Positions 1 to 50,454 of a stretch of 50,454 bases of DNA are shown here, piece by piece (the first letter of the stretch is position 1; every line of letters starts with the position of its first letter). The notes beneath the pieces are model-generated. The model had not been told where the DNA came from. It ran no database searches and worked only from the letters and a program-made list of their open reading frames with translations. Position numbers and translations under genes: made by a program. Origin of the DNA: an uncultured Chlorobiaceae bacterium (GTDB lineage: Bacteria; Bacteroidota; Chlorobiia; Chlorobiales; Chlorobiaceae); NCBI GenBank assembly GCA_903939765.1, contig CAJAIK010000080.1, forward strand, positions 1 to 50,454. Reading direction: 5' to 3'.

Positions 1-81
1 CTTCCCATTCCGAACAGAGTAGTTAAGCCCTGGAGAGCCGATGGTACTGCCTAAAAGCGGGAGAGTAGGTCGTCGCCGAGT
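1..81 (+). rRNA. rrf: 5S ribosomal RNA, 3' part (5' end outside window)
   Basis: The first bases carry the strongly conserved 5S core (CCCATTCCGAACAGAG followed by AGTTAAGCCC), then the helix IV/V region ending GGGAGAGTAGGTCGTCGCC. Only the 3' part is present; the 5' strand of the terminal helix lies before the window, so the exact 3' end (about 79-82) cannot be fixed by pairing. This is probably the end of an rRNA operon, since a terminator follows within about ten bases. Confidence 0.92.
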
Positions 82-90
82 TTTTATAAA

Positions 91-125
91 AAAGCCCGCC
101 ACTTATACTGGTGGGCTTTTTTTTT
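91..125 (+). terminator. Rho-independent terminator of the rRNA operon
   Basis: AAAGCCCGCC (91-100) pairs with GGTGGGCTTT (110-119) with one G-U pair around a 9-nt loop, and the 3' arm runs into a T tract reaching base 125. It lies directly after the 5S rRNA, as expected for the end of an rrn operon. Confidence 0.9.
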
Positions 126-438
126 GCCTTTCATCGCCCTCTGTGTTATTTTGAGCCCATCACTGATTGGCAGGATACCCCTGTCGTACACTGTAACTTC
201 AAGGCGAGCTTCGGGTAATCGTCACGGTCATTTTAGGTTGATCTGTGCGCCCGTACAAAGACAAAGCCATGACGGATATCGCAACTGGAGTTACAAAAAC
301 CTTTCGTTGAAATTGAACTGGATGATCCTGAGTATTCCGGGGAAAGTGTGTTCAGTATATTCCGCGTTCAATTATTTTGAACGTAAATAAGCTTTTTGCA
401 GGGTATTTTTTCTTTCCGATTTTTTGCTGATACAATGG
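126..438. other. Intergenic stretch without a supported gene
   Basis: About 310 bases separate the rRNA terminator from the toxin gene stop. The open frame from 124 to 390 has no ribosome binding site and a low-complexity, non-protein-like composition. In another frame, roughly 274-370 reads as an acidic segment containing KPFVEIELDDPEYSGES before a stop. That could be a remnant of an older gene, but it has no start and I cannot assign it. Confidence 0.5.
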
Positions 439-777
439 TTACCTGCCGACAATCTCATTAAGCCCCTCGATAACTCGTATCATCTCCTCGGCAGAAATCT
501 TTCCGATTTTGCTCCCGATCCGTTCTACTGAAAGGGTTCTGATCTGGCTGATTTTAACCCATGATTTTTTTGGAAGAGTAGCAGATTCAATGGGCATAGT
601 CAGCGGAAAACCTGCTTTTTGCGGCTGGCTTGTCAGCGCTGTTGCAATAACAGTTCCCGATCGGTCATTAAAAATATCATGGCTCAGCACCAGAACAGGT
701 CGGAGACCGGATTGTTCATTTCCCCGTGTGGGGTTCAGGTCAGCCCATCGTATCTCTCCCCTCAGTATTCCGGCCAT
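439..777 (-). CDS. MazF/PemK-type toxin of a type II toxin-antitoxin module
   Basis: The 112-residue protein has the PemK/MazF fold signature: an N-terminal RGEIRWADLNPTRGNEQ segment (the G-E-I/V-...-D-L-P/N-TRG-E-Q pattern), then RPVLVLSHD, TALTSQ and the C-terminal strand-helix with ISQIRTLSVERI. Members of this family are mostly mRNA-cleaving endoribonucleases. It is the second gene of a two-gene unit: its start lies 16 bases inside the upstream antitoxin gene, a typical translationally coupled arrangement. The length matches the family and there is no sign of decay, so I infer an active toxin held in check by its neighbour. Confidence 0.9.
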   Translation of the reverse strand: MAGILRGEIRWADLNPTRGNEQSGLRPVLVLSHDIFNDRSGTVIATALTSQPQKAGFPLTMPIESATLPKKSWVKISQIRTLSVERIGSKIGKISAEEMIRVIEGLNEIVGR

Positions 778-1004
778 CTCTCAATCTCCTCGGTCATACC
801 CTCTTCTGCCAGTTGGAGCTCTTCGGCAGGATCAAGTTTTGCGCACTCTTCAGCCAGTCTGCGCTGCTCAATACGCTCAATTTTTTCATAGAGCGCCTCT
901 TGTATTGCCTGACTGCGATTGGCAAAAACTCTCCTTTCGACAAGCCGGTCAATTTTTATGATGGCCATAGCATCAATGGTTACTGCAACTTTTGTTTTTC
1001 CCAT
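762..1004 (-). CDS. Ribbon-helix-helix antitoxin partner of the MazF-type toxin
   Basis: This 80-residue protein starts MGKTKVAVTIDAMAIIKID, a short strand followed by a helix, then RVFANRSQAIQEALYEKIE, the usual beta-helix-helix DNA-binding unit. The acidic C-terminal tail (residues about 50-80) would wrap the toxin. I chose the start at 1004 because GAGGTG sits 5 bases upstream; an in-frame ATG at 1043 gives 13 extra residues but lacks a comparable ribosome binding site. The gene overlaps the downstream toxin by 16 bases. Autorepression is likely: a promoter and a 12-bp palindrome lie just upstream. Confidence 0.85.
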   Translation of the reverse strand: MGKTKVAVTIDAMAIIKIDRLVERRVFANRSQAIQEALYEKIERIEQRRLAEECAKLDPAEELQLAEEGMTEEIERWPEY

Positions 1005-1038
1005 CTGTTCACCTCGTTGAAGGGTTGTCATACTTTCT

Positions 1039-1067
1039 ATCATACTAATTCATTCTGATAAAAACAA
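1039..1067 (-). promoter_or_regulatory. Putative sigma-70 promoter of the antitoxin/MazF operon
   Basis: On the minus strand TTGTTT (-35) and TATGAT (-10) are separated by 17 bases, placing transcription start about 25-30 bases before the antitoxin ATG at 1004. Read from sequence only. Confidence 0.5.
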
Positions 1068-1078
1068 TGGTCGACCAT
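1067..1078. promoter_or_regulatory. 12-bp perfect palindrome, candidate antitoxin operator
   Basis: ATGGTCGACCAT is a perfect palindrome touching the upstream edge of the putative -35 box of the antitoxin/toxin operon. Ribbon-helix-helix antitoxins usually bind such sites in their own promoters; the assignment to this antitoxin is inference. Confidence 0.35.
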
Positions 1079-1171
1079 CAATTATGTATTATTGCTTTTT
1101 TTATAACAGATGGTTCCGTTTCTGTTTGTATTTTTGTGAAAGTATTGAGTTTTACGCACGTCATTTGAAGT

Positions 1172-2389
1172 ATGATCCCTTCTGAATTCCAAAACTTGCT
1201 GAACCCGGCTATTCAAGCCTTGCTTGCGTCGCATTACTCCGACGACCCCGCAGCTTTTGCCATGCAGTTTCATGGCCGCAAAGATTTGCCGATACGGGCA
1301 ATGGCGGAACAGCTTGCCTGTCGGCAGAAGGCAGTAAAAAAACTACCCACACTTTCTCAGTACAACCTGCTTTATACCCCGTTGGGGCTTGAGCAATCCT
1401 CCGGGGAGCGCACGGCGGCATACAAGGCTTCGCTTATGTCAGGCAAGAGGGCGCTCGATTTGAGCGGCGGGCTTGGTGTCGATACTATGTTTCTGGCACG
1501 GAGGTTTCAGGAGTTGGTTTACTGCGAGCGTGATTCGCTGCTGTGTGCTGTGATTGAGCATAACCTGAAGGTGAGCGGGATTGTCAATGTCGAGGTAAGG
1601 AACGGCGACAGCATCAGTTTGCTTGCGGAGTACCCGGACAACTCTTTTGACTGGATTTTTGTTGACCCTGCCCGCCGTGAGGAGGGGCGTCGCTCCATAG
1701 CGCTGGAGGCGGCAAGTCCGGATGTTGTTGCCTCGCATGATCTGCTGCTCCGTCAAGCGCCGCGGGTCTGCATCAAAGCCTCTCCTGCACTCGAAATCAG
1801 CGGGCTGAAAAAGCTGTTGCCAGCCTTGCACACGATTGTTGTGGTGTCGGTTGACCGTGAATGCAAGGAGATTTTGCTACTGCTTGAGCGCGCGTACCCC
1901 GCTTGTGGGCCCGTGCAGGTAAAAACGGCCTGCCTGAGCGCAGAATGGGAGGAGATAACTGAGGTTGCCGGCGGGAATGGTGATGCGCCGAGAGTGGTTG
2001 CAACGGCGGTGAAGAAGTATCTCTATGAGCCGGATCCGGCCATTATCAAGGCGAGGCTTGCGGGGGTTCTTGCGAGGGATTCTGGCCTCCAGTTTGTGAA
2101 CAAGAGCGTTGATTACCTCACTGCTGACCGCAAAATTGAGACCTTCCCCGGCAGGACGTTCCGGGTTGTTGATTGCGTTCCTTACAAGCCGAAAAGCTTC
2201 AGGGCTTTTCTTGAGCGCCACGCAGTTGCAGGAGCAAGCATTCAGCGGCGCGATTTTCCACTTTCGCCGGAAGAGCTTCGAAAAAAATATCGGCTTCTTG
2301 AGAGTGAGCGGGCCTTTCTCTTTTTTACCCGCGGAGCTGCGGGCAATCCGCTCTGCATCTACGCGCTCAGATGTTTCCCCGGAGATTAA
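1172..2389 (+). CDS. Class I SAM-dependent methyltransferase with THUMP-like C-terminal domain
   Basis: The 405-residue protein has a Rossmann methyltransferase core: motif I DLSGGLGVD (residues 96-104), an acidic motif II in VYCERD (117-121), motif III around NGDS (144-147) and FVDPARR (163-169) at the motif IV position. The C-terminal third, ending in KYRLLESERAFLFFTR, resembles the THUMP-like domain found after this methyltransferase core in Bacteroidota and Chlorobiota. The substrate is unknown; the combination suggests an RNA base. It may be slightly shortened at the C-terminus: its last 12 codons belong to a 35-bp repeat whose other copy, in the ppx gene, would read on for about 15 further residues. 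Confidence 0.8.
   Translation: MIPSEFQNLLNPAIQALLASHYSDDPAAFAMQFHGRKDLPIRAMAEQLACRQKAVKKLPTLSQYNLLYTPLGLEQSSGERTAAYKASLMSGKRALDLSGGLGVDTMFLARRFQELVYCERDSLLCAVIEHNLKVSGIVNVEVRNGDSISLLAEYPDNSFDWIFVDPARREEGRRSIALEAASPDVVASHDLLLRQAPRVCIKASPALEISGLKKLLPALHTIVVVSVDRECKEILLLLERAYPACGPVQVKTACLSAEWEEITEVAGGNGDAPRVVATAVKKYLYEPDPAIIKARLAGVLARDSGLQFVNKSVDYLTADRKIETFPGRTFRVVDCVPYKPKSFRAFLERHAVAGASIQRRDFPLSPEELRKKYRLLESERAFLFFTRGAAGNPLCIYALRCFPGD
2351..2385. repeat. 35-bp direct repeat, copy 1 (flanks ParDE module)
   Basis: This segment, running from CTCTGCATCTACGCG to CCCCGGAGA, recurs at 3297-3331 with a single mismatch (C2380 versus T3326). Copy 1 encodes the C-terminus of the methyltransferase; copy 2 encodes, on the opposite strand, the C-terminus of Ppx/GppA. 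The pair brackets the ParD/ParE module. Confidence 0.9.
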
Positions 2390-2518
2390 CTGTTTGAAAT
2401 CTGATCTTTTGCCCACCCATGAGAAATTTGGGGTCGAATGTGAAAGATCCATTTCAGTGCTACTGATTAAATCTGTCGTGCAACACCCGGCCGTTCCGAG
2501 TACCATTTCTCTTTTATT

Positions 2519-2547
2519 ATTGTCAATATTTGTCATAAATTGACAAT
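2519..2547. promoter_or_regulatory. Inverted repeat, candidate ParD operator
   Basis: ATTGTCAAT (2519-2527) and ATTGACAAT (2539-2547) form a perfect 9-bp inverted repeat with an 11-base spacer, about 50 bases upstream of parD. Its right arm contains the -35 hexamer TTGACA, so a protein bound here would block transcription, as expected for an autoregulated antitoxin operon. Confidence 0.5.
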
Positions 2548-2567
2548 AGGATAGTTATTGTGATATT
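2540..2567 (+). promoter_or_regulatory. Putative promoter of parDE
   Basis: A perfect TTGACA -35 box (2540-2545) is followed after 16 bases by GATATT (2562-2567). This places the transcription start roughly 20-25 bases before the parD ATG at 2598. It overlaps the inverted repeat above. Confidence 0.5.
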
Positions 2568-2597
2568 TTTCCTGACCAAGAAATAAATGACAAAGCC

Positions 2598-2861
2598 ATG
2601 CCAATTAATGTTAACCTGACGCCGTTCCTTGAAGAGATGGTCCGGCAAAAAGTAAAATCCGGTCTCTATACATCGGCAAGTGAGGTGGTACGTGAGGCGT
2701 TGCGACTTATGATGGAGCAGGACTCTGTTCGCAAAGCAAAGCTTGATCAGTTACAAAAAGATATTCAGGACGGTATAGAGAGTGGCACGGCCACCGCTTG
2801 GGATGCTGAAGAGATAAAGAGATGTGTCCGAAAAAGAGGAACCGTCACAAAGGCTGGTTAA
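2598..2861 (+). CDS. parD: ParD-family antitoxin
   Basis: The 87-residue protein follows the ParD (CC2985-like) pattern: a short N-terminal strand INVNLTPFLEEMV, then SGLYTSASEVVREALRLM, the ribbon-helix-helix DNA-binding segment (residues about 3-40). An acidic, helical C-terminus (about 45-75) would neutralise ParE. It is followed immediately by the toxin gene. The module lies between two convergent housekeeping genes and is bracketed by a 35-bp duplication, suggesting acquisition as a cassette. Confidence 0.88.
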   Translation: MPINVNLTPFLEEMVRQKVKSGLYTSASEVVREALRLMMEQDSVRKAKLDQLQKDIQDGIESGTATAWDAEEIKRCVRKRGTVTKAG

Positions 2862-2865
2862 GGAG

Positions 2866-3165
2866 ATGCCAATAATCATTAAACGACCCCTCGTTTTTGA
2901 GGATATCGCCGATATCTGGGATTATATAGCCGAAGACAGTGAAAATCGTGCAGATGCTTTTATTGATTCCATCGACATGAAACTCCATGAGTTAGCAGAC
3001 TCACCCCATATTGGCCGTTCACGGACTGAGCTTTTGGCGGGGCTATCAAGTTTTCCATTTGGCCGGTATATCATTTTCTATCTCATCATTCCTGGCGGTA
3101 TAGAGATTGTTAGGGTGTTGCACGGCGCCCGTGATATTGATCCCCAGTTTCGCCCGCAAGAGTGA
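2866..3165 (+). CDS. parE: ParE/RelE-superfamily toxin
   Basis: This protein (99 residues from 2866) shows the ParE layout: IIKRPLVFEDIADIWDYIAED at the N-terminus (helical hairpin), ADAFIDSIDMKLHELADSPHIGRSRTEL in the centre, then the strands FPFGRYIIFYLI and IEIVRVLHGARD. The RVLHGARD ending is typical of ParE toxins, which target DNA gyrase in characterised cases. The start is uncertain. ATG at 2866 matches where family members begin, but AGGAG abuts it without a spacer; GTG at 2824 would add 14 residues and overlap parD by 38 bases. Confidence 0.87.
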   Translation: MPIIIKRPLVFEDIADIWDYIAEDSENRADAFIDSIDMKLHELADSPHIGRSRTELLAGLSSFPFGRYIIFYLIIPGGIEIVRVLHGARDIDPQFRPQE

Positions 3166-3296
3166 TTAAGCATAAAATTCATTTTCGAAATAAGTTATAG
3201 TAAAAGAATTTGGGTTCGCATCGGGAGAGGCAAGAACCGCCGGTGAGCTGATTTTACAATTTCGGGGGATGGGCAATACGACAAACCGGGTTTCCC

Positions 3297-3331
3297 CTCT
3301 GCATCTACGCGCTCAGATGTTTCCCTGGAGA
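3297..3331. repeat. 35-bp direct repeat, copy 2
   Basis: Matches 2351-2385 at 34 of 35 positions. This copy contains the Ppx/GppA stop codon and last few codons on the minus strand, so it is probably the original location of that gene's end. Together with copy 1 it brackets about 910 bases carrying ParDE. Confidence 0.9.
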
Positions 3332-4251
3332 CGAAGCAGCTCCCTTTGGGCAAGGCCGAAGCGCAGCCCCTGGATGCTGACGCGGATTTCCGGGGCGCCA
3401 AGCAGGCGCATGAACTGGTGCAGGATGAGCATTCCCATGGTGATGACGTCAGCCCTTCCCTCGGGGATGCCAAGCTCGATGATTTCCTCAAGGGAGCTCT
3501 TTTTGAGACGGTCGAGAAAAGCGTGCACCTCCTCGTAGGTGAGGGGGTAGTTGTGCACCTTCAGGGCGTCGAAGTGTTTCAGCCCCTGGTCAATCTGGGC
3601 GATGGTGGTGATGGTGCCTGCAACGCCGTAGACGTGCTCTCTGGAGGCAAAAAAGGGAATGATGTTTGCCGTGAGGAGCTGGTCAATGCAGCTTTTGGCA
3701 GCATCAATTTCACTTGCCGACGGGGGAAGTGTGGTGAAAAAGCGCTCGGTGAGCCTTACTGAACCGATGTCAAGGCTGACGCTCTCCGTAATGGCGCCTG
3801 GTGATCCCATGGAAATTTCCGTACTGCCGCCGCCGATGTCGATGACGGTGAAGAGTTCAGGAATGTCGCTCATACCGGCAACGGCGCCGCTGAAGGTGAG
3901 GTCGGCCTCCTCTTTGCCGGAGATGCACTCTATGGTTATCGCGGCAGCACGCTCAACCGACTCGATCACCTCCGCTCGGTTTTTGGCGTCTCTCAAGGCG
4001 CTGGTGCCTGCGGCGATGATGGTTTGGGCTGCGTGCTCATCGCTGAGCTGGCGATAGTCAATCATGCAGTCGATGAGGCGCTGCAAGCCTTGCGCGTCGA
4101 TCGTTTTTGCGGCATCCACATTTTTGCCCAGACGCACAATGGTCTGTTTGTGGTAGACCGGCTGGATGGTGCCCTTAGCCGGATCAAGGCCGGCAATGAG
4201 CAGCAGGGCGGTGTTGGTGCCGATGTCGATGCATGAAACTCGTTTTGTCAT
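3313..4251 (-). CDS. ppx: Exopolyphosphatase / guanosine pentaphosphate phosphohydrolase family protein
   Basis: The 312-residue protein has the ASKHA phosphatase pattern: N-terminal SCIDIGTNTALLLIAG (phosphate-1 loop), a conserved GTSALRDAKNR segment near residue 95, and VIDIGGGSTEIS (phosphate-2 loop) in the middle. It contains only the Ppx/GppA domain, without the HD domain of long GppA proteins. It probably hydrolyses polyphosphate or pppGpp. The ATG at 4251 overlaps the prmA stop in an ATGA, which fixes the start and shows translational coupling. Its 3' end lies in the second copy of a 35-bp repeat. Confidence 0.9.
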   Translation of the reverse strand: MTKRVSCIDIGTNTALLLIAGLDPAKGTIQPVYHKQTIVRLGKNVDAAKTIDAQGLQRLIDCMIDYRQLSDEHAAQTIIAAGTSALRDAKNRAEVIESVERAAAITIECISGKEEADLTFSGAVAGMSDIPELFTVIDIGGGSTEISMGSPGAITESVSLDIGSVRLTERFFTTLPPSASEIDAAKSCIDQLLTANIIPFFASREHVYGVAGTITTIAQIDQGLKHFDALKVHNYPLTYEEVHAFLDRLKKSSLEEIIELGIPEGRADVITMGMLILHQFMRLLGAPEIRVSIQGLRFGLAQRELLRLQGNI

Positions 4252-5114
4252 ATCGGTTTGATAAAGCTCGAAAGCCATTCATCTTCATAAATAGTCTGCA
4301 CGACGGAATAGCCAAGCCGTTTGAGCAGCTTCTTCAGCCAGGGTTCGTCATAAACAAGAATACCCGAGAGCAGCACGGGTGCCGCAGGGGCGTATTTGTG
4401 GATGACGGGCAGAATCCGGTCGATGACGTTTTTGTTGATATTGGCCAGAATCAGGTCGTAACCCTCTTTAAGGTTGGTCACCAGATCCTCTTCGGCGTCG
4501 AGGAGTTCGACCTTGATATCATCAGCGTGGTTTTCCGCAATGTTTTCGATGGCGTTTTCGGCGGCCCAGGAGTTGTTGTCGAAGGCGAGGATGGGGCGGT
4601 TGTTGCCGAGTTTGCGGGCGGCTATGGCCAGAACGCCGGTACCGGTGCCGATGTCCATCATTTTTTTGTCTTTCAGGTCGAGATGCTCCATTTGGCGCAG
4701 CATCAGGCGTGTTGTGGCGTGGTAGCCGGTGCCGAACGACATTTTCGGGTTTATTTCGATGACGATCTGGCCGGGTTTTGGCGTGACGTCGCTGCTTTTC
4801 TGGATAATCAGCAGGCTGTCGGAAATTTCGATGGGTTGCAGGGTTGCCTCCCAATCGGCATTCCAGTTCCGGTCGGCGATGAAGGTAGCGGTGTAGAGGG
4901 GAAGCGTACCCACCCTTTCCTGCAGCATGGTGCGGAGGCTTTGCTCTTTTTCATCGTTCCATTCGGTTTCGGGCAGGTAGGCGAGGAGCTGGTGATCCTC
5001 TTCGAGAAAGGAGTCGATGCCTTCGGCGGCAAGCAGGCCGATGTAGAGCTCATGCAGGTCAGGGGCTATTTGAAAAGCCAGTTCAATAAAGTGGTGTGTT
5101 CCGGGTTGAGGCAT
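4248..5114 (-). CDS. prmA: Ribosomal protein L11 methyltransferase
   Basis: The 288-residue protein has the PrmA layout: a small N-terminal alpha/beta domain (residues 1-90), a linker with MSFGTGYHATT (125-135), then the SAM-binding MMDIGTGTGVLAIAA (152-166) and LILANINKNV around residue 222, the family's N-I-N substrate-side loop. It trimethylates ribosomal protein L11 in characterised bacteria. It lies between an NlpC/P60 lipoprotein gene and ppx, and overlaps ppx by four bases. Confidence 0.93.
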   Translation of the reverse strand: MPQPGTHHFIELAFQIAPDLHELYIGLLAAEGIDSFLEEDHQLLAYLPETEWNDEKEQSLRTMLQERVGTLPLYTATFIADRNWNADWEATLQPIEISDSLLIIQKSSDVTPKPGQIVIEINPKMSFGTGYHATTRLMLRQMEHLDLKDKKMMDIGTGTGVLAIAARKLGNNRPILAFDNNSWAAENAIENIAENHADDIKVELLDAEEDLVTNLKEGYDLILANINKNVIDRILPVIHKYAPAAPVLLSGILVYDEPWLKKLLKRLGYSVVQTIYEDEWLSSFIKPI

Positions 5115-5189
5115 AAAAAGGGTCGGGCAGTTATTAATATGGTTGACGGCGGCAATATACTGTTTTCCTCCGGCAATGCAGAGGTGAGC

Positions 5190-5813
5190 TTACTCGGTTG
5201 TGATGAGGCGTGCGGCAAAAGCGTAATGGCTGTCGTAGTAACGTTCGTAGAGGTGGCTGAGCTTGACGCCTGCCCGTGCGGCGTGGGCAAAGCTTTCATG
5301 GCCTACAAAGATGCCGACATGGTCGATGATGCTCCCTGCGTTACTGAAAAAAACAAGGTCGCCGGGGCGGAGGCTGCTTTTTGGTACAATGGGGCCGAGC
5401 GCGGCAAGTTCGCTGGCAGTGCGTGGCAAAATCATCCGGAAGTTTTTCCCGTAGAGGTAGAGCACCAGCCCTGAGCAGTCGAATCCATCCGGGGAGGCTC
5501 CGCCGTAGCAGTAGCGGGTGCCGAGGGATTGGTCGATGGATGAAAAGAGCTGGTCGAGCGACTGCGCGCTCACCTTGAGCGGCAGCGGGCAGGTGACGGC
5601 GAATCGGCTCCCTTCGGGGTGGCAGGAGATATGCGATTTTCTGTTTTTTAAACTATATTTGCTCTCCATGCGGTATCCTGTTGAGCCGCTCCAGGTGCTC
5701 TGGCAGCCGGTGACGCCGATTACCATTCCGATGATGGTGCAGAGGAGCAGGGCGGTTCTGCCGTGCAGGCTTCGTGGTGAGGCTAGCCTGGATGGTTGCT
5801 GCATCAAAGTCAT
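5190..5813 (-). CDS. NlpC/P60 family cell-wall peptidase, predicted lipoprotein
   Basis: The 207-residue protein begins with a hydrophobic segment ending in a lipobox, GVTGC (Cys37), predicting a lipoprotein. The C-terminal NlpC/P60 (C40) domain has FDCSG with catalytic Cys113, DHVGIF with His165 and a further FAHA (His177) before the conserved Y-shaped terminus. Such enzymes usually cut D-Glu-diaminopimelate bonds in peptidoglycan stem peptides. ATG at 5813 and an in-frame ATG at 5804 are both possible starts. It leads the nlpC-prmA-ppx run and is divergent from lysC. Confidence 0.9.
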
Positions 5814-5920
5814 TGTTCTGTTTTTTTGAGAAGAGAAACCAATGCCGGGCTTCCAGTGAAAAGAAGCGTGTGAAACAACACAAGAGGCAAGATACTACAT
5901 TAAATTATTTGAGTGAAGAT

Positions 5921-7336
5921 ATGGCGGTGATGAAATTCGGGGGAACTTCCGTGGGGACAGCCCAGGCCATGCGGCAGGCTATCTCCATTGTTGCGAGAAA
6001 AGAACAGAAGGGGGCGCCTCTGGTGGTGCTGAGCGCATGCAGTGGCATTACCAACAAACTGGTGCGCATTGCCGATGCCTCCGGGCGCAGCGACCTTGAT
6101 GAGTCGATGGCTCTGGCTGGTGAGGTGCGCCATTTCCATCTCGATCTGCTCGATGAGCTGATCAAGGATGGGGAGCTGAAGGTGGAGCTTGCGGTCAAAA
6201 TAGAGGAGCTTGCCGGTCGGCTTGAAATGCTGATCAAAGGTGTTGATATTGTGGGTGAGTTGACGGAGCGTTCGAGGGATATGTTCTGCTCCTTCGGTGA
6301 ACTCTTTTCTACCACCGTGTTTGCGGCGGCCATGAAGGAGTTGGGGCACAAGGCGGCGTGGGTGGATGTTCGGACGGTAATGATTACTGATGACAATTTC
6401 GGGTTTGCCCGTCCCCTGCAGGAGGTGTGCGAAGCGCGCGCGAGCCGCATTATCCGCCCGCTGCTTGATGGCGGCACGACCGTTGTGACGCAGGGCTATA
6501 TTGGCGCAACGCAGGATGGACGGACAACGACGCTTGGCCGGGGTGGTTCTGATTTTTCGGCGGCGCTGCTTGGTTCCTGGCTCAACGAGGAGTCGATAGA
6601 GATATGGACCGATGTTGATGGCGTTATGACCTGCGATCCGCGTATGGTGCCCGAGGCGAGGAGCATCAGGGTGATGACCTTCTCGGAGGCGGCGGAGCTT
6701 GCCTATCTTGGAGCCAAGGTGCTCCATCCCGATACCATTGCTCCGGCAGTACAGAAAAATATTCCGGTCTATGTGCTGAACTCATTGCATCCTGATGCCA
6801 AAGGCACTATTATTACCAACGATCCCGAGCGCCTTTCGGGGATGAGTTATGAGGGTCTGGTGAAATCGATTGCGGTCAAAAAAGGGCAGTGCATTATCAG
6901 TGTGCGTTCAAACCGGATGCTGGGTCGGCATGGCTTTATGAACGAACTCTTTGATGTTTTTGCCCGTTATGGCGTCTCGGTTGAGATGATTGCCACCAGC
7001 GAGGTTTCGGTTTCGCTGACGGTTGATGATAAGAGTTTCAGTGATGAGCTGATCGGAGAGTTGAAGGGACTTGGCGAGGTTGACCTTGAGCATGGTGTGG
7101 CCACCATCAGTGTTGTTGGTGACAATCTCCGCATGTCGCGCGGTGTTGCGGGGCGGATTTTCAGCGCGTTAAAGGATGTCAATCTCCGGATGATTTCACA
7201 AGGTGCGTCGGAGATCAATGTCGGCGTTGTCGTCGAGGAGCCCGAGGTGGTCACGGCGGTCAACAATCTGCACCGTGAGTTTTTTTCCAATTGGCAGGAT
7301 GAGGGTATTTTTGAAACACCGGCAGGGAGCCGGTAG
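5921..7336 (+). CDS. lysC: Aspartate kinase (monofunctional, two ACT domains)
   Basis: This 471-residue enzyme opens with [12 protein letters not shown], the kinase phosphate-binding signature. It also has [15 protein letters not shown] and [13 protein letters not shown] in the catalytic domain (to about residue 285) and two ACT repeats at the C-terminus (about 305-465). It phosphorylates aspartate, the first step to lysine, threonine and methionine; the ACT domains imply feedback control by an end product. I placed the start at 5921 because the family begins at the KFGG strand and GAGTGAAG precedes it. The open frame upstream to 5774 is antisense to the NlpC gene and not conserved-looking. 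No homoserine dehydrogenase domain is fused. Confidence 0.93.
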
Positions 7337-7383
7337 GGGACAAAACAGTTTAATTGGCTATAATAAAAAGGTACTGAAAACAC

Positions 7384-8373
7384 ATGGACTATAAAAAAGC
7401 TGGAGTGGATATTAGTGCGGGTGAAGAGTTCGTCCGTATGATCAAGCCCCAGGTTCGCCAGACATTTACTCCCGGCGTCATCACCGACATTGGCGCTTTC
7501 GGCGGTTTTTTTCTGCCAGATTTCTCTGCATACAAAAAACCGGTGCTGGTCAGCAGCATTGACGGTGTTGGCACAAAACTGAAGATTGCCATTGAGCTTG
7601 GTCAGTATGAGACGGTTGGTTCATGCCTGGTCAACCATTGTGTGAACGATATTCTGGTCTGCGGTGCAAAACCGCTCTTTTTTCTTGATTACTATGCCTG
7701 CGGAAAACTGACGCCCGCCATTGCGGCGGCGGTAGTGACCGGTATGGTCAATGCCTGCCGCGAGAACGGGTGCGCGCTTATTGGCGGTGAAACGGCGGAG
7801 ATGCCGGGCCTCTATCAGGAGCAGGATTTTGATCTTGCGGGCTCCATTGTCGGGGTTGTGGATCATGAAAAAATCATCAACGGCTCGGCTATCCGGGAGG
7901 GCGATGTGCTCATCGGAATAGCGTCCAACGGCCTGCATACCAACGGCTACTCGCTTGCGAGAAAAGTGCTTGAGGGGAGAATGGATGAGAGGGTTCCGGG
8001 TCTTGAGGGCACCATAGGCGAGGAGCTGCTGAAGGTGCATCGCTCCTATCTTTCTCTTATCGAGCCCCTCTTTGGTTCGCCTGATATAAGGGGGCTTTCG
8101 CATATTACCGGTGGCGGGCTTATGGGTAACACCATGCGCATTGTGCCCGACGGGCTGAAGCTTGATGTTGCATGGGATGCCTGGCCGGAGCCGCTGATTT
8201 TCGATATCATCCGCCGGGCAGGTCTTGTGCCTGAGGAGGATATGCGGAGAACCTTTAATCTTGGTTTGGGGTTAGTTATGGTCATTGAGAAGAATGCGGC
8301 TGATCGGGTGCTCGCAACTTTGAAATCTCAACAGGAAAATGCGTACATTATAGGTTATGTCTCCAGAGTTTGA
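7384..8373 (+). CDS. purM: Phosphoribosylformylglycinamidine cyclo-ligase (AIR synthetase)
   Basis: The 329-residue length fits PurM. Recognisable motifs are [13 protein letters not shown] (ATP/metal region), [37 protein letters not shown] and the C-terminal-domain start LSHITGGGL. It makes aminoimidazole ribonucleotide, the fifth step of purine synthesis. It lies between lysC and plsY on the same strand with gaps of about 40-50 bases, suggesting co-transcription without a shared pathway. Confidence 0.95.
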
Positions 8374-8415
8374 TCTTCTTTTTTTGTTGAAACAGGGCAA
8401 TAATCAAGGGTGCTT

Positions 8416-9123
8416 ATGCTGACGTTACTGGCCATTTTGGCGGTGAGCTACATCATCGGATCTATTCCTACCAGCCTTATGGCGGGGAGGATGCTCAAGG
8501 GGATTGATATCCGGAATTTCGGCAGCGGCAATGCCGGTGGTACCAATGCGTTCAGGGTACTTGGCTGGAAGCCGGGCCTTATTGTCACCTTGATTGATAT
8601 TTTCAAGGGAGTTGTTGCGGCAGTTTCGGTTGTGGCCTTTTTTCGCCACCACCCGATTGGCGCCTTTCCTGATATGAATGAGGTTGCCTTGCGCCTGCTT
8701 GCGGGCATGAGCGCGGTGATTGGTCACGTTTTTACCCTTTTTGCCGGATTCAAGGGGGGCAAGGGGGTGAGTACCGCCGCTGGAATGTTGATCGGGATTG
8801 CCCCGGTTAGCATGTTGATGGTTGTCGGTATTTTTTTTCTGACGGTCTATCTTTCACGCCATGTCTCTGTTGCCTCCATGCTTGCGGCCATTGCCTTTCC
8901 ATTGATTATCGCTATCCGCAAATATATTTTTGAGCTTGGCACTGGCCTCGATTACTATGTAGGCCTTTTCGGGCAACCTTTTTCCATTCATGACAGCCTC
9001 GACTATCATCTCATGATTTTCGGGCTTGTTGTTGCGCTTGCAATTCTCTATACACACAGGGCCAATATCAGAAGACTGCTTTCTGGCACCGAAAGCCGCA
9101 TTTCTTTTGGAAAAAAGCATTGA
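8416..9123 (+). CDS. plsY: Acyl-phosphate:glycerol-3-phosphate acyltransferase
   Basis: The 235-residue integral membrane protein has the PlsY signatures: [14 protein letters not shown] in the first helix, [20 protein letters not shown] on the first loop, [16 protein letters not shown], and several further hydrophobic segments. It transfers acyl groups from acyl phosphate to glycerol 3-phosphate to start phospholipid synthesis. ATG at 8416 is preferred over GTG at 8410 because AAGGG lies five bases before it. gpsA, which makes the glycerol 3-phosphate substrate, follows after only 16 bases, a functional pairing. Confidence 0.93.
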
Positions 9124-9139
9124 GCAACAGAATACTTCG

Positions 9140-10141
9140 ATGAATATTGCTGTACTGGGGGCGGGAAGCTGGGGTACCACCCTTGCGGTGCTGCTTGCGA
9201 AAAAAGGGCATGATGTTCGCCTCTGGGCACATCGCCCCAAATTTGCCGCAACGCTCAGCCTTGAGCGTGAAAATCGCCGTTATCTCAAGGGTGTTCTTTT
9301 TCCGGAGAGGCTGCAGATAGCCCCTTATTTGGAGGATCTTGTCTCTTGGTCGGAGATGATTGTTACCGCCGTGCCCTCGCAGGCTTTGCGGGAGACCATC
9401 CTCGGTTTTCGTGCTCTTGATTTGAGCGGAAAAATTCTGGTCAATGTAGCCAAGGGGATTGAGATCGGGACGGGCAAGCGGATGTCGGAGGTATTGCTTG
9501 AGCTGCTTCCCGGCCTGCTTGCATCACAGGTTGCAGCGCTCTATGGCCCGAGCCATGCCGAGGAGGTTTCCAAGGAGCAGCCAACAACGGTGGTCGCCTC
9601 ATCTTCGTCGCTTGCTACGGCCGAACAGGTGCAGGAGGTTTTTCATACAAGCATGTTCCGAGTCTATGTCAATACCGATATTGTCGGGGTTGAAATTGCC
9701 GGTTCGGTCAAGAATGTCATTGCCATTGCTGCCGGAATTTCTGATGGCGTAGGATATGGCGACAATGCCAAGGCCGCGATCATCACCCGGGGGATGGCTG
9801 AAATTTCAAGGCTCTGCATCAGGCTGGGTGGCGAAGCGCCCACCATCTCCGGTCTTGCCGGGATTGGCGATCTTGTGGTTACCTGCCTGAGCCGCCACAG
9901 CCGAAACCGCTATGTTGGTGAGGAGATCGGGCGGGGCCGATCGCTTGATGAAGTTATCAGCCAGATGAACATGATTGCCGAGGGAGTCCACAGCTCCCGC
10001 TCAGTGTATGATTTAAGCCGCTCTGTCGGTGTTGAGATGCCCATTACGCGGGCGGTCTACGAAATGCTCTTTGAGAAAAAGCCGGTACAACAGGCGATTC
10101 TTGATCTTATGACCCGCGACCCGAAACAGGAACGTGACTGA
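9140..10141 (+). CDS. gpsA: Glycerol-3-phosphate dehydrogenase [NAD(P)+]
   Basis: This 333-residue protein starts [21 protein letters not shown], the NAD(P)-binding glycine loop. It has [11 protein letters not shown], the catalytic-lysine region [19 protein letters not shown] and the terminal-domain [17 protein letters not shown]. It reduces dihydroxyacetone phosphate to glycerol 3-phosphate for phospholipids. The start at 9140 is fixed by the fold's first strand; the longer open frame upstream overlaps plsY. It is convergent with the SixA gene, with only four bases between the stops. Confidence 0.95.
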
Positions 10142-10145
10142 GCCT

Positions 10146-10640
10146 CTACGGGTGCTTTTTGGGAAAGTCATACCATGCCAATTTCCCGCCATCAGGATTT
10201 GCACTCTTCCACGACTCGATATCAAGCTCAATTTTGACCACCCCGCAGGTCACCAGATTTTCGATGTAACTCCCGGCAATCAGGTTTGAAAACTCCGTCA
10301 GCGTTGGATTGTGGCCGAAAAGCATGGCCGACTCGCAGGTGTCGGGGATTTGCTGGACAATTTTGAGCAGATCAAGTACTCCTCCCCGGTAGATTTCAAT
10401 GCGCTGCTGGATCTTTTCCTTCGGGTAGCCGAGCGTTTCGCTGAAGAGTTCCGCCGTGGTGAGGGCCCTTGTAGCGGGGCTCGAAATAAGCAGATCCGGG
10501 AGAATTCCTTTTTTCTCAAGCCGTGCCGCCATGAGGGGGGCCGCTTTCATGCCACGCTCGTTCAGCGTGCGGTCGAAATCGCCGGTACTGGCGTTTCCCC
10601 AGTCTGATTTGGCGTGACGGACAAGATAGATGGTTTTCAT
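10146..10640 (-). CDS. sixA: SixA-type phosphohistidine phosphatase (histidine phosphatase superfamily)
   Basis: The 164-residue protein starts [15 protein letters not shown], with catalytic His9 in the RHxKS motif typical of SixA rather than phosphoglycerate mutase. [10 protein letters not shown] and the [11 protein letters not shown] loop follow, and LFGHNP carries the second catalytic histidine. SixA removes phosphate from phosphohistidine in signalling or phosphotransfer proteins. Its ATG overlaps the stop of the upstream GH3 gene by four bases, so the two are translationally coupled. Confidence 0.88.
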
Positions 10641-11785
10641 GTTTGGTCGATGTGGTAACGTTTTTTGAGTTCCATGATTCTTCGGTATGAGCGGTCGATG
10701 CGTTCCTCGGTAATGATCTTTTTTTGGAGCAGCGAGCGGATGATTGCGGTTGCTTTTGAGGCAATCTCCGGGTCGTAAGAGGTGTTGTTTCCAAAGAGCA
10801 GCATATCGACACCCGCCTCAATGGCCAACTGTATGGCGGTTTCAAGGCCGTATCGGTCGGCAATGGCCTTCATCTGCATGTCATCGCTCACAATCACCCC
10901 CTCGAAGCCGAGCTTTCCACGGAGCATGCCGTCGAGCATTGCCTTCGAAAGTGTTGCCGGATAGAGAGGATCAAGCTTTCCATTAAAGACATGTGCGGTC
11001 ATGATGGGGTCACGGTAGCCTGCGGCGATGAGGGCGCCATAGGGCTCCAGCTCTTTTTCCGACCAGCTTGCGGTAATGTCGGTAAAGTCGAGATGGGTGT
11101 CGGTGGTTGAACTGCCGTGGCCGGGGAAGTGTTTCAGCGTGGGAATGATGCCCTCCTCGCGGTATGCCTGGCAGGTGAGGGTGCTGTTGCTGATGACAAT
11201 GGCGGGGTCGGCTGAAAAGCTGCGGCCAAGCTTGCCGATGACCGGATTGTCCGCGTTGACGTTCAGGTCGGCCACGGGGGCAAGGTTAAGGCTGATGTGC
11301 ATCGCCTTCAGTGTTCGGGCGCACTGCAGGGCAGCAGCGCGGGTGCTGTCGGCATTGTTCAGCTCTCCAAGATGGGCGGCTGAGAGGCTGGGAGGAAATC
11401 CCCGGGTCGGTTTGAGGCGGTTGACCTTTCCTCCCTCCTGGTCGATGGCAATCAGAAGCGGGATCTTGGTTATTTTTTGCAGTTCAAGCGTCAGGCGGGC
11501 GAGCTGCTCCGGGCTGCTGATGTTCCTCAAGGGGGTGTGGGAGGGAACGTCATAGTCGAAGAGCACTACGCCGCCGATATCGCGCTCCCGGATGTCCGCC
11601 GAGATTTGGGGAGCCTCGGCAACGCTGAGCCCCCGGAAGCCGATCATGAGCATTTGTCCGATTTTAACGGAGAGGCTGTCTGGTTTATTTGCGGCGTGTG
11701 CCGACGCGCAAAAAAAGGTAAAGAGCAGCAATGCCGCCAGCACACGCAATTGTTTCTTCATCGGTTGAGAACTTCCGTTACACAT
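10637..11785 (-). CDS. GH3 family beta-N-acetylhexosaminidase (NagZ-like), exported
   Basis: The 382-residue protein has a hydrophobic signal region (residues about 10-31, ending CASAHA), then a GH3 barrel: [40 protein letters not shown] (the NagZ-type Asp-His loop that supplies the acid/base) and [10 protein letters not shown] with the nucleophile Asp. Relatives release N-acetylglucosamine from peptidoglycan fragments or glycans. The predicted export differs from cytoplasmic NagZ. GAGGA seven bases before ATG 11785 supports this start; ATG 11761 is an alternative. It lies between half-clpB and sixA. Confidence 0.88.
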
Positions 11786-11818
11786 TATTTTCCTCTTCGT
11801 TTGCTTTCGGTCCCGGCA

Positions 11819-13141
11819 TCAGGCGACCGCTTTTTTGATGCTCAGTTCGCCATCGGCCATGTCGATGGCCACCTCTTCGCCCTCCCCGATTTCACCCGAA
11901 AGAATGAGCGCTGAAACCCGGTTTGTGATTTTGCGCTGCATCACCCGTTTGAGTGGCCGGGCGCCGAAGGCCGGGTCAAAACCGGCATTGGCAAACCACT
12001 GGATGGCCGCTTCAGAAATGGTGAGGTTGATGCGCTGCCGCAACGCCGTCGCCTTGATGTGGTCAAACTGGATGAGCACAATTTTTTTCAGATCCTCCCT
12101 TGAGAGCGGTGTGAAGAGGATAACCTCGTCAATGCGGTTGAGAAACTCGGGCTTTACCTTCTGCTTCAGGAGCTGAAAGAGCTTCTCCTGGAGGCCGGAA
12201 AGCATTACCTCGCGGTTCACTCCCTCCATTTTTTCCATTTCCGACTGGATAAGCTGGGCGCCGATGTTGCTCGTCATGATGATAATGGTGTTTTTGAAGT
12301 TCACCGTCCGCCCCTTGCTGTCGGTCAGGCGGCCATCATCAAGAATCTGCAGGAGGATGTTGAAAACGTCGGGATGCGCTTTCTCGATTTCGTCGAGCAG
12401 CACAACCGAAAAAGGTTTGCGGCGCACCGCTTCGGTGAGTTGCCCTCCCTCTTCATAGCCGACGTAGCCCGGAGGAGCACCCACCAGACGGCTGACCGTA
12501 TGCGACTCCATATATTCGCTCATGTCGATGCGTATCATCGCCTCTTCGTCATCAAAAAGATAGTCGGCCAGAGTACGGGCCAGCTCGGTTTTTCCGACAC
12601 CGGTGGGCCCGAGAAAAATAAAGGAGCCGATTGGCCGCTTGTCGTCACCCATGCCTGCGCGTGAGCGCTTCACCGCTTCGCTGACGGCCGTGACGGCCTC
12701 TTCCTGCCCGATCACCCGCTTGTGCAGCTCCTCTTCGATAAGGAGCAGCTTCTGGCGGTCCGACTGGAGCATCTTGCTGAGGGGGATGCCGGTCCATTTT
12801 GAAACAATATCGGCAATATCTTCGGCGTCGATCTCCTCTTTCATGATAAGGTCGCCGGAGGCTTTTTTCTCCTCAATTTTCAGACGGTTCTCCTCGATCT
12901 GCCGCTCAATGGCGACCGTTTTGCCATACCGTATCTCAGCTACCTTGCCGTAGTCGCCCTGTCGTTCAAACTCTTCGGCCTGAACGCGAAGCTCCTCGAG
13001 CTGCGATTTCAGGTTGCGTGATGACTGTATCAGCTCTTTTTCGCTCTCCCACTTTGCCTTGATGACGGTCTGCTCTTCAATGAGGTTTGCGAGCTGCTTT
13101 TCGATCTCTTCCAACCGTTGTTTCGTGTCGGCGATGCTCAT
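11819..13141 (-). CDS. clpB: Half-length ClpB: middle-domain part plus second AAA+ module only
   Basis: The 440-residue protein matches the C-terminal half of ClpB. A coiled-coil middle-domain remnant (residues 1-105) leads into the second AAA+ module with Walker [10 protein letters not shown] (178-186), pore loop GYVGYEEGG (226-233), Walker B VVLLDE (246-251), arginine-finger region FLNRIDEV and sensor-2 GARPLKR. The N-terminal domain and first AAA+ module of full ClpB (about 860 residues) are absent. The 120 bases upstream, shared with divergent kdsA, contain no trace of them, and the ORF has its own ATG. I recall two separate half-length ClpB entries in Chlorobaculum tepidum, so this may be a lineage-wide split. 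It would act with an N-terminal half encoded elsewhere or alone. Confidence 0.9.
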
Positions 13142-13262
13142 ACTCTTTCGCGTTTGATTACGGAGTGTGAATAAGAATTATTGTTGTAAATTTAAGGACT
13201 AAAACATTAAAGTCATCATCGGCATCCGCTGTAACCCTGAAAAAAGTGTAACGGATAACAAC

Positions 13263-14093
13263 GTGGAAAAGTTCTCAATTGGCTTACTCTCAGTGCCGGA
13301 TAGCAGCACTCCGCTTTTTATAGCAGGTCCCTGTGTGATCGAAAGTCGGGCAATGGCCCTGCAGACGGCCGAGGAGTTGCAGCGCATAAGCCGGCAGGAG
13401 GGTGTTCGTTTTATTTTCAAGGGCTCTTACCGCAAGGCCAACCGAACTTCCGGCTCCTCCTTCACCGGTATTGGCGACACGGAGGCGCTCGAAGTGCTTG
13501 CCGAGATTCGCCAGGGCTACAACATGCCGGTCATTACCGATGTGCATGAAACAAAAGATGTTACTCTTGCCGCCCGTTATGTTGATGTGCTGCAGATTCC
13601 GGCATTTCTGTGTCGCCAGACTGAACTTCTGGTTGCTGCCGGAGAGAGCGGTCTTGCGGTCAATATCAAGAAGGGGCAGTTTATGGCTCCTGAGGATATG
13701 GTGCTTGCCGCAGCCAAGGTTGTCCAGACTGGCAACCGGCGGGTAATGCTGACCGAACGGGGATCAAGCTTCGGCTATCACAACCTGGTTGTTGACTTCA
13801 GGGGGCTGGCCAAAATGGCGGAATCGGGCTATCCCGTACTTTATGACGCAACGCACAGTCTGCAACTGCCCGGAGCCGGTCAGGGGGTTTCAGGTGGAGA
13901 ACGCCAATATGTGATGCCTCTTGCGCGGGCTGCGGTTGCTGCCGGTGTGGACGGCCTCTTTTTTGAGATTCATCCCGACCCCCCAAAAGCGCTTTCTGAT
14001 GCCACCACGCAGGTGGCTCTGGCCGATTTTGGCACAATGGTCAAACAACTGCTCCATCTTTACCGGTGTGTGCACACTCTTCATTCACTCTAA
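13263..14093 (+). CDS. kdsA: 3-deoxy-D-manno-octulosonate 8-phosphate (KDO8P) synthase
   Basis: The 276-residue protein has [12 protein letters not shown], the [11 protein letters not shown] phosphoenolpyruvate/arabinose-phosphate loop, [40 protein letters not shown] and a terminal FFEIHPDP. It condenses arabinose 5-phosphate with phosphoenolpyruvate for lipopolysaccharide KDO. Cys24 in GPCVIES is the metal-ligand cysteine of the metal-dependent class; the E. coli-type enzymes have Asn there. The start is GTG at 13263. It precedes a KdsC-like gene by 38 bases. Confidence 0.95.
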
Positions 14094-14131
14094 AACATTA
14101 TACGCTTTTGGAAGGATTTCAATATTTCGGG

Positions 14132-14683
14132 ATGCAGCCTTCGCAAGCTGATCCAACATCAAGAATAGATCAGGCACTCATCGCCGTCCGGGCGCTTCTC
14201 TTTCCCGTCGACGGTGTTTTGAACGGCAGCAGGATCACTTTTGACGCCAACGGAGGGGAACTCTGTTCAATTTCGGTCCGCGATGCCGTGGCCATCAAGG
14301 AGGCTTTGAAGCAGGGTGTGCACGTTGCTGTGCTCTCCGAAAGGGATGCCGAGGGGTATCGCCCCCTGCTTGAGGCGCTCGGTGTGCAGGATCTCTATCT
14401 CAACGGCGAAAATCTTCTCTACTCCTACGAAGCCTTTCTCCAGCGCCACAATCTTGCTGATGAGGAGTGTGCCTACATCGGCGACGATATCGGTGACATC
14501 GGGGTGCTTTCAAAAGTTGGTCTGCCTGCGACAGCCATTGACGGCGCCGATTATCTGCGGAATCGGGTCGGTTATATTTCGGGTTATGAGGGAGGAAAAG
14601 GGTGTGTGCGGGAGTTGATCGAGATGATTCTGATCAAGCAGGGTAAATGGCCCTACATTGAGCGCGCCGTCGATGAGGAGTAG
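14132..14683 (+). CDS. KdsC-like HAD protein lacking the catalytic nucleophile (probable pseudoenzyme)
   Basis: The 183-residue protein aligns by eye along its length with KDO 8-phosphate phosphatase KdsC: ISVRDAVAIKEAL corresponds to FNVRDGYGI, AYIGDDIGDIGVLSKVG to AYVGDDLIDWPVM and EGGKGCVRELIE to the family's C-terminal loop. But motif I reads LLFPVDGVL, so Pro25 (codon CCC at 14204) replaces the nucleophilic Asp of DxDG. At the motif III Lys position the sequence has NLLYS, not NKL. Motif II Ser69 and motif IV Asp residues remain. Its position straight after kdsA says KDO pathway; the residues say it is unlikely to hydrolyse phosphate. A structural or regulatory role, or another phosphatase elsewhere, is inferred. 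Confidence 0.82.
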   Translation: MQPSQADPTSRIDQALIAVRALLFPVDGVLNGSRITFDANGGELCSISVRDAVAIKEALKQGVHVAVLSERDAEGYRPLLEALGVQDLYLNGENLLYSYEAFLQRHNLADEECAYIGDDIGDIGVLSKVGLPATAIDGADYLRNRVGYISGYEGGKGCVRELIEMILIKQGKWPYIERAVDEE

Positions 14684-14688
14684 CCCCT

Positions 14689-16236
14689 CTACCGCTCTTC
14701 CTGAAGCAATTCAGGAGTGCGGGCAGGGTTCATGAGCCTGGCGGTCTCTGCAAGTGAGAGTATGCCGACAATGTTGGTGCCGTGGCTCGGCTCCACATGC
14801 ACATCTCCCCGGTAGTCCTTCCCCTCTTCGAGAGCAATTTCAAGGGCGGCTATTTTTCCAAGCAGGCTGTATGCGGCCGATTGCGGCGTTGAGCAGGCGA
14901 CCGGCGGATTCTCTTCTCCGTGCAGATGGTACCCTTCGGGCAGCAGCGCGCTCTCCGGATAGTCATGCCAGTGGGTCATGGTGGCGCCGAAACTGGCCAG
15001 ATGGCGGGGGAAGAGGGCGTTGGGTCTGAGTCTCATCAGGATACTTGCCGTCAGAGCGTTGCCGAGAGCGTGTGCCAGAATGGTGAGGGTGTCGAAGGAG
15101 GGCCTGACAACAATCTCCGGCGGGCACCCCACGGGAGTCTTGAGGTAGCTTCGTCCCCTTCCGTTGCGCTGCACGAGTCCGATCTCCACCAGGTCGTTCT
15201 TCGTTTCAAGATGATTTTTTTTGCATCCCGAGCGGGTGGTGATGACGCGCAGTTGCGGCACCGGCACCAGCAGGGTTTGCCCCTGCACCCTGACAGGGAC
15301 CATCCCCGCCGTTTGCTCTCCACTCTCGTCTTGCATGATGGCGGGCTGTACGGCAACCGGCAACTGGCGGGCAAAGAAGCCGTAGCTCATGCCGCTTCGC
15401 TGGTCTAAATAGCGGGCAACAATCCGCTTGTAAAAGTCGCTGCGGTATTCGAGCCCCTCGGTTGAGGTATGCGTCAAAAGGCAGGCATTTTGGCTCCAGA
15501 GGGCACTGCACTCCAGAAAATCCTCGGCAACACCCTCAAACTCTGCCGTGCTGCTCACCATCGTTCCCAGCTCCATGTCCATATCCTCACCCCTTGGTGG
15601 AACAACCTGAGCCGTGAGCTTGGGGACCAGCGAGCTGCGGACCTCTTCCGGCGAAGGAAGCGGGGTGTTGAAGGTGACCACTCCGCCGTTCATGGTGCAG
15701 ATGCTCCACGAGTGGTCGGTTACAAAGATAAGGATATGCACCATGTCGCGGGCAAGGCGTCCCACAATAGCGTCGAGCCGCTCCTGTGGCAGGGAGTTTG
15801 GGGTAAGCGGTGCAGGTTCGTCGTAAATGCCGACAATGATATTATTGTAGAGCGTTGTGACCCGGTTGATGGCCAGCAGGTTGTCGGGGAAAACGCCCGG
15901 TGCAAGAATAACCGTGCCGGGAGCAAAACGTCCGTCATCTCCCGAAGCCTCATGTTCTGAAAGGAGAGCAATCCCGAGAGCGTGCATGGCGCTGGAAAGG
16001 GCGCGGCAAAAGCGCTCAAGGCGTGGCGAGAGCTCGGGTGCCCGATAGAGCACCGGCCGAAGCCTTTTGCACATCTCATCAATCCCCAGCGGAGTATCAA
16101 GAGGAATGCCGAGATGAAGGTGAAGTGAATCGGAACTGATGCTGTTCAATGGACGAGGGATAAATGGATAAATGGATAATTGATAATGGACAAGGGATAA
16201 TGGATAGTTGTCAACTGTCAACGGTCCACTGTCCAT
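14689..16236 (-). CDS. Conserved-looking protein of unknown function
   Basis: I do not recognise this roughly 515-residue protein. It is soluble-looking, with no signal peptide or membrane segments. It contains a Cys-Lys-Lys segment (SGCKKNH), several His-rich stretches near the C-terminus ([16 protein letters not shown]) and a regular alpha/beta composition with normal codon use, so it is a real gene. Its 5' end is unclear. ATG 16236 has GGAG four bases upstream but starts inside nadK and reads through a heptamer repeat array. The protein-like part begins near TTG 16149 ([14 protein letters not shown]). It follows nadK in the pyrE-tyrA-nadK run. Confidence 0.65.
16144..16236. repeat. Degenerate heptanucleotide tandem array
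   Basis: Read on the minus strand, the segment splits into about 13 units of seven (twice eight) bases: ATGGACA, GTGGACC, GTTGACA, GTTGACA, ACTATCC, ATTATCC, CTTGTCC, ATTATCA, ATTATCC, then ATTTATCC twice, CTCGTCC, ATTGAAC. Similar low-complexity heptamer arrays occur between genes in cyanobacteria and other phyla. Here it supplies the last codons and stop of nadK and spans the uncertain 5' end of the next gene. Confidence 0.8.
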
Positions 16237-17092
16237 TTTCTCCGAAATTATGCTCGCGTCCCCAGAGCAGTTTTGTGCGCAGAACTTCACAGTAATTGCG
16301 GGTTTCATTGGCGACAAGATTGATCACCACCGCAGATTTTCTGATCTTGATGCACTCCTGCGGGGTGAGCATTTTTCTCAGATTGCCGTCGCAGTTCAGG
16401 GGAAAAGAGCCGTCGGGAGCATCAACCGAGATTTCGATGAGTTTTTCGTCGCTGATGACGATAGGCCGGACGGTGAGCATGTGCGGGCAGATCGGCGTGA
16501 TGACAAAGACACTCGATTTTGGCGCGATAATCGGGCCGCCAGCCGACATGGAGTAGGCGGTTGAGCCGGTTGATGTGGCAATGATGATGCCGTCAGCCCG
16601 GTAAGAGCTGAGCAGCTCGCCGTCAAGTTTTATGATGAAGGTCGGGATGCGCGGATAGGCCCCTTTTTCGATGACCACGTCATTCAGTGCCCTGAGCTGC
16701 TGTATCTCGTTGCCGATACGCACGGCCACTTCAAGCTGCGAGCGGTTATGGATGGTGTAGCGGCCGTCGAGTACCCGCTCGATGGCCGGGAACATCTCCT
16801 CCTGGGTAAACTCCGTCAAAAAGCCGAGATAGCCGACATTGACGCCGATAACCGGCTTCGTTACCGCGTAATGCGAGGTAAAGAGCAGTGTGCCATCGCC
16901 GCCAAGCGAGATAAATGCGTCGCAGTAATTGTAAATATCCTCAATCGGAGCCGAATTGTCGGTTTGCAGTTTTTCTGCCGAGAGGCTTTCAAAAATATAG
17001 CTCACCTTTCGTTCGTCCAACCAGGCCGCAAGTTTGCGGGCAAGATCGAGCGCGTTTTGTCTTGTAACATTGACAACAATGGCGAATTTCAT
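16211..17092 (-). CDS. nadK: NAD kinase
   Basis: The 293-residue protein has the NAD kinase signatures: [10 protein letters not shown] (the GGDG motif), [44 protein letters not shown] and a terminal LNCDGN. It phosphorylates NAD to NADP in the cytoplasm. ATG 17092 overlaps the tyrA stop in ATGA. The final residues (NGQWTVDS) and stop codon come from a heptamer repeat array, so the natural C-terminus was probably replaced or extended by the repeat; the catalytic core is intact. Confidence 0.95.
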
Positions 17093-17952
17093 GACCGGTT
17101 CATCTCTTTAAGGGTTTGATAGAGCCGATTGGCCTCATTGAAGCGTGATTCAAGCGGCCCGAGGTCGCGCTCTCGTATTTCGCCAGCGAGTTGGGCAAGT
17201 TCGCAGGAAAAGCGTTCGAGTTCATCAGCAATGTTGTCGCTGTTTGTTGCGATGATATCCCGCCAGATCTCCCATGAACTGCCTGCCAGCCTTGCGAGGG
17301 TGGCAAAACCGGGGCCCGAACGGCTGATTGATTCTCCGCAGTGGGTCATCAGCAAGGTCGAGAGCAGTTGGGGCAGATGGCTTACTTTTGCGATGATGCG
17401 GTCATGCTCTTCCGCCGTCATCGAGAGTGTGGTGCAGCCTGCTGATTCGAGCAACGCAACGAGAAAAGCACCCTTGTCGCCAGCAAGCAGGTTGTTGTCG
17501 TCACAGAGGATAACGCGGCGCCCCTGCAGCAGCTCTTCATGGCTTTCACGGTAACCTTGCTGCTCCTTGCCTGCCATCGGGTGCATCCCGAGAAAGGGGA
17601 GGTCGAGCTGGCGGGCTCTCTGGGCGATAAGCGACTTGGTGCTTGAGACATCGCTCACCAGTGTTGAGGGGGGGGCAAGCCGCTTTATCTCTTCCAGAAG
17701 GGCAATGTTGACCTCCACCGGGGCTGAAAGAATAATCAGATCAGCCGTATAGAGGGTTTGCTTGTCGGCAGTAAAGCGATCAAGGCCAAGCGTTTCAACG
17801 CTTTCGCGGTCGCTGTCGGTAAAGTTCGGGTCGAACCCCTGAAAGAGAATTGAGTTCTCAAGGGCAAGCGGAGAGCGTTTCAGGGCACGCAACAGCGACA
17901 TGCCAATCAACCCGAGGCCGATAAATGAGATGCTCCTGACAGGTGACTTCAC
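17089..17952 (-). CDS. tyrA: Prephenate/arogenate dehydrogenase
   Basis: The 287-residue protein opens with [18 protein letters not shown], the GxGxxG dinucleotide loop. It continues with [20 protein letters not shown] and [15 protein letters not shown], the TyrA active-site histidine region, followed by the helical dimerisation domain. It oxidatively decarboxylates prephenate or arogenate for tyrosine. The start is GTG at 17952, 11 bases after the pyrE stop codon; the gene overlaps nadK by four bases. No ACT or chorismate mutase domain is attached. Confidence 0.92.
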
Positions 17953-17963
17953 AGCGGTGCCGG

Positions 17964-18530
17964 TTAGTTTTGCTTGTTTGCCCTGCTTCCGGGCGCATCA
18001 ATTGGCACTCCCTCCTTGCAGAGAGGGCACTCTTCAGGAGTATAGCTTATCACCTCCATCGAAAGGACAGAAAAATGATCGTCAGCCAGTTTTACCCGCC
18101 CGTTGCTGCGGTCAACCACTGAGCCGACCCCGACAAGTGTGGCGCCGGCACTCTTTATCAGTTCAATGACCTCCGCCACTGAGCCGCCGGTGGTGATGAC
18201 ATCCTCGATAACCAGTACCCGTTCGTTGGGTTCGAGTGTGAAGCCGCGGCGGATGGTCATGGCACCCTCTTTGCGCTCGGCAAAGATCGTTTTCACGCCG
18301 AGCTGGCGTCCAACCTCCGTCCCGACCACAATTCCGCCAATTGCCGGAGAGATAACCGTTTCAACGCCCTTGCCCCCGAAGTGCTCCGCAATTTTGCTGC
18401 AGACTGCCGTCAGGTGTTCCGGGTGCTGCAGTACTTTGGCGCATTGAAAATAGGCATTGCTGTGGCGACCCGAGGTGAGCCTGAAATGGCCATCAAGCAG
18501 GGCGCCGGTTGTTTTGAAAACGTCAAGCAT
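17964..18530 (-). CDS. pyrE: Orotate phosphoribosyltransferase
   Basis: The 188-residue protein carries [17 protein letters not shown] at the N-terminus and the PRPP-binding [18 protein letters not shown] near residue 118, both diagnostic of PyrE. It couples orotate to PRPP in pyrimidine synthesis. The start at 18530 ([12 protein letters not shown]) fits the family; the extra 20 hydrophobic codons to 18590 do not. A short extension with CPLCKEG near the C-terminus, two cysteines CxxC, is seen in many PyrE relatives. Confidence 0.93.
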
Positions 18531-18641
18531 GGCTGAAGAAGTGATAAAAAGGGTTGCTGAAAATGTTAAAGATAAAGAAGCCGCTCCCAAAAGCTAAAGG
18601 AAAAACATTTGAGCGGTTGCGCTTCTCTCCTGCACGGTACT

Positions 18642-19079
18642 TTAGCGCTCTCTCAAATGGTTTTCAAGGAATTCGCTGAGTAATACACAGGCAGCCGCAC
18701 TGTCGAGCCGTCCCTTCTGCTGGCGGTTTTTTCTTGAGGTGCCGGAGGCAATCAGGATGCTGCGGGCATCCCTTGATGAATGGTGCTCATCGATGGTTTC
18801 AATCTTCAGTTGGGGGAACTCTTCGTGCAGCGTTTCGATAAAGCGGTCGATCACTCCGGTCATGGCGTTTTTCTGGCCACTTTCACTGAGCGGGTAGCCG
18901 ACGATAAGGAGATCAATGTCATCCTTTTTGATCATCCCCCCAAGCGTTGCAGATAGTCCGGCGCGGTCAAAGGTGCCTACCGGCTGGGCGAAGAGCCAGA
19001 GAGGATCACTTTGGGCCACTCCAATGCGCTTTGTGCCGAAGTCGATGGCAACCACCCTTTTTTTTGAAGTCAGACTCAT
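18642..19079 (-). CDS. ruvX: YqgF/RuvX pre-16S rRNA processing nuclease (putative Holliday junction resolvase fold)
   Basis: The 145-residue protein starts with the RNase H-fold strand VVAIDFGTKRIGVAQSD and has LLIVGYPLSESG and ETIDEHHSSRDA, where Asp and Glu would bind metal. The C-terminus has KGRLDSAAACVLL, the conserved final active-site region. Family members mature the 5' end of 16S rRNA. It is separated from pyrE by about 110 bases. Confidence 0.92.
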   Translation of the reverse strand: MSLTSKKRVVAIDFGTKRIGVAQSDPLWLFAQPVGTFDRAGLSATLGGMIKKDDIDLLIVGYPLSESGQKNAMTGVIDRFIETLHEEFPQLKIETIDEHHSSRDARSILIASGTSRKNRQQKGRLDSAAACVLLSEFLENHLRER

Positions 19080-19332
19080 GACCGCACCTTTCGATTGATT
19101 CCATAGTTTTGAAATACATTAGCTTGAAGCATTTTCAGCCTCAATAAAATATAGCAACTTTATCAAGGGAACCGTGCTCTTTGATCACGGATGTCGTTTC
19201 GGCTCCGATAAAGAAAAGAGCGTCATGGCGGAAGGCTCAAATAACGGAGCCATACGTTTCAAACCTTTTCCCTGTTATGATTGTTTACTCTTGTAACGTG
19301 AGGTTAAAAACAATGCATTATCACAGGAGGCT

Positions 19333-19956
19333 ATGATGGGAGGGTTTTCGTTGTTACTGATGACAAGCTTGATGCTTGCCGGTTGTTCGGTTTTGGGAAA
19401 GCGTACGGCAAATGAACCGCCATACACGGTGCTTAAGAAGGATGGAGAGTGTGAGGTAAGGCAATATAAAGAGATGATTGTTGCCGAAACGATTATTGAG
19501 GGAGCGTACGGGCAGACTGGAGCACCGGGGTTCAGCCGCTTGGCGGGATATATTTTTGGCAAGAACCGTTCAAAAGAGAAACTGTCGATGACAGCCCCCG
19601 TTCTTCAGGAGCATGCAAGTGAGAAAATCTCCATGACGGCCCCGGTGCTTCAGGAAAAGAAGGGAAGCGCCTGGGTGATGGCGTTTGTCATGCCGGAAGG
19701 GTCACGGCTGGAAACGCTGCCCGTACCGCTTGATCCTGCCGTAACTCTTCGTTCTGTGCCGGGAAAAAAGGTTGGTGTTATCCGTTATTCGGGCTTGCAC
19801 TCTGAAAGCAACTTGCGGAACTATGCGGAAAAACTGACCGTTTGGCTTGCGAAGAATGGATACAGTGTACGCTCGCAACCGCGTGCTGCAAGTTACGATC
19901 CTCCCTGGACCCTTCCGTTTTTACGGCGAAACGAGGTGCATATTGATATTGAGTAA
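19333..19956 (+). CDS. SOUL haem-binding family lipoprotein
   Basis: The 207-residue protein has a lipoprotein signal ([12 protein letters not shown]) followed by a SOUL/HBP domain: [32 protein letters not shown], the duplicated SMTAPVLQE motif, [10 protein letters not shown] and the terminal [12 protein letters not shown] proteins bind haem or tetrapyrroles. In an organism making much haem and bacteriochlorophyll an envelope tetrapyrrole role is plausible, but this is inference. AGGAGG is two bases before ATG 19333 and five before ATG 19336, so the second ATG may be the real start. Confidence 0.88.
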
Positions 19957-20055
19957 GAATTGAGCGTCGAGGTGGCGTGATGCAGATTTTTTAGTGGACT
20001 TATTATTCTTACATTTTGGAAAGCTGCGGGATCATTCAAATCAAATGCACAGGGT

Positions 20056-20286
20056 ATGAAGCCTCACTACTACTTTATTGGAGCAACGTTGTCGATATTG
20101 CTCTCCATCTACCTCTTCATTTTCGGTACGGGTGTGAACCATGAGCTGATAGCCATTTTTATCGGTCTGTGGGCGCCGACCATTGTCTGTATCGGTATTT
20201 TCAACACCTTGCTTGGTATTCTTGATGAAATGTGTTGTGCGCACAAGCGCATTGAGGATGGTCAAACCGGCTGCAACGACCGCTGA
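20056..20286 (+). CDS. Small two-helix membrane protein of unknown function
   Basis: The 76-residue protein has two hydrophobic segments (residues about 6-24 and 29-54), giving a hairpin membrane topology, then a Cys-Cys-Ala-His-Lys stretch and a polar tail. I do not recognise a family. It lies 43 bases upstream of crcB and just before the crcB-DUF190 pair, so it may be co-transcribed with the fluoride channel. AGGG is only one base from the ATG, too close for a normal ribosome binding site, so the start is uncertain. Confidence 0.55.
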   Translation: MKPHYYFIGATLSILLSIYLFIFGTGVNHELIAIFIGLWAPTIVCIGIFNTLLGILDEMCCAHKRIEDGQTGCNDR

Positions 20287-20328
20287 GCCGATGTCAACGG
20301 CAGCAGAAGATTGCGGGAGGAGCACACG

Positions 20329-20712
20329 GTGAAACAGGCGGGGGCTTTGATGCTTGTTGGCACCGGGGGCTTTCTTGGCTCTGTGGCGCGCTATCTGGTG
20401 GGGCTCATGTTTGCTCCACTGGCTCCGGGTTTCCCCTTTGCCACCTTGACGGTCAACATTGTCGGCAGTTTTCTTATCGGTTTTTTCGGTGAGCTGGCGG
20501 TTTCGACCACCCTTGTTTCGCCTGAAGCGAGGCTTTTTCTGGTTACGGGTTTTTGCGGAGGCTTTACCACCTTCTCCGCCTATATGTTTGAGCATACGGC
20601 ATTGCTCAAGGAGGGTCAGCTTTTTTATGCCGCGATCTATCTTGCCGGAACTGTTGCCGGAGGGTTCGTTGCCCTCTACACAGGAGCGCTTTTTGCAAAA
20701 CTCTGGACATAA
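20329..20712 (+). CDS. crcB: Fluoride ion channel CrcB/FluC
   Basis: The 127-residue protein has four hydrophobic segments and Fluc signatures: GGFLGSVARY, TLTVNIVGSFLIGF (the conserved Asn of the pore) and GFCGGFTTFSAYMFE (the phenylalanine track). Dimeric Fluc channels export fluoride from the cytoplasm. GTG at 20329 is preferred because GGGAGG lies eight bases upstream; TTG at 20311 would add six residues. No fluoride riboswitch could be recognised upstream. Confidence 0.92.
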   Translation: MKQAGALMLVGTGGFLGSVARYLVGLMFAPLAPGFPFATLTVNIVGSFLIGFFGELAVSTTLVSPEARLFLVTGFCGGFTTFSAYMFEHTALLKEGQLFYAAIYLAGTVAGGFVALYTGALFAKLWT

Positions 20713-20727
20713 TGGAGGTAAAAAGAG

Positions 20728-21063
20728 ATGGAACTACAGAATCTTGAACTGCTGCGGGTTTTTGTTGGTGAACAGGTACGCTATGGTCATCGCCCACTCT
20801 ATGAAGAGATTGTGCGAGAAGCCCGCCTTTTTGGGCTCGCGGGTGCCACAGCGCTGAAAGGGGTGCTCTCCTACGGTCACGACTTGCAGATCAATACCTC
20901 AAAAATCATGGATTTAGGTACAAACCTTCCCATGATAATCGAAATTGTTGATGACACGGTGAAGATTGACAACTTTCTGCCAATTATTCAGCAATTGGTG
21001 AGGGATGCGTCAGGACGGCTGATGATTACAAGGGAACTGGTACGTGTGGGAATTATGGAATGA
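20728..21063 (+). CDS. DUF190 family protein
   Basis: The 111-residue protein fits DUF190: LLRVFVGEQVRYGHRPLYEEIVREAR, GATALKGVLSYG and LPMIIEIVDD. The fold is ferredoxin-like and PII-related. DUF190 genes very often follow crcB, as here (15-base gap, GGAGG before the ATG), which suggests a modulator of fluoride handling; direct function is not known to me. Confidence 0.9.
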   Translation: MELQNLELLRVFVGEQVRYGHRPLYEEIVREARLFGLAGATALKGVLSYGHDLQINTSKIMDLGTNLPMIIEIVDDTVKIDNFLPIIQQLVRDASGRLMITRELVRVGIME

Positions 21064-21099
21064 GGGGGTTTGTTCCCCCCCATTCATAACAGACAGAGC

Positions 21100-22395
21100 T
21101 TACTTGCCGGAAGCGACAAGGGCGTTATAGTTAGCCTTGATGGTCTTTTCAAGATCCTCGTCGGTGTGCATGAAGCTGATGAACATCGCTTCGAACTGCG
21201 ACGGGGCAAGGTAGATACCCTGGTCGAGCATGGAGTGGAAATATTTGCCATGCTTTTTCGTATCGGCTGTGACGGCCGTCGAGTAGTTCACTACCGGCGT
21301 ATCGGTAAAGAAGAGGCATGACATGGAGCCGACACGGTTCTGCACATAGTTCAGACCGAGTTTTTTCAGGTTGTCGCTGAAACCTTCTTCAAGAATTACC
21401 GCCTTTCTTTCGAGTTCCGGATAGGGGTTCTCGTCAATGAGGATTTTAAGGGTTTCAAGACCTGCGGTCAGTGCCAGCGGGTTTCCTGAAAGGGTGCCTG
21501 CCTGGTAGACATCGCCGAGCGGAGCAACACGCTCCATGATCTCACGTTTACCGCCGAATGCGCCAACCGGAAGACCGCCGCCGATGATCTTGCCCATGGT
21601 GGTAAGATCAGGTGTAACGCCATAAAGGCTCTGCGCGCCGCCAAGTGCCACGCGGAAACCGCACATCACTTCATCAAAAATCAGGACAATGCCTTCCTCG
21701 GTGCAGAGCTCGCGCAGCGCTGCAAGGAAGCCTGGCTTGGCCGGGATAACGCCGGTGTTGCCTGCTACAGGCTCGATGATGATAGCGGCAATCTGCCCTT
21801 TGTTCTCGTTGACCAGAAGCTTTACCGAATCAATATCGTTGTAGGTTGCGTTGAGCGTATCCATTGCAGTGCCTTTAGTGACACCGGGGCTGTCGGGAGC
21901 GCCGAGGGTCAGTGCGCCGGAACCAGCCTTGATGAGGAAGCTGTCGCCGTGGCCGTGGTAGCACCCTTCAAATTTGATGATTTTGTCGCGACCGGTGTAG
22001 CCACGGGCAAGGCGGACGGCCGACATGGTTGCTTCGGTGCCGCTGTTGACCATGCGCACCATTTCAAGCGAGGGAACAATTTTGCAGAGGAGTTCGGCAA
22101 TTTCGATCTCCATCTCAATCGGGGTACCAAAGCTGGTGCCGATATTTTTCAGTGTATACTCAAGCGCCGCCGTGATTCTGGGGTGCATGCTGCCAAGAAT
22201 GAAGGGACCCCACGAGCCGACATAGTCGAGGTAAGTGTTGCCGTCAACGTCGGTCATGTATGCTCCTGACCCCTTGGCCATGTAAACAGGAGTTCCACCA
22301 ACGGATTTGAAGGCGCGTACCGGAGAGTTTACACCACCGGGAATAAACTTCTTTGCTTTCTCAAAGAGTTCAGCAGATTTGGCGAGTTTCGACAT
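21100..22395 (-). CDS. hemL: Glutamate-1-semialdehyde 2,1-aminomutase
   Basis: The 431-residue class III aminotransferase has [69 protein letters not shown] and [18 protein letters not shown] with the PLP-binding lysine. This is HemL rather than a general transaminase. It makes 5-aminolevulinate from glutamate 1-semialdehyde, the entry to haem and bacteriochlorophyll by the C5 route used by green sulfur bacteria. It is convergent with DUF190. Confidence 0.96.
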
Positions 22396-22506
22396 GTCGG
22401 ACTATGCTGTTTTGTTGATTGGAGAGGACGTTATAAGAGTAATAAAAGGCTTGATCAAGATAGAAATAGTCCGCAAGATATAAAACCCCAAAAAGAGCCG
22501 GAGCTG

Positions 22507-23292
22507 TTATTTGAGGAGGATTTGTGATATGATGGTGAGGCTTTTGCGCCCCCGGGCGTGTTCCAGATGGAGGGAGCAATACTCCTGGAGCAGATTCCAT
22601 ATCAATTCAATCTCGCTCGGGTCGGCCTTGATGGAGTCACAGGTGGGAAGGCGGATGGCGGCAAGCGCACTCATCAGCATGGCGATGCGTACCGGAATGA
22701 GCCGCTTTTTTGCCATGCCGGGATCTGCCGCAGAGGGCAAGGCAAGTCCGCCAGGGTTCATCACAAAATAGAGTTCCTTCAGATTCAGCGCTTTGACGGC
22801 AGGCAGAAGCTCCTCACCGCTGAAGACGCATTGCCGAAGTGAGGGTTGAAAACCAAGCAGAGAGACAAAGCGCAAAAGGAACCATGCATAAAGCTGCTCG
22901 AAATTAAAATCGGTATGATAGAGTTGCTCCAGGGTTCCAGCCAGCAGGGTAAAGAGTGGCAGGTTTTTCTCATCATTTTGGGTTGTGTGGCGTACAAAGT
23001 CGATGATGCGGTAGAGGATGGCGAAGCGCTCCAGATCAGGCTCGGGAACCATCGGACTTAAAACAAGGTTACCATCACTGACGAGCTGAATATCGCGGCT
23101 GCTTTTTTTATAGAGAACCAGATCGACCACATTCCCTGCGTTGAAGAGGCTTGAGAGTTTGTTTTTTGGATTGCGGGCCCCCTTGATGATTACCGACATT
23201 TTGCCGAAATCGCGGGTGTAGAGGGAGCAGATTTTTGACTGGTCGCGGTATTTAATCTCCCGCAATATCACAGCCCGGGTTTTGACGATCAC
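22507..23292 (-). CDS. recO: DNA repair protein RecO
   Basis: The 261-residue protein has the N-terminal OB fold of RecO (VKTRAVILREIKYRDQSKI, LYTRDFGKMSVIIKGARNPKNK) followed by a helical domain. The Cys4 zinc site of some RecO proteins is not evident. RecO loads RecA on SSB-coated DNA with RecR. The start is GTG at 23292. Confidence 0.9.
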   Translation of the reverse strand: MIVKTRAVILREIKYRDQSKICSLYTRDFGKMSVIIKGARNPKNKLSSLFNAGNVVDLVLYKKSSRDIQLVSDGNLVLSPMVPEPDLERFAILYRIIDFVRHTTQNDEKNLPLFTLLAGTLEQLYHTDFNFEQLYAWFLLRFVSLLGFQPSLRQCVFSGEELLPAVKALNLKELYFVMNPGGLALPSAADPGMAKKRLIPVRIAMLMSALAAIRLPTCDSIKADPSEIELIWNLLQEYCSLHLEHARGRKSLTIISQILLK

Positions 23293-23433
23293 AGCGACAG
23301 GGTTTTAATATTCCGGCAAATATCACTATATACGAAAACGGCGCACGAATGCGGCCCATGAACTTTTTAAACAACCACAAGTGACGGAGAAGAGTTGCCG
23401 TCAGCAAGCGATTAATCAAGGAGAAATAGAGAG

Positions 23434-23706
23434 ATGCCTACCTATCAGTATCGTTGTAACAACTGCGGAAATGAGCTTGAAATAGTCCAGAAAATAAGTG
23501 AAAACTCCCTGACGCATTGTCCGAAATGTGAAACCGAGGGTTTTGAGCGGGTTATCAGCGCCAGTGGCGGATTTGTGCTCAAAGGATCAGGCTTTTACAA
23601 AACAGACTACGGCAGCGGCAAGTCTGCGCCAGCCGCCGCTCCGGCAGCACCAAGCCCCTGCTCAACCGGTGCCTGCTCCGGTGGAAGTTGCCCCATGGCT
23701 AAATAA
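23434..23706 (+). CDS. FmdB-family zinc-ribbon regulatory protein
   Basis: The 90-residue protein starts MPTYQYRCNNCGNELEI, with a second CxxC in HCPKCE, forming the FmdB/CxxC_CXXC_SSSS zinc ribbon (residues 1-41). It ends with an Ala/Pro linker and a Cys-rich tail (CSTGACSGGSCPMAK). GGAGA lies before the ATG. The cysteine-rich tail could bind metal. Function of the family is poorly known. Confidence 0.88.
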   Translation: MPTYQYRCNNCGNELEIVQKISENSLTHCPKCETEGFERVISASGGFVLKGSGFYKTDYGSGKSAPAAAPAAPSPCSTGACSGGSCPMAK

Positions 23707-23751
23707 AGGATCGGCTTGTAACTGAGTGCCATTGCCCGTACCGCAATTTTT

Positions 23752-23787
23752 GAAAAGCCTTCCTATCTTGTTCATGGAAGGCTTTTC
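23752..23787. terminator. 12-bp hairpin between convergent genes, probable terminator
   Basis: GAAAAGCCTTCC (23752-23763) and GGAAGGCTTTTC (23776-23787) pair perfectly around a 12-base loop. The hairpin lies after fmdB on the plus strand and its loop contains the stop codon of the OstA-like gene on the minus strand. T tracts are weak, so intrinsic termination is plausible but not certain. Confidence 0.55.
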
Positions 23788-24701
23788 TGTTCTCTGAAAG
23801 GGTTCTCCCGATCTCTCCATGCAAATTTTGAAAGGTTGATCTTCGCGTTCCCCCTGAAACTTTCGGGGTATTGCTTTCCCTCAACATTGCCTGTCACCTT
23901 TACACTGCCGAGGGCGCCGCCTGAAAAGAACATCCTGATCATATCCCCGCTCGAATAGTTGATCCCTGATGGCTGCCGCTGTTCATTATAGAGGTGATAG
24001 AGGCTCTCTGCCTGACCTGAAAGTGTTATCCCGGCTATTTTTTTGCCATCCTTGAGGCGGATGACCATTTTCTTGCCGCTGAACTGGTCATAGACGATCG
24101 GAGAGCGGGAAAGGGTATCGGCAGAGGCAAAAAAAGCGTTGTTGTGCACCTGTATTTCATCAATGTTCTGCTTTTTGCTGTTCCCGGACTCCATGAAGTG
24201 GATAAGGATAATATCCCCGCTGATCTGCTGCTGCTGGTGCCAGGCAATGGCATCGTCGTAGAGCCAGAGCTGGCTTTTCGCCTTGTTGATCACCGCCCGG
24301 CGTGATTTGCCGAAGAGGGAGTTGTCGAGCATTTTGCCCCGGACGTTGCCGTTTATTTCGCCAGCCTGTTTGTCTGTGAAGTAGACGCCACTGTCGCCAT
24401 AGACGGCAAAGGTGTTGTCGGTAATGATAATATTGCCGCTAAGCACAATTTTATGCTCACGTTCGTAACTGGTGGCCCGGTCGCATCGGAGGGTCATGGC
24501 GCCGTCCTGAAACTCCACATTGCCAATAACCGAGTGGTAGGGTTCTCCGTCACCCTCGCCGCCTTCGATGATATCGGCATGCTGGAGAATAATTTTCTTT
24601 TGTTCCGCAAGCAATGTATTATGAACCGGAACAGTGGAGGATGCTGCCAGAAAAAGCAGCAGAAAAGCGGTAAAGAGCGGTCGTGAAAAAACGTTTCTCA
24701 T
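23772..24701 (-). CDS. OstA/LptA-like protein (LPS transport family), exported
   Basis: The protein (309 residues from 24701) has a signal peptide (RPLFTAFLLLFLAASSTVPV) and repeated beta strands of the OstA/LptA type: VIGNVEFQDGAMTLRCDRATSY, ENKIVLSG-like SGNIIITD, VYGDSGVYF, GEINGNVRG and VTGNVEG. Such proteins form periplasmic beta-jellyroll bridges for lipopolysaccharide. It is longer than E. coli LptA and resembles the Bacteroidota/Chlorobiota OstA-like form. An in-frame ATG at 24776 adds 25 polar residues before the signal peptide, so I prefer 24701, though neither has a good ribosome binding site. Confidence 0.78.
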   Translation of the reverse strand: MRNVFSRPLFTAFLLLFLAASSTVPVHNTLLAEQKKIILQHADIIEGGEGDGEPYHSVIGNVEFQDGAMTLRCDRATSYEREHKIVLSGNIIITDNTFAVYGDSGVYFTDKQAGEINGNVRGKMLDNSLFGKSRRAVINKAKSQLWLYDDAIAWHQQQQISGDIILIHFMESGNSKKQNIDEIQVHNNAFFASADTLSRSPIVYDQFSGKKMVIRLKDGKKIAGITLSGQAESLYHLYNEQRQPSGINYSSGDMIRMFFSGGALGSVKVTGNVEGKQYPESFRGNAKINLSKFAWRDRENPFREQKSLP

Positions 24702-24897
24702 TGAATCATTGATGTTTTCTGACACCGGGCTTGCAGTGTCGTGAGTGGTTCGTTTAAAGCTCCGGTGGAGCGACATGCAGGCCGTGTAGTGAAAACCTCC
24801 AGGCCGTTATACGGGCAATTTAAAACATACCTATGAATTGTACAGGGCCGTTCCTGAAAGAACTTTCTCTATAATGTAACAAAGCTTTGTTTTGACT

Positions 24898-26007
24898 GTG
24901 AAAAAATTACTTTTGGTCGCCGGTGGCAAGCCTGGCACTCTTCTGCTTGCCCCACTCTATAAAGCCCTGAAAAAAAAGGGAGCCTATCATCCCGTAGTGC
25001 TGCTTGCCGCCCCCCACGGTGCAGAGCCGATCAGCCGTGAACTGGCTGCAAGTTTCGGTATTGGGGATGCAAGCCACATCGTCACCATCCAGGATGGCAC
25101 GGCGGTTGAACAGCTTGCCGCCGCCATGACCGGCATGGAAAAGATTATGCTCAGCGAAAAACCCGACCTTGTGCTGGTTTGCGGCTCCGACAATGCCGCA
25201 TTTGGAGCTGCCGTCACGGCTGCAAAGCTTGGTCTGCCCGTGGCCGCCGTCGATGCGGGGCTGCGGAGCTACGAGCGCTCGGATGCCGAAGAGGTTAACC
25301 GGGTCGTTATTGACGCCATGGCCGACTTTCACTTTGTCAGCGAACACAGCGGCGAATACAACCTCATCAACGAAGGGGTCGCCGATGAAAAGGTCTTCTT
25401 TGCAGGTAACCTGCTCATCGACAGCCTCGTCGGCCTGATGGAAGAGTTGAGCAACTCCGACGCGCCGTCGGTTCCGGATGCCAAACCCAAAAAATATGCG
25501 CTGCTGCTTCTTGATCCTGCAGGCCGTTTTGCCGCTAAAGAGCCGCTCGAAATGATGCAGCGACTTCTCAAAGAGCTTTCCGGCAACGTCACCGTCGTCA
25601 TACCACTTGTTGCCGGGCTTGAAGCTCTGTTACAGCAGCATGGCATGGGTGAGCTTTTTGGCGAAATGGAGGGAGTGAAGATGATTGAGCCCCCGCAGCA
25701 CGCCACCCTGTTGAAGCTGCTCCGCGATTCACTGCTGCTCCTTACTGACATTGAGGAGATGCAGTCGGAAGCCACCGTCATGAACGTGCCCTGCCTCACC
25801 ATCATGGAGAGCTCTGCCCGTCCCGCTACCATCGAAATCGGTACCAACGCCCTTGTCAGTCTCGATGAAGAGGAGATCAAAAGTCGCATTCACGACATCC
25901 TCCACCCCGGCACGCACAAGCACATCACCAGCCGCTCAAAAATTCCCGAAAAATGGGACGGAGCCGCCGCCGGGCGCATTGTTGCAGTGCTTGACCGGGT
26001 GGTGTAG
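24898..26007 (+). CDS. WecB-fold (UDP-GlcNAc 2-epimerase-like) protein with altered active site
   Basis: The 369-residue protein has the two-domain GT-B shape of UDP-GlcNAc 2-epimerases: KPDLVLVCGSDN at the HGDT position, VDAGLRSYERSDAEEVNR at the VEAGLRT-PEE-NR position, FFAGNLLIDSL and LLTDIEEMQSEA at the LTDSGGIQEEA position. Compared with E. coli WecB as I remember it, the GTRPE loop is AGGKPGT, Asp95 is replaced, Glu117 is Asp, the GHRRE segment with His213 is LDPAGRF, and the SGG nucleotide loop is gone. Glu131 is kept. It may bind another nucleotide sugar or be non-catalytic. The start is GTG 24898, or TTG 24892. Confidence 0.72.
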   Translation: MKKLLLVAGGKPGTLLLAPLYKALKKKGAYHPVVLLAAPHGAEPISRELAASFGIGDASHIVTIQDGTAVEQLAAAMTGMEKIMLSEKPDLVLVCGSDNAAFGAAVTAAKLGLPVAAVDAGLRSYERSDAEEVNRVVIDAMADFHFVSEHSGEYNLINEGVADEKVFFAGNLLIDSLVGLMEELSNSDAPSVPDAKPKKYALLLLDPAGRFAAKEPLEMMQRLLKELSGNVTVVIPLVAGLEALLQQHGMGELFGEMEGVKMIEPPQHATLLKLLRDSLLLLTDIEEMQSEATVMNVPCLTIMESSARPATIEIGTNALVSLDEEEIKSRIHDILHPGTHKHITSRSKIPEKWDGAAAGRIVAVLDRVV

Positions 26008-26063
26008 ATGTTTGCCGCATTGCCCAAGGAGTTCATTACCGATAATTTAGCGAAGGTGACACT

Positions 26064-26345
26064 ATGCAGACGCCTTTAAACACAGCGGAATACCGGGAGT
26101 TTATCCGGGAGATCAAAAACCTGATTCAATCAGCTCAACTCAAAGCTGCGGTATCGGTCAATCAGATCATGCTTCAGTTGTACTGGGATTTGGCTTAACG
26201 CATTATTTCCCGCCAGCAGGCATCGGTCTGGGGTGACGGCATTCTCGGGCAGATAAGCCGCGACCTGCAGTCCGAATTTCCTGATATGAAAGGGTTCTCC
26301 GTGCGCAACCTGAAATACATGTGCCAATGTTATCTGTTATGGATC
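26064..26345 (+). pseudogene. DUF1016 (YhcG-type) N-terminal domain remnant
   Basis: From ATG 26064 the frame reads YREFIREIKNLIQSAQLKAA and LQLYWDLA, then a stop (TAA at 26197), then in the same frame RIISRQQ, WGDGILGQISRDLQSEFPDM and GFSVRNLKYMCQCY. These are the successive conserved blocks of the DUF1016 N-terminal domain (helical, in PDDEXK nuclease YhcG-like proteins). The C-terminal nuclease domain is missing: after about 95 codons the sequence passes into an unrelated PIN-domain remnant. So it has both a nonsense mutation and a large truncation. Confidence 0.8.
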
Positions 26346-26346
26346 G

Positions 26347-26481
26347 GCAGTACGAGTAGCTATGGATGCAGGGATTTATGCTTATGATGCTTATTTCCTT
26401 GAGTGTGCTTTGCAGATGCGATGTCCGCTTTTAACTCTTGACCGTCGAATGAAAGCTGTTGCAAGAGAGATTGGGATTTAA
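26347..26481 (+). pseudogene. C-terminal remnant of a PIN-domain (VapC-like) toxin
   Basis: In one frame the segment reads AMDAGIYAYDAYFLECALQM and PLLTLDRRMKAVAREIGI before TAA at 26479. This matches the end of PIN domains, with the YDAYFL helix and LLTLDRRM strand carrying the last acidic residue. The first two-thirds of the domain is absent, its place taken by the DUF1016 remnant. It cannot be functional. Confidence 0.75.
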
Positions 26482-26498
26482 ATTATAGAGTAACTATC

Positions 26499-26734
26499 AT
26501 GAAAGTATATACTTATTCGGAGGCGCGCCAAAAGCTGTCAACGGTGCTTGATCTTGCTCGTAGTGAGGATGTGATGATAAAAAAAGGTCTGGTGAGATAT
26601 TTACTGTTGTTTATCAAAAGAAATCACACTCTCCATTTGACGTTAAGGGGGTTAAAACGTCCGCAACAAAACAAGATATTCTTGATGCGGTAGAAGTCTC
26701 CCGGTCAAGGGCTTGGGGGAAGAACGAATCGTGA
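26499..26734 (+). pseudogene. Phd/YefM-like antitoxin broken by a frameshift
   Basis: ATG 26499 opens with MKVYTYSEARQKLSTVLDLA, the Phd/YefM N-terminus, up to DVMIKK. At an A7 run (26579-26585) the frame is lost. Shifting by one base restores SGEIFTVVYQKKSHSPFDVKG, ATKQDILDAVEVSRSRAW and a stop at 26732, a full-length antitoxin of about 78 residues. A single lost A explains it. In the annotated frame a 64-residue product results. Whether this is a fixed mutation, a phase-variable tract or a sequencing error cannot be told from here. Confidence 0.8.
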
Positions 26735-26798
26735 GCAGACGCACTTAATCAGGCCCACGCACAGGTTATTGCCCTTTAAAGTAAAGGAGGAGATACAA

Positions 26799-27335
26799 AT
26801 GAGACGATGTCTCATTACTGTGATGCTTTTATTCGCAGGATTATCCCTTTTTGTGCAGAGTAGCCGGACTACGGCAGCTCCTGCACTAACTCGTGTTGTG
26901 CCTGGAGTGAATCGGGATATCTCTTTTGAGCAATCAGCCTTTACCCGAAAACAGAGGGTCGAATCATTCCTTCAACCGGCGACGAAGGCCCGGCTGGATC
27001 AGGTTATTCGAAAGTTTCTCTCTTGCCTTGCTTCAGGGGCAGAAAATGTAGATCTGTCCGATTTCGTTCAAACAGAGCTGCACGGCAGCTTTCCTTGTCT
27101 TTCCATTGAGCAGTCCAATCTGTTCAGTTTTTATGTTTTGGCGGAAACGGCCCGGCTTCTCTCGGTTCCGGATGAGTTGAAGGGAAAGCTGGATGGTATG
27201 AACGAGATGTCGGAAATGACCTCCCTGCGCCTGCAGATGATGATGGAGAGAAGGTCAACGTTTATAAGTACTCTCCGCAATATCATGAAGAAGATTGCAA
27301 CCACACAGGAGTCGCTCGTCCAGAACATTAAATAG
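26799..27335 (+). CDS. Secreted helical protein of unknown function
   Basis: The 178-residue protein starts after a very good ribosome binding site (AAAGGAGG) at ATG 26799 and has a signal peptide (residues 1-25, cleavage near TTAAPA). The mature part is mostly helical, with two cysteines (FLSCLASG and SFPCLSI) that could form a disulfide, and a Met-rich helix (EMSEMTSLRLQMMMERRSTF) near the end. I recognise no family. It follows the remnant cluster. Confidence 0.6.
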   Translation: MRRCLITVMLLFAGLSLFVQSSRTTAAPALTRVVPGVNRDISFEQSAFTRKQRVESFLQPATKARLDQVIRKFLSCLASGAENVDLSDFVQTELHGSFPCLSIEQSNLFSFYVLAETARLLSVPDELKGKLDGMNEMSEMTSLRLQMMMERRSTFISTLRNIMKKIATTQESLVQNIK

Positions 27336-27451
27336 CTCCGCCGAGAACCTGAAGCTTTTCCAGGTATGCTGACGGGAACCAAAAATTACCGTAAAGCTGT
27401 TCTTGGTGATGTATATGTACCTTAATCATCCAAAATCCTGAGGAGAAAAAA

Positions 27452-27826
27452 ATGGTTAACAATGCGGTTATCTGGTTTGAAATAATGGTGCAGGATATGG
27501 CGCGTGCAAAGGCATTTTATGAATCGGTGTTTCAGGTCAAGCTGGAGAGGCTGAACACTTCCGGTTTTGAGATGTGGGGTTTTCCTGTAGCAATGGACAA
27601 GCCAGGGGTTGGTGGCGCCCTGGTTAAAATGGATGGAGTGGCTTGTGGGGGAAATAGCGGTACGAGGGTTTATTTTTCGTGCAAGGATTGTGCGGTCGAG
27701 GCGGCTTCCGTGGCCAAATATGGCGGAACGGTTTATCGTGAAAAGATGTCTATCGGTGAGTATGGCTTTATTGCCCTGGCTCAGGATACCGAGGGGAACA
27801 TGATCGGATTGCACTCCTTGACGTGA
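27452..27826 (+). CDS. VOC (glyoxalase/bleomycin resistance) superfamily protein
   Basis: The 124-residue protein has the betaalphabetabetabeta repeats of a VOC domain: VIWFEIMVQDMARAKAFYESVFQ, then strands GGALVKM, TRVYFSCKD, the helix AASVAKYGG and the terminal GFIALAQDTEGNMIGLHS, in which a Glu and a His would bind metal or frame the pocket. It is the single-domain type close to the YP_... 'lactoylglutathione lyase-like' proteins found in many bacteria; the substrate is unknown. GAGGAG is a good ribosome binding site. Confidence 0.85.
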   Translation: MVNNAVIWFEIMVQDMARAKAFYESVFQVKLERLNTSGFEMWGFPVAMDKPGVGGALVKMDGVACGGNSGTRVYFSCKDCAVEAASVAKYGGTVYREKMSIGEYGFIALAQDTEGNMIGLHSLT

Positions 27827-27908
27827 GTTGCTTTATGGCAGAATATGGTGAGTTGCGTCGCAAGGATGGGCGATTTAGCAAAAAATTTACGTGTCTCTTT
27901 TTTTTGTA

Positions 27909-27935
27909 ATGATAAATTTTATGTAAATTTATCAT
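27909..27935. promoter_or_regulatory. AT-rich 11-bp inverted repeat
   Basis: ATGATAAATTT (27909-27919) and AAATTTATCAT (27925-27935) are perfect inverted copies around a 5-base loop. It lies between the VOC gene and the membrane-anchored gene at 28057 and follows a T8 tract. It could be an operator or a weak terminator; nothing decides between them. Confidence 0.4.
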
Positions 27936-28056
27936 GATTTATGGCCGATGTATTACGCCATTTGGCGAGCGGCAGGTTTGAAGGCAGGGAGACATCGGAT
28001 TATGCTCAAACGGAGTTGCCGGGTTTTTGAAAACAGAGAGGCAAAAAGGGGAGATA

Positions 28057-28965
28057 ATGGAAGAAATCGTAAAATCAATACAGGGAACACCCATCCCCAA
28101 TTTATTGATTATTTCAGGGATTGTTTTTATCCTTTTGTCGATTACCGGGGGAATCAGTGGTAAGATCAATATTACTCCACAAAAACAGAAGGCGGCAAGC
28201 CTGTTCGGGATTGTTTTTTTGATCATTGGCCTGTCGTTGATTTTTATACCCGTAAAAGGGGGAATTGATCCGCCAAAGTCGCCATCAGCTCCAGTGTCTG
28301 ACCCCAAGCCTCCCATTAATCCAGATAAGCCATGGGAAAGCTGGAATAAAGTTGTTGACGAAACGTTTGCCGATAATGCTGCAAACTGGCCAAGTGACAG
28401 TACCTCAACCGAGTTTATAAATGGCAGGGCAAGCGTTATGGACGGAAAATACAGGTTTGACTATACGTTCAATAAAAGCACCGGTGCGTTAATGTCAAAC
28501 CTGGCCCCCTACATGCCTCTCAGTAATTTTTATTTTGCGTCGGATTTTAATGTTGTTGCACCAAGAAATAATGCGGAGAAAGGAGCCGCTGCAGGTCTTT
28601 ATTTCAGATGGAGCGGCACCAAAGGATATGCTTTTATTCTATCGGCTAATGCGAAATATTCGTTATGCTCTCTTGACGACGGAGTATGGAAAGAAATCAT
28701 CGGATGGACGGTTATTCCCGGTCTGAACGCATACAAGAGAATTCGCCTGGCGGTTCTTGCCGATGGGCCCTTCATTACTCTCTATATCAATGGCGTGAAG
28801 TGTGCCGCGATTGAAGACCATGCCAATATTACAGGAAATTACGGGCTTCTTGTTGAGGGGTGGAGTAAAGACAGTTTTGTTGTCGATTTTGATAATATCG
28901 CGGTCTATGAAAAGCCTGATTCCCTGAAGAGTGGATTAAGCTATCAACAACAAGTCAATCGGTAA
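28057..28965 (+). CDS. Membrane-anchored protein with lectin/LamG-like domain
   Basis: The 302-residue protein has two hydrophobic segments near the N-terminus (residues about 15-33 and 50-66), a Pro-rich linker (PPKSPSAPVSDPKPPINP) and a C-terminal domain (about 100-290). That domain has the alternating strands of a concanavalin-A-like jellyroll: FYFASDFNVVAPRN, AAAGLYFRWSG, YAFILSANAKYSL, IRLAVLADGPFITLYINGV and a closing DFDNIAVYEKP. It resembles the 3-keto-disaccharide hydrolase/LamG group that binds carbohydrate. GGGGAG precedes ATG 28057. Its role and partner are unknown. Confidence 0.7.
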   Translation: MEEIVKSIQGTPIPNLLIISGIVFILLSITGGISGKINITPQKQKAASLFGIVFLIIGLSLIFIPVKGGIDPPKSPSAPVSDPKPPINPDKPWESWNKVVDETFADNAANWPSDSTSTEFINGRASVMDGKYRFDYTFNKSTGALMSNLAPYMPLSNFYFASDFNVVAPRNNAEKGAAAGLYFRWSGTKGYAFILSANAKYSLCSLDDGVWKEIIGWTVIPGLNAYKRIRLAVLADGPFITLYINGVKCAAIEDHANITGNYGLLVEGWSKDSFVVDFDNIAVYEKPDSLKSGLSYQQQVNR

Positions 28966-29373
28966 TCGTTGCCGAAACAGGCCATTATCTGGCTTGCACT
29001 CTGTTTCCTGACTGGCCGTTTCATTACCGAACCAATTCTTGTGGGGCGCTTATAGGTGAATAGCTCGCAGTCGGCGCGTTACCCGGTCATGAAGTTGTTT
29101 CCTTCAACCTGTTGCATGACCGGATCGCCCGGGTTCCCTCAAGGAGCACGGCAATTGCAATTCCCGGTACAAAAAAAATCAAAAAATCTTCCTCTAAAAG
29201 GCGGATACACTCTGCTTTTTCTTCGCCGTCACGGCACCATTCCGTCATTCCCGTTTTCCGCGTTATTGCCTCATTGAGAGTTACTTCCTGTAAGTGTATA
29301 TTCATTCAGATAAAGGGGTTAGTATCCAGTCTGCTTCTTGCCTCCCCGTTTGCTTGAATAACACTTTTACAGG
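28966..29373. other. Intergenic stretch, no confident gene
   Basis: About 400 bases. A 72-codon frame on the minus strand (29305 to 29087) contains TEWCRDGEEKAECIRLLEED and a hydrophobic PGIAIAVLLEG, which looks somewhat protein-like. It has no ribosome binding site and no family I recognise, so it may be a remnant. No terminator or clear promoter was found. Confidence 0.4.
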
Positions 29374-30201
29374 ATGGCTTTCATGCATTTGCTCAGGACC
29401 TCTACGTCTCTTCGGAGTCAAATCTCTTTTTTTGCACTTGTTGTGCTGCTGATGGCAGCGGGAAATGCCGGGACGCTGTGCGCGGCAATTACACGCTGGC
29501 CGTCGGAATATCTGAACGGTGTTGCACCGGATATCAGGAACACAAAACTGGCAATAAAAACGCGTGAGCTGGGTTTCGACAACTATGCGGTGATGCATTC
29601 GGGTGTAACGATGAGTCCGTTATGGGCGGCTGAACATTTGACTCGCCTGAATTTGATGAGCGCAAAAGGGTTGGAGAGGCGTAACAGTTTTCATCCTGAA
29701 GAGCAGCTTCCCGCCAGTGAGAGGGCTGAGTTGAGGGATTATGCAAAATCAGGGTTTGATCGTGGCCACATGGCGCCAAATGCTGATATGCCATCGGAAA
29801 GATCCCAGGAGCAATGTTTTTCGCTTGCAAACATGATTCCGCAGGATCCGGACAATAACCGTCATGTATGGGCAGCCATTGAATCTTCAGTGAGGAGCAT
29901 GGTCAAAAACAATGGTGATCTTTATGTTATTTCGGGGCCACTCTATCTTGGCAAAACGCTCAGCCGGCTGAATGGAAGGGTTTTTGTGCCGACAAATATG
30001 TTCAAAATTGTTTATGATCCTCGCACAAGGAGGGGCGCGGCCTACTATGTCAGCAATGAGCAGGGAGATGGGTGGCAGGTGCTGAGCATCAGCCAGATAG
30101 AGAAACTGGCAGGGATCAATTTTTTCCCCAATCTTTCGCTTGCGGCCAAAGAGTTGAAGCTGACGTTGCCTGATCCTCTGGAGCATAATGGTCATTATTG
30201 A
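29374..30201 (+). CDS. Secreted DNA/RNA non-specific endonuclease (NUC1 family)
   Basis: The 275-residue protein has a signal peptide (residues about 15-37, GNAGTLCAA), then a betabetaalpha-metal nuclease domain. FDRGHMAPNADM carries the catalytic DRGH histidine, QCFSLANMIPQDPDNNRHVWAAIE supplies the metal-ligand asparagine, and LYVISGPLYLG and VFVPTNMFKIVYD are the conserved strands. Relatives such as Serratia nuclease and EndoG degrade DNA and RNA. A periplasmic or extracellular role is predicted. ATG 29383 is an alternative start. Confidence 0.92.
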   Translation: MAFMHLLRTSTSLRSQISFFALVVLLMAAGNAGTLCAAITRWPSEYLNGVAPDIRNTKLAIKTRELGFDNYAVMHSGVTMSPLWAAEHLTRLNLMSAKGLERRNSFHPEEQLPASERAELRDYAKSGFDRGHMAPNADMPSERSQEQCFSLANMIPQDPDNNRHVWAAIESSVRSMVKNNGDLYVISGPLYLGKTLSRLNGRVFVPTNMFKIVYDPRTRRGAAYYVSNEQGDGWQVLSISQIEKLAGINFFPNLSLAAKELKLTLPDPLEHNGHY

Positions 30202-30226
30202 TACCCATAAAGCAGGAGTAGAATGT

Positions 30227-30502
30227 ATGAGTAAGGAAAAAAACAGGATAATCCCATTTGCCAATGAAGCTGATGCATTGGCCATTGGCGGGTTGAGTAT
30301 CGAGCATCGGGTGGACCGGATTTCGATCTATGGAAGCCTCGACATCACGCGGGACCGCGAGGGACTCGTTCATGCTGAAATGCTGAAGTCTCTCATCGAC
30401 GATATTGTGGTGGCCATGAAAGGTGAGCATCTCCCGGCGGCCATAAGCATCAAACCGCCGGAGCAGATTTCGAATCCTTTTGCTGATGACGGTGCTTCTT
30501 AG
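30227..30502 (+). CDS. Small protein of unknown function
   Basis: The 91-residue protein starts at ATG 30227 with AGGAG nine bases upstream, 25 bases after the nuclease gene. It is soluble, with a beta segment DRISIYGSLDITRDREGL and a helix AEMLKSLIDDIVVAMKG, then a Pro-rich tail. The pattern of codon use is normal, so I consider it real. No family recognised. It could be co-transcribed with the nuclease; being cytoplasmic, an immunity role is conceivable but unproven. Confidence 0.6.
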   Translation: MSKEKNRIIPFANEADALAIGGLSIEHRVDRISIYGSLDITRDREGLVHAEMLKSLIDDIVVAMKGEHLPAAISIKPPEQISNPFADDGAS

Positions 30503-30564
30503 CTGATGGGGAGTTGCTGCAACTCAGAATGTTTAGAGCAGGGCTGCCCGATGAGCCCTTCGGG

Positions 30565-31410
30565 TTAATGGCGGAGGGGAAGAGTGTAAAGCGTTTCATC
30601 AAGCTGGTTTTGCACCACCATCCGCTCACCCGTCAGCTCCACCGTGCCGCAGATGAAGCGGGGGTGTGCGCTGCGGTTTACAAAGGCAGGCAGCACCACA
30701 AAGTGGATAGCGTTGAGCTGTGCGTAGCCGCCGTAGTGGTAGTGGCCGCTGAGGCAGGCCTTGACGGCGGGTGAAGAGGCAAGCAGTTCGGCAATTTCGA
30801 GGTGGTTCCAGAGGAGACCGTGACGCTGGTCGGTGGTTTCCGCCAGCAGAGGGAAGTGGCAGATGATGATCACCTTTTCGCCGGAATGTTCCGCCTCCTC
30901 AAGCCAGTTTTGCAGCCACGCCTTCTGTCGGCTTCCTACTGCGCCGCAGTAGTCGTGCAGTTCGGGGTGTGCGTGAAAGTGGGCAAGGAGCTGGCGATCC
31001 TCCTCCGTTTCGGGCGTGCGGAGCACCGAGACCTCCATTCCGTCAAGCACCATAAAGCGGAACCCCTGCATGGTAAAGGTATAGTATGCGCTTTGCAAAC
31101 CAAGAGACTCCATCAGCTCCCGGCGTGGCAGGGCGAGGCAGTGGTTGCCGATAACGTTGCGGATGGTGACGGGAAATGGCTTGAAAATGGAGCTGACTTG
31201 CCTGAGCTCTTCGTGTTTGAAGGTATCGCTCCCGTTGATCAGGTCGCCGAGTTGCAGGAGAAAATCGACATCGCGACCTTGCCAGAACTTTATGCAGGCA
31301 CGAAGTTCTGCGGCAGTGGCCTCTGCTGCCGCAGTTTCGTTCTCCGTTGAAAAGTGGATGTCGGTGATGATGCCGAACCGGAGAGGATGGCTTTTGCCGG
31401 AGCGGGGCAT
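30565..31410 (-). CDS. Calcineurin-like metallophosphoesterase
   Basis: The 281-residue protein has the five metal-binding motifs: GIITDIHFS (residues about 13-21), LQLGDLINGSD, VIGNHC, IIICHFPLL and SGHYHYGGYA. The pattern resembles ADP-ribose/CDP-alcohol-type phosphohydrolases (Mn-dependent ADPRibase-like), but the substrate cannot be read. Its ATG overlaps the prfB stop by one base (TGATG), so it is translationally coupled to release factor 2. Confidence 0.9.
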   Translation of the reverse strand: MPRSGKSHPLRFGIITDIHFSTENETAAAEATAAELRACIKFWQGRDVDFLLQLGDLINGSDTFKHEELRQVSSIFKPFPVTIRNVIGNHCLALPRRELMESLGLQSAYYTFTMQGFRFMVLDGMEVSVLRTPETEEDRQLLAHFHAHPELHDYCGAVGSRQKAWLQNWLEEAEHSGEKVIIICHFPLLAETTDQRHGLLWNHLEIAELLASSPAVKACLSGHYHYGGYAQLNAIHFVVLPAFVNRSAHPRFICGTVELTGERMVVQNQLDETLYTLPLRH

Positions 31411-32505
31411 CAGTCGCCGAATTCGGAGAGATATTTTTCCATGAATTCGTCGAGGTCTCCGTCAAGCACCGTCTCTACGTCAAATCGCTCGTAGTTTGTG
31501 CGGTGATCTTTGATGCGCCGGTCGTCGAGCACATAACTGCGGATCTGGCTTCCCCATTCAATTTTTTTCTTTTTGCCCTCAATCTCCCGCTTTCGGGCAT
31601 CCTCTTCGTCACGCTGCCGCTGGTAGAGCTGTGCCATCAGCATTTTCATGGCACGCTCCCTGTTCTGGAACTGTGAGCGCTCCTCCTGGCAGCCAACCAC
31701 AATGCCGGTCGGGAGATGCTTGATGCGCACGGCGGTCTCAACCTTGTTGACGTTCTGACCTCCCTTGCCACCGCTGCGGAAGGTTGAAAGTTCGAGATCT
31801 TCCTTGCGTACCTCTATTTCAACATCGGGAGGAGCTTCCGGGTAGGTGTAGACACTCGCAAATGAGGTGTGCCGCCGGGCGTTGGAGTCGTAAGGCGAGA
31901 CTCGCACCAGCCGGTGAACACCGTTTTCAGCTTTCAGATAGCCGTAGGCGTAGGGTCCCTCTATTTCAAGTGTTGCGGTTTTGATGCCCGCACCGTCGCC
32001 CTCCTGGTAGTCGTCGGTATAGATCTTGAACCCCTTGCGTTCGGCCCAGCGCATGTACATGCGGTAGAGCATCTCCGCCCAGTCCTGTGCCTCGGTCCCG
32101 CCCGCTCCGGCATGAATGGTAATAAGGGCGTTGCCGGGATCATCTTTGCCCGAGAGCATGTTTTTGAATTCAACAGCCGAGATATCCTGCTCGATTGAGG
32201 CTATGGTGGCGGTGAGCTCTTCGCCGAAGGATTCGTCGTCAAGCTCTATGGCAATGTCGAACTCATCCTGGCAGGAGCCAGCTTTCGCGGCAATCTTTGC
32301 GTATGCCTCAGTCCATGACTTGTGTTCGTTCAGCTCCTTCAGTACCTTGTTGGCCGCCTTCTGATCGTTCCAGAAGGTGGGGTCAAAAGAGATTTTTTCC
32401 AGATCCTCTATTTTTTCCTTGCGCTGATCGACGTCAAAGATACCCCCGTAACTGTTCGAGGCGACGATGAATCTCCTGCAGTCTTTCTTTTTGTGGTTCA
32501 AACAT
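31410..32505 (-). CDS. prfB: Peptide chain release factor 2, with programmed +1 frameshift
   Basis: Reading from ATG 32505 gives [19 protein letters not shown] and then RGYL, ending at an in-frame TGA (32436-32434). Slipping one base at CTT-TGA-C continues as [13 protein letters not shown] for a total of 364 residues. The slippery context is AGGGGG-like (CGGGGG TAT CTT TGA C), as in E. coli prfB, where RF2 shortage promotes the shift. The body has the GGQ motif in [19 protein letters not shown] and [13 protein letters not shown] containing the SPF-type recognition region. It terminates at UGA and UAA. Confidence 0.96.
32434..32447 (-). promoter_or_regulatory. RF2 autoregulatory +1 frameshift site
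   Basis: On the minus strand the sequence is CGGGGG TAT CTT TGA, with a GGGGG Shine-Dalgarno-like element three bases before the CTT slippery codon and the UGA stop next to it, followed by C. These are the three elements of the classical prfB frameshift signal. Confidence 0.93.
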
Positions 32506-32712
32506 GATTGTTTTTCGCTTTTTATTAATCATTAAACGGTCGCTATCAAAGAACAATTTTTTTCGGGAGAAATCAAAAGAGTTGTTGCCCACACCGATTT
32601 GATGGCTTTGATAAAATTAGAAGGAGTATCTAAGAAAAAAAGTAAAGGAGTTTTCATATTTTCCATTCTCTACGGGGGGACACCTCTGGCCATTAAACCG
32701 AAGATTCAGCAG

Positions 32713-34725
32713 ATGAACAATGCATTCCGACGGGCGGCACCTGATTACAGTAATCAACCCTTTGATGGTCGACAGCGGGTTGTCATAGAAAATGTTTCAC
32801 CCGAACTCGACGGGGGCAACTATTCAGCAAAAGCCGTTGAGGGTGAGCGTGTGGTAGTCGAGGCCGATATTTTTGTTGACGGCGCTGATACCATCATCGC
32901 AGAGCTCTGTTTGCGGATTGCTGGCAGTGATGAGTGGCATGCTTCGCCGATGGTGCCGCAAGGTAACGATCGCTGGAGCGGCTCCTTTGTTGCAGGAGCA
33001 CCGGGACGGTATAACTATACCATTGAGGCAAGGGTCGATCATTTCCAGACATGGCAAAAGGGGTTGACGAAAAAAATAGCGGCTGGTCAGGATGTTTCGC
33101 TCGACCTGCAGATTGGTGCGCTGCTTGTTGATGCGGGGGGCGAAAGGGCTAAAAGCGCTGATGCGGAAAAGATCAAGCTTTTTGCCGAACGTGTTCGTTC
33201 AGAGGAAAGGCAGGAGGCCGCAACTGCCGCGCTTGACGCCGAGCTTGGCCGGCTTATGGAGCGTTATCCCGACAAGAGCTGTGCCTCCCTTTATGACAAG
33301 CTGCTCGGATTGACCGTGGAGCAGAAAAAAGCGGGATGCAGTGCCTGGTATGAGCTTTTCCCCCGTTCGTGGGGTTCTGAACCGGGCCAGCATGGAACCT
33401 TCAACGATTGCCGTCGTCAACTACCGATGATTGCCGGTATGGGGTTTGATGTGCTCTATCTTCCTCCCATTCATCCTATCGGGCAGACCAAACGGAAGGG
33501 CAAGAACAATGCGCTTGTTGCCGCTCCCGGTGAGCCGGGAAGTTGCTGGGCCATTGGCAACAGCGACGGAGGGCACAAGGCGGTTCACCCGGAACTTGGT
33601 ACGCTTGAAGATTTTACACTATTTGTGACGGAGGCGGAGAGGCTTGGTATCTCCGTCGCTCTCGATATCGCTTTTCAGTGCTCGCCCGACCACCCATACG
33701 TGCAGGAGCATCCGCAGTGGTTCACCTGGAGGCCCGACGGTACGGTGCAGTTTGCCGAAAACCCGCCCAAACGATATGAGGATATTCTCCCCATCAACTT
33801 TGAGTCGCCTGACTGGCAGAATCTCTGGATTGAGCTGAAAAGCATTTTTCTGTTCTGGATTGGCAAGGGGGTAAAAATTTTCCGTGTCGATAATCCCCAT
33901 ACCAAAGCGTTTCCTTTTTGGGAGTGGGCCATTGCCTCAATCCGCGAGGAGTACGCCGATACCGTTTTTCTGGCAGAAGCATTCACCCGTCCAAAGCTGA
34001 TGGCGCGGCTTGCCAAGGTTGGTTACAGCCAGTCATACAGCTACTTTACCTGGCGCAACAGCAAGCATGAGCTGCAGGAGTATGTGATCGAACTTACCAC
34101 AGCGCCGCTGAAGCATTTTATGCGGGCAAATTTTTGGCCGAACACGCCCGATATCCTTCATGAAGAGCTGCAGCAAGGGGGACGGGAGAAGTTCATTATC
34201 CGCCTTGTTCTGGCCTCAACGCTTTCGTCGAATTACGGTATGTACGGCCCTGCTTACGAGCTCTGCGAAAACGTGCCGGTTGGCGAAGGCAAGGAGGAGT
34301 ACCTTGATTCCGAAAAATATGAGATTCGCCAGTGGGATCTTGATCGTCCGGGTAACATCCGTGCGGAGATTACCCGCATCAACCGCATCCGCAAAGAGAA
34401 CCCTGCACTGCAACAGAGTTCCAACGTCACCTTTGTGCGCATCGAAGATTCACCGGGCCATGAACATGAGCAATTGATGGGCTATGTGAAGCGGTCGGAG
34501 GGCGACGGTAATATCATTCTGACGGTGGTCAATCTCGATCAGTTTGGCACGCAGGGCGGATGGCTCCGCTTTCCGCTTGAGCTTTTCAGCCTCTCACATG
34601 AGCACTCGTTCTCTGTTGAGGATTTGCTCAGTGGTTCACGTTACCAGTGGAGCGGGGAGTGGAACTTTGTGGAGATCAATCCACGGCTCATGCCGGCGCA
34701 TATTTTCAGGGTAACATTGCTCTGA
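32713..34725 (+). CDS. glgE: Alpha-1,4-glucan:maltose-1-phosphate maltosyltransferase
   Basis: From ATG 32713 the protein is 670 residues. It has an N-terminal beta domain (VVIENVSPELDGGNYSAKAV), a GH13 barrel with MGFDVLYLPPIHPIG, nucleophile Asp393 in IFRVDNPHTKAFPFWEW and acid Glu422 in VFLAEAFTRPK. The Asp-Glu spacing matches characterised GlgE. GlgE extends alpha-1,4-glucan with maltose from maltose 1-phosphate. The upstream frame to 32599 would add 38 residues lacking family likeness. The next gene makes maltose 1-phosphate, so the two form a trehalose-to-glucan unit. Confidence 0.93.
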   Translation: MNNAFRRAAPDYSNQPFDGRQRVVIENVSPELDGGNYSAKAVEGERVVVEADIFVDGADTIIAELCLRIAGSDEWHASPMVPQGNDRWSGSFVAGAPGRYNYTIEARVDHFQTWQKGLTKKIAAGQDVSLDLQIGALLVDAGGERAKSADAEKIKLFAERVRSEERQEAATAALDAELGRLMERYPDKSCASLYDKLLGLTVEQKKAGCSAWYELFPRSWGSEPGQHGTFNDCRRQLPMIAGMGFDVLYLPPIHPIGQTKRKGKNNALVAAPGEPGSCWAIGNSDGGHKAVHPELGTLEDFTLFVTEAERLGISVALDIAFQCSPDHPYVQEHPQWFTWRPDGTVQFAENPPKRYEDILPINFESPDWQNLWIELKSIFLFWIGKGVKIFRVDNPHTKAFPFWEWAIASIREEYADTVFLAEAFTRPKLMARLAKVGYSQSYSYFTWRNSKHELQEYVIELTTAPLKHFMRANFWPNTPDILHEELQQGGREKFIIRLVLASTLSSNYGMYGPAYELCENVPVGEGKEEYLDSEKYEIRQWDLDRPGNIRAEITRINRIRKENPALQQSSNVTFVRIEDSPGHEHEQLMGYVKRSEGDGNIILTVVNLDQFGTQGGWLRFPLELFSLSHEHSFSVEDLLSGSRYQWSGEWNFVEINPRLMPAHIFRVTLL

Positions 34726-34779
34726 CCACAGGTTCAATTTTTAAATTCAGTCACTTTTTATTACTAACGAAAATTTAAT

Positions 34780-37700
34780 ATGTATCAACCCGAACCGCTC
34801 TGGTACAAAGACGCCATTATTTATGAGGCGCATGTCAAGACGTTCTATGACAGCAATAATGACGGTGTTGGGGATTTCCAGGGGTTACGCCAGAAGCTTG
34901 GTTATCTGCAAAGTCTCGGTGTTACGGCCATCTGGCTGCTTCCCTTTTATCCCTCGCCGTTGCGCGACGATGGCTACGATATTGCCGACTATATGAGCGT
35001 CAACCCCGACTACGGGACGATGGAAGATTTTCGGGAGTTTCTTGAGGAGGCACACAGCCTCGGCCTGAAGGTGATTACTGAGCTGGTGGTGAACCACACC
35101 TCCGACCAGCATGCATGGTTCAAGCGTGCCCGGAAAGCTCCGGCAGGATCTCCTGAGCGGAACTTCTATGTCTGGAGTGATGACTCAAACAAATATTCGG
35201 AAACCCGAATTATTTTTCAGGACTTTGAGGCGTCCAACTGGACGTGGGATCCGGTTGCCGGGCAATATTTCTGGCACCGTTTTTACCATCACCAGCCTGA
35301 CCTCAACTTTGAAAATCCTGAAGTTCACAAGGCACTTCTCAGCGTGCTCGATTTCTGGCTTGGCATGGGCGTTGACGGGCTGCGGCTCGATGCGGTACCC
35401 TATCTCTATGAAGAGGAGGGAAGTAACTGCGAAAACCTTCCCCGTACCTACGACTACCTGAGGGCGCTTCGCTCCTATGTTGACGAGCATTACCCCAACC
35501 GTATGTTGCTGGCCGAAGCCAACCAGTGGCCTGAAGATTCCGCCGCCTATTTTGGCACAGGGGATCTCTGTCACATGAACTTCCACTTTCCCCTCATGCC
35601 GCGCATGTACATGGCGCTTGCAACCGAAGACCGTTTTCCCATTCTCGATATTCTTGAACAGACCCCTGAAATTCCGGAGAACTGCCAGTGGGCCTCGTTT
35701 TTGCGTAACCATGACGAACTGACGCTTGAAATGGTTACCGATGAGGAGCGCGATTACATGCGCCGGGTCTATGCCAACGATCCCAAGGCACGCATCAATC
35801 TCGGTATCCGTCGCCGTCTTGCACCGCTCATGGCCAATGACCGTCGCAAGATTGAGCTGATGAACATCATGCTGCTCTCTCTGCCCGGTACACCGGTGCT
35901 CTACTATGGTGACGAGATCGGTATGGGCGACAACTTCTACCTTGGCGACCGCGATGGTGTGCGTACCCCCATGCAGTGGAACTCTGACCGTAATGCAGGT
36001 TTTTCGCGTGCCAATCCCCAGCGGCTTCAACTCCCGGTCATCATTGATCCAGAATATCATTATGAGGCGGTCAACGTTGAGGTGCAGGAGAGCAATGTCA
36101 ACTCCCTTCTCTGGTGGATGCGCCACACCATTTCAACAGCCCACCGTTACAAATCACTCAGCCGCGGTACCATTGAGTTCATCGCGGTGAGCAATCCCAA
36201 GGTGCTGATTTTTATCCGCCAGTTTGAGGATGAAACTATCCTCAGCGTTATCAACCTCTCACGAAACGCCCAGGCGGTCATGATTGATCTTTCCCGCTTT
36301 GACGGATATATTCCTGAAGAGGTCTTCAGTCTGAACCGCTTCCCGAAAATCAGGAAAATCCCGTACATGGTTGCCCTTGGATCCTACGGATACTTCTGGC
36401 TGCAGTTGGTCAAGGATACCGAGAATAGTGACGGCCGTCCATACATGGAAAAGCCTTTTGCCTCCCTCTCCCGCTGGCCAAGCCTTTTTATCGGCAAGAG
36501 CCGCGAACGGCTTGAAACGGAGATTCTGCCCCAGTACTTCAGGGTGAGCCGCTGGTTTGGCGGCAAGGCGCGTAATATTATGCGCGTCTCCATTATTGAT
36601 ACGATTCCGGTTGCGGGAATGGCAAAAGCAAAGTTGCTGGTGACGGAAGTGCGCTATTCAAGTGGTGAGAACGAACGCTATCAACTGCCGGTATGCTTTT
36701 CTTCGCTTTCCATGATTACTCCGTCTGATGACAATTTCTACAAGCGGGTTATTGCAAGGGTCGTTGTCGGCGATGAAGAGGGTTATCTGTGTGATGCCAC
36801 CTTTGATGGTCGTTTCCTGAACCATCTCTATCAGCTTGTTACCGGCAAGGAGAGCTGGCAGGGCAAGGCGGGCCTGGTTTCGGGCATGAAGTCCATGAAG
36901 ATTGATGCAATCACGGAAACAGCCGTTGGTCGAGAGCAGGAGCCCATCCTGATGGGTGTTGAACAGACGAACACCTCAATCCGATTTGCTAACGATCTCT
37001 GCCTGAAGCTCTATCGCCGCATTGAAATCGGTGTCTCTCCCGAAGTGGAGATGTGCCGTGCGCTGAGTGATCAAACGTCGTTCAAAAATCTGCCAGGCTA
37101 CCTTGGTTCAATGAACTATGCGCAGAGCCGCACCAACAGCTATTCGCTGGGTATTCTGCAGCATTTCGTGAAAAATGAAGGGGATGCATGGCAGCTTTCG
37201 CTTGGTCATGTGCAACGCTATTATGATGATATTCTTGCAAAAATCAACACGGGCATTGTTCTTCCTCCGCTGCCGGCACTAAGTGGTGAATCGGTGCAAC
37301 TTCCTGAGATCATGCACGAACTTATTTGTGAAGTCTACCTTGGCATGATTGAAAAACTGGCTGAAAGGACGGCTGAAATGCACCTCTCACTGGCCTCGCT
37401 CGACAGCGACCCGGCATTTGCACCGGAAGCCTTTACCACGCTCTACCAGCGTTCCATCTATCAGGCGATGTGCGAGCAGGTGAAACGCGCAGTCATTCTC
37501 ATCCGCGAAATCATGGAGACAATGACGCTGGAGCAGCAGCAGCTTGCGTCACTTTTTGTGCAGAAGCAGAAACAGATTCTGCAGCAGTTTGAGCCTGTCA
37601 GGGTAGAAAAACTTGATACACTCAAAATCCGCATTCACGGCGACTATCACCTTGGTCAGGTGCTCTTTACCGGCAAGGACTTTGTGATTATCGATTTTGA

Positions 37701-38082
37701 GGGAGAGCCCTCCCGTCCACTCTCCGAACGCAAAATCAAGCGCTCGGTCTTTCGCGACATTTCAGGCATGCTCCGCTCCTTCGACTATGCAGCTTTCAGT
37801 GTGTTGCAGCAGGGCAACTCGGTCATTCGTCCCGAAGAGCGGCTTGCCCTTGAGCCATGGGCTGACCGCTGGAGCTTCTATGTGGGGCAGCACTTCATCG
37901 ACAGCTATTTCGCAAAAACAAAAGGCAGCGATATTGTTCCGGCAGAGCCGAAACAGCGGGAACATCTGATGCGGGCCTATTTGATGAACAAGGCGGTCTA
38001 CGAACTCAATTACGAGCTCAATAACCGTCCCGACTGGGCATCCATACCGCTCAGGGGCATTTTGAAGATTCTGGAGTCATAA
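34780..38082 (+). CDS. treS: Trehalose synthase (TreS)-maltokinase (Pep2/Mak) fusion
   Basis: The 1100-residue protein joins two enzymes. Residues 1-550 are a GH13 trehalose synthase: WYKDAIIYEAHVKTFYDSN, DGYDIADY, nucleophile Asp204 in GLRLDAVPYLYEE, acid Glu246 in LLAEANQWPED, and LRNHDELTLEMV. Residues about 570-1100 are a maltokinase with the kinase-fold IHGDYHLGQVL (His953) and FVIIDFEGEPSRPLSERK. TreS interconverts trehalose and maltose and the kinase phosphorylates maltose with ATP. The product feeds GlgE, encoded 54 bases upstream. TreS-Pep2 fusions are known in several phyla. Confidence 0.95.
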   Translation: MYQPEPLWYKDAIIYEAHVKTFYDSNNDGVGDFQGLRQKLGYLQSLGVTAIWLLPFYPSPLRDDGYDIADYMSVNPDYGTMEDFREFLEEAHSLGLKVITELVVNHTSDQHAWFKRARKAPAGSPERNFYVWSDDSNKYSETRIIFQDFEASNWTWDPVAGQYFWHRFYHHQPDLNFENPEVHKALLSVLDFWLGMGVDGLRLDAVPYLYEEEGSNCENLPRTYDYLRALRSYVDEHYPNRMLLAEANQWPEDSAAYFGTGDLCHMNFHFPLMPRMYMALATEDRFPILDILEQTPEIPENCQWASFLRNHDELTLEMVTDEERDYMRRVYANDPKARINLGIRRRLAPLMANDRRKIELMNIMLLSLPGTPVLYYGDEIGMGDNFYLGDRDGVRTPMQWNSDRNAGFSRANPQRLQLPVIIDPEYHYEAVNVEVQESNVNSLLWWMRHTISTAHRYKSLSRGTIEFIAVSNPKVLIFIRQFEDETILSVINLSRNAQAVMIDLSRFDGYIPEEVFSLNRFPKIRKIPYMVALGSYGYFWLQLVKDTENSDGRPYMEKPFASLSRWPSLFIGKSRERLETEILPQYFRVSRWFGGKARNIMRVSIIDTIPVAGMAKAKLLVTEVRYSSGENERYQLPVCFSSLSMITPSDDNFYKRVIARVVVGDEEGYLCDATFDGRFLNHLYQLVTGKESWQGKAGLVSGMKSMKIDAITETAVGREQEPILMGVEQTNTSIRFANDLCLKLYRRIEIGVSPEVEMCRALSDQTSFKNLPGYLGSMNYAQSRTNSYSLGILQHFVKNEGDAWQLSLGHVQRYYDDILAKINTGIVLPPLPALSGESVQLPEIMHELICEVYLGMIEKLAERTAEMHLSLASLDSDPAFAPEAFTTLYQRSIYQAMCEQVKRAVILIREIMETMTLEQQQLASLFVQKQKQILQQFEPVRVEKLDTLKIRIHGDYHLGQVLFTGKDFVIIDFEGEPSRPLSERKIKRSVFRDISGMLRSFDYAAFSVLQQGNSVIRPEERLALEPWADRWSFYVGQHFIDSYFAKTKGSDIVPAEPKQREHLMRAYLMNKAVYELNYELNNRPDWASIPLRGILKILES

Positions 38083-38100
38083 CAGAGAGGAGTCCACAAA

Positions 38101-38135
38101 GGCGGGCGTTGCCATACCGTATGGCAACGCCCGCC
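38101..38135. terminator. 17-bp perfect GC-rich palindrome after the treS fusion
   Basis: GGCGGGCGTTGCCATAC (38101-38117) and GTATGGCAACGCCCGCC (38119-38135) are perfect inverted copies with one base between them. In RNA they would form a hairpin of about 15 pairs with a short loop. It begins 19 bases after the treS stop, but there is no T tract on either strand. It may terminate, stabilise the 3' end of the glgE-treS mRNA, or be a mobile palindrome. Confidence 0.6.
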
Positions 38136-38173
38136 GGGTTTCAACCGCCAAAATTGTATCGTGTGGAAACGCT

Positions 38174-38812
38174 ATGGAGGCTTATACCATACAATCGTCA
38201 GTGCGCGGGAAGTATCTTCTCCGGTTACCCTCGCATCCCGGCCCGGCCCCGCTTCTTGCGGGGTTTCACGGTTACGGTCAGACCGCCGAAGATGAGTTTC
38301 GTCTGCTTTGTGCCATTCCCGGTTCAGAGTGCTGGTTCTGTTGCTCCATTGAAGCGCTCCACTCCGTATGCACCACGGCAGGCAACCCCGGCGCCAGTTG
38401 GATGAGCAGCCGTGACCGTGAGCATCAGATCGAAGAGAATGTGCACTATGTCGATGGAGTTATTGAGCGTATCAGGGCCCTCTATGCGGTCAACGACAGC
38501 CTCTCTTTTCACGGTTATTCGCAGGGTACCGGCATGGCCTCCCGTGCAGCCCTGCTTGGCCGTCACAGGGCAGAGCGGCTTATGCTTCTCGGTGGCGACA
38601 TTCCGCCGGAACTCTCCGTCAGTGGTCGTATGGGCCGGGTTCATCTTGCCCGTGGCAGCCGCGACCGACTCTACTCCAGGGAGCGCCATGAGCAGGATGC
38701 GGCGCGGCTTCAGGAGGGCGATGTTTCGTTTGTTGTCAGCGAGTTCATGGGTGGTCACCGGGTCAATGAAGCATACCTGAAAGCGGCGGGGGAGTTTTTG
38801 GGGAGTGCGTAG
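38174..38812 (+). CDS. Alpha/beta hydrolase (esterase/phospholipase-carboxylesterase type)
   Basis: The 212-residue protein has LLAGFHGYGQTAEDE at the oxyanion position, nucleophile serine in HGYSQGTGMA (GxSxG), an Asp in ARGSRDRLYS and His in FMGGHRVNE, in the order Ser-Asp-His of the alpha/beta hydrolase fold. It resembles small carboxylesterases and phospholipases; no signal peptide is seen. The substrate is unknown. Confidence 0.85.
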   Translation: MEAYTIQSSVRGKYLLRLPSHPGPAPLLAGFHGYGQTAEDEFRLLCAIPGSECWFCCSIEALHSVCTTAGNPGASWMSSRDREHQIEENVHYVDGVIERIRALYAVNDSLSFHGYSQGTGMASRAALLGRHRAERLMLLGGDIPPELSVSGRMGRVHLARGSRDRLYSRERHEQDAARLQEGDVSFVVSEFMGGHRVNEAYLKAAGEFLGSA

Positions 38813-38814
38813 AG

Positions 38815-39624
38815 CTACCTGCCCTTTGCCTCCCTCCACAGCAGGTCGAGCTCTTCGGGGGTGTAGTCGTGCCAGTTACGGCCTGAAGCCTGTACGGTTT
38901 CTTCAATGTGGCGGAAGCGGCCCATAAACTTGTTGGTGGCTTTGCGGAGGGCATCTTCGGGATTGGAGCCGATGAAGCGGCTGTAGTTGACGAGGGTGAA
39001 GAGCAGGTCGCCGAACTCCTCCTCCTGCTCCTCTTTGCTGGATGCCTCTTTCAGCTCCCTCACCTCTTCGGCAAGTTTGTCGAGCACTCCCTCGTCGCTT
39101 GGCCAGTCGAAGCCGACACCGGCAACTTTTTTCTGCACACGGTAGGCGCGCAACAGCTCCGACATGGCGTTCGGCACCCCGTCGAGCATGCTTTTCCGCC
39201 TCTCCTTGAGCTTGAGGCTCTCCCAGTTTTGCAGCACCACCTCTTCTGTTTCGGCGATGACGTTGCCAAAAACGTGCGGGTGACGGCTGATGAGCTTGTG
39301 GCAGAGCGCCTCGAAAACATCGGTAAAGGAGAAGCTTCCGCGCTCTTCGCCGAGGAGCACCTGAAAAGCGAGATGCAGAAAGAGGTCGCCGCACTCTTTT
39401 TTCAGCTCACTCTCATCATGCTGGTCGATGGCGTGGATCAGTTCGTAGCTCTCTTCGAGCAGCAGGTGGGCCAGCGACTCCGCAGTCTGTTTGCGGTCCC
39501 ATGGGCACTCCTGGCGCAGCAGGCTGACAAGGCTCAGGGTGCGCTCGAACTGCTCCAAAAGGGTTCTCTCCCTTTCTGCCACAATATCAGCCTTTAACTG
39601 CTCGGTTGTTTTTGTTTCAGCCAT
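38815..39624 (-). CDS. mazG: Nucleoside triphosphate pyrophosphohydrolase MazG
   Basis: The 269-residue protein has the two-domain MazG pattern: ECPWDRKQTAESLAHLLLEESYELIHAID and ELKKECGDLFLHLAFQ (the EExxE and ExxD metal motifs), then a second copy with FDWPSDEGVLDKLAEEVREL and EEEFGDLLFTLVN. MazG hydrolyses canonical and damaged NTPs and can lower (p)ppGpp. It is convergent with the esterase, two bases between stops, and divergent from mnmE. Confidence 0.94.
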   Translation of the reverse strand: MAETKTTEQLKADIVAERERTLLEQFERTLSLVSLLRQECPWDRKQTAESLAHLLLEESYELIHAIDQHDESELKKECGDLFLHLAFQVLLGEERGSFSFTDVFEALCHKLISRHPHVFGNVIAETEEVVLQNWESLKLKERRKSMLDGVPNAMSELLRAYRVQKKVAGVGFDWPSDEGVLDKLAEEVRELKEASSKEEQEEEFGDLLFTLVNYSRFIGSNPEDALRKATNKFMGRFRHIEETVQASGRNWHDYTPEELDLLWREAKGR

Positions 39625-39756
39625 TACTTAACCCTCTTGTCTATCGGTTTCGCCATCCAACTGTGGCGGAAGTTACTCTTTCTTGCCGCTATTTCCGTAT
39701 ACTTGCCTCAAGAGGGTTGGTTAAGCCGATCCCTATAATTTTGATATCCGAACGTC

Positions 39757-41178
39757 ATGCCTACTCCCATCATCCAGCCAGAACAGGGATACCCGATTGC
39801 CGCCATTGCTACACCGGTTGGTGTCGGTGCCCTTGCCGTTGTTCGTATCAGCGGCAGCGGGGTTTTCGATATTGCCCGGAAGGTGTTTCGTAAAAAAAAC
39901 AATCCGGCCTTTCACCTTGCACAATCAAAAGGGTTCAGGGCCCATTTTGGCACCGTGCACGACAGTGAAGGGCTTATTGATGAGGTGGTTGCTCTTGTGT
40001 TTCGTGCACCCAATTCGTTTACGAAAGAGGATATGGTTGAGTTCAGTTGCCATGGCGGGCCGGTTGTGGTGAAGCATATGTTAAAGGTGCTGCTCGACGG
40101 GGGGTGCCGGCTGGCTGAACCCGGAGAGTTTACCCGGCGGGCCTTTCTGAACGGGCGCATAGACCTACTGCAGGCCGAGGCAATTGGTGAGATGATTCAT
40201 GCCCGTTCGGAATCAGCCTTCCGTACCGCCGTAACACAGATGCAGGGCACGCTCTCTCTGCGGCTTGACGGCATGCGGCGTGCGCTTCTGCGTTCATGCG
40301 CCCTGCTCGAACTTGAGCTCGACTTCAGTGAAGAGGAAGTTGAGTTCCAGAGCCGCACTCACCTGCAGCAAGAGCTCCGGGAGATGCAGGATGAGCTGAG
40401 CCGTCTTGTTGACTCCTATCAGCACGGCCGCATCCTGAAAGAGGGTGTTGCAACCGTTATTGCCGGAAAGCCGAATGCCGGTAAATCAACCCTGCTCAAT
40501 GCGCTGCTCGGCGAGGAGCGCTCCATTGTCAGTCATACACCGGGCACAACCCGTGACTACATCGAAGAGTGCTTCATTCATGAAAAAACCATGTTTCGCC
40601 TCACCGATACCGCCGGGCTTCGGGAAGGAGGCGAGGAGATTGAGCACGAGGGGATTCGGCGAAGCTACAAGAAAATTTCTGAATCCGATCTGATTCTTTA
40701 CCTCCTCGACATCAGCCTCGATGAGTTTCTGGATGAGCTTCCTGCGATTCGTGAGTTTCAGGAGCATTACCGCAATGCAAGTTTGATTGTGGTCGCCAAT
40801 AAAACCGATTTGACCCCGCAAAGCGCCGAACGACTTCAGCACCTTCGAGCTGCAACCGGTTGCGATGTCTGCGCCATAGCCGCGGCAAGGGGAGATGGGC
40901 TTGATCTTCTCAAGCAGGTGATGGGGACTCTGGCGGAAGGGTTGCATAAGCAACAGGAGGCAAGTGTGCTTGTCACCAGTTTGCGCCACTACGAAGCGCT
41001 GCGGAACGCATTTGATGCTCTTGTAAACGCACAGGAGCTGATCACCCGCCAGGCCGAAACCGAGCTCATTGCCTTCGAGCTTCGTTCAGCTCTCGACTAC
41101 GTCGGAGAGATCACCGGCAAGGTGGTTAACGAGGAGATCGTCAACCTCATCTTTGAGCGGTTCTGCATCGGAAAGTGA
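39757..41178 (+). CDS. mnmE: tRNA modification GTPase MnmE
   Basis: The 473-residue protein has an N-terminal THF-binding domain (PIAAIATPVGVGALAVVRISG), FSCHGGPVV and GEFTRRAFLNGR, then a GTPase domain inserted in a helical domain: P-loop GKPNAGKSTLLN, GTTRDYIEE, DTAGLREGG and NKTD. The C-terminus is the catalytic FCIGK. With MnmG it makes the 5-carboxymethylaminomethyl modification of wobble uridine. MnmG is not in the window. Confidence 0.96.
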   Translation: MPTPIIQPEQGYPIAAIATPVGVGALAVVRISGSGVFDIARKVFRKKNNPAFHLAQSKGFRAHFGTVHDSEGLIDEVVALVFRAPNSFTKEDMVEFSCHGGPVVVKHMLKVLLDGGCRLAEPGEFTRRAFLNGRIDLLQAEAIGEMIHARSESAFRTAVTQMQGTLSLRLDGMRRALLRSCALLELELDFSEEEVEFQSRTHLQQELREMQDELSRLVDSYQHGRILKEGVATVIAGKPNAGKSTLLNALLGEERSIVSHTPGTTRDYIEECFIHEKTMFRLTDTAGLREGGEEIEHEGIRRSYKKISESDLILYLLDISLDEFLDELPAIREFQEHYRNASLIVVANKTDLTPQSAERLQHLRAATGCDVCAIAAARGDGLDLLKQVMGTLAEGLHKQQEASVLVTSLRHYEALRNAFDALVNAQELITRQAETELIAFELRSALDYVGEITGKVVNEEIVNLIFERFCIGK

Positions 41179-41220
41179 AGCTGGTTTCCTCTGCGTCATT
41201 GAGGGGAAGCGTTTCCATTC

Positions 41221-41256
41221 AAAAAAGCCGGGGACAATCCTGCCGGATTGTCCCCG
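41221..41256 (-). terminator. Rho-independent terminator of the FISUMP gene
   Basis: CGGGGACAATCC (41229-41240) pairs perfectly with GGATTGTCCCCG (41245-41256) around a 4-base loop. Read on the minus strand the stem is followed by GGC and six Ts (41226-41221). It terminates the minus-strand gene ending at 41289 and may also act against read-through from mnmE. Confidence 0.88.
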
Positions 41257-41288
41257 ATGGCGCAGTTGGTGTATGGCAGAAAGAGTTG

Positions 41289-41978
41289 TTAATCTTTTAT
41301 GCAGCGTACAGCACTACCTGTTCGTTTTTCCTGGGCAGAGATGGTGATGACGGCATTATGAAAGTCAAATTCTGTATACCAGGCAAGGCTCGGTGTCTGC
41401 TCTGAAGAGGACCATAAAAAAGCTTTTTCACCGAGAAAAAGGAATGCCATCTCTTCCGTTCCTCTGAGGCCGCCTGGTTCTGCATGAAAATGGATTGAGT
41501 TATCGACTGCAAGAGCCGGGTAACGCCATGTTGAGAGTGCATGTAACTTGCTCTCTTCGGAAGGAGAGCTTCCTGTTAAAACGGTTGCAACCTCCATCCA
41601 ATCTTCTTTGGAAGGTAAATGCCAGCCCGATGGAATAATTCCGCGTGGGTCGTTCACGGCATACCAGTTATAGAGGCGTCCGTATTCTTTCGCATTCGCC
41701 GAATCGTTTTTGTAGTAACACCAGGCTCCCTCTTTTTTTGATGCGGCATCCAGCCACTCTTCGTTGGTTTTTGCCTGACGGATGGAATCGCCGTTTCTGT
41801 ACCGTGAGACGTTCAGGTTATCCCGCATCCAGACCTTTTTACCGATGGTGACGAAGCTGTAGGCGTTGCCGTCAATATCAAGAGGGAGGGCCGCAGCATT
41901 TGCCTGCATTGACGAAAGCGATGTTATCACGGTAAGCACCAGGATAAGTAACCCGTACATTGTGTTCTGTCTTTTCAT
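41289..41978 (-). CDS. FISUMP-domain exported protein
   Basis: The 229-residue protein has a signal peptide (residues about 1-29, SSMQANAAA) and a Fibrobacter succinogenes major paralogous domain: VTIGKKVWMRDNLNVSRYRNGDSI, EGAWCYYKNDS, YGRLYNWYAVND, IPSGWHLPSKEDWMEV, LWSSSEQTPS and AVRCIKD. The domain is common in Bacteroidota, Fibrobacterota and Chlorobiota surface proteins; its function is unknown. A strong terminator follows. Confidence 0.88.
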   Translation of the reverse strand: MKRQNTMYGLLILVLTVITSLSSMQANAAALPLDIDGNAYSFVTIGKKVWMRDNLNVSRYRNGDSIRQAKTNEEWLDAASKKEGAWCYYKNDSANAKEYGRLYNWYAVNDPRGIIPSGWHLPSKEDWMEVATVLTGSSPSEESKLHALSTWRYPALAVDNSIHFHAEPGGLRGTEEMAFLFLGEKAFLWSSSEQTPSLAWYTEFDFHNAVITISAQEKRTGSAVRCIKD

Positions 41979-42180
41979 GGAAAGTTTCAGTTAGTGTTGT
42001 TGTTGATTGGATAAACTGGCATTATGCCGTTATCATTTTTCCATCCACAACGTAACAGGACTATCCTTAAAGGGTTATTAAAAAAAGCTTAAAAGATTCA
42101 AAAATTATCTTTTTGGTTGGTGAGATCACGAGCGATACCGTGCAGGAGCCGTGATGTTTTTGGGGTGGAAGCATCAGCGT

Positions 42181-42211
42181 GTCACGTCTGGACGAGGGTG
42201 CCAGACGTGAC
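42181..42211. terminator. 11-bp hairpin downstream of ccsA
   Basis: GTCACGTCTGG (42181-42191) and CCAGACGTGAC (42201-42211) are perfect inverted copies around nine bases, 11 bases beyond the ccsA stop on the minus strand. No T tract follows, so a factor-dependent end or an mRNA-stabilising hairpin is as likely as intrinsic termination. Confidence 0.5.
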
Positions 42212-42221
42212 GAAAAGATGG

Positions 42222-43019
42222 TCAGCTCTGCGAATAGGTGTGCACGCTGTTGGCGGCCGAGGGGAGGTAGTTGACCCCGAACCAGCAGACCAGAAGGACG
42301 ACAAAGGAGAGAGCGAGATACCATTGCAGTTTGGCTCGGTCAATCTTGTAGCGCCAGGCATGGAGATAACCGAGATAGGCGAGCCATGTGAGAAAAGCCC
42401 AGGTCTCTTTGGGATCCCATGTCCAGTAATGGCCCCACGCCTCTTTTGCCCAGAGCGCACCGAAGATCAGGCCGAAAGAGAGCAGTACAAAGCCAAGCAG
42501 CGCCAGGTAGTGTGAAACAGATTCTGCGCGATCATTTTTATTGTGCCACAACTGGAGGGAAACGTTGTACCACGCCATCACGGACGATGCGAAAAGCAAG
42601 ACGTAGCCCACCAGATAGACAACAACGTGCGGAATAAACCAGGGACTTTGAAGGGCAGGCATAAGGGTTTTGTCGAAGACCTCGGGATGCAGCATGTTGA
42701 TGACGAGAAAAAATCCGGCAAATGCCATGAGGGCAAACTTAAGCCACCCGATTTTCCAGCGGTACTCAACCAGAAAGCCGACAAGCGGAATAAGCGCCGC
42801 ATACCAGAGCCGGGTTTCGCCAAGCGTCCTGAGCGGAGGACGGTCGAGGAGAATCCAGTACGAAGTGATAAAACAAAATACGACCACCGTGCCCGCAATG
42901 GTGAGAAGTCGAGCGGGGAGTTTCAGAGCAGGAACTTTGAGCGCAATCAGAGTGAGCAGTGACCCTGTCGCCCAGAACAAAATGGCCAGCAAGGCCGCAG
43001 TATTAAAATCAAATTTCAT
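42222..43019 (-). CDS. ccsA: Cytochrome c biogenesis protein CcsA/ResC (System II)
   Basis: The 265-residue membrane protein has about eight hydrophobic segments and the haem-handling WWD-type motif WGHYWTWDPKETWAFLTW near residue 197, plus conserved periplasmic histidines in MLHPEVF, SPWFIPHVVVY and VHTYSQS-flanking regions. With ResB/CcsB it forms the System II synthase that exports haem and attaches it to CxxCH motifs outside the cytoplasmic membrane. Its start overlaps the resB-like gene by four bases. Confidence 0.92.
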   Translation of the reverse strand: MKFDFNTAALLAILFWATGSLLTLIALKVPALKLPARLLTIAGTVVVFCFITSYWILLDRPPLRTLGETRLWYAALIPLVGFLVEYRWKIGWLKFALMAFAGFFLVINMLHPEVFDKTLMPALQSPWFIPHVVVYLVGYVLLFASSVMAWYNVSLQLWHNKNDRAESVSHYLALLGFVLLSFGLIFGALWAKEAWGHYWTWDPKETWAFLTWLAYLGYLHAWRYKIDRAKLQWYLALSFVVLLVCWFGVNYLPSAANSVHTYSQS

Positions 43020-44254
43020 GACTTCACCTCTTTCTGTTTAATGCCATTCCAGAAAAACAGCAGGTTTCCTGCCATAATCATAAAAAATCCAAGATAGACT
43101 GCCGGCAGCCAGGGGTCATGAATCACCTCGATGATGCTGTATTGCGACCATCGTCCGGCATTTTTGTCGTATCCCATCTGGTAGAGCTTCCATCCGGCAA
43201 ATGTGATTGGATGGTTGACTTCAAGGGTTGCTTTTGTCGAAAGTCCCTCCTGGTTATGCACCGTGACCTCCGAAAGAAATGCTTTGGGAGATCCCTGTGT
43301 CATGAGCAGAATGAGCTTGCCACAGGGCAAGGCATAGGGTTTAAGCATGGGGCTGCCCGTGCTGATCCATCCCTCAACTGGCGCAGCTTTGCTGGTGATT
43401 CTCACTTTGGCAAACGCAATTCCGGCGGTGCGGTCTGCCGCTTCAGGTATGCCGTTTTTTCCTTCAAGCGCATAAGGTATAAAGTCAAGCACCTCAACGT
43501 CAACACCTTTCCATGATGCTTTTACCCCCTTTTTTACAAGGGTTGTTGCCTTTGAGAGTTCCTCAAGGGGCTGGCCGCTCTGGGGGTCAAACAAAAAGAG
43601 CTGGGGAGGATACTCCTCAAGCGAAAAGTGGTGCAGAAAGACCGAAAAAGGGAGCTGCAGCGGTGCCTCGCTCTCCATGGAGTAACCGAGGTTGCTCTCA
43701 CGGCCCTCATCCACCTTCATGACAAGGCGTTGCAGGTCGGGAGCGCCAAAAATTCCGCATGAAAGTGCTATCCAGAATCCAGCATGAAAAAGGATGAACT
43801 GGAGATTCTGCAGTTTAAAGGGCACCAGCCTCCACGAGAGCGACAAGCCAAGGTTGCCGAGAAAAAGCAGGATGGTGAGCGCAAAGGGCCAGCTCGAAAA
43901 GATCTGGTTCAGGCCAAGCATGGCAGGCAGTGAGCCAGCTTCAACCGCCGTCTGCGGCACAACACCTCCAATCAGGGAGAGAAGCGCAATGGCAAAAATC
44001 AGGCAGAGACCGAGCGGAATTCCTCCCAGCCATTTGGCAAAGGAGCGGTCTCTGAACGCAACTCCAGCGCTGATAACCGTAACAGCGAAGAGTGCAAGAA
44101 AGAGTGCATTGTATGGTAGATGGGTCTGGGGGACGCCTCTGCCCGAAGCGGCATATTGCATAATAAAGCCTGCAATGACGGCGACTGCCGTAAAAAGAGA
44201 AGACTCCCTGAACTCCCAGGGAGGCTGAAACAAGCGACGAGGGAGATTCACCAT
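43016..44254 (-). CDS. resB: ResB/CcsB-like cytochrome c biogenesis protein (System II)
   Basis: The protein (412 residues from ATG 44254) has N-terminal membrane segments (ESSLFTAVAVIAGFIMQYAA, YNALFLALFAVTVISAG, LGLCLIFAIALLSLIGG), a periplasmic beta domain (about 190-375) with LPFSVFLHHFSLEEYPPQLFLFD and NHPITFAGWKLYQMGYD, and a final membrane helix. This is the ResB family. It is the partner of CcsA and probably holds apocytochrome. AGGT lies before ATG 44254; the longer frame to 44392 adds an unlikely polar leader. The pair is divergent from the CxxCH-barrel gene. Confidence 0.9.
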   Translation of the reverse strand: MVNLPRRLFQPPWEFRESSLFTAVAVIAGFIMQYAASGRGVPQTHLPYNALFLALFAVTVISAGVAFRDRSFAKWLGGIPLGLCLIFAIALLSLIGGVVPQTAVEAGSLPAMLGLNQIFSSWPFALTILLFLGNLGLSLSWRLVPFKLQNLQFILFHAGFWIALSCGIFGAPDLQRLVMKVDEGRESNLGYSMESEAPLQLPFSVFLHHFSLEEYPPQLFLFDPQSGQPLEELSKATTLVKKGVKASWKGVDVEVLDFIPYALEGKNGIPEAADRTAGIAFAKVRITSKAAPVEGWISTGSPMLKPYALPCGKLILLMTQGSPKAFLSEVTVHNQEGLSTKATLEVNHPITFAGWKLYQMGYDKNAGRWSQYSIIEVIHDPWLPAVYLGFFMIMAGNLLFFWNGIKQKEVKS

Positions 44255-44724
44255 AATGACTACCTGTTGGAAAGAAAACTTGTTATTGGGATTATTAATA
44301 AAAGTGAAGGGTTGCCGATTCTTGAAACCACTCTGCTGATCGTGCACAAACGCAACCTTCGGATAATGAGCACCGTTGTCATTATACCACAAGCCGGGGC
44401 TATTCGTTCATCGGCCGAAAAAAGCCCAGGGGAGAGAAGCAACGCATTTTCGTTCATATAAGTGAAAAACTCCCTTTTGAGAGCAAAATATAAGAGAGCA
44501 ACGAGAGTTTCACAAATTAACAATGGTGACCATTTTTTTTATGGAGGCGTCACGACACCTCTTGATTCAGGAAAAGGATGGGTTTGTGCTTAAAATTTAT
44601 TTTCCTATCTTTCACCAAGTTTAACACAATGGAACAGTTGAAAGGGCGCTTGATTGAGGCTCTTTTTATGTTGTGAAACTTCTCCCTGTCTTTTTATTTG
44701 CGACTGATCTTGTCGCAGTGCGTT

Positions 44725-44736
44725 TAACAATTGTTA
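44725..44736. promoter_or_regulatory. 12-bp perfect palindrome, operator-like
   Basis: TAACAATTGTTA is perfectly self-complementary and lies about 100 bases upstream of the putative promoter of the cytochrome-porin gene. A binding site for a dimeric regulator is possible; no regulator can be named. Confidence 0.3.
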
Positions 44737-44756
44737 GACCGCTCTTGTTTTCATAC

Positions 44757-44771
44757 ACCAGTCCAACTGGT
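44757..44771. promoter_or_regulatory. Inverted repeat ACCAGT-N3-ACTGGT
   Basis: Perfect 6-bp arms around CCA, 32 bases after the first palindrome (start to start), about three helical turns. Together they could form a paired operator upstream of the cytochrome-porin gene. Inference from symmetry only. Confidence 0.3.
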
Positions 44772-44836
44772 AGTGGGTCTCTTTTTCTATCTTGTGACGT
44801 TTTTTTGCTGCGGTTATCAATTTTTTTTGAAAAAAG

Positions 44837-44865
44837 TTGCAAAATAAATAAAAAATGAATAAAAT
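44837..44865 (+). promoter_or_regulatory. Putative promoter of the cytochrome-porin gene
   Basis: TTGCAA (44837-44842) and TAAAAT (44860-44865) are separated by exactly 17 bases in a very AT-rich stretch. A start about 7 bases later would give a 5' leader of about 155 bases before ATG 45027. Confidence 0.4.
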
Positions 44866-45026
44866 GAGTTATGATGCGTTTCTCGGGCTGTTACTCAATG
44901 TTGGGTTGGCTAACAACGAAGAGTCGTGTCACCTGGGGATTTGCTTCTGATGCACATCCTTGTTTTTTTATACCGTTGTTGGCAAAAAAGCAATCAATTC
45001 AATCAAAAACATGGAGTAGTCGGCTT

Positions 45027-46403
45027 ATGAAAAAAACGACATTTGCAGGTATTGTGTCTGTCTGTATGGTTCCGGCACTGTTCTGGAGCACAGAGGGTTC
45101 TGCAATACCGTCCTGGGCAAGAAAGTACAATACCTCATGCTACATGTGCCACTCAGGCATGCCGCAGAGGAACGCAGTTGGCGAAGCCTTCAAGAACAAT
45201 GGCTATCGCCTGCCTGGTGGAAACGATGAAGCATTCACCCGTCAGAAGCAGATCAGGATCGGTACGGCTGACTGGGACAAGAAATTCCCGAATGCTCCTA
45301 TTTCGTCATCGTATCCCCAGTTTGATCCGCTAAGTGTTGTGCTCACGGGCAGCCTTCTCAACTACAAAGGACAGACACACACCGTATCTACAGGAGCCGA
45401 AAAGGCAGGAAAAGAGTTTACCATTAACGCAGCTAATACCGCATCGCTTTTCATTGGCGCTACCGTCGGTGATAACCTGACGATTTTTGGTGAGTTGGCT
45501 GGATTTGGCGGTGCCGCATTGGAGGAAGATAACGATAGTGGGAAAATTTCGGGCACCAATGTTGAGAGCCCTGTTACAGCCAACGTTCGTGCTGTATGGC
45601 AGTTCTCTCCCGGTTTTAACCTTGCCCTTGGTAACAGCTTCAGTGCGGTTGGCTGGAATGGCACCGGCGCTGGCGGCGTAGCAAACGTTGGCAGTGTGCT
45701 TCCTGGCCCGGCAACCTATGCTGAGTTGAACTTCACCAGAGGTGAGACGGGTGGCTACTCCATCGTTGCCGGTACCAGCATGGCTGCAAATTACAGAACT
45801 CCCATCTATGCAGACCAGAATCAAATTGCTGATCTTCTCTATGCACGTGTAAAGGTGAAGCTGATCGGCGCAGGCCTGCTCAGTGGCGCCAACGGGCAAC
45901 TCGGCAATGCCTATAATGGCCTCGACAACCAGTTGACGGTCGGTGCAGGTATCTCCTATGCCAACAAAATAAATAGTTATGATGCCAAAGGCAAGCAATT
46001 AGTTGATACAGCAACTATTGGTTTTACAGGCAATTATGCTGGAGAGACCTTGGTCTATGGTGCTGATGTTCAGGGTGCCTACAATGATTTCCTCGTCGGC
46101 GCTGCATACAGTCGCGACAGGGATCTGAAGCTTGACAACTTCAGGATTGAGGCAGGCTACTTTATCTATCCCTGGTTGTTTGCAAAGGTTGGCTACGTAG
46201 ATATCGCGAAGGGAAGCAATCAGCTTGCTACCAATAAGCAGGCAGATGTTCACCAGCCTCAGGTTATTCCATCGATTTCCGCATGGATTACGCCGAGCGT
46301 TTCTCTGACTGGTACCTACACCATTTTCACGAAATCGAGTGATGTCATTGGTAATGTTACCAACCAGAATACCTTCGCCCTGGCTGTCAGGGCTGGCTTC
46401 TGA
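45027..46403 (+). CDS. Monohaem cytochrome-porin fusion, Cyc2-like outer-membrane protein
   Basis: The 458-residue protein has a signal peptide (residues 1-25), then AIPSWARKYNTSCYMCHSG with one CxxCH haem site (Cys38, Cys41, His42) and AVGEAFKNNGYRLPGG. The rest (about 80-458) is alternating beta strands, such as LTIFGELAGFGGAA, YAELNFTRGETGGYSIVAG and FRIEAGYFIYPWLFAKVGYVD, ending TFALAVRAGF with the terminal aromatic residue of outer-membrane barrels. This is the architecture of Cyc2 Fe(II) oxidases, including those of photoferrotrophic Chlorobi. I cannot confirm orthology. Haem-attachment genes lie divergently upstream. I chose 45027 because the signal peptide starts there. Confidence 0.75.
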   Translation: MKKTTFAGIVSVCMVPALFWSTEGSAIPSWARKYNTSCYMCHSGMPQRNAVGEAFKNNGYRLPGGNDEAFTRQKQIRIGTADWDKKFPNAPISSSYPQFDPLSVVLTGSLLNYKGQTHTVSTGAEKAGKEFTINAANTASLFIGATVGDNLTIFGELAGFGGAALEEDNDSGKISGTNVESPVTANVRAVWQFSPGFNLALGNSFSAVGWNGTGAGGVANVGSVLPGPATYAELNFTRGETGGYSIVAGTSMAANYRTPIYADQNQIADLLYARVKVKLIGAGLLSGANGQLGNAYNGLDNQLTVGAGISYANKINSYDAKGKQLVDTATIGFTGNYAGETLVYGADVQGAYNDFLVGAAYSRDRDLKLDNFRIEAGYFIYPWLFAKVGYVDIAKGSNQLATNKQADVHQPQVIPSISAWITPSVSLTGTYTIFTKSSDVIGNVTNQNTFALAVRAGF

Positions 46404-46451
46404 TCACCTGTTGATTCAGCTCTCCTGAGTTTCGGGGAAAGCTCATTTACG

Positions 46452-46498
46452 AAAGAGAGGCATGTTCATCTTGTATGGACATGCCTCTCTTTTTTTTA
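46452..46498 (+). terminator. Rho-independent terminator of the cytochrome-porin gene
   Basis: AAAGAGAGGCATGTTCA (46452-46468) pairs with TGGACATGCCTCTCTTT (46476-46492) through 17 pairs, one of them G-U, and a T tract reaches 46498. It lies 48 bases after the stop codon. Confidence 0.92.
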
Positions 46499-46674
46499 TA
46501 CCTCTTTTCGATTACTCTTTTTTAAGTGAATTTTAAGCATCAGCTAATAGCGTTTTAAGCTTTTATTGCGTAACATAAAAGCTGAAAATTAAGTACGGGA
46601 TGCCTGCAAGCTCTCTGTTCATATCACGATAAACAGCTCTCTCTGCTTCAATTCTTAATTAAAACCCTACGACT

Positions 46675-47190
46675 ATGGTGATTTTTCCGAAGAAAACCCT
46701 TAAGACGCTGCTCTTTGCCTCACTGTTGTGTCTGAGTTGCAATGCCACCTCTTATGCGCTTGAGGCTGGTAGCAAGGCGCCCGATTTCAGCCTGCCGGGA
46801 GTTCAGGGTACGGTAGAGCTTTCGAGCACGGCAGGCTCGGTTGTTTATGTTGATTTCTGGGCATCCTGGTGCGGCCCGTGCAAGCAGTCATTCGCATGGA
46901 TGAACGCCATGCAGGATAAATACAGGGCACAGGGGTTGAAGATTATCGGAGTCAATCTTGACACCAAAACCGAGGATGCCAGGAAGTTTCTGACGCAGAC
47001 TCCGGCCCACTTTACCGTTGCGTTTGAGTCAAAAGGTGTGACACCAAAAAATTATGGGGTCAAGGGTATGCCGACCAGTTTTCTTGTGGGCAGGGATGGT
47101 AAAATTATTTTTCAGCACTTAGGGTTTAAAGAGGCTGATCGCGAAAAACTTGAAAAAGAGATCAAAGCTGCACTGGAGGCAAAAAAATGA
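46675..47190 (+). CDS. TlpA-like thiol-disulfide oxidoreductase, exported
   Basis: The 171-residue protein has a signal peptide (residues about 8-29, TLLFASLLCLSCNATSYA), KAPDFSLPG, the active site WASWCGPCK (Cys66, Cys69), a cis-Pro in KGMPTSFLVGRDG and the terminal strand IIFQHLGF. TlpA/ResA proteins reduce disulfides outside the cytoplasmic membrane, for example in apocytochrome CxxCH before haem attachment. Its stop overlaps the start of the DUF4266 lipoprotein gene in ATGA, and a DUF3570 gene follows. Confidence 0.9.
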   Translation: MVIFPKKTLKTLLFASLLCLSCNATSYALEAGSKAPDFSLPGVQGTVELSSTAGSVVYVDFWASWCGPCKQSFAWMNAMQDKYRAQGLKIIGVNLDTKTEDARKFLTQTPAHFTVAFESKGVTPKNYGVKGMPTSFLVGRDGKIIFQHLGFKEADREKLEKEIKAALEAKK

Positions 47191-47423
47191 AAAAAAATGT
47201 ATTGCTCAAACCCGGTTACGCACTTTTATTGTTGATGCTTGCATTGTCGGGCTGCTCAATCGGGCCAGCGGTTCAGCCTTGGGAAAAAGAGACTCTTGCC
47301 AGGCCTGAGATGACCTTTGAGGGCGATCCGCTTGATAACAAATATACTGAGCATATCTACAGCAGCAAAGAGGCCGCTTCCGGTGGTGCCGGAGTAGGTG
47401 GTGGTGGCTGCGGTTGCAATTAA
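47187..47423 (+). CDS. DUF4266-family small lipoprotein
   Basis: The 78-residue protein has a lipobox at ALSGC (Cys23), then the short DUF4266 core VQPWEKETLARPEMTFEGDPLD with HIYSSKEAASGG and a C-terminal GGGGCGCN. The Cys-Gly-Cys end could bind a metal or form a disulfide or thioether. DUF4266 genes typically lie with DUF3570 and TlpA-like genes, as here. The gene overlaps the TlpA-like gene by four bases, and the DUF3570 ATG comes 28 bases after its stop. Confidence 0.88.
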   Translation: MKKNVLLKPGYALLLLMLALSGCSIGPAVQPWEKETLARPEMTFEGDPLDNKYTEHIYSSKEAASGGAGVGGGGCGCN

Positions 47424-47451
47424 CCTGAATTTTAATTTTCATGATACTCTT

Positions 47452-48603
47452 ATGAAATCACTCCCGACCAAAAAAACTCATGCCCTCGGCGCAGCGCTTT
47501 TTGCTGCTGCCATGGCTCTGCCTTTCTCGAACACTGCTTTTGCAGAAGCGGCGCCGGAACGCGGCATTATTGCTTTTAAATACCTTAACTATCAGGAGAA
47601 CCAACCAGTTTATGAAGATCGTATGGGTGTCAATGCTGTCACGGTCTCAGCCATGGTGCCCATCGCCGGAAAGTGGTCAATCAGCACCTCATACACCTAT
47701 GATTCGGTTACCGGAGCTTCTCCTGAGATGTACAGTACGAGTAACGCGGAGATGGTTTCCGGTGCTTCAAAAATCAGGGAGCAGCGCAATGCCGGTGACC
47801 TGAGCGTTACCCGCTACTTCCCAAAAGGAAGTGTGACAGCGGGCGTAAGCTATTCGGAAGAAAATGACTACATCTCGCGTGGTTACTCTCTGCAGGGAAG
47901 TCTTTCAACCGAGGACAAGAATACTACCTTTACCTTTGGTGGCAGCTATACTGCTGACTCCATTGCAGCCAACATTGAGGAGTGGCAGCTTGCGGGCCGC
48001 ACAGAGGACAAGAGAACGGTTGCCGGTGCGATTGGCGTTACCCAAGTGTTGACAAAGCGCGATATCGTGCAGTTGAATGTTGGCTATTCAAGGGGAAGTG
48101 GCTATTTCACTGATCCCTATAAACCTGGTGACTACAGGCCGGACTGGCGGGAGAGCAAGACGGTGATGACCCGGTGGAACCACCATTTTGACGGAGTTGA
48201 CGGCACAAGCCATCTCTCCTACCGCTTTTACACCGATTCCTTCGGCGTCCGTGCCCATACCTTTGGCCTGGAATATCTTCAGTCGCTTCCGAATGAGTGG
48301 ACCGTGACTCCATCAGTAAGATTCTCTTCCCAGACGGCGGCAGACTTTTATCGTCCTTCCCCGTTTGTGCCTGCTTATTTCTTAGAACCGGGATTTCGTT
48401 CTTTTGACCAGCGCCTTTCAGCATTCGGTGCATTGACGCTCGGTATCAAGCTTGAAAAAAGGATTGCCAAGGATTGGCTTATTGATCTCAAGTACGAGAG
48501 CTATAAGCAGCGTGCGGATTGGTGCATGACCGGTGGCGGTGACGCTGGACTGAAGCCATTCAATGCCTCATTTTTCCAGCTTGGCCTCTCACGGGAGATT
48601 TAA
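47452..48603 (+). CDS. DUF3570-family predicted outer-membrane beta-barrel protein
   Basis: The 383-residue protein has a signal peptide (residues 1-31, PFSNTAFAEA) and then continuous amphipathic strands: GIIAFKYLNYQENQP, WSISTSYTYDSVTGASP, GDLSVTRYFPKGSVTAGVSY, VQLNVGYSRGSGYF and WLIDLKYESYKQRADW. This fits DUF3570, a barrel found beside DUF4266. Start 47452 was chosen from the signal peptide. The function is unknown; location suggests an outer-membrane partner of the TlpA-like and DUF4266 proteins. Confidence 0.88.
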   Translation: MKSLPTKKTHALGAALFAAAMALPFSNTAFAEAAPERGIIAFKYLNYQENQPVYEDRMGVNAVTVSAMVPIAGKWSISTSYTYDSVTGASPEMYSTSNAEMVSGASKIREQRNAGDLSVTRYFPKGSVTAGVSYSEENDYISRGYSLQGSLSTEDKNTTFTFGGSYTADSIAANIEEWQLAGRTEDKRTVAGAIGVTQVLTKRDIVQLNVGYSRGSGYFTDPYKPGDYRPDWRESKTVMTRWNHHFDGVDGTSHLSYRFYTDSFGVRAHTFGLEYLQSLPNEWTVTPSVRFSSQTAADFYRPSPFVPAYFLEPGFRSFDQRLSAFGALTLGIKLEKRIAKDWLIDLKYESYKQRADWCMTGGGDAGLKPFNASFFQLGLSREI

Positions 48604-49069
48604 CGGCTGTAGATGTTGAAAATCAGGCTTGTCAGTCATTCGGCTCTTTTCCCAGGGGGGTTGGAACCGGCAAGCTTGATTTTTTTTATGGGTGCAATAT
48701 TTTCTTGCCTTTCGCAGGCTTTGTTTTTATCGATTTAGCGGATGTTTCCCAGCGTCCACCGACACATCGTAACATATTCTCGTTACCGTTAGACTTCTGT
48801 AAAAGCTTTTTATGAAAGCTTTAAAGATGCCATTAGCTCAATGGTAAGGAAGTCTTGTGTTTTGAAGCAGATCCTGCACTTTTTGTGTTTTTATGCAAAA
48901 TTTAAGCCGCAATTAAGTGTGCCTTAAGGTTCATAGGGCTATCATGAAACCAATGTTTACCACTTGACTGTTCTGAACGGCTTTCGATTGTTCTCATCAA
49001 TGAAAGCTCCTTTGGTGCAGGCGATACTGACGACTCATTCAGGTAATTAACCAATACAGGAGAAATAAT
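48604..49069. other. Intergenic region before the repetitive protein gene
   Basis: About 465 bases. The first part is the terminator of the DUF3570 gene. The rest is AT-rich, with AAAGCTTTTTATGAAAGCTTT near 48808 (two copies of the self-complementary octamer AAAGCTTT) and a tRNA D-arm-like GCTCAATGGTAAGGA near 48837 that does not fold into a tRNA. No gene supported. Confidence 0.5.
48620..48688 (+). terminator. Probable terminator of the DUF3570 gene
   Basis: AAATCAGGCTTG (48620-48631) pairs with CAAGCTTGATTT (48671-48682), one G-U pair, and the 3' arm continues into eight Ts. The 39-base interior is long and itself can partly pair (CCC with GGG). It lies about 15 bases after the stop. Confidence 0.6.
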
Positions 49070-50454
49070 ATGGCATATACGTATACGTCTACGGGTGGCG
49101 CTGGTGCTGATTCATTTAATCTCTTCGGCACGAGTGGCGGAAAGCCTGCGACTGGCTCTACCTATTATTTTGATGGTGGCCTCGGCAATGATACCCTGAC
49201 GTTTAATAATGGGTTCGGGCAGTATGGCTCAGGATATATCAGTACACGATTTACCATAGCACCTGTGGATGTTAACGGATTGATTGTTGTATCCGGATCA
49301 AGTTCAGGCGGCAAAATTTTTACCTTTACATTGAAAAGTGTTGAAACACTGGTTTTTGCGGACAAGACCATTCAGCTCTCTTACGCTTCGACGGTGGATA
49401 CCACCCCACCGACCTTATCCATCACGAGCAGTGCAAGTGCCCTGAAAATTGGCCAGACAGCGACCATCAGCTTTACCTTCAGTGAAGATCCCCTTGCAAC
49501 CTTTACGGCGTCCGACATTGCCGTATCCGGTGGCACACTCACCGGCTTGACCACTACCGGCCTTGTCCGTACGGCAACCTTTACGCCGACGGCGGGCCTT
49601 GCTTCTGGCACAGCGAGCATTACCGTTGCCAGCGGCAGCTACACTGATGCTGCACTTAATGCTGGTGGTGCAGGGACAACACCCTCAATCACCATTGATA
49701 CGCTTGCTCCAACGGTAGCCATTACCAGCAGCACGACCGCATTGCACGCTGGCCAGACCGCGACCATCAGCTTTACCTTCAGCGAAGATCCCCTTGCAAC
49801 CTTTACGGCATCCGACATTGTGGTATCCGGTGGCACCCTCAGCGGCTTGACCACTACCGGCCTTGTTCGTACGGCAACCTTTACGCCGACAGCAAGTCTT
49901 GCATCCGGTTCTGCAAGCATTACGGTTGCCAGCGGAAGCTACACTGATGCTGCACTTAATGCTGGTGGAGCTGGCACCACCCCTTCAATAACCATTGATA
50001 CGCTTGCTCCAAGGGTAGCAATCACCAGCAGCGTGCCGACCTTGCACGCAGGCCAGACCGCGACCATCAGCTTTACCTTCAGCGAAGATCCCCTTGCAAC
50101 CTTTTCGGCATCCGATATTGCCGTATCCGGTGGCACCCTCAGCGGTTTGACCACTACCGGCCTTGTTCGGACAGCAACCTTTACGCCGACGGCGGGCCTT
50201 GCTTCTGGCACAGCGAGCATTACGGTTGCCAGCGGGAGCTACACTGATGCCGCACTTAATGCTGGTGGAGCTGGCACCACCCCCTCAATCACCATTGATA
50301 CGCTTGCTCCAACGGTAGCAATCACCAGTAGTGCAAGTGCCCTGAAAATTGGCCAGACAGCGACCATCAGCTTTACCTTCAGCGAAGATCCCCTTGCAAC
50401 CTTTACGGCGTCCGATATTGCCGTATCCGGTGGCACCCTCAGCGGCTTGACCAC
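49070..50454 (+). CDS. Large repetitive protein with RTX-like N-terminus and tandem Big (Ig-like) domains, 3' end outside window
   Basis: ATG 49070 follows AGGAGA and the frame stays open to the window end (461 codons seen). There is no signal peptide. Residues 1-110 start MAYTYTSTGGAGADSFNLF and contain FDGGLGNDTLTFNNG, a GGxGxD RTX-like calcium motif, and SVETLVFADKTIQLSYAS. From about residue 115 come bacterial Ig-like repeats of 100 residues (TATISFTFSEDPLATFTASD, VSGGTL, ASITVASGSYTDAALNAGG, PSITIDTLAPTVAITSS), which resemble the Big_12-type domain. RTX-like start without signal peptide suggests type I secretion. An adhesin or surface-layer role is inferred; giant repeat proteins are known in Chlorobium. 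Confidence 0.85.
   Translation, partial: MAYTYTSTGGAGADSFNLFGTSGGKPATGSTYYFDGGLGNDTLTFNNGFGQYGSGYISTRFTIAPVDVNGLIVVSGSSSGGKIFTFTLKSVETLVFADKTIQLSYASTVDTTPPTLSITSSASALKIGQTATISFTFSEDPLATFTASDIAVSGGTLTGLTTTGLVRTATFTPTAGLASGTASITVASGSYTDAALNAGGAGTTPSITIDTLAPTVAITSSTTALHAGQTATISFTFSEDPLATFTASDIVVSGGTLSGLTTTGLVRTATFTPTASLASGSASITVASGSYTDAALNAGGAGTTPSITIDTLAPRVAITSSVPTLHAGQTATISFTFSEDPLATFSASDIAVSGGTLSGLTTTGLVRTATFTPTAGLASGTASITVASGSYTDAALNAGGAGTTPSITIDTLAPTVAITSSASALKIGQTATISFTFSEDPLATFTASDIAVSGGTLSGLT
49412..50454 (+). repeat. 300-bp tandem repeats encoding Ig-like domains
   Basis: Units run 49412-49711, 49712-50011, 50012-50311 and 50312 to the window end (partial). Period is exactly 300 bases. 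Units are highly similar at DNA level. Units 1 and 4 share ASALKIGQTATIS, while units 2 and 3 share LHAGQTATIS, giving an A-B-B-A pattern. Confidence 0.95.

Follow-up and report, generated by a model that had tools for sequence, protein, structure and literature searches.

A Cyc2-related cytochrome-porin and a putative DUF3570 flavin cassette side by side in an uncultured Chlorobiaceae bacterium

The window, that is, the whole stretch of DNA analysed, comprises 50,454 nucleotides from an uncultured Chlorobiaceae bacterium. Towards its end lie the haem-attachment genes ccsA and resB and a gene encoding a cytochrome-porin, followed by a cassette encoding a TlpA-like thioredoxin, a DUF4266 lipoprotein and a DUF3570 barrel (Table 1). 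The original prediction described an envelope redox neighbourhood here, and all of its genes were confirmed at the coordinates proposed. Gene content, folds, flavinylation motifs, conserved neighbourhood and separate-transcript architecture were computed in this analysis, whereas signal peptides and the lipobox (LSGC) of the neighbourhood proteins were read by eye. The terminator, the two flavinylation motifs of the DUF3570 protein and the probable continuation into ApbE/DsbD on another contig had been missed earlier.

Table 1. Features of the neighbourhood, with positions in the window
Feature	Position	Strand	Match or score
CcsA, System II haem attachment, housekeeping landmark	42222..43019	-	Pfam Cytochrom_C_asm 2.3e-30
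ResB, System II	43016..44392	-	Pfam ResB 1.9e-18
Conserved leader/promoter stretch, 5' of cytochrome-porin	44876..45010	+	
Type-A cytochrome-porin: signal peptide, AIPSWARKYNTSCYMCHSGMPQRN, 16-strand barrel, C-terminal F	45027..46403	+	
Strong intrinsic terminator, end of cytochrome-porin transcript	46451..46493	+	z-score -6.6
TlpA/ResA-like periplasmic thioredoxin, WCGPC	46675..47190	+	Redoxin 1.7e-22
DUF4266 lipoprotein, C-terminal CGC (CxC)	47187..47423	+	DUF4266 6.6e-24
DUF3570 outer-membrane barrel, two ApbE motifs	47452..48603	+	DUF3570 8.4e-69
Repeat-rich Ig-like (Big_12) protein, 5' part, runs off contig	49070..50454	+	Big_12 7.6e-79

CcsA and ResB make up the pair expected of System II cytochrome c maturation. 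The best NCBIfam match of CcsA is CcsB, below that model's cut-off, and the true start of resB is probably an ATG near 44254. Both genes had been assigned to the pathway of the cytochrome-porin. Given that this ResB is the sole ResB match genome-wide, CcsA/ResB is an ordinary housekeeping System II and a mere neighbour of the genes on either side of the terminator, and haem-attachment genes dedicated to a cytochrome-porin pathway are ruled out. In accordance, ResB is kept at the locus in L179, where the cytochrome-porin is absent.

The cytochrome-porin, 458 aa long, carries a signal peptide and, as read from the sequence, a single CxxCH near its N-terminus. It is a real, conserved gene and not a chance reading frame, with homologues in many Chlorobium genomes and its gene order kept. 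No Pfam or NCBIfam model matches it above cut-off. By hhalign its N-terminus is homologous to canonical Cyc2 (probability 98.2, E 5.5e-14), whereas over most of the barrel no sequence similarity is detectable. AlphaFold2 models a 16-strand porin, the Foldseek matches of which are general porins and OprP; length and fold are those of Cyc2 (at least 365 aa, C-terminal 16-strand porin). This supports the Cyc2-related haem-porin that had been predicted. As to whether the haem sits in the barrel, the barrel was recovered, but the haem region has a pLDDT below 50 and the haem is not placed by the model.

In Cyc2 the motif N-terminal to CxxCH is AXPXFAR[QK][TY] (Keffer et al. 2021, PMC8406198). The cytochrome-porin reads AIPSWARKY at this place, with W for F and the rest fitting, and HSGMPQRN after CxxCH, where the P of the Cyc2 PXL motif is retained and R stands for L. 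In a tree with that of Chlorobium as the only canonical Cyc2, it does not group with characterised Cyc2; type A, to which it belongs, forms a monophyletic, separate Chlorobium clade, 3.5 changes per site away from canonical Chlorobium Cyc2. Judged by its sequence, the cytochrome-porin is only remotely related to the iron oxidase Cyc2: it is a member of the Cyc2 superfamily but not a canonical Cyc2, and at most a putative Fe(II) oxidase. The best 80 cytochrome-porin loci of the genome scan are all from Chlorobi, the named carriers of type A are all uncultured MAGs, and no plasmid homologues were found. The genome of the window yielded no canonical Cyc2 and no match to an octahaem/bc block elsewhere; DsrA is also present.

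Where type-A genes lie away from the cassette site, a small c5-like cytochrome is adjacent to them, as it is at most canonical cyc2 loci. The copy described here lacks this adjacent gene; c5 homologues occur elsewhere in the genome, and no remnant was found in the 634-bp gap 5' of the cytochrome-porin. An ATG at 44871 was rejected as the start of a longer protein, the extension being out of frame in relatives. The conserved leader was also considered as a riboswitch and rejected: it has no Rfam match, and its covariation score, equalled by 25 of 500 shuffles, does not suffice to propose an RNA structure. Because the element occurs about once per genome and, where checked, 5' of type-A or type-B cytochrome-porins, it does not define a regulon; it may be a promoter/operator or a leader.

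The DUF3570/DUF4266 part, originally thought to have no known place and hence to make the combination the best candidate for an undescribed system, belongs to a system described in 2021, composed of thioredoxin-like, DUF4266, DUF3570 and ApbE proteins (with or without DsbD), in which the DUF3570 protein of Chlorobium luteolum is flavinylated by ApbE (Meheust et al. 2021, PMC8238504). Both [ST]GA[ST] sites are present in the DUF3570 protein of the window (TGAS 87-90 and SGAS 103-106), and from these motifs the barrel should carry bound flavin, covalent FMN having been shown for the C. luteolum protein only. AlphaFold2 and Foldseek support a 16-strand barrel (pLDDT 82) with the flavin sites on odd loops, themselves of low pLDDT; the side, predicted from loop lengths, is presumably outward or lumenal. 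As modelled, this placement points to a flavin conduit in the outer membrane; we found none described in the literature. The DUF4266 protein is a lipoprotein with a C-terminal CGC, as predicted, but ends in ...GGGGCGCN and not exactly in GCGC; it has the C-terminal CxC of the described system. The thioredoxin likewise takes the place of the system's thioredoxin by its WCGPC, with no match to PF13899.

The contig ends before ApbE is reached. Because the last 104 bp of the window recur unchanged at the end of contig C33 of genome G000, which leads into ApbE and DsbD, these two genes probably follow the cassette across the assembly gap. The gene order of C33 matches that of L065, L067 and L069, and in these relatives and L082 ApbE (with DsbD) is contiguous with the cassette; several relatives have an Ig-like (Big_12) gene in the interval from DUF3570 to ApbE. 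By synteny, the cassette probably corresponds to the C. luteolum genes that were tested (L179). TlpA and DsbD could instead serve System II as its thiol-reducing arm (ResA/CcsX and CcdA-like), keeping CxxCH reduced for CcsA/ResB, with DUF4266/DUF3570 as a side branch. This would agree with the nearness of the TlpA-like gene to ccsA/resB and with its best NCBIfam match, ResA, at 96 bits under a cut-off of 170. We consider it improbable, however, as the TlpA-like gene has a 4-bp overlap with the DUF4266 gene, accompanies DUF3570 and ApbE also at sites away from ccsA/resB (L174-L177, L161, L163), and recurs in the same TlpA-like/DUF3570/ApbE grouping in hundreds of clusters elsewhere (PMC8238504).

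Do the cytochrome-porin and the cassette act together? Given the strong terminator between them, a single operon was rejected and the two are probably separate transcripts; most loci of types A, C and D have a comparable hairpin. The original prediction had joined CcsA/ResB, the cytochrome-porin and TlpA-DUF4266-DUF3570 into one pathway moving electrons, possibly from Fe(II), across the outer membrane. The neighbourhood is indeed kept: of 24 type-A genes, 13 have the cassette at most 4 kb downstream; it lies within 12.5 kb of type-B genes at 15/20 loci, and it directly follows canonical cyc2 at two sites other than the type-A site (within 4 kb downstream in 4/12). Against one pathway stand the terminator, the single genomic ResB, the cassettes with no cytochrome-porin nearby (L174-L177, L179, L180) and the direction of electrons, as DsbD-type systems drive them outward (PMC8238504), opposite to Fe(II) oxidation. 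We regard it as unlikely that cytochrome-porin and cassette act as one pathway.

The predicted conservation of gene order in Chlorobiales relatives holds, in some genomes even beside canonical cyc2, and the same pairing is found in lake-dwelling relatives. Within type A the association may be a single event inherited by descent, and types A and B share one site, possibly through one ancestral event. No cassette was found beside type-C genes (0/20), nor DUF3570 near cytochrome-porins at 20 sampled loci outside Chlorobiales. Vertical descent could thus have produced a chromosomal coincidence, in which an old ccsA/resB-dsbD site is merely shared by cytochrome-porin and cassette. Yet there are at least two more juxtapositions, canonical cyc2 with the same cassette beside rpsR/rplI and a canonical cyc2 inserted into the cassette site in L106, and we give coincidence a low probability.

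We favour, with some reservation, two outer-membrane redox units, each with its own transcript, that neighbour one another at a site conserved in the chromosome; electron directions, donor and acceptor and any cooperation of the two units are what we infer. The first unit would be the type-A monohaem cytochrome-porin, its haem domain most likely tethered at the barrel, passing single electrons between an extracellular donor, which may be reduced humic matter or Fe(II), either dissolved or bound to ligands, and small c5-type cytochromes of the periplasm, from which they would enter the photosynthetic chain. In the second, the flavinylated DUF3570 system, DsbD would bring electrons out from cytosolic thiols, and the TlpA-like thioredoxin and the CxC lipoprotein DUF4266 would relay them to two FMN attached by ApbE to the loops of the barrel. 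A bolder and rather doubtful extension is that DUF3570 is the flavin counterpart of a porin-cytochrome, with covalent FMN on its loops L1/L2 through which electrons of the periplasmic thiols (DsbD, TlpA, DUF4266) would leave the cell, paired in Chlorobium with Cyc2-type haem barrels for electron uptake and release at the surface.

Usually, cyc2 is the sole basis on which Chlorobium is credited with photoferrotrophy and electron uptake. Canonical Cyc2 is now separated from three other cytochrome-porin clades in this genus; none of these has the complete set of Cyc2 motifs, and they should not by default be taken for iron oxidases. Furthermore, a flavinylated barrel system is linked to outer-membrane cytochromes, in some genomes to canonical cyc2, and this offers a physiological context in which the DUF3570 system can be tested. 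We found no description of this link in the literature; the flavinylated DUF3570 system itself is already known (PMC8238504).

Compared with known systems, CcsA and ResB are adjacent as in System II and divergent from the cytochrome-porin, with no sign of dedication to it. With Cyc2 cluster 1 (PMC8406198) type A shares the signal peptide, the single N-terminal CxxCH, the C-terminal 16-strand porin and a homologous haem domain, but it has PSWARKY in place of PxFAR[QK][TY] and PQR in place of PxL, and a clade of its own. Cyc2 homologues of lake Chlorobium (Trout Bog GSB-A/B, PMC12285243; Trout Bog Cyc2 survey, PMC6344600) belong to the same superfamily. Types B, C and D are all present in both the GSB-B and the GSB-A record (G037 and G038), in agreement with the three Cyc2 homologues mentioned for Trout Bog GSB; type A is in neither. 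The account of the DUF3570 system (PMC8238504) makes no mention of a link to a Cyc2-type cytochrome-porin or of the DUF3570 barrel fold, and the thioredoxin of our cassette matches Redoxin/AhpC-TSA and not PF13899; all protein families, the two [ST]GA[ST] sites, the CxC C-terminus and, in relatives, ApbE/DsbD downstream are shared.

We favour a reading in which two redox units of the envelope, one a haem barrel and the other a thiol-to-flavin barrel, lie next to each other in the window. The Chlorobium-type genome (2.98 Mb in 128 contigs, the window being contig C80) bears out, by gene calls and profile searches, all the genes named in the original prediction. The cytochrome-porin has no match above cut-off in Pfam or NCBIfam, and its nearest named relatives all come from MAGs of uncultured Chlorobiaceae, many sampled in northern lakes. 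Across 98 genomes of the order we find four kinds of cytochrome-porin, A to D, the window's being type A, the sole kind found in its genome. Many type-A loci retain, at the same position, the FISUMP-domain protein that adjoins CcsA here.

Features of the window and their profile-search values
Feature	Coordinates	Strand	Profile search
FISUMP-domain protein	41289-41978		
CcsA	42222-43019	-	Cytochrom_C_asm 2.3e-30
ResB	43016-44392	-	1.9e-18
Leader	44876-45010		
Cytochrome-porin	45027-46403	+	
Terminator	46451-46493		
TlpA-like	46675-47190		Redoxin 1.7e-22
DUF4266 lipoprotein	47187-47423		6.6e-24
DUF3570	47452-48603		8.4e-69
Ig-like gene (to window end)	49070-50454		

The cytochrome-porin and the TlpA-DUF4266-DUF3570 cassette are most likely separate transcripts, given the terminator between them (19-bp stem; 81-nt fold of -34.5 kcal/mol, z -6.6) and the tight spacing within the cassette, where TlpA and DUF4266 overlap by 4 bp and 28 bp separate DUF4266 from DUF3570. 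Most cytochrome-porin genes of types A, C and D are followed by a comparable hairpin. The leader is conserved in front of cytochrome-porin genes of types A and B, at 24 places spread over 22 of 91 genomes, and has no Rfam match; its hairpin, GGA..TGC/GCA..TCC, is small, with only 2 compensatory cells.

In genome G025, which we take to be C. luteolum DSM 273, an oppositely oriented ResB is followed by TlpA, DUF4266, DUF3570, ApbE and DsbD (locus L179), an order that makes it probable that the window's DUF3570 and the C. luteolum DUF3570 tested for flavinylation are syntenic counterparts. Flavinylation of that protein at two [ST]GA[ST] sites was shown by Meheust et al. 2021 (PMC8238504), so the cassette, proposed as a candidate for an undescribed system, was already known; among the open-access journal papers searched, this was the only one naming DUF3570 or DUF4266, and none linked ApbE or flavinylation to Cyc2 in Chlorobium. 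The same paper nowhere mentions a barrel or porin for DUF3570. Our AlphaFold2 model of the window protein has 16 strands (pLDDT 82, pTM 0.80) and matches OmpG and further outer-membrane barrels in Foldseek. Odd strand connections average 13.6 residues versus 3.6 for even ones and should therefore be the outer loops. Both predicted FMN sites, TGAS at residue 87 and SGAS at 103, fall in the strand 3-4 connection, a loop modelled at low confidence that may thus face the outside or be tucked into the lumen; other members have one site earlier, apparently in the strand 1-2 connection. A second DUF3570 gene (G000:C66:23166-24305, L172) has both motifs, with TlpA and DUF4266 not adjacent.

The window ends within a repeat-rich Ig-like gene, where the assembly broke, and the final 104 bp of the window reappear, fully identical, close to the end of contig C33. 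There the Ig-like gene runs on into ApbE and then DsbD, an order shared by L065, L067 and L069. The window would thus join C33, a link we only infer because the gene is repetitive and lacks a spanning read. In several relatives this giant gene (on C33, L173) stands between DUF3570 and ApbE.

Among genes with enough flanking sequence, which are not phylogenetically independent, DUF3570 follows downstream on the same strand within 4 kb in 13/24 of type A, 0/28 of B, 0/20 of C and 4/12 of D. At L174-L177, L179 and L180 the cassette occurs by itself. For type B, DUF3570 is found within 12.5 kb in 15/20, the wider range being needed because a redox block intervenes, comprising Rieske, ferredoxin (2[4Fe-4S]), cytochrome b, subunit IV, an octahaem (8-CxxCH) membrane cytochrome, cytochrome c and a cupredoxin-like protein. 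The type-B cytochrome-porin and block look like a complete outer-membrane-to-quinone chain. Carriers are L091-L096, L098, L104 and L123, with L270 and L271 outside the order, and the combination occurs in several Bacteroidota families; nothing in the window genome matches the octahaem protein. In 20 sampled loci outside the order DUF3570 is never near a cytochrome-porin, and some retain the bc/octahaem block. A functional link is best supported by canonical cyc2 at two other chromosomal sites, where it leads directly into TlpA-DUF4266-DUF3570: at L161, L163 and L167 this pair lies beside genes named by eye as Ssb and ribosomal S18 and L9, and at L106 it is inserted into the type-B locus.

Electron direction and partners of both units are proposed as follows. 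The haem barrel would exchange electrons one at a time with an extracellular donor and with c5-type cytochromes; the thiol-to-flavin barrel, DUF3570, would be supplied by DsbD. Work on Trout Bog (PMC12285243) backs the view that Chlorobium carrying Cyc2 homologues draws electrons from dissolved organic matter in a light-driven process, so that humic matter is no less plausible a donor than Fe(II); given that the organism also encodes DsrA, iron would not be the sole donor. Elsewhere in the genome, G000:C100:14348-15882 encodes four c5-like haem domains in tandem, which are possible periplasmic partners of the cytochrome-porin.

The cytochrome-porin begins MKKTT...GSAIPSWARKYNTSCYMCHSGMPQRNAVGEAFKNNGYRLPGG and ends ...AGF. 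Its AlphaFold2 model (65 homologues; mean pLDDT 75, pTM 0.76) upholds the predicted barrel, with 16 strands; residues 13-46, including the haem motif, fall below pLDDT 50, too low to place the haem. Save for M45, Met and His are absent from residues 43-110, which leaves no clear candidate for the sixth haem ligand. Foldseek against the PDB places general porins at the top and OprP at rank 48; OprO and OprP are the closest folds of Cyc2 according to Keffer et al. 2021 (PMC8406198).

Type B carries the motif IPAFARKY...CYTCHSGFPARN, type C LPVFARKYHTACSTCH, and type D, canonical Cyc2, TPVFARQT...CAACHFQRFPLLN. Type A forms a single clade (SH-aLRT 96) of 27 rows, including 8 that are labelled B in error and have the W motif; B and C together are its sister, and D is set apart by a branch 3.5 changes per site long. 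Bacteroidota cytochrome-porins with CHAPFPKLK.YGDEFAGNGF (L280-L284, L288), which adjoin a 4-5-CxxCH protein, form a further clade outside Chlorobi. The A-C profile matches that of D (probability 98.2, E 5.5e-14) over the N-terminal part only, and the canonical Cyc2 profile matches the window genome only over residues 3-66. Kinship with Cyc2, as originally predicted, thus stands at the level of the superfamily and not of Cyc2 proper: given the tree, the N-terminal similarity and two published motif features of Cyc2 that the window protein lacks, it is by sequence a Cyc2-superfamily cytochrome-porin, not Cyc2.
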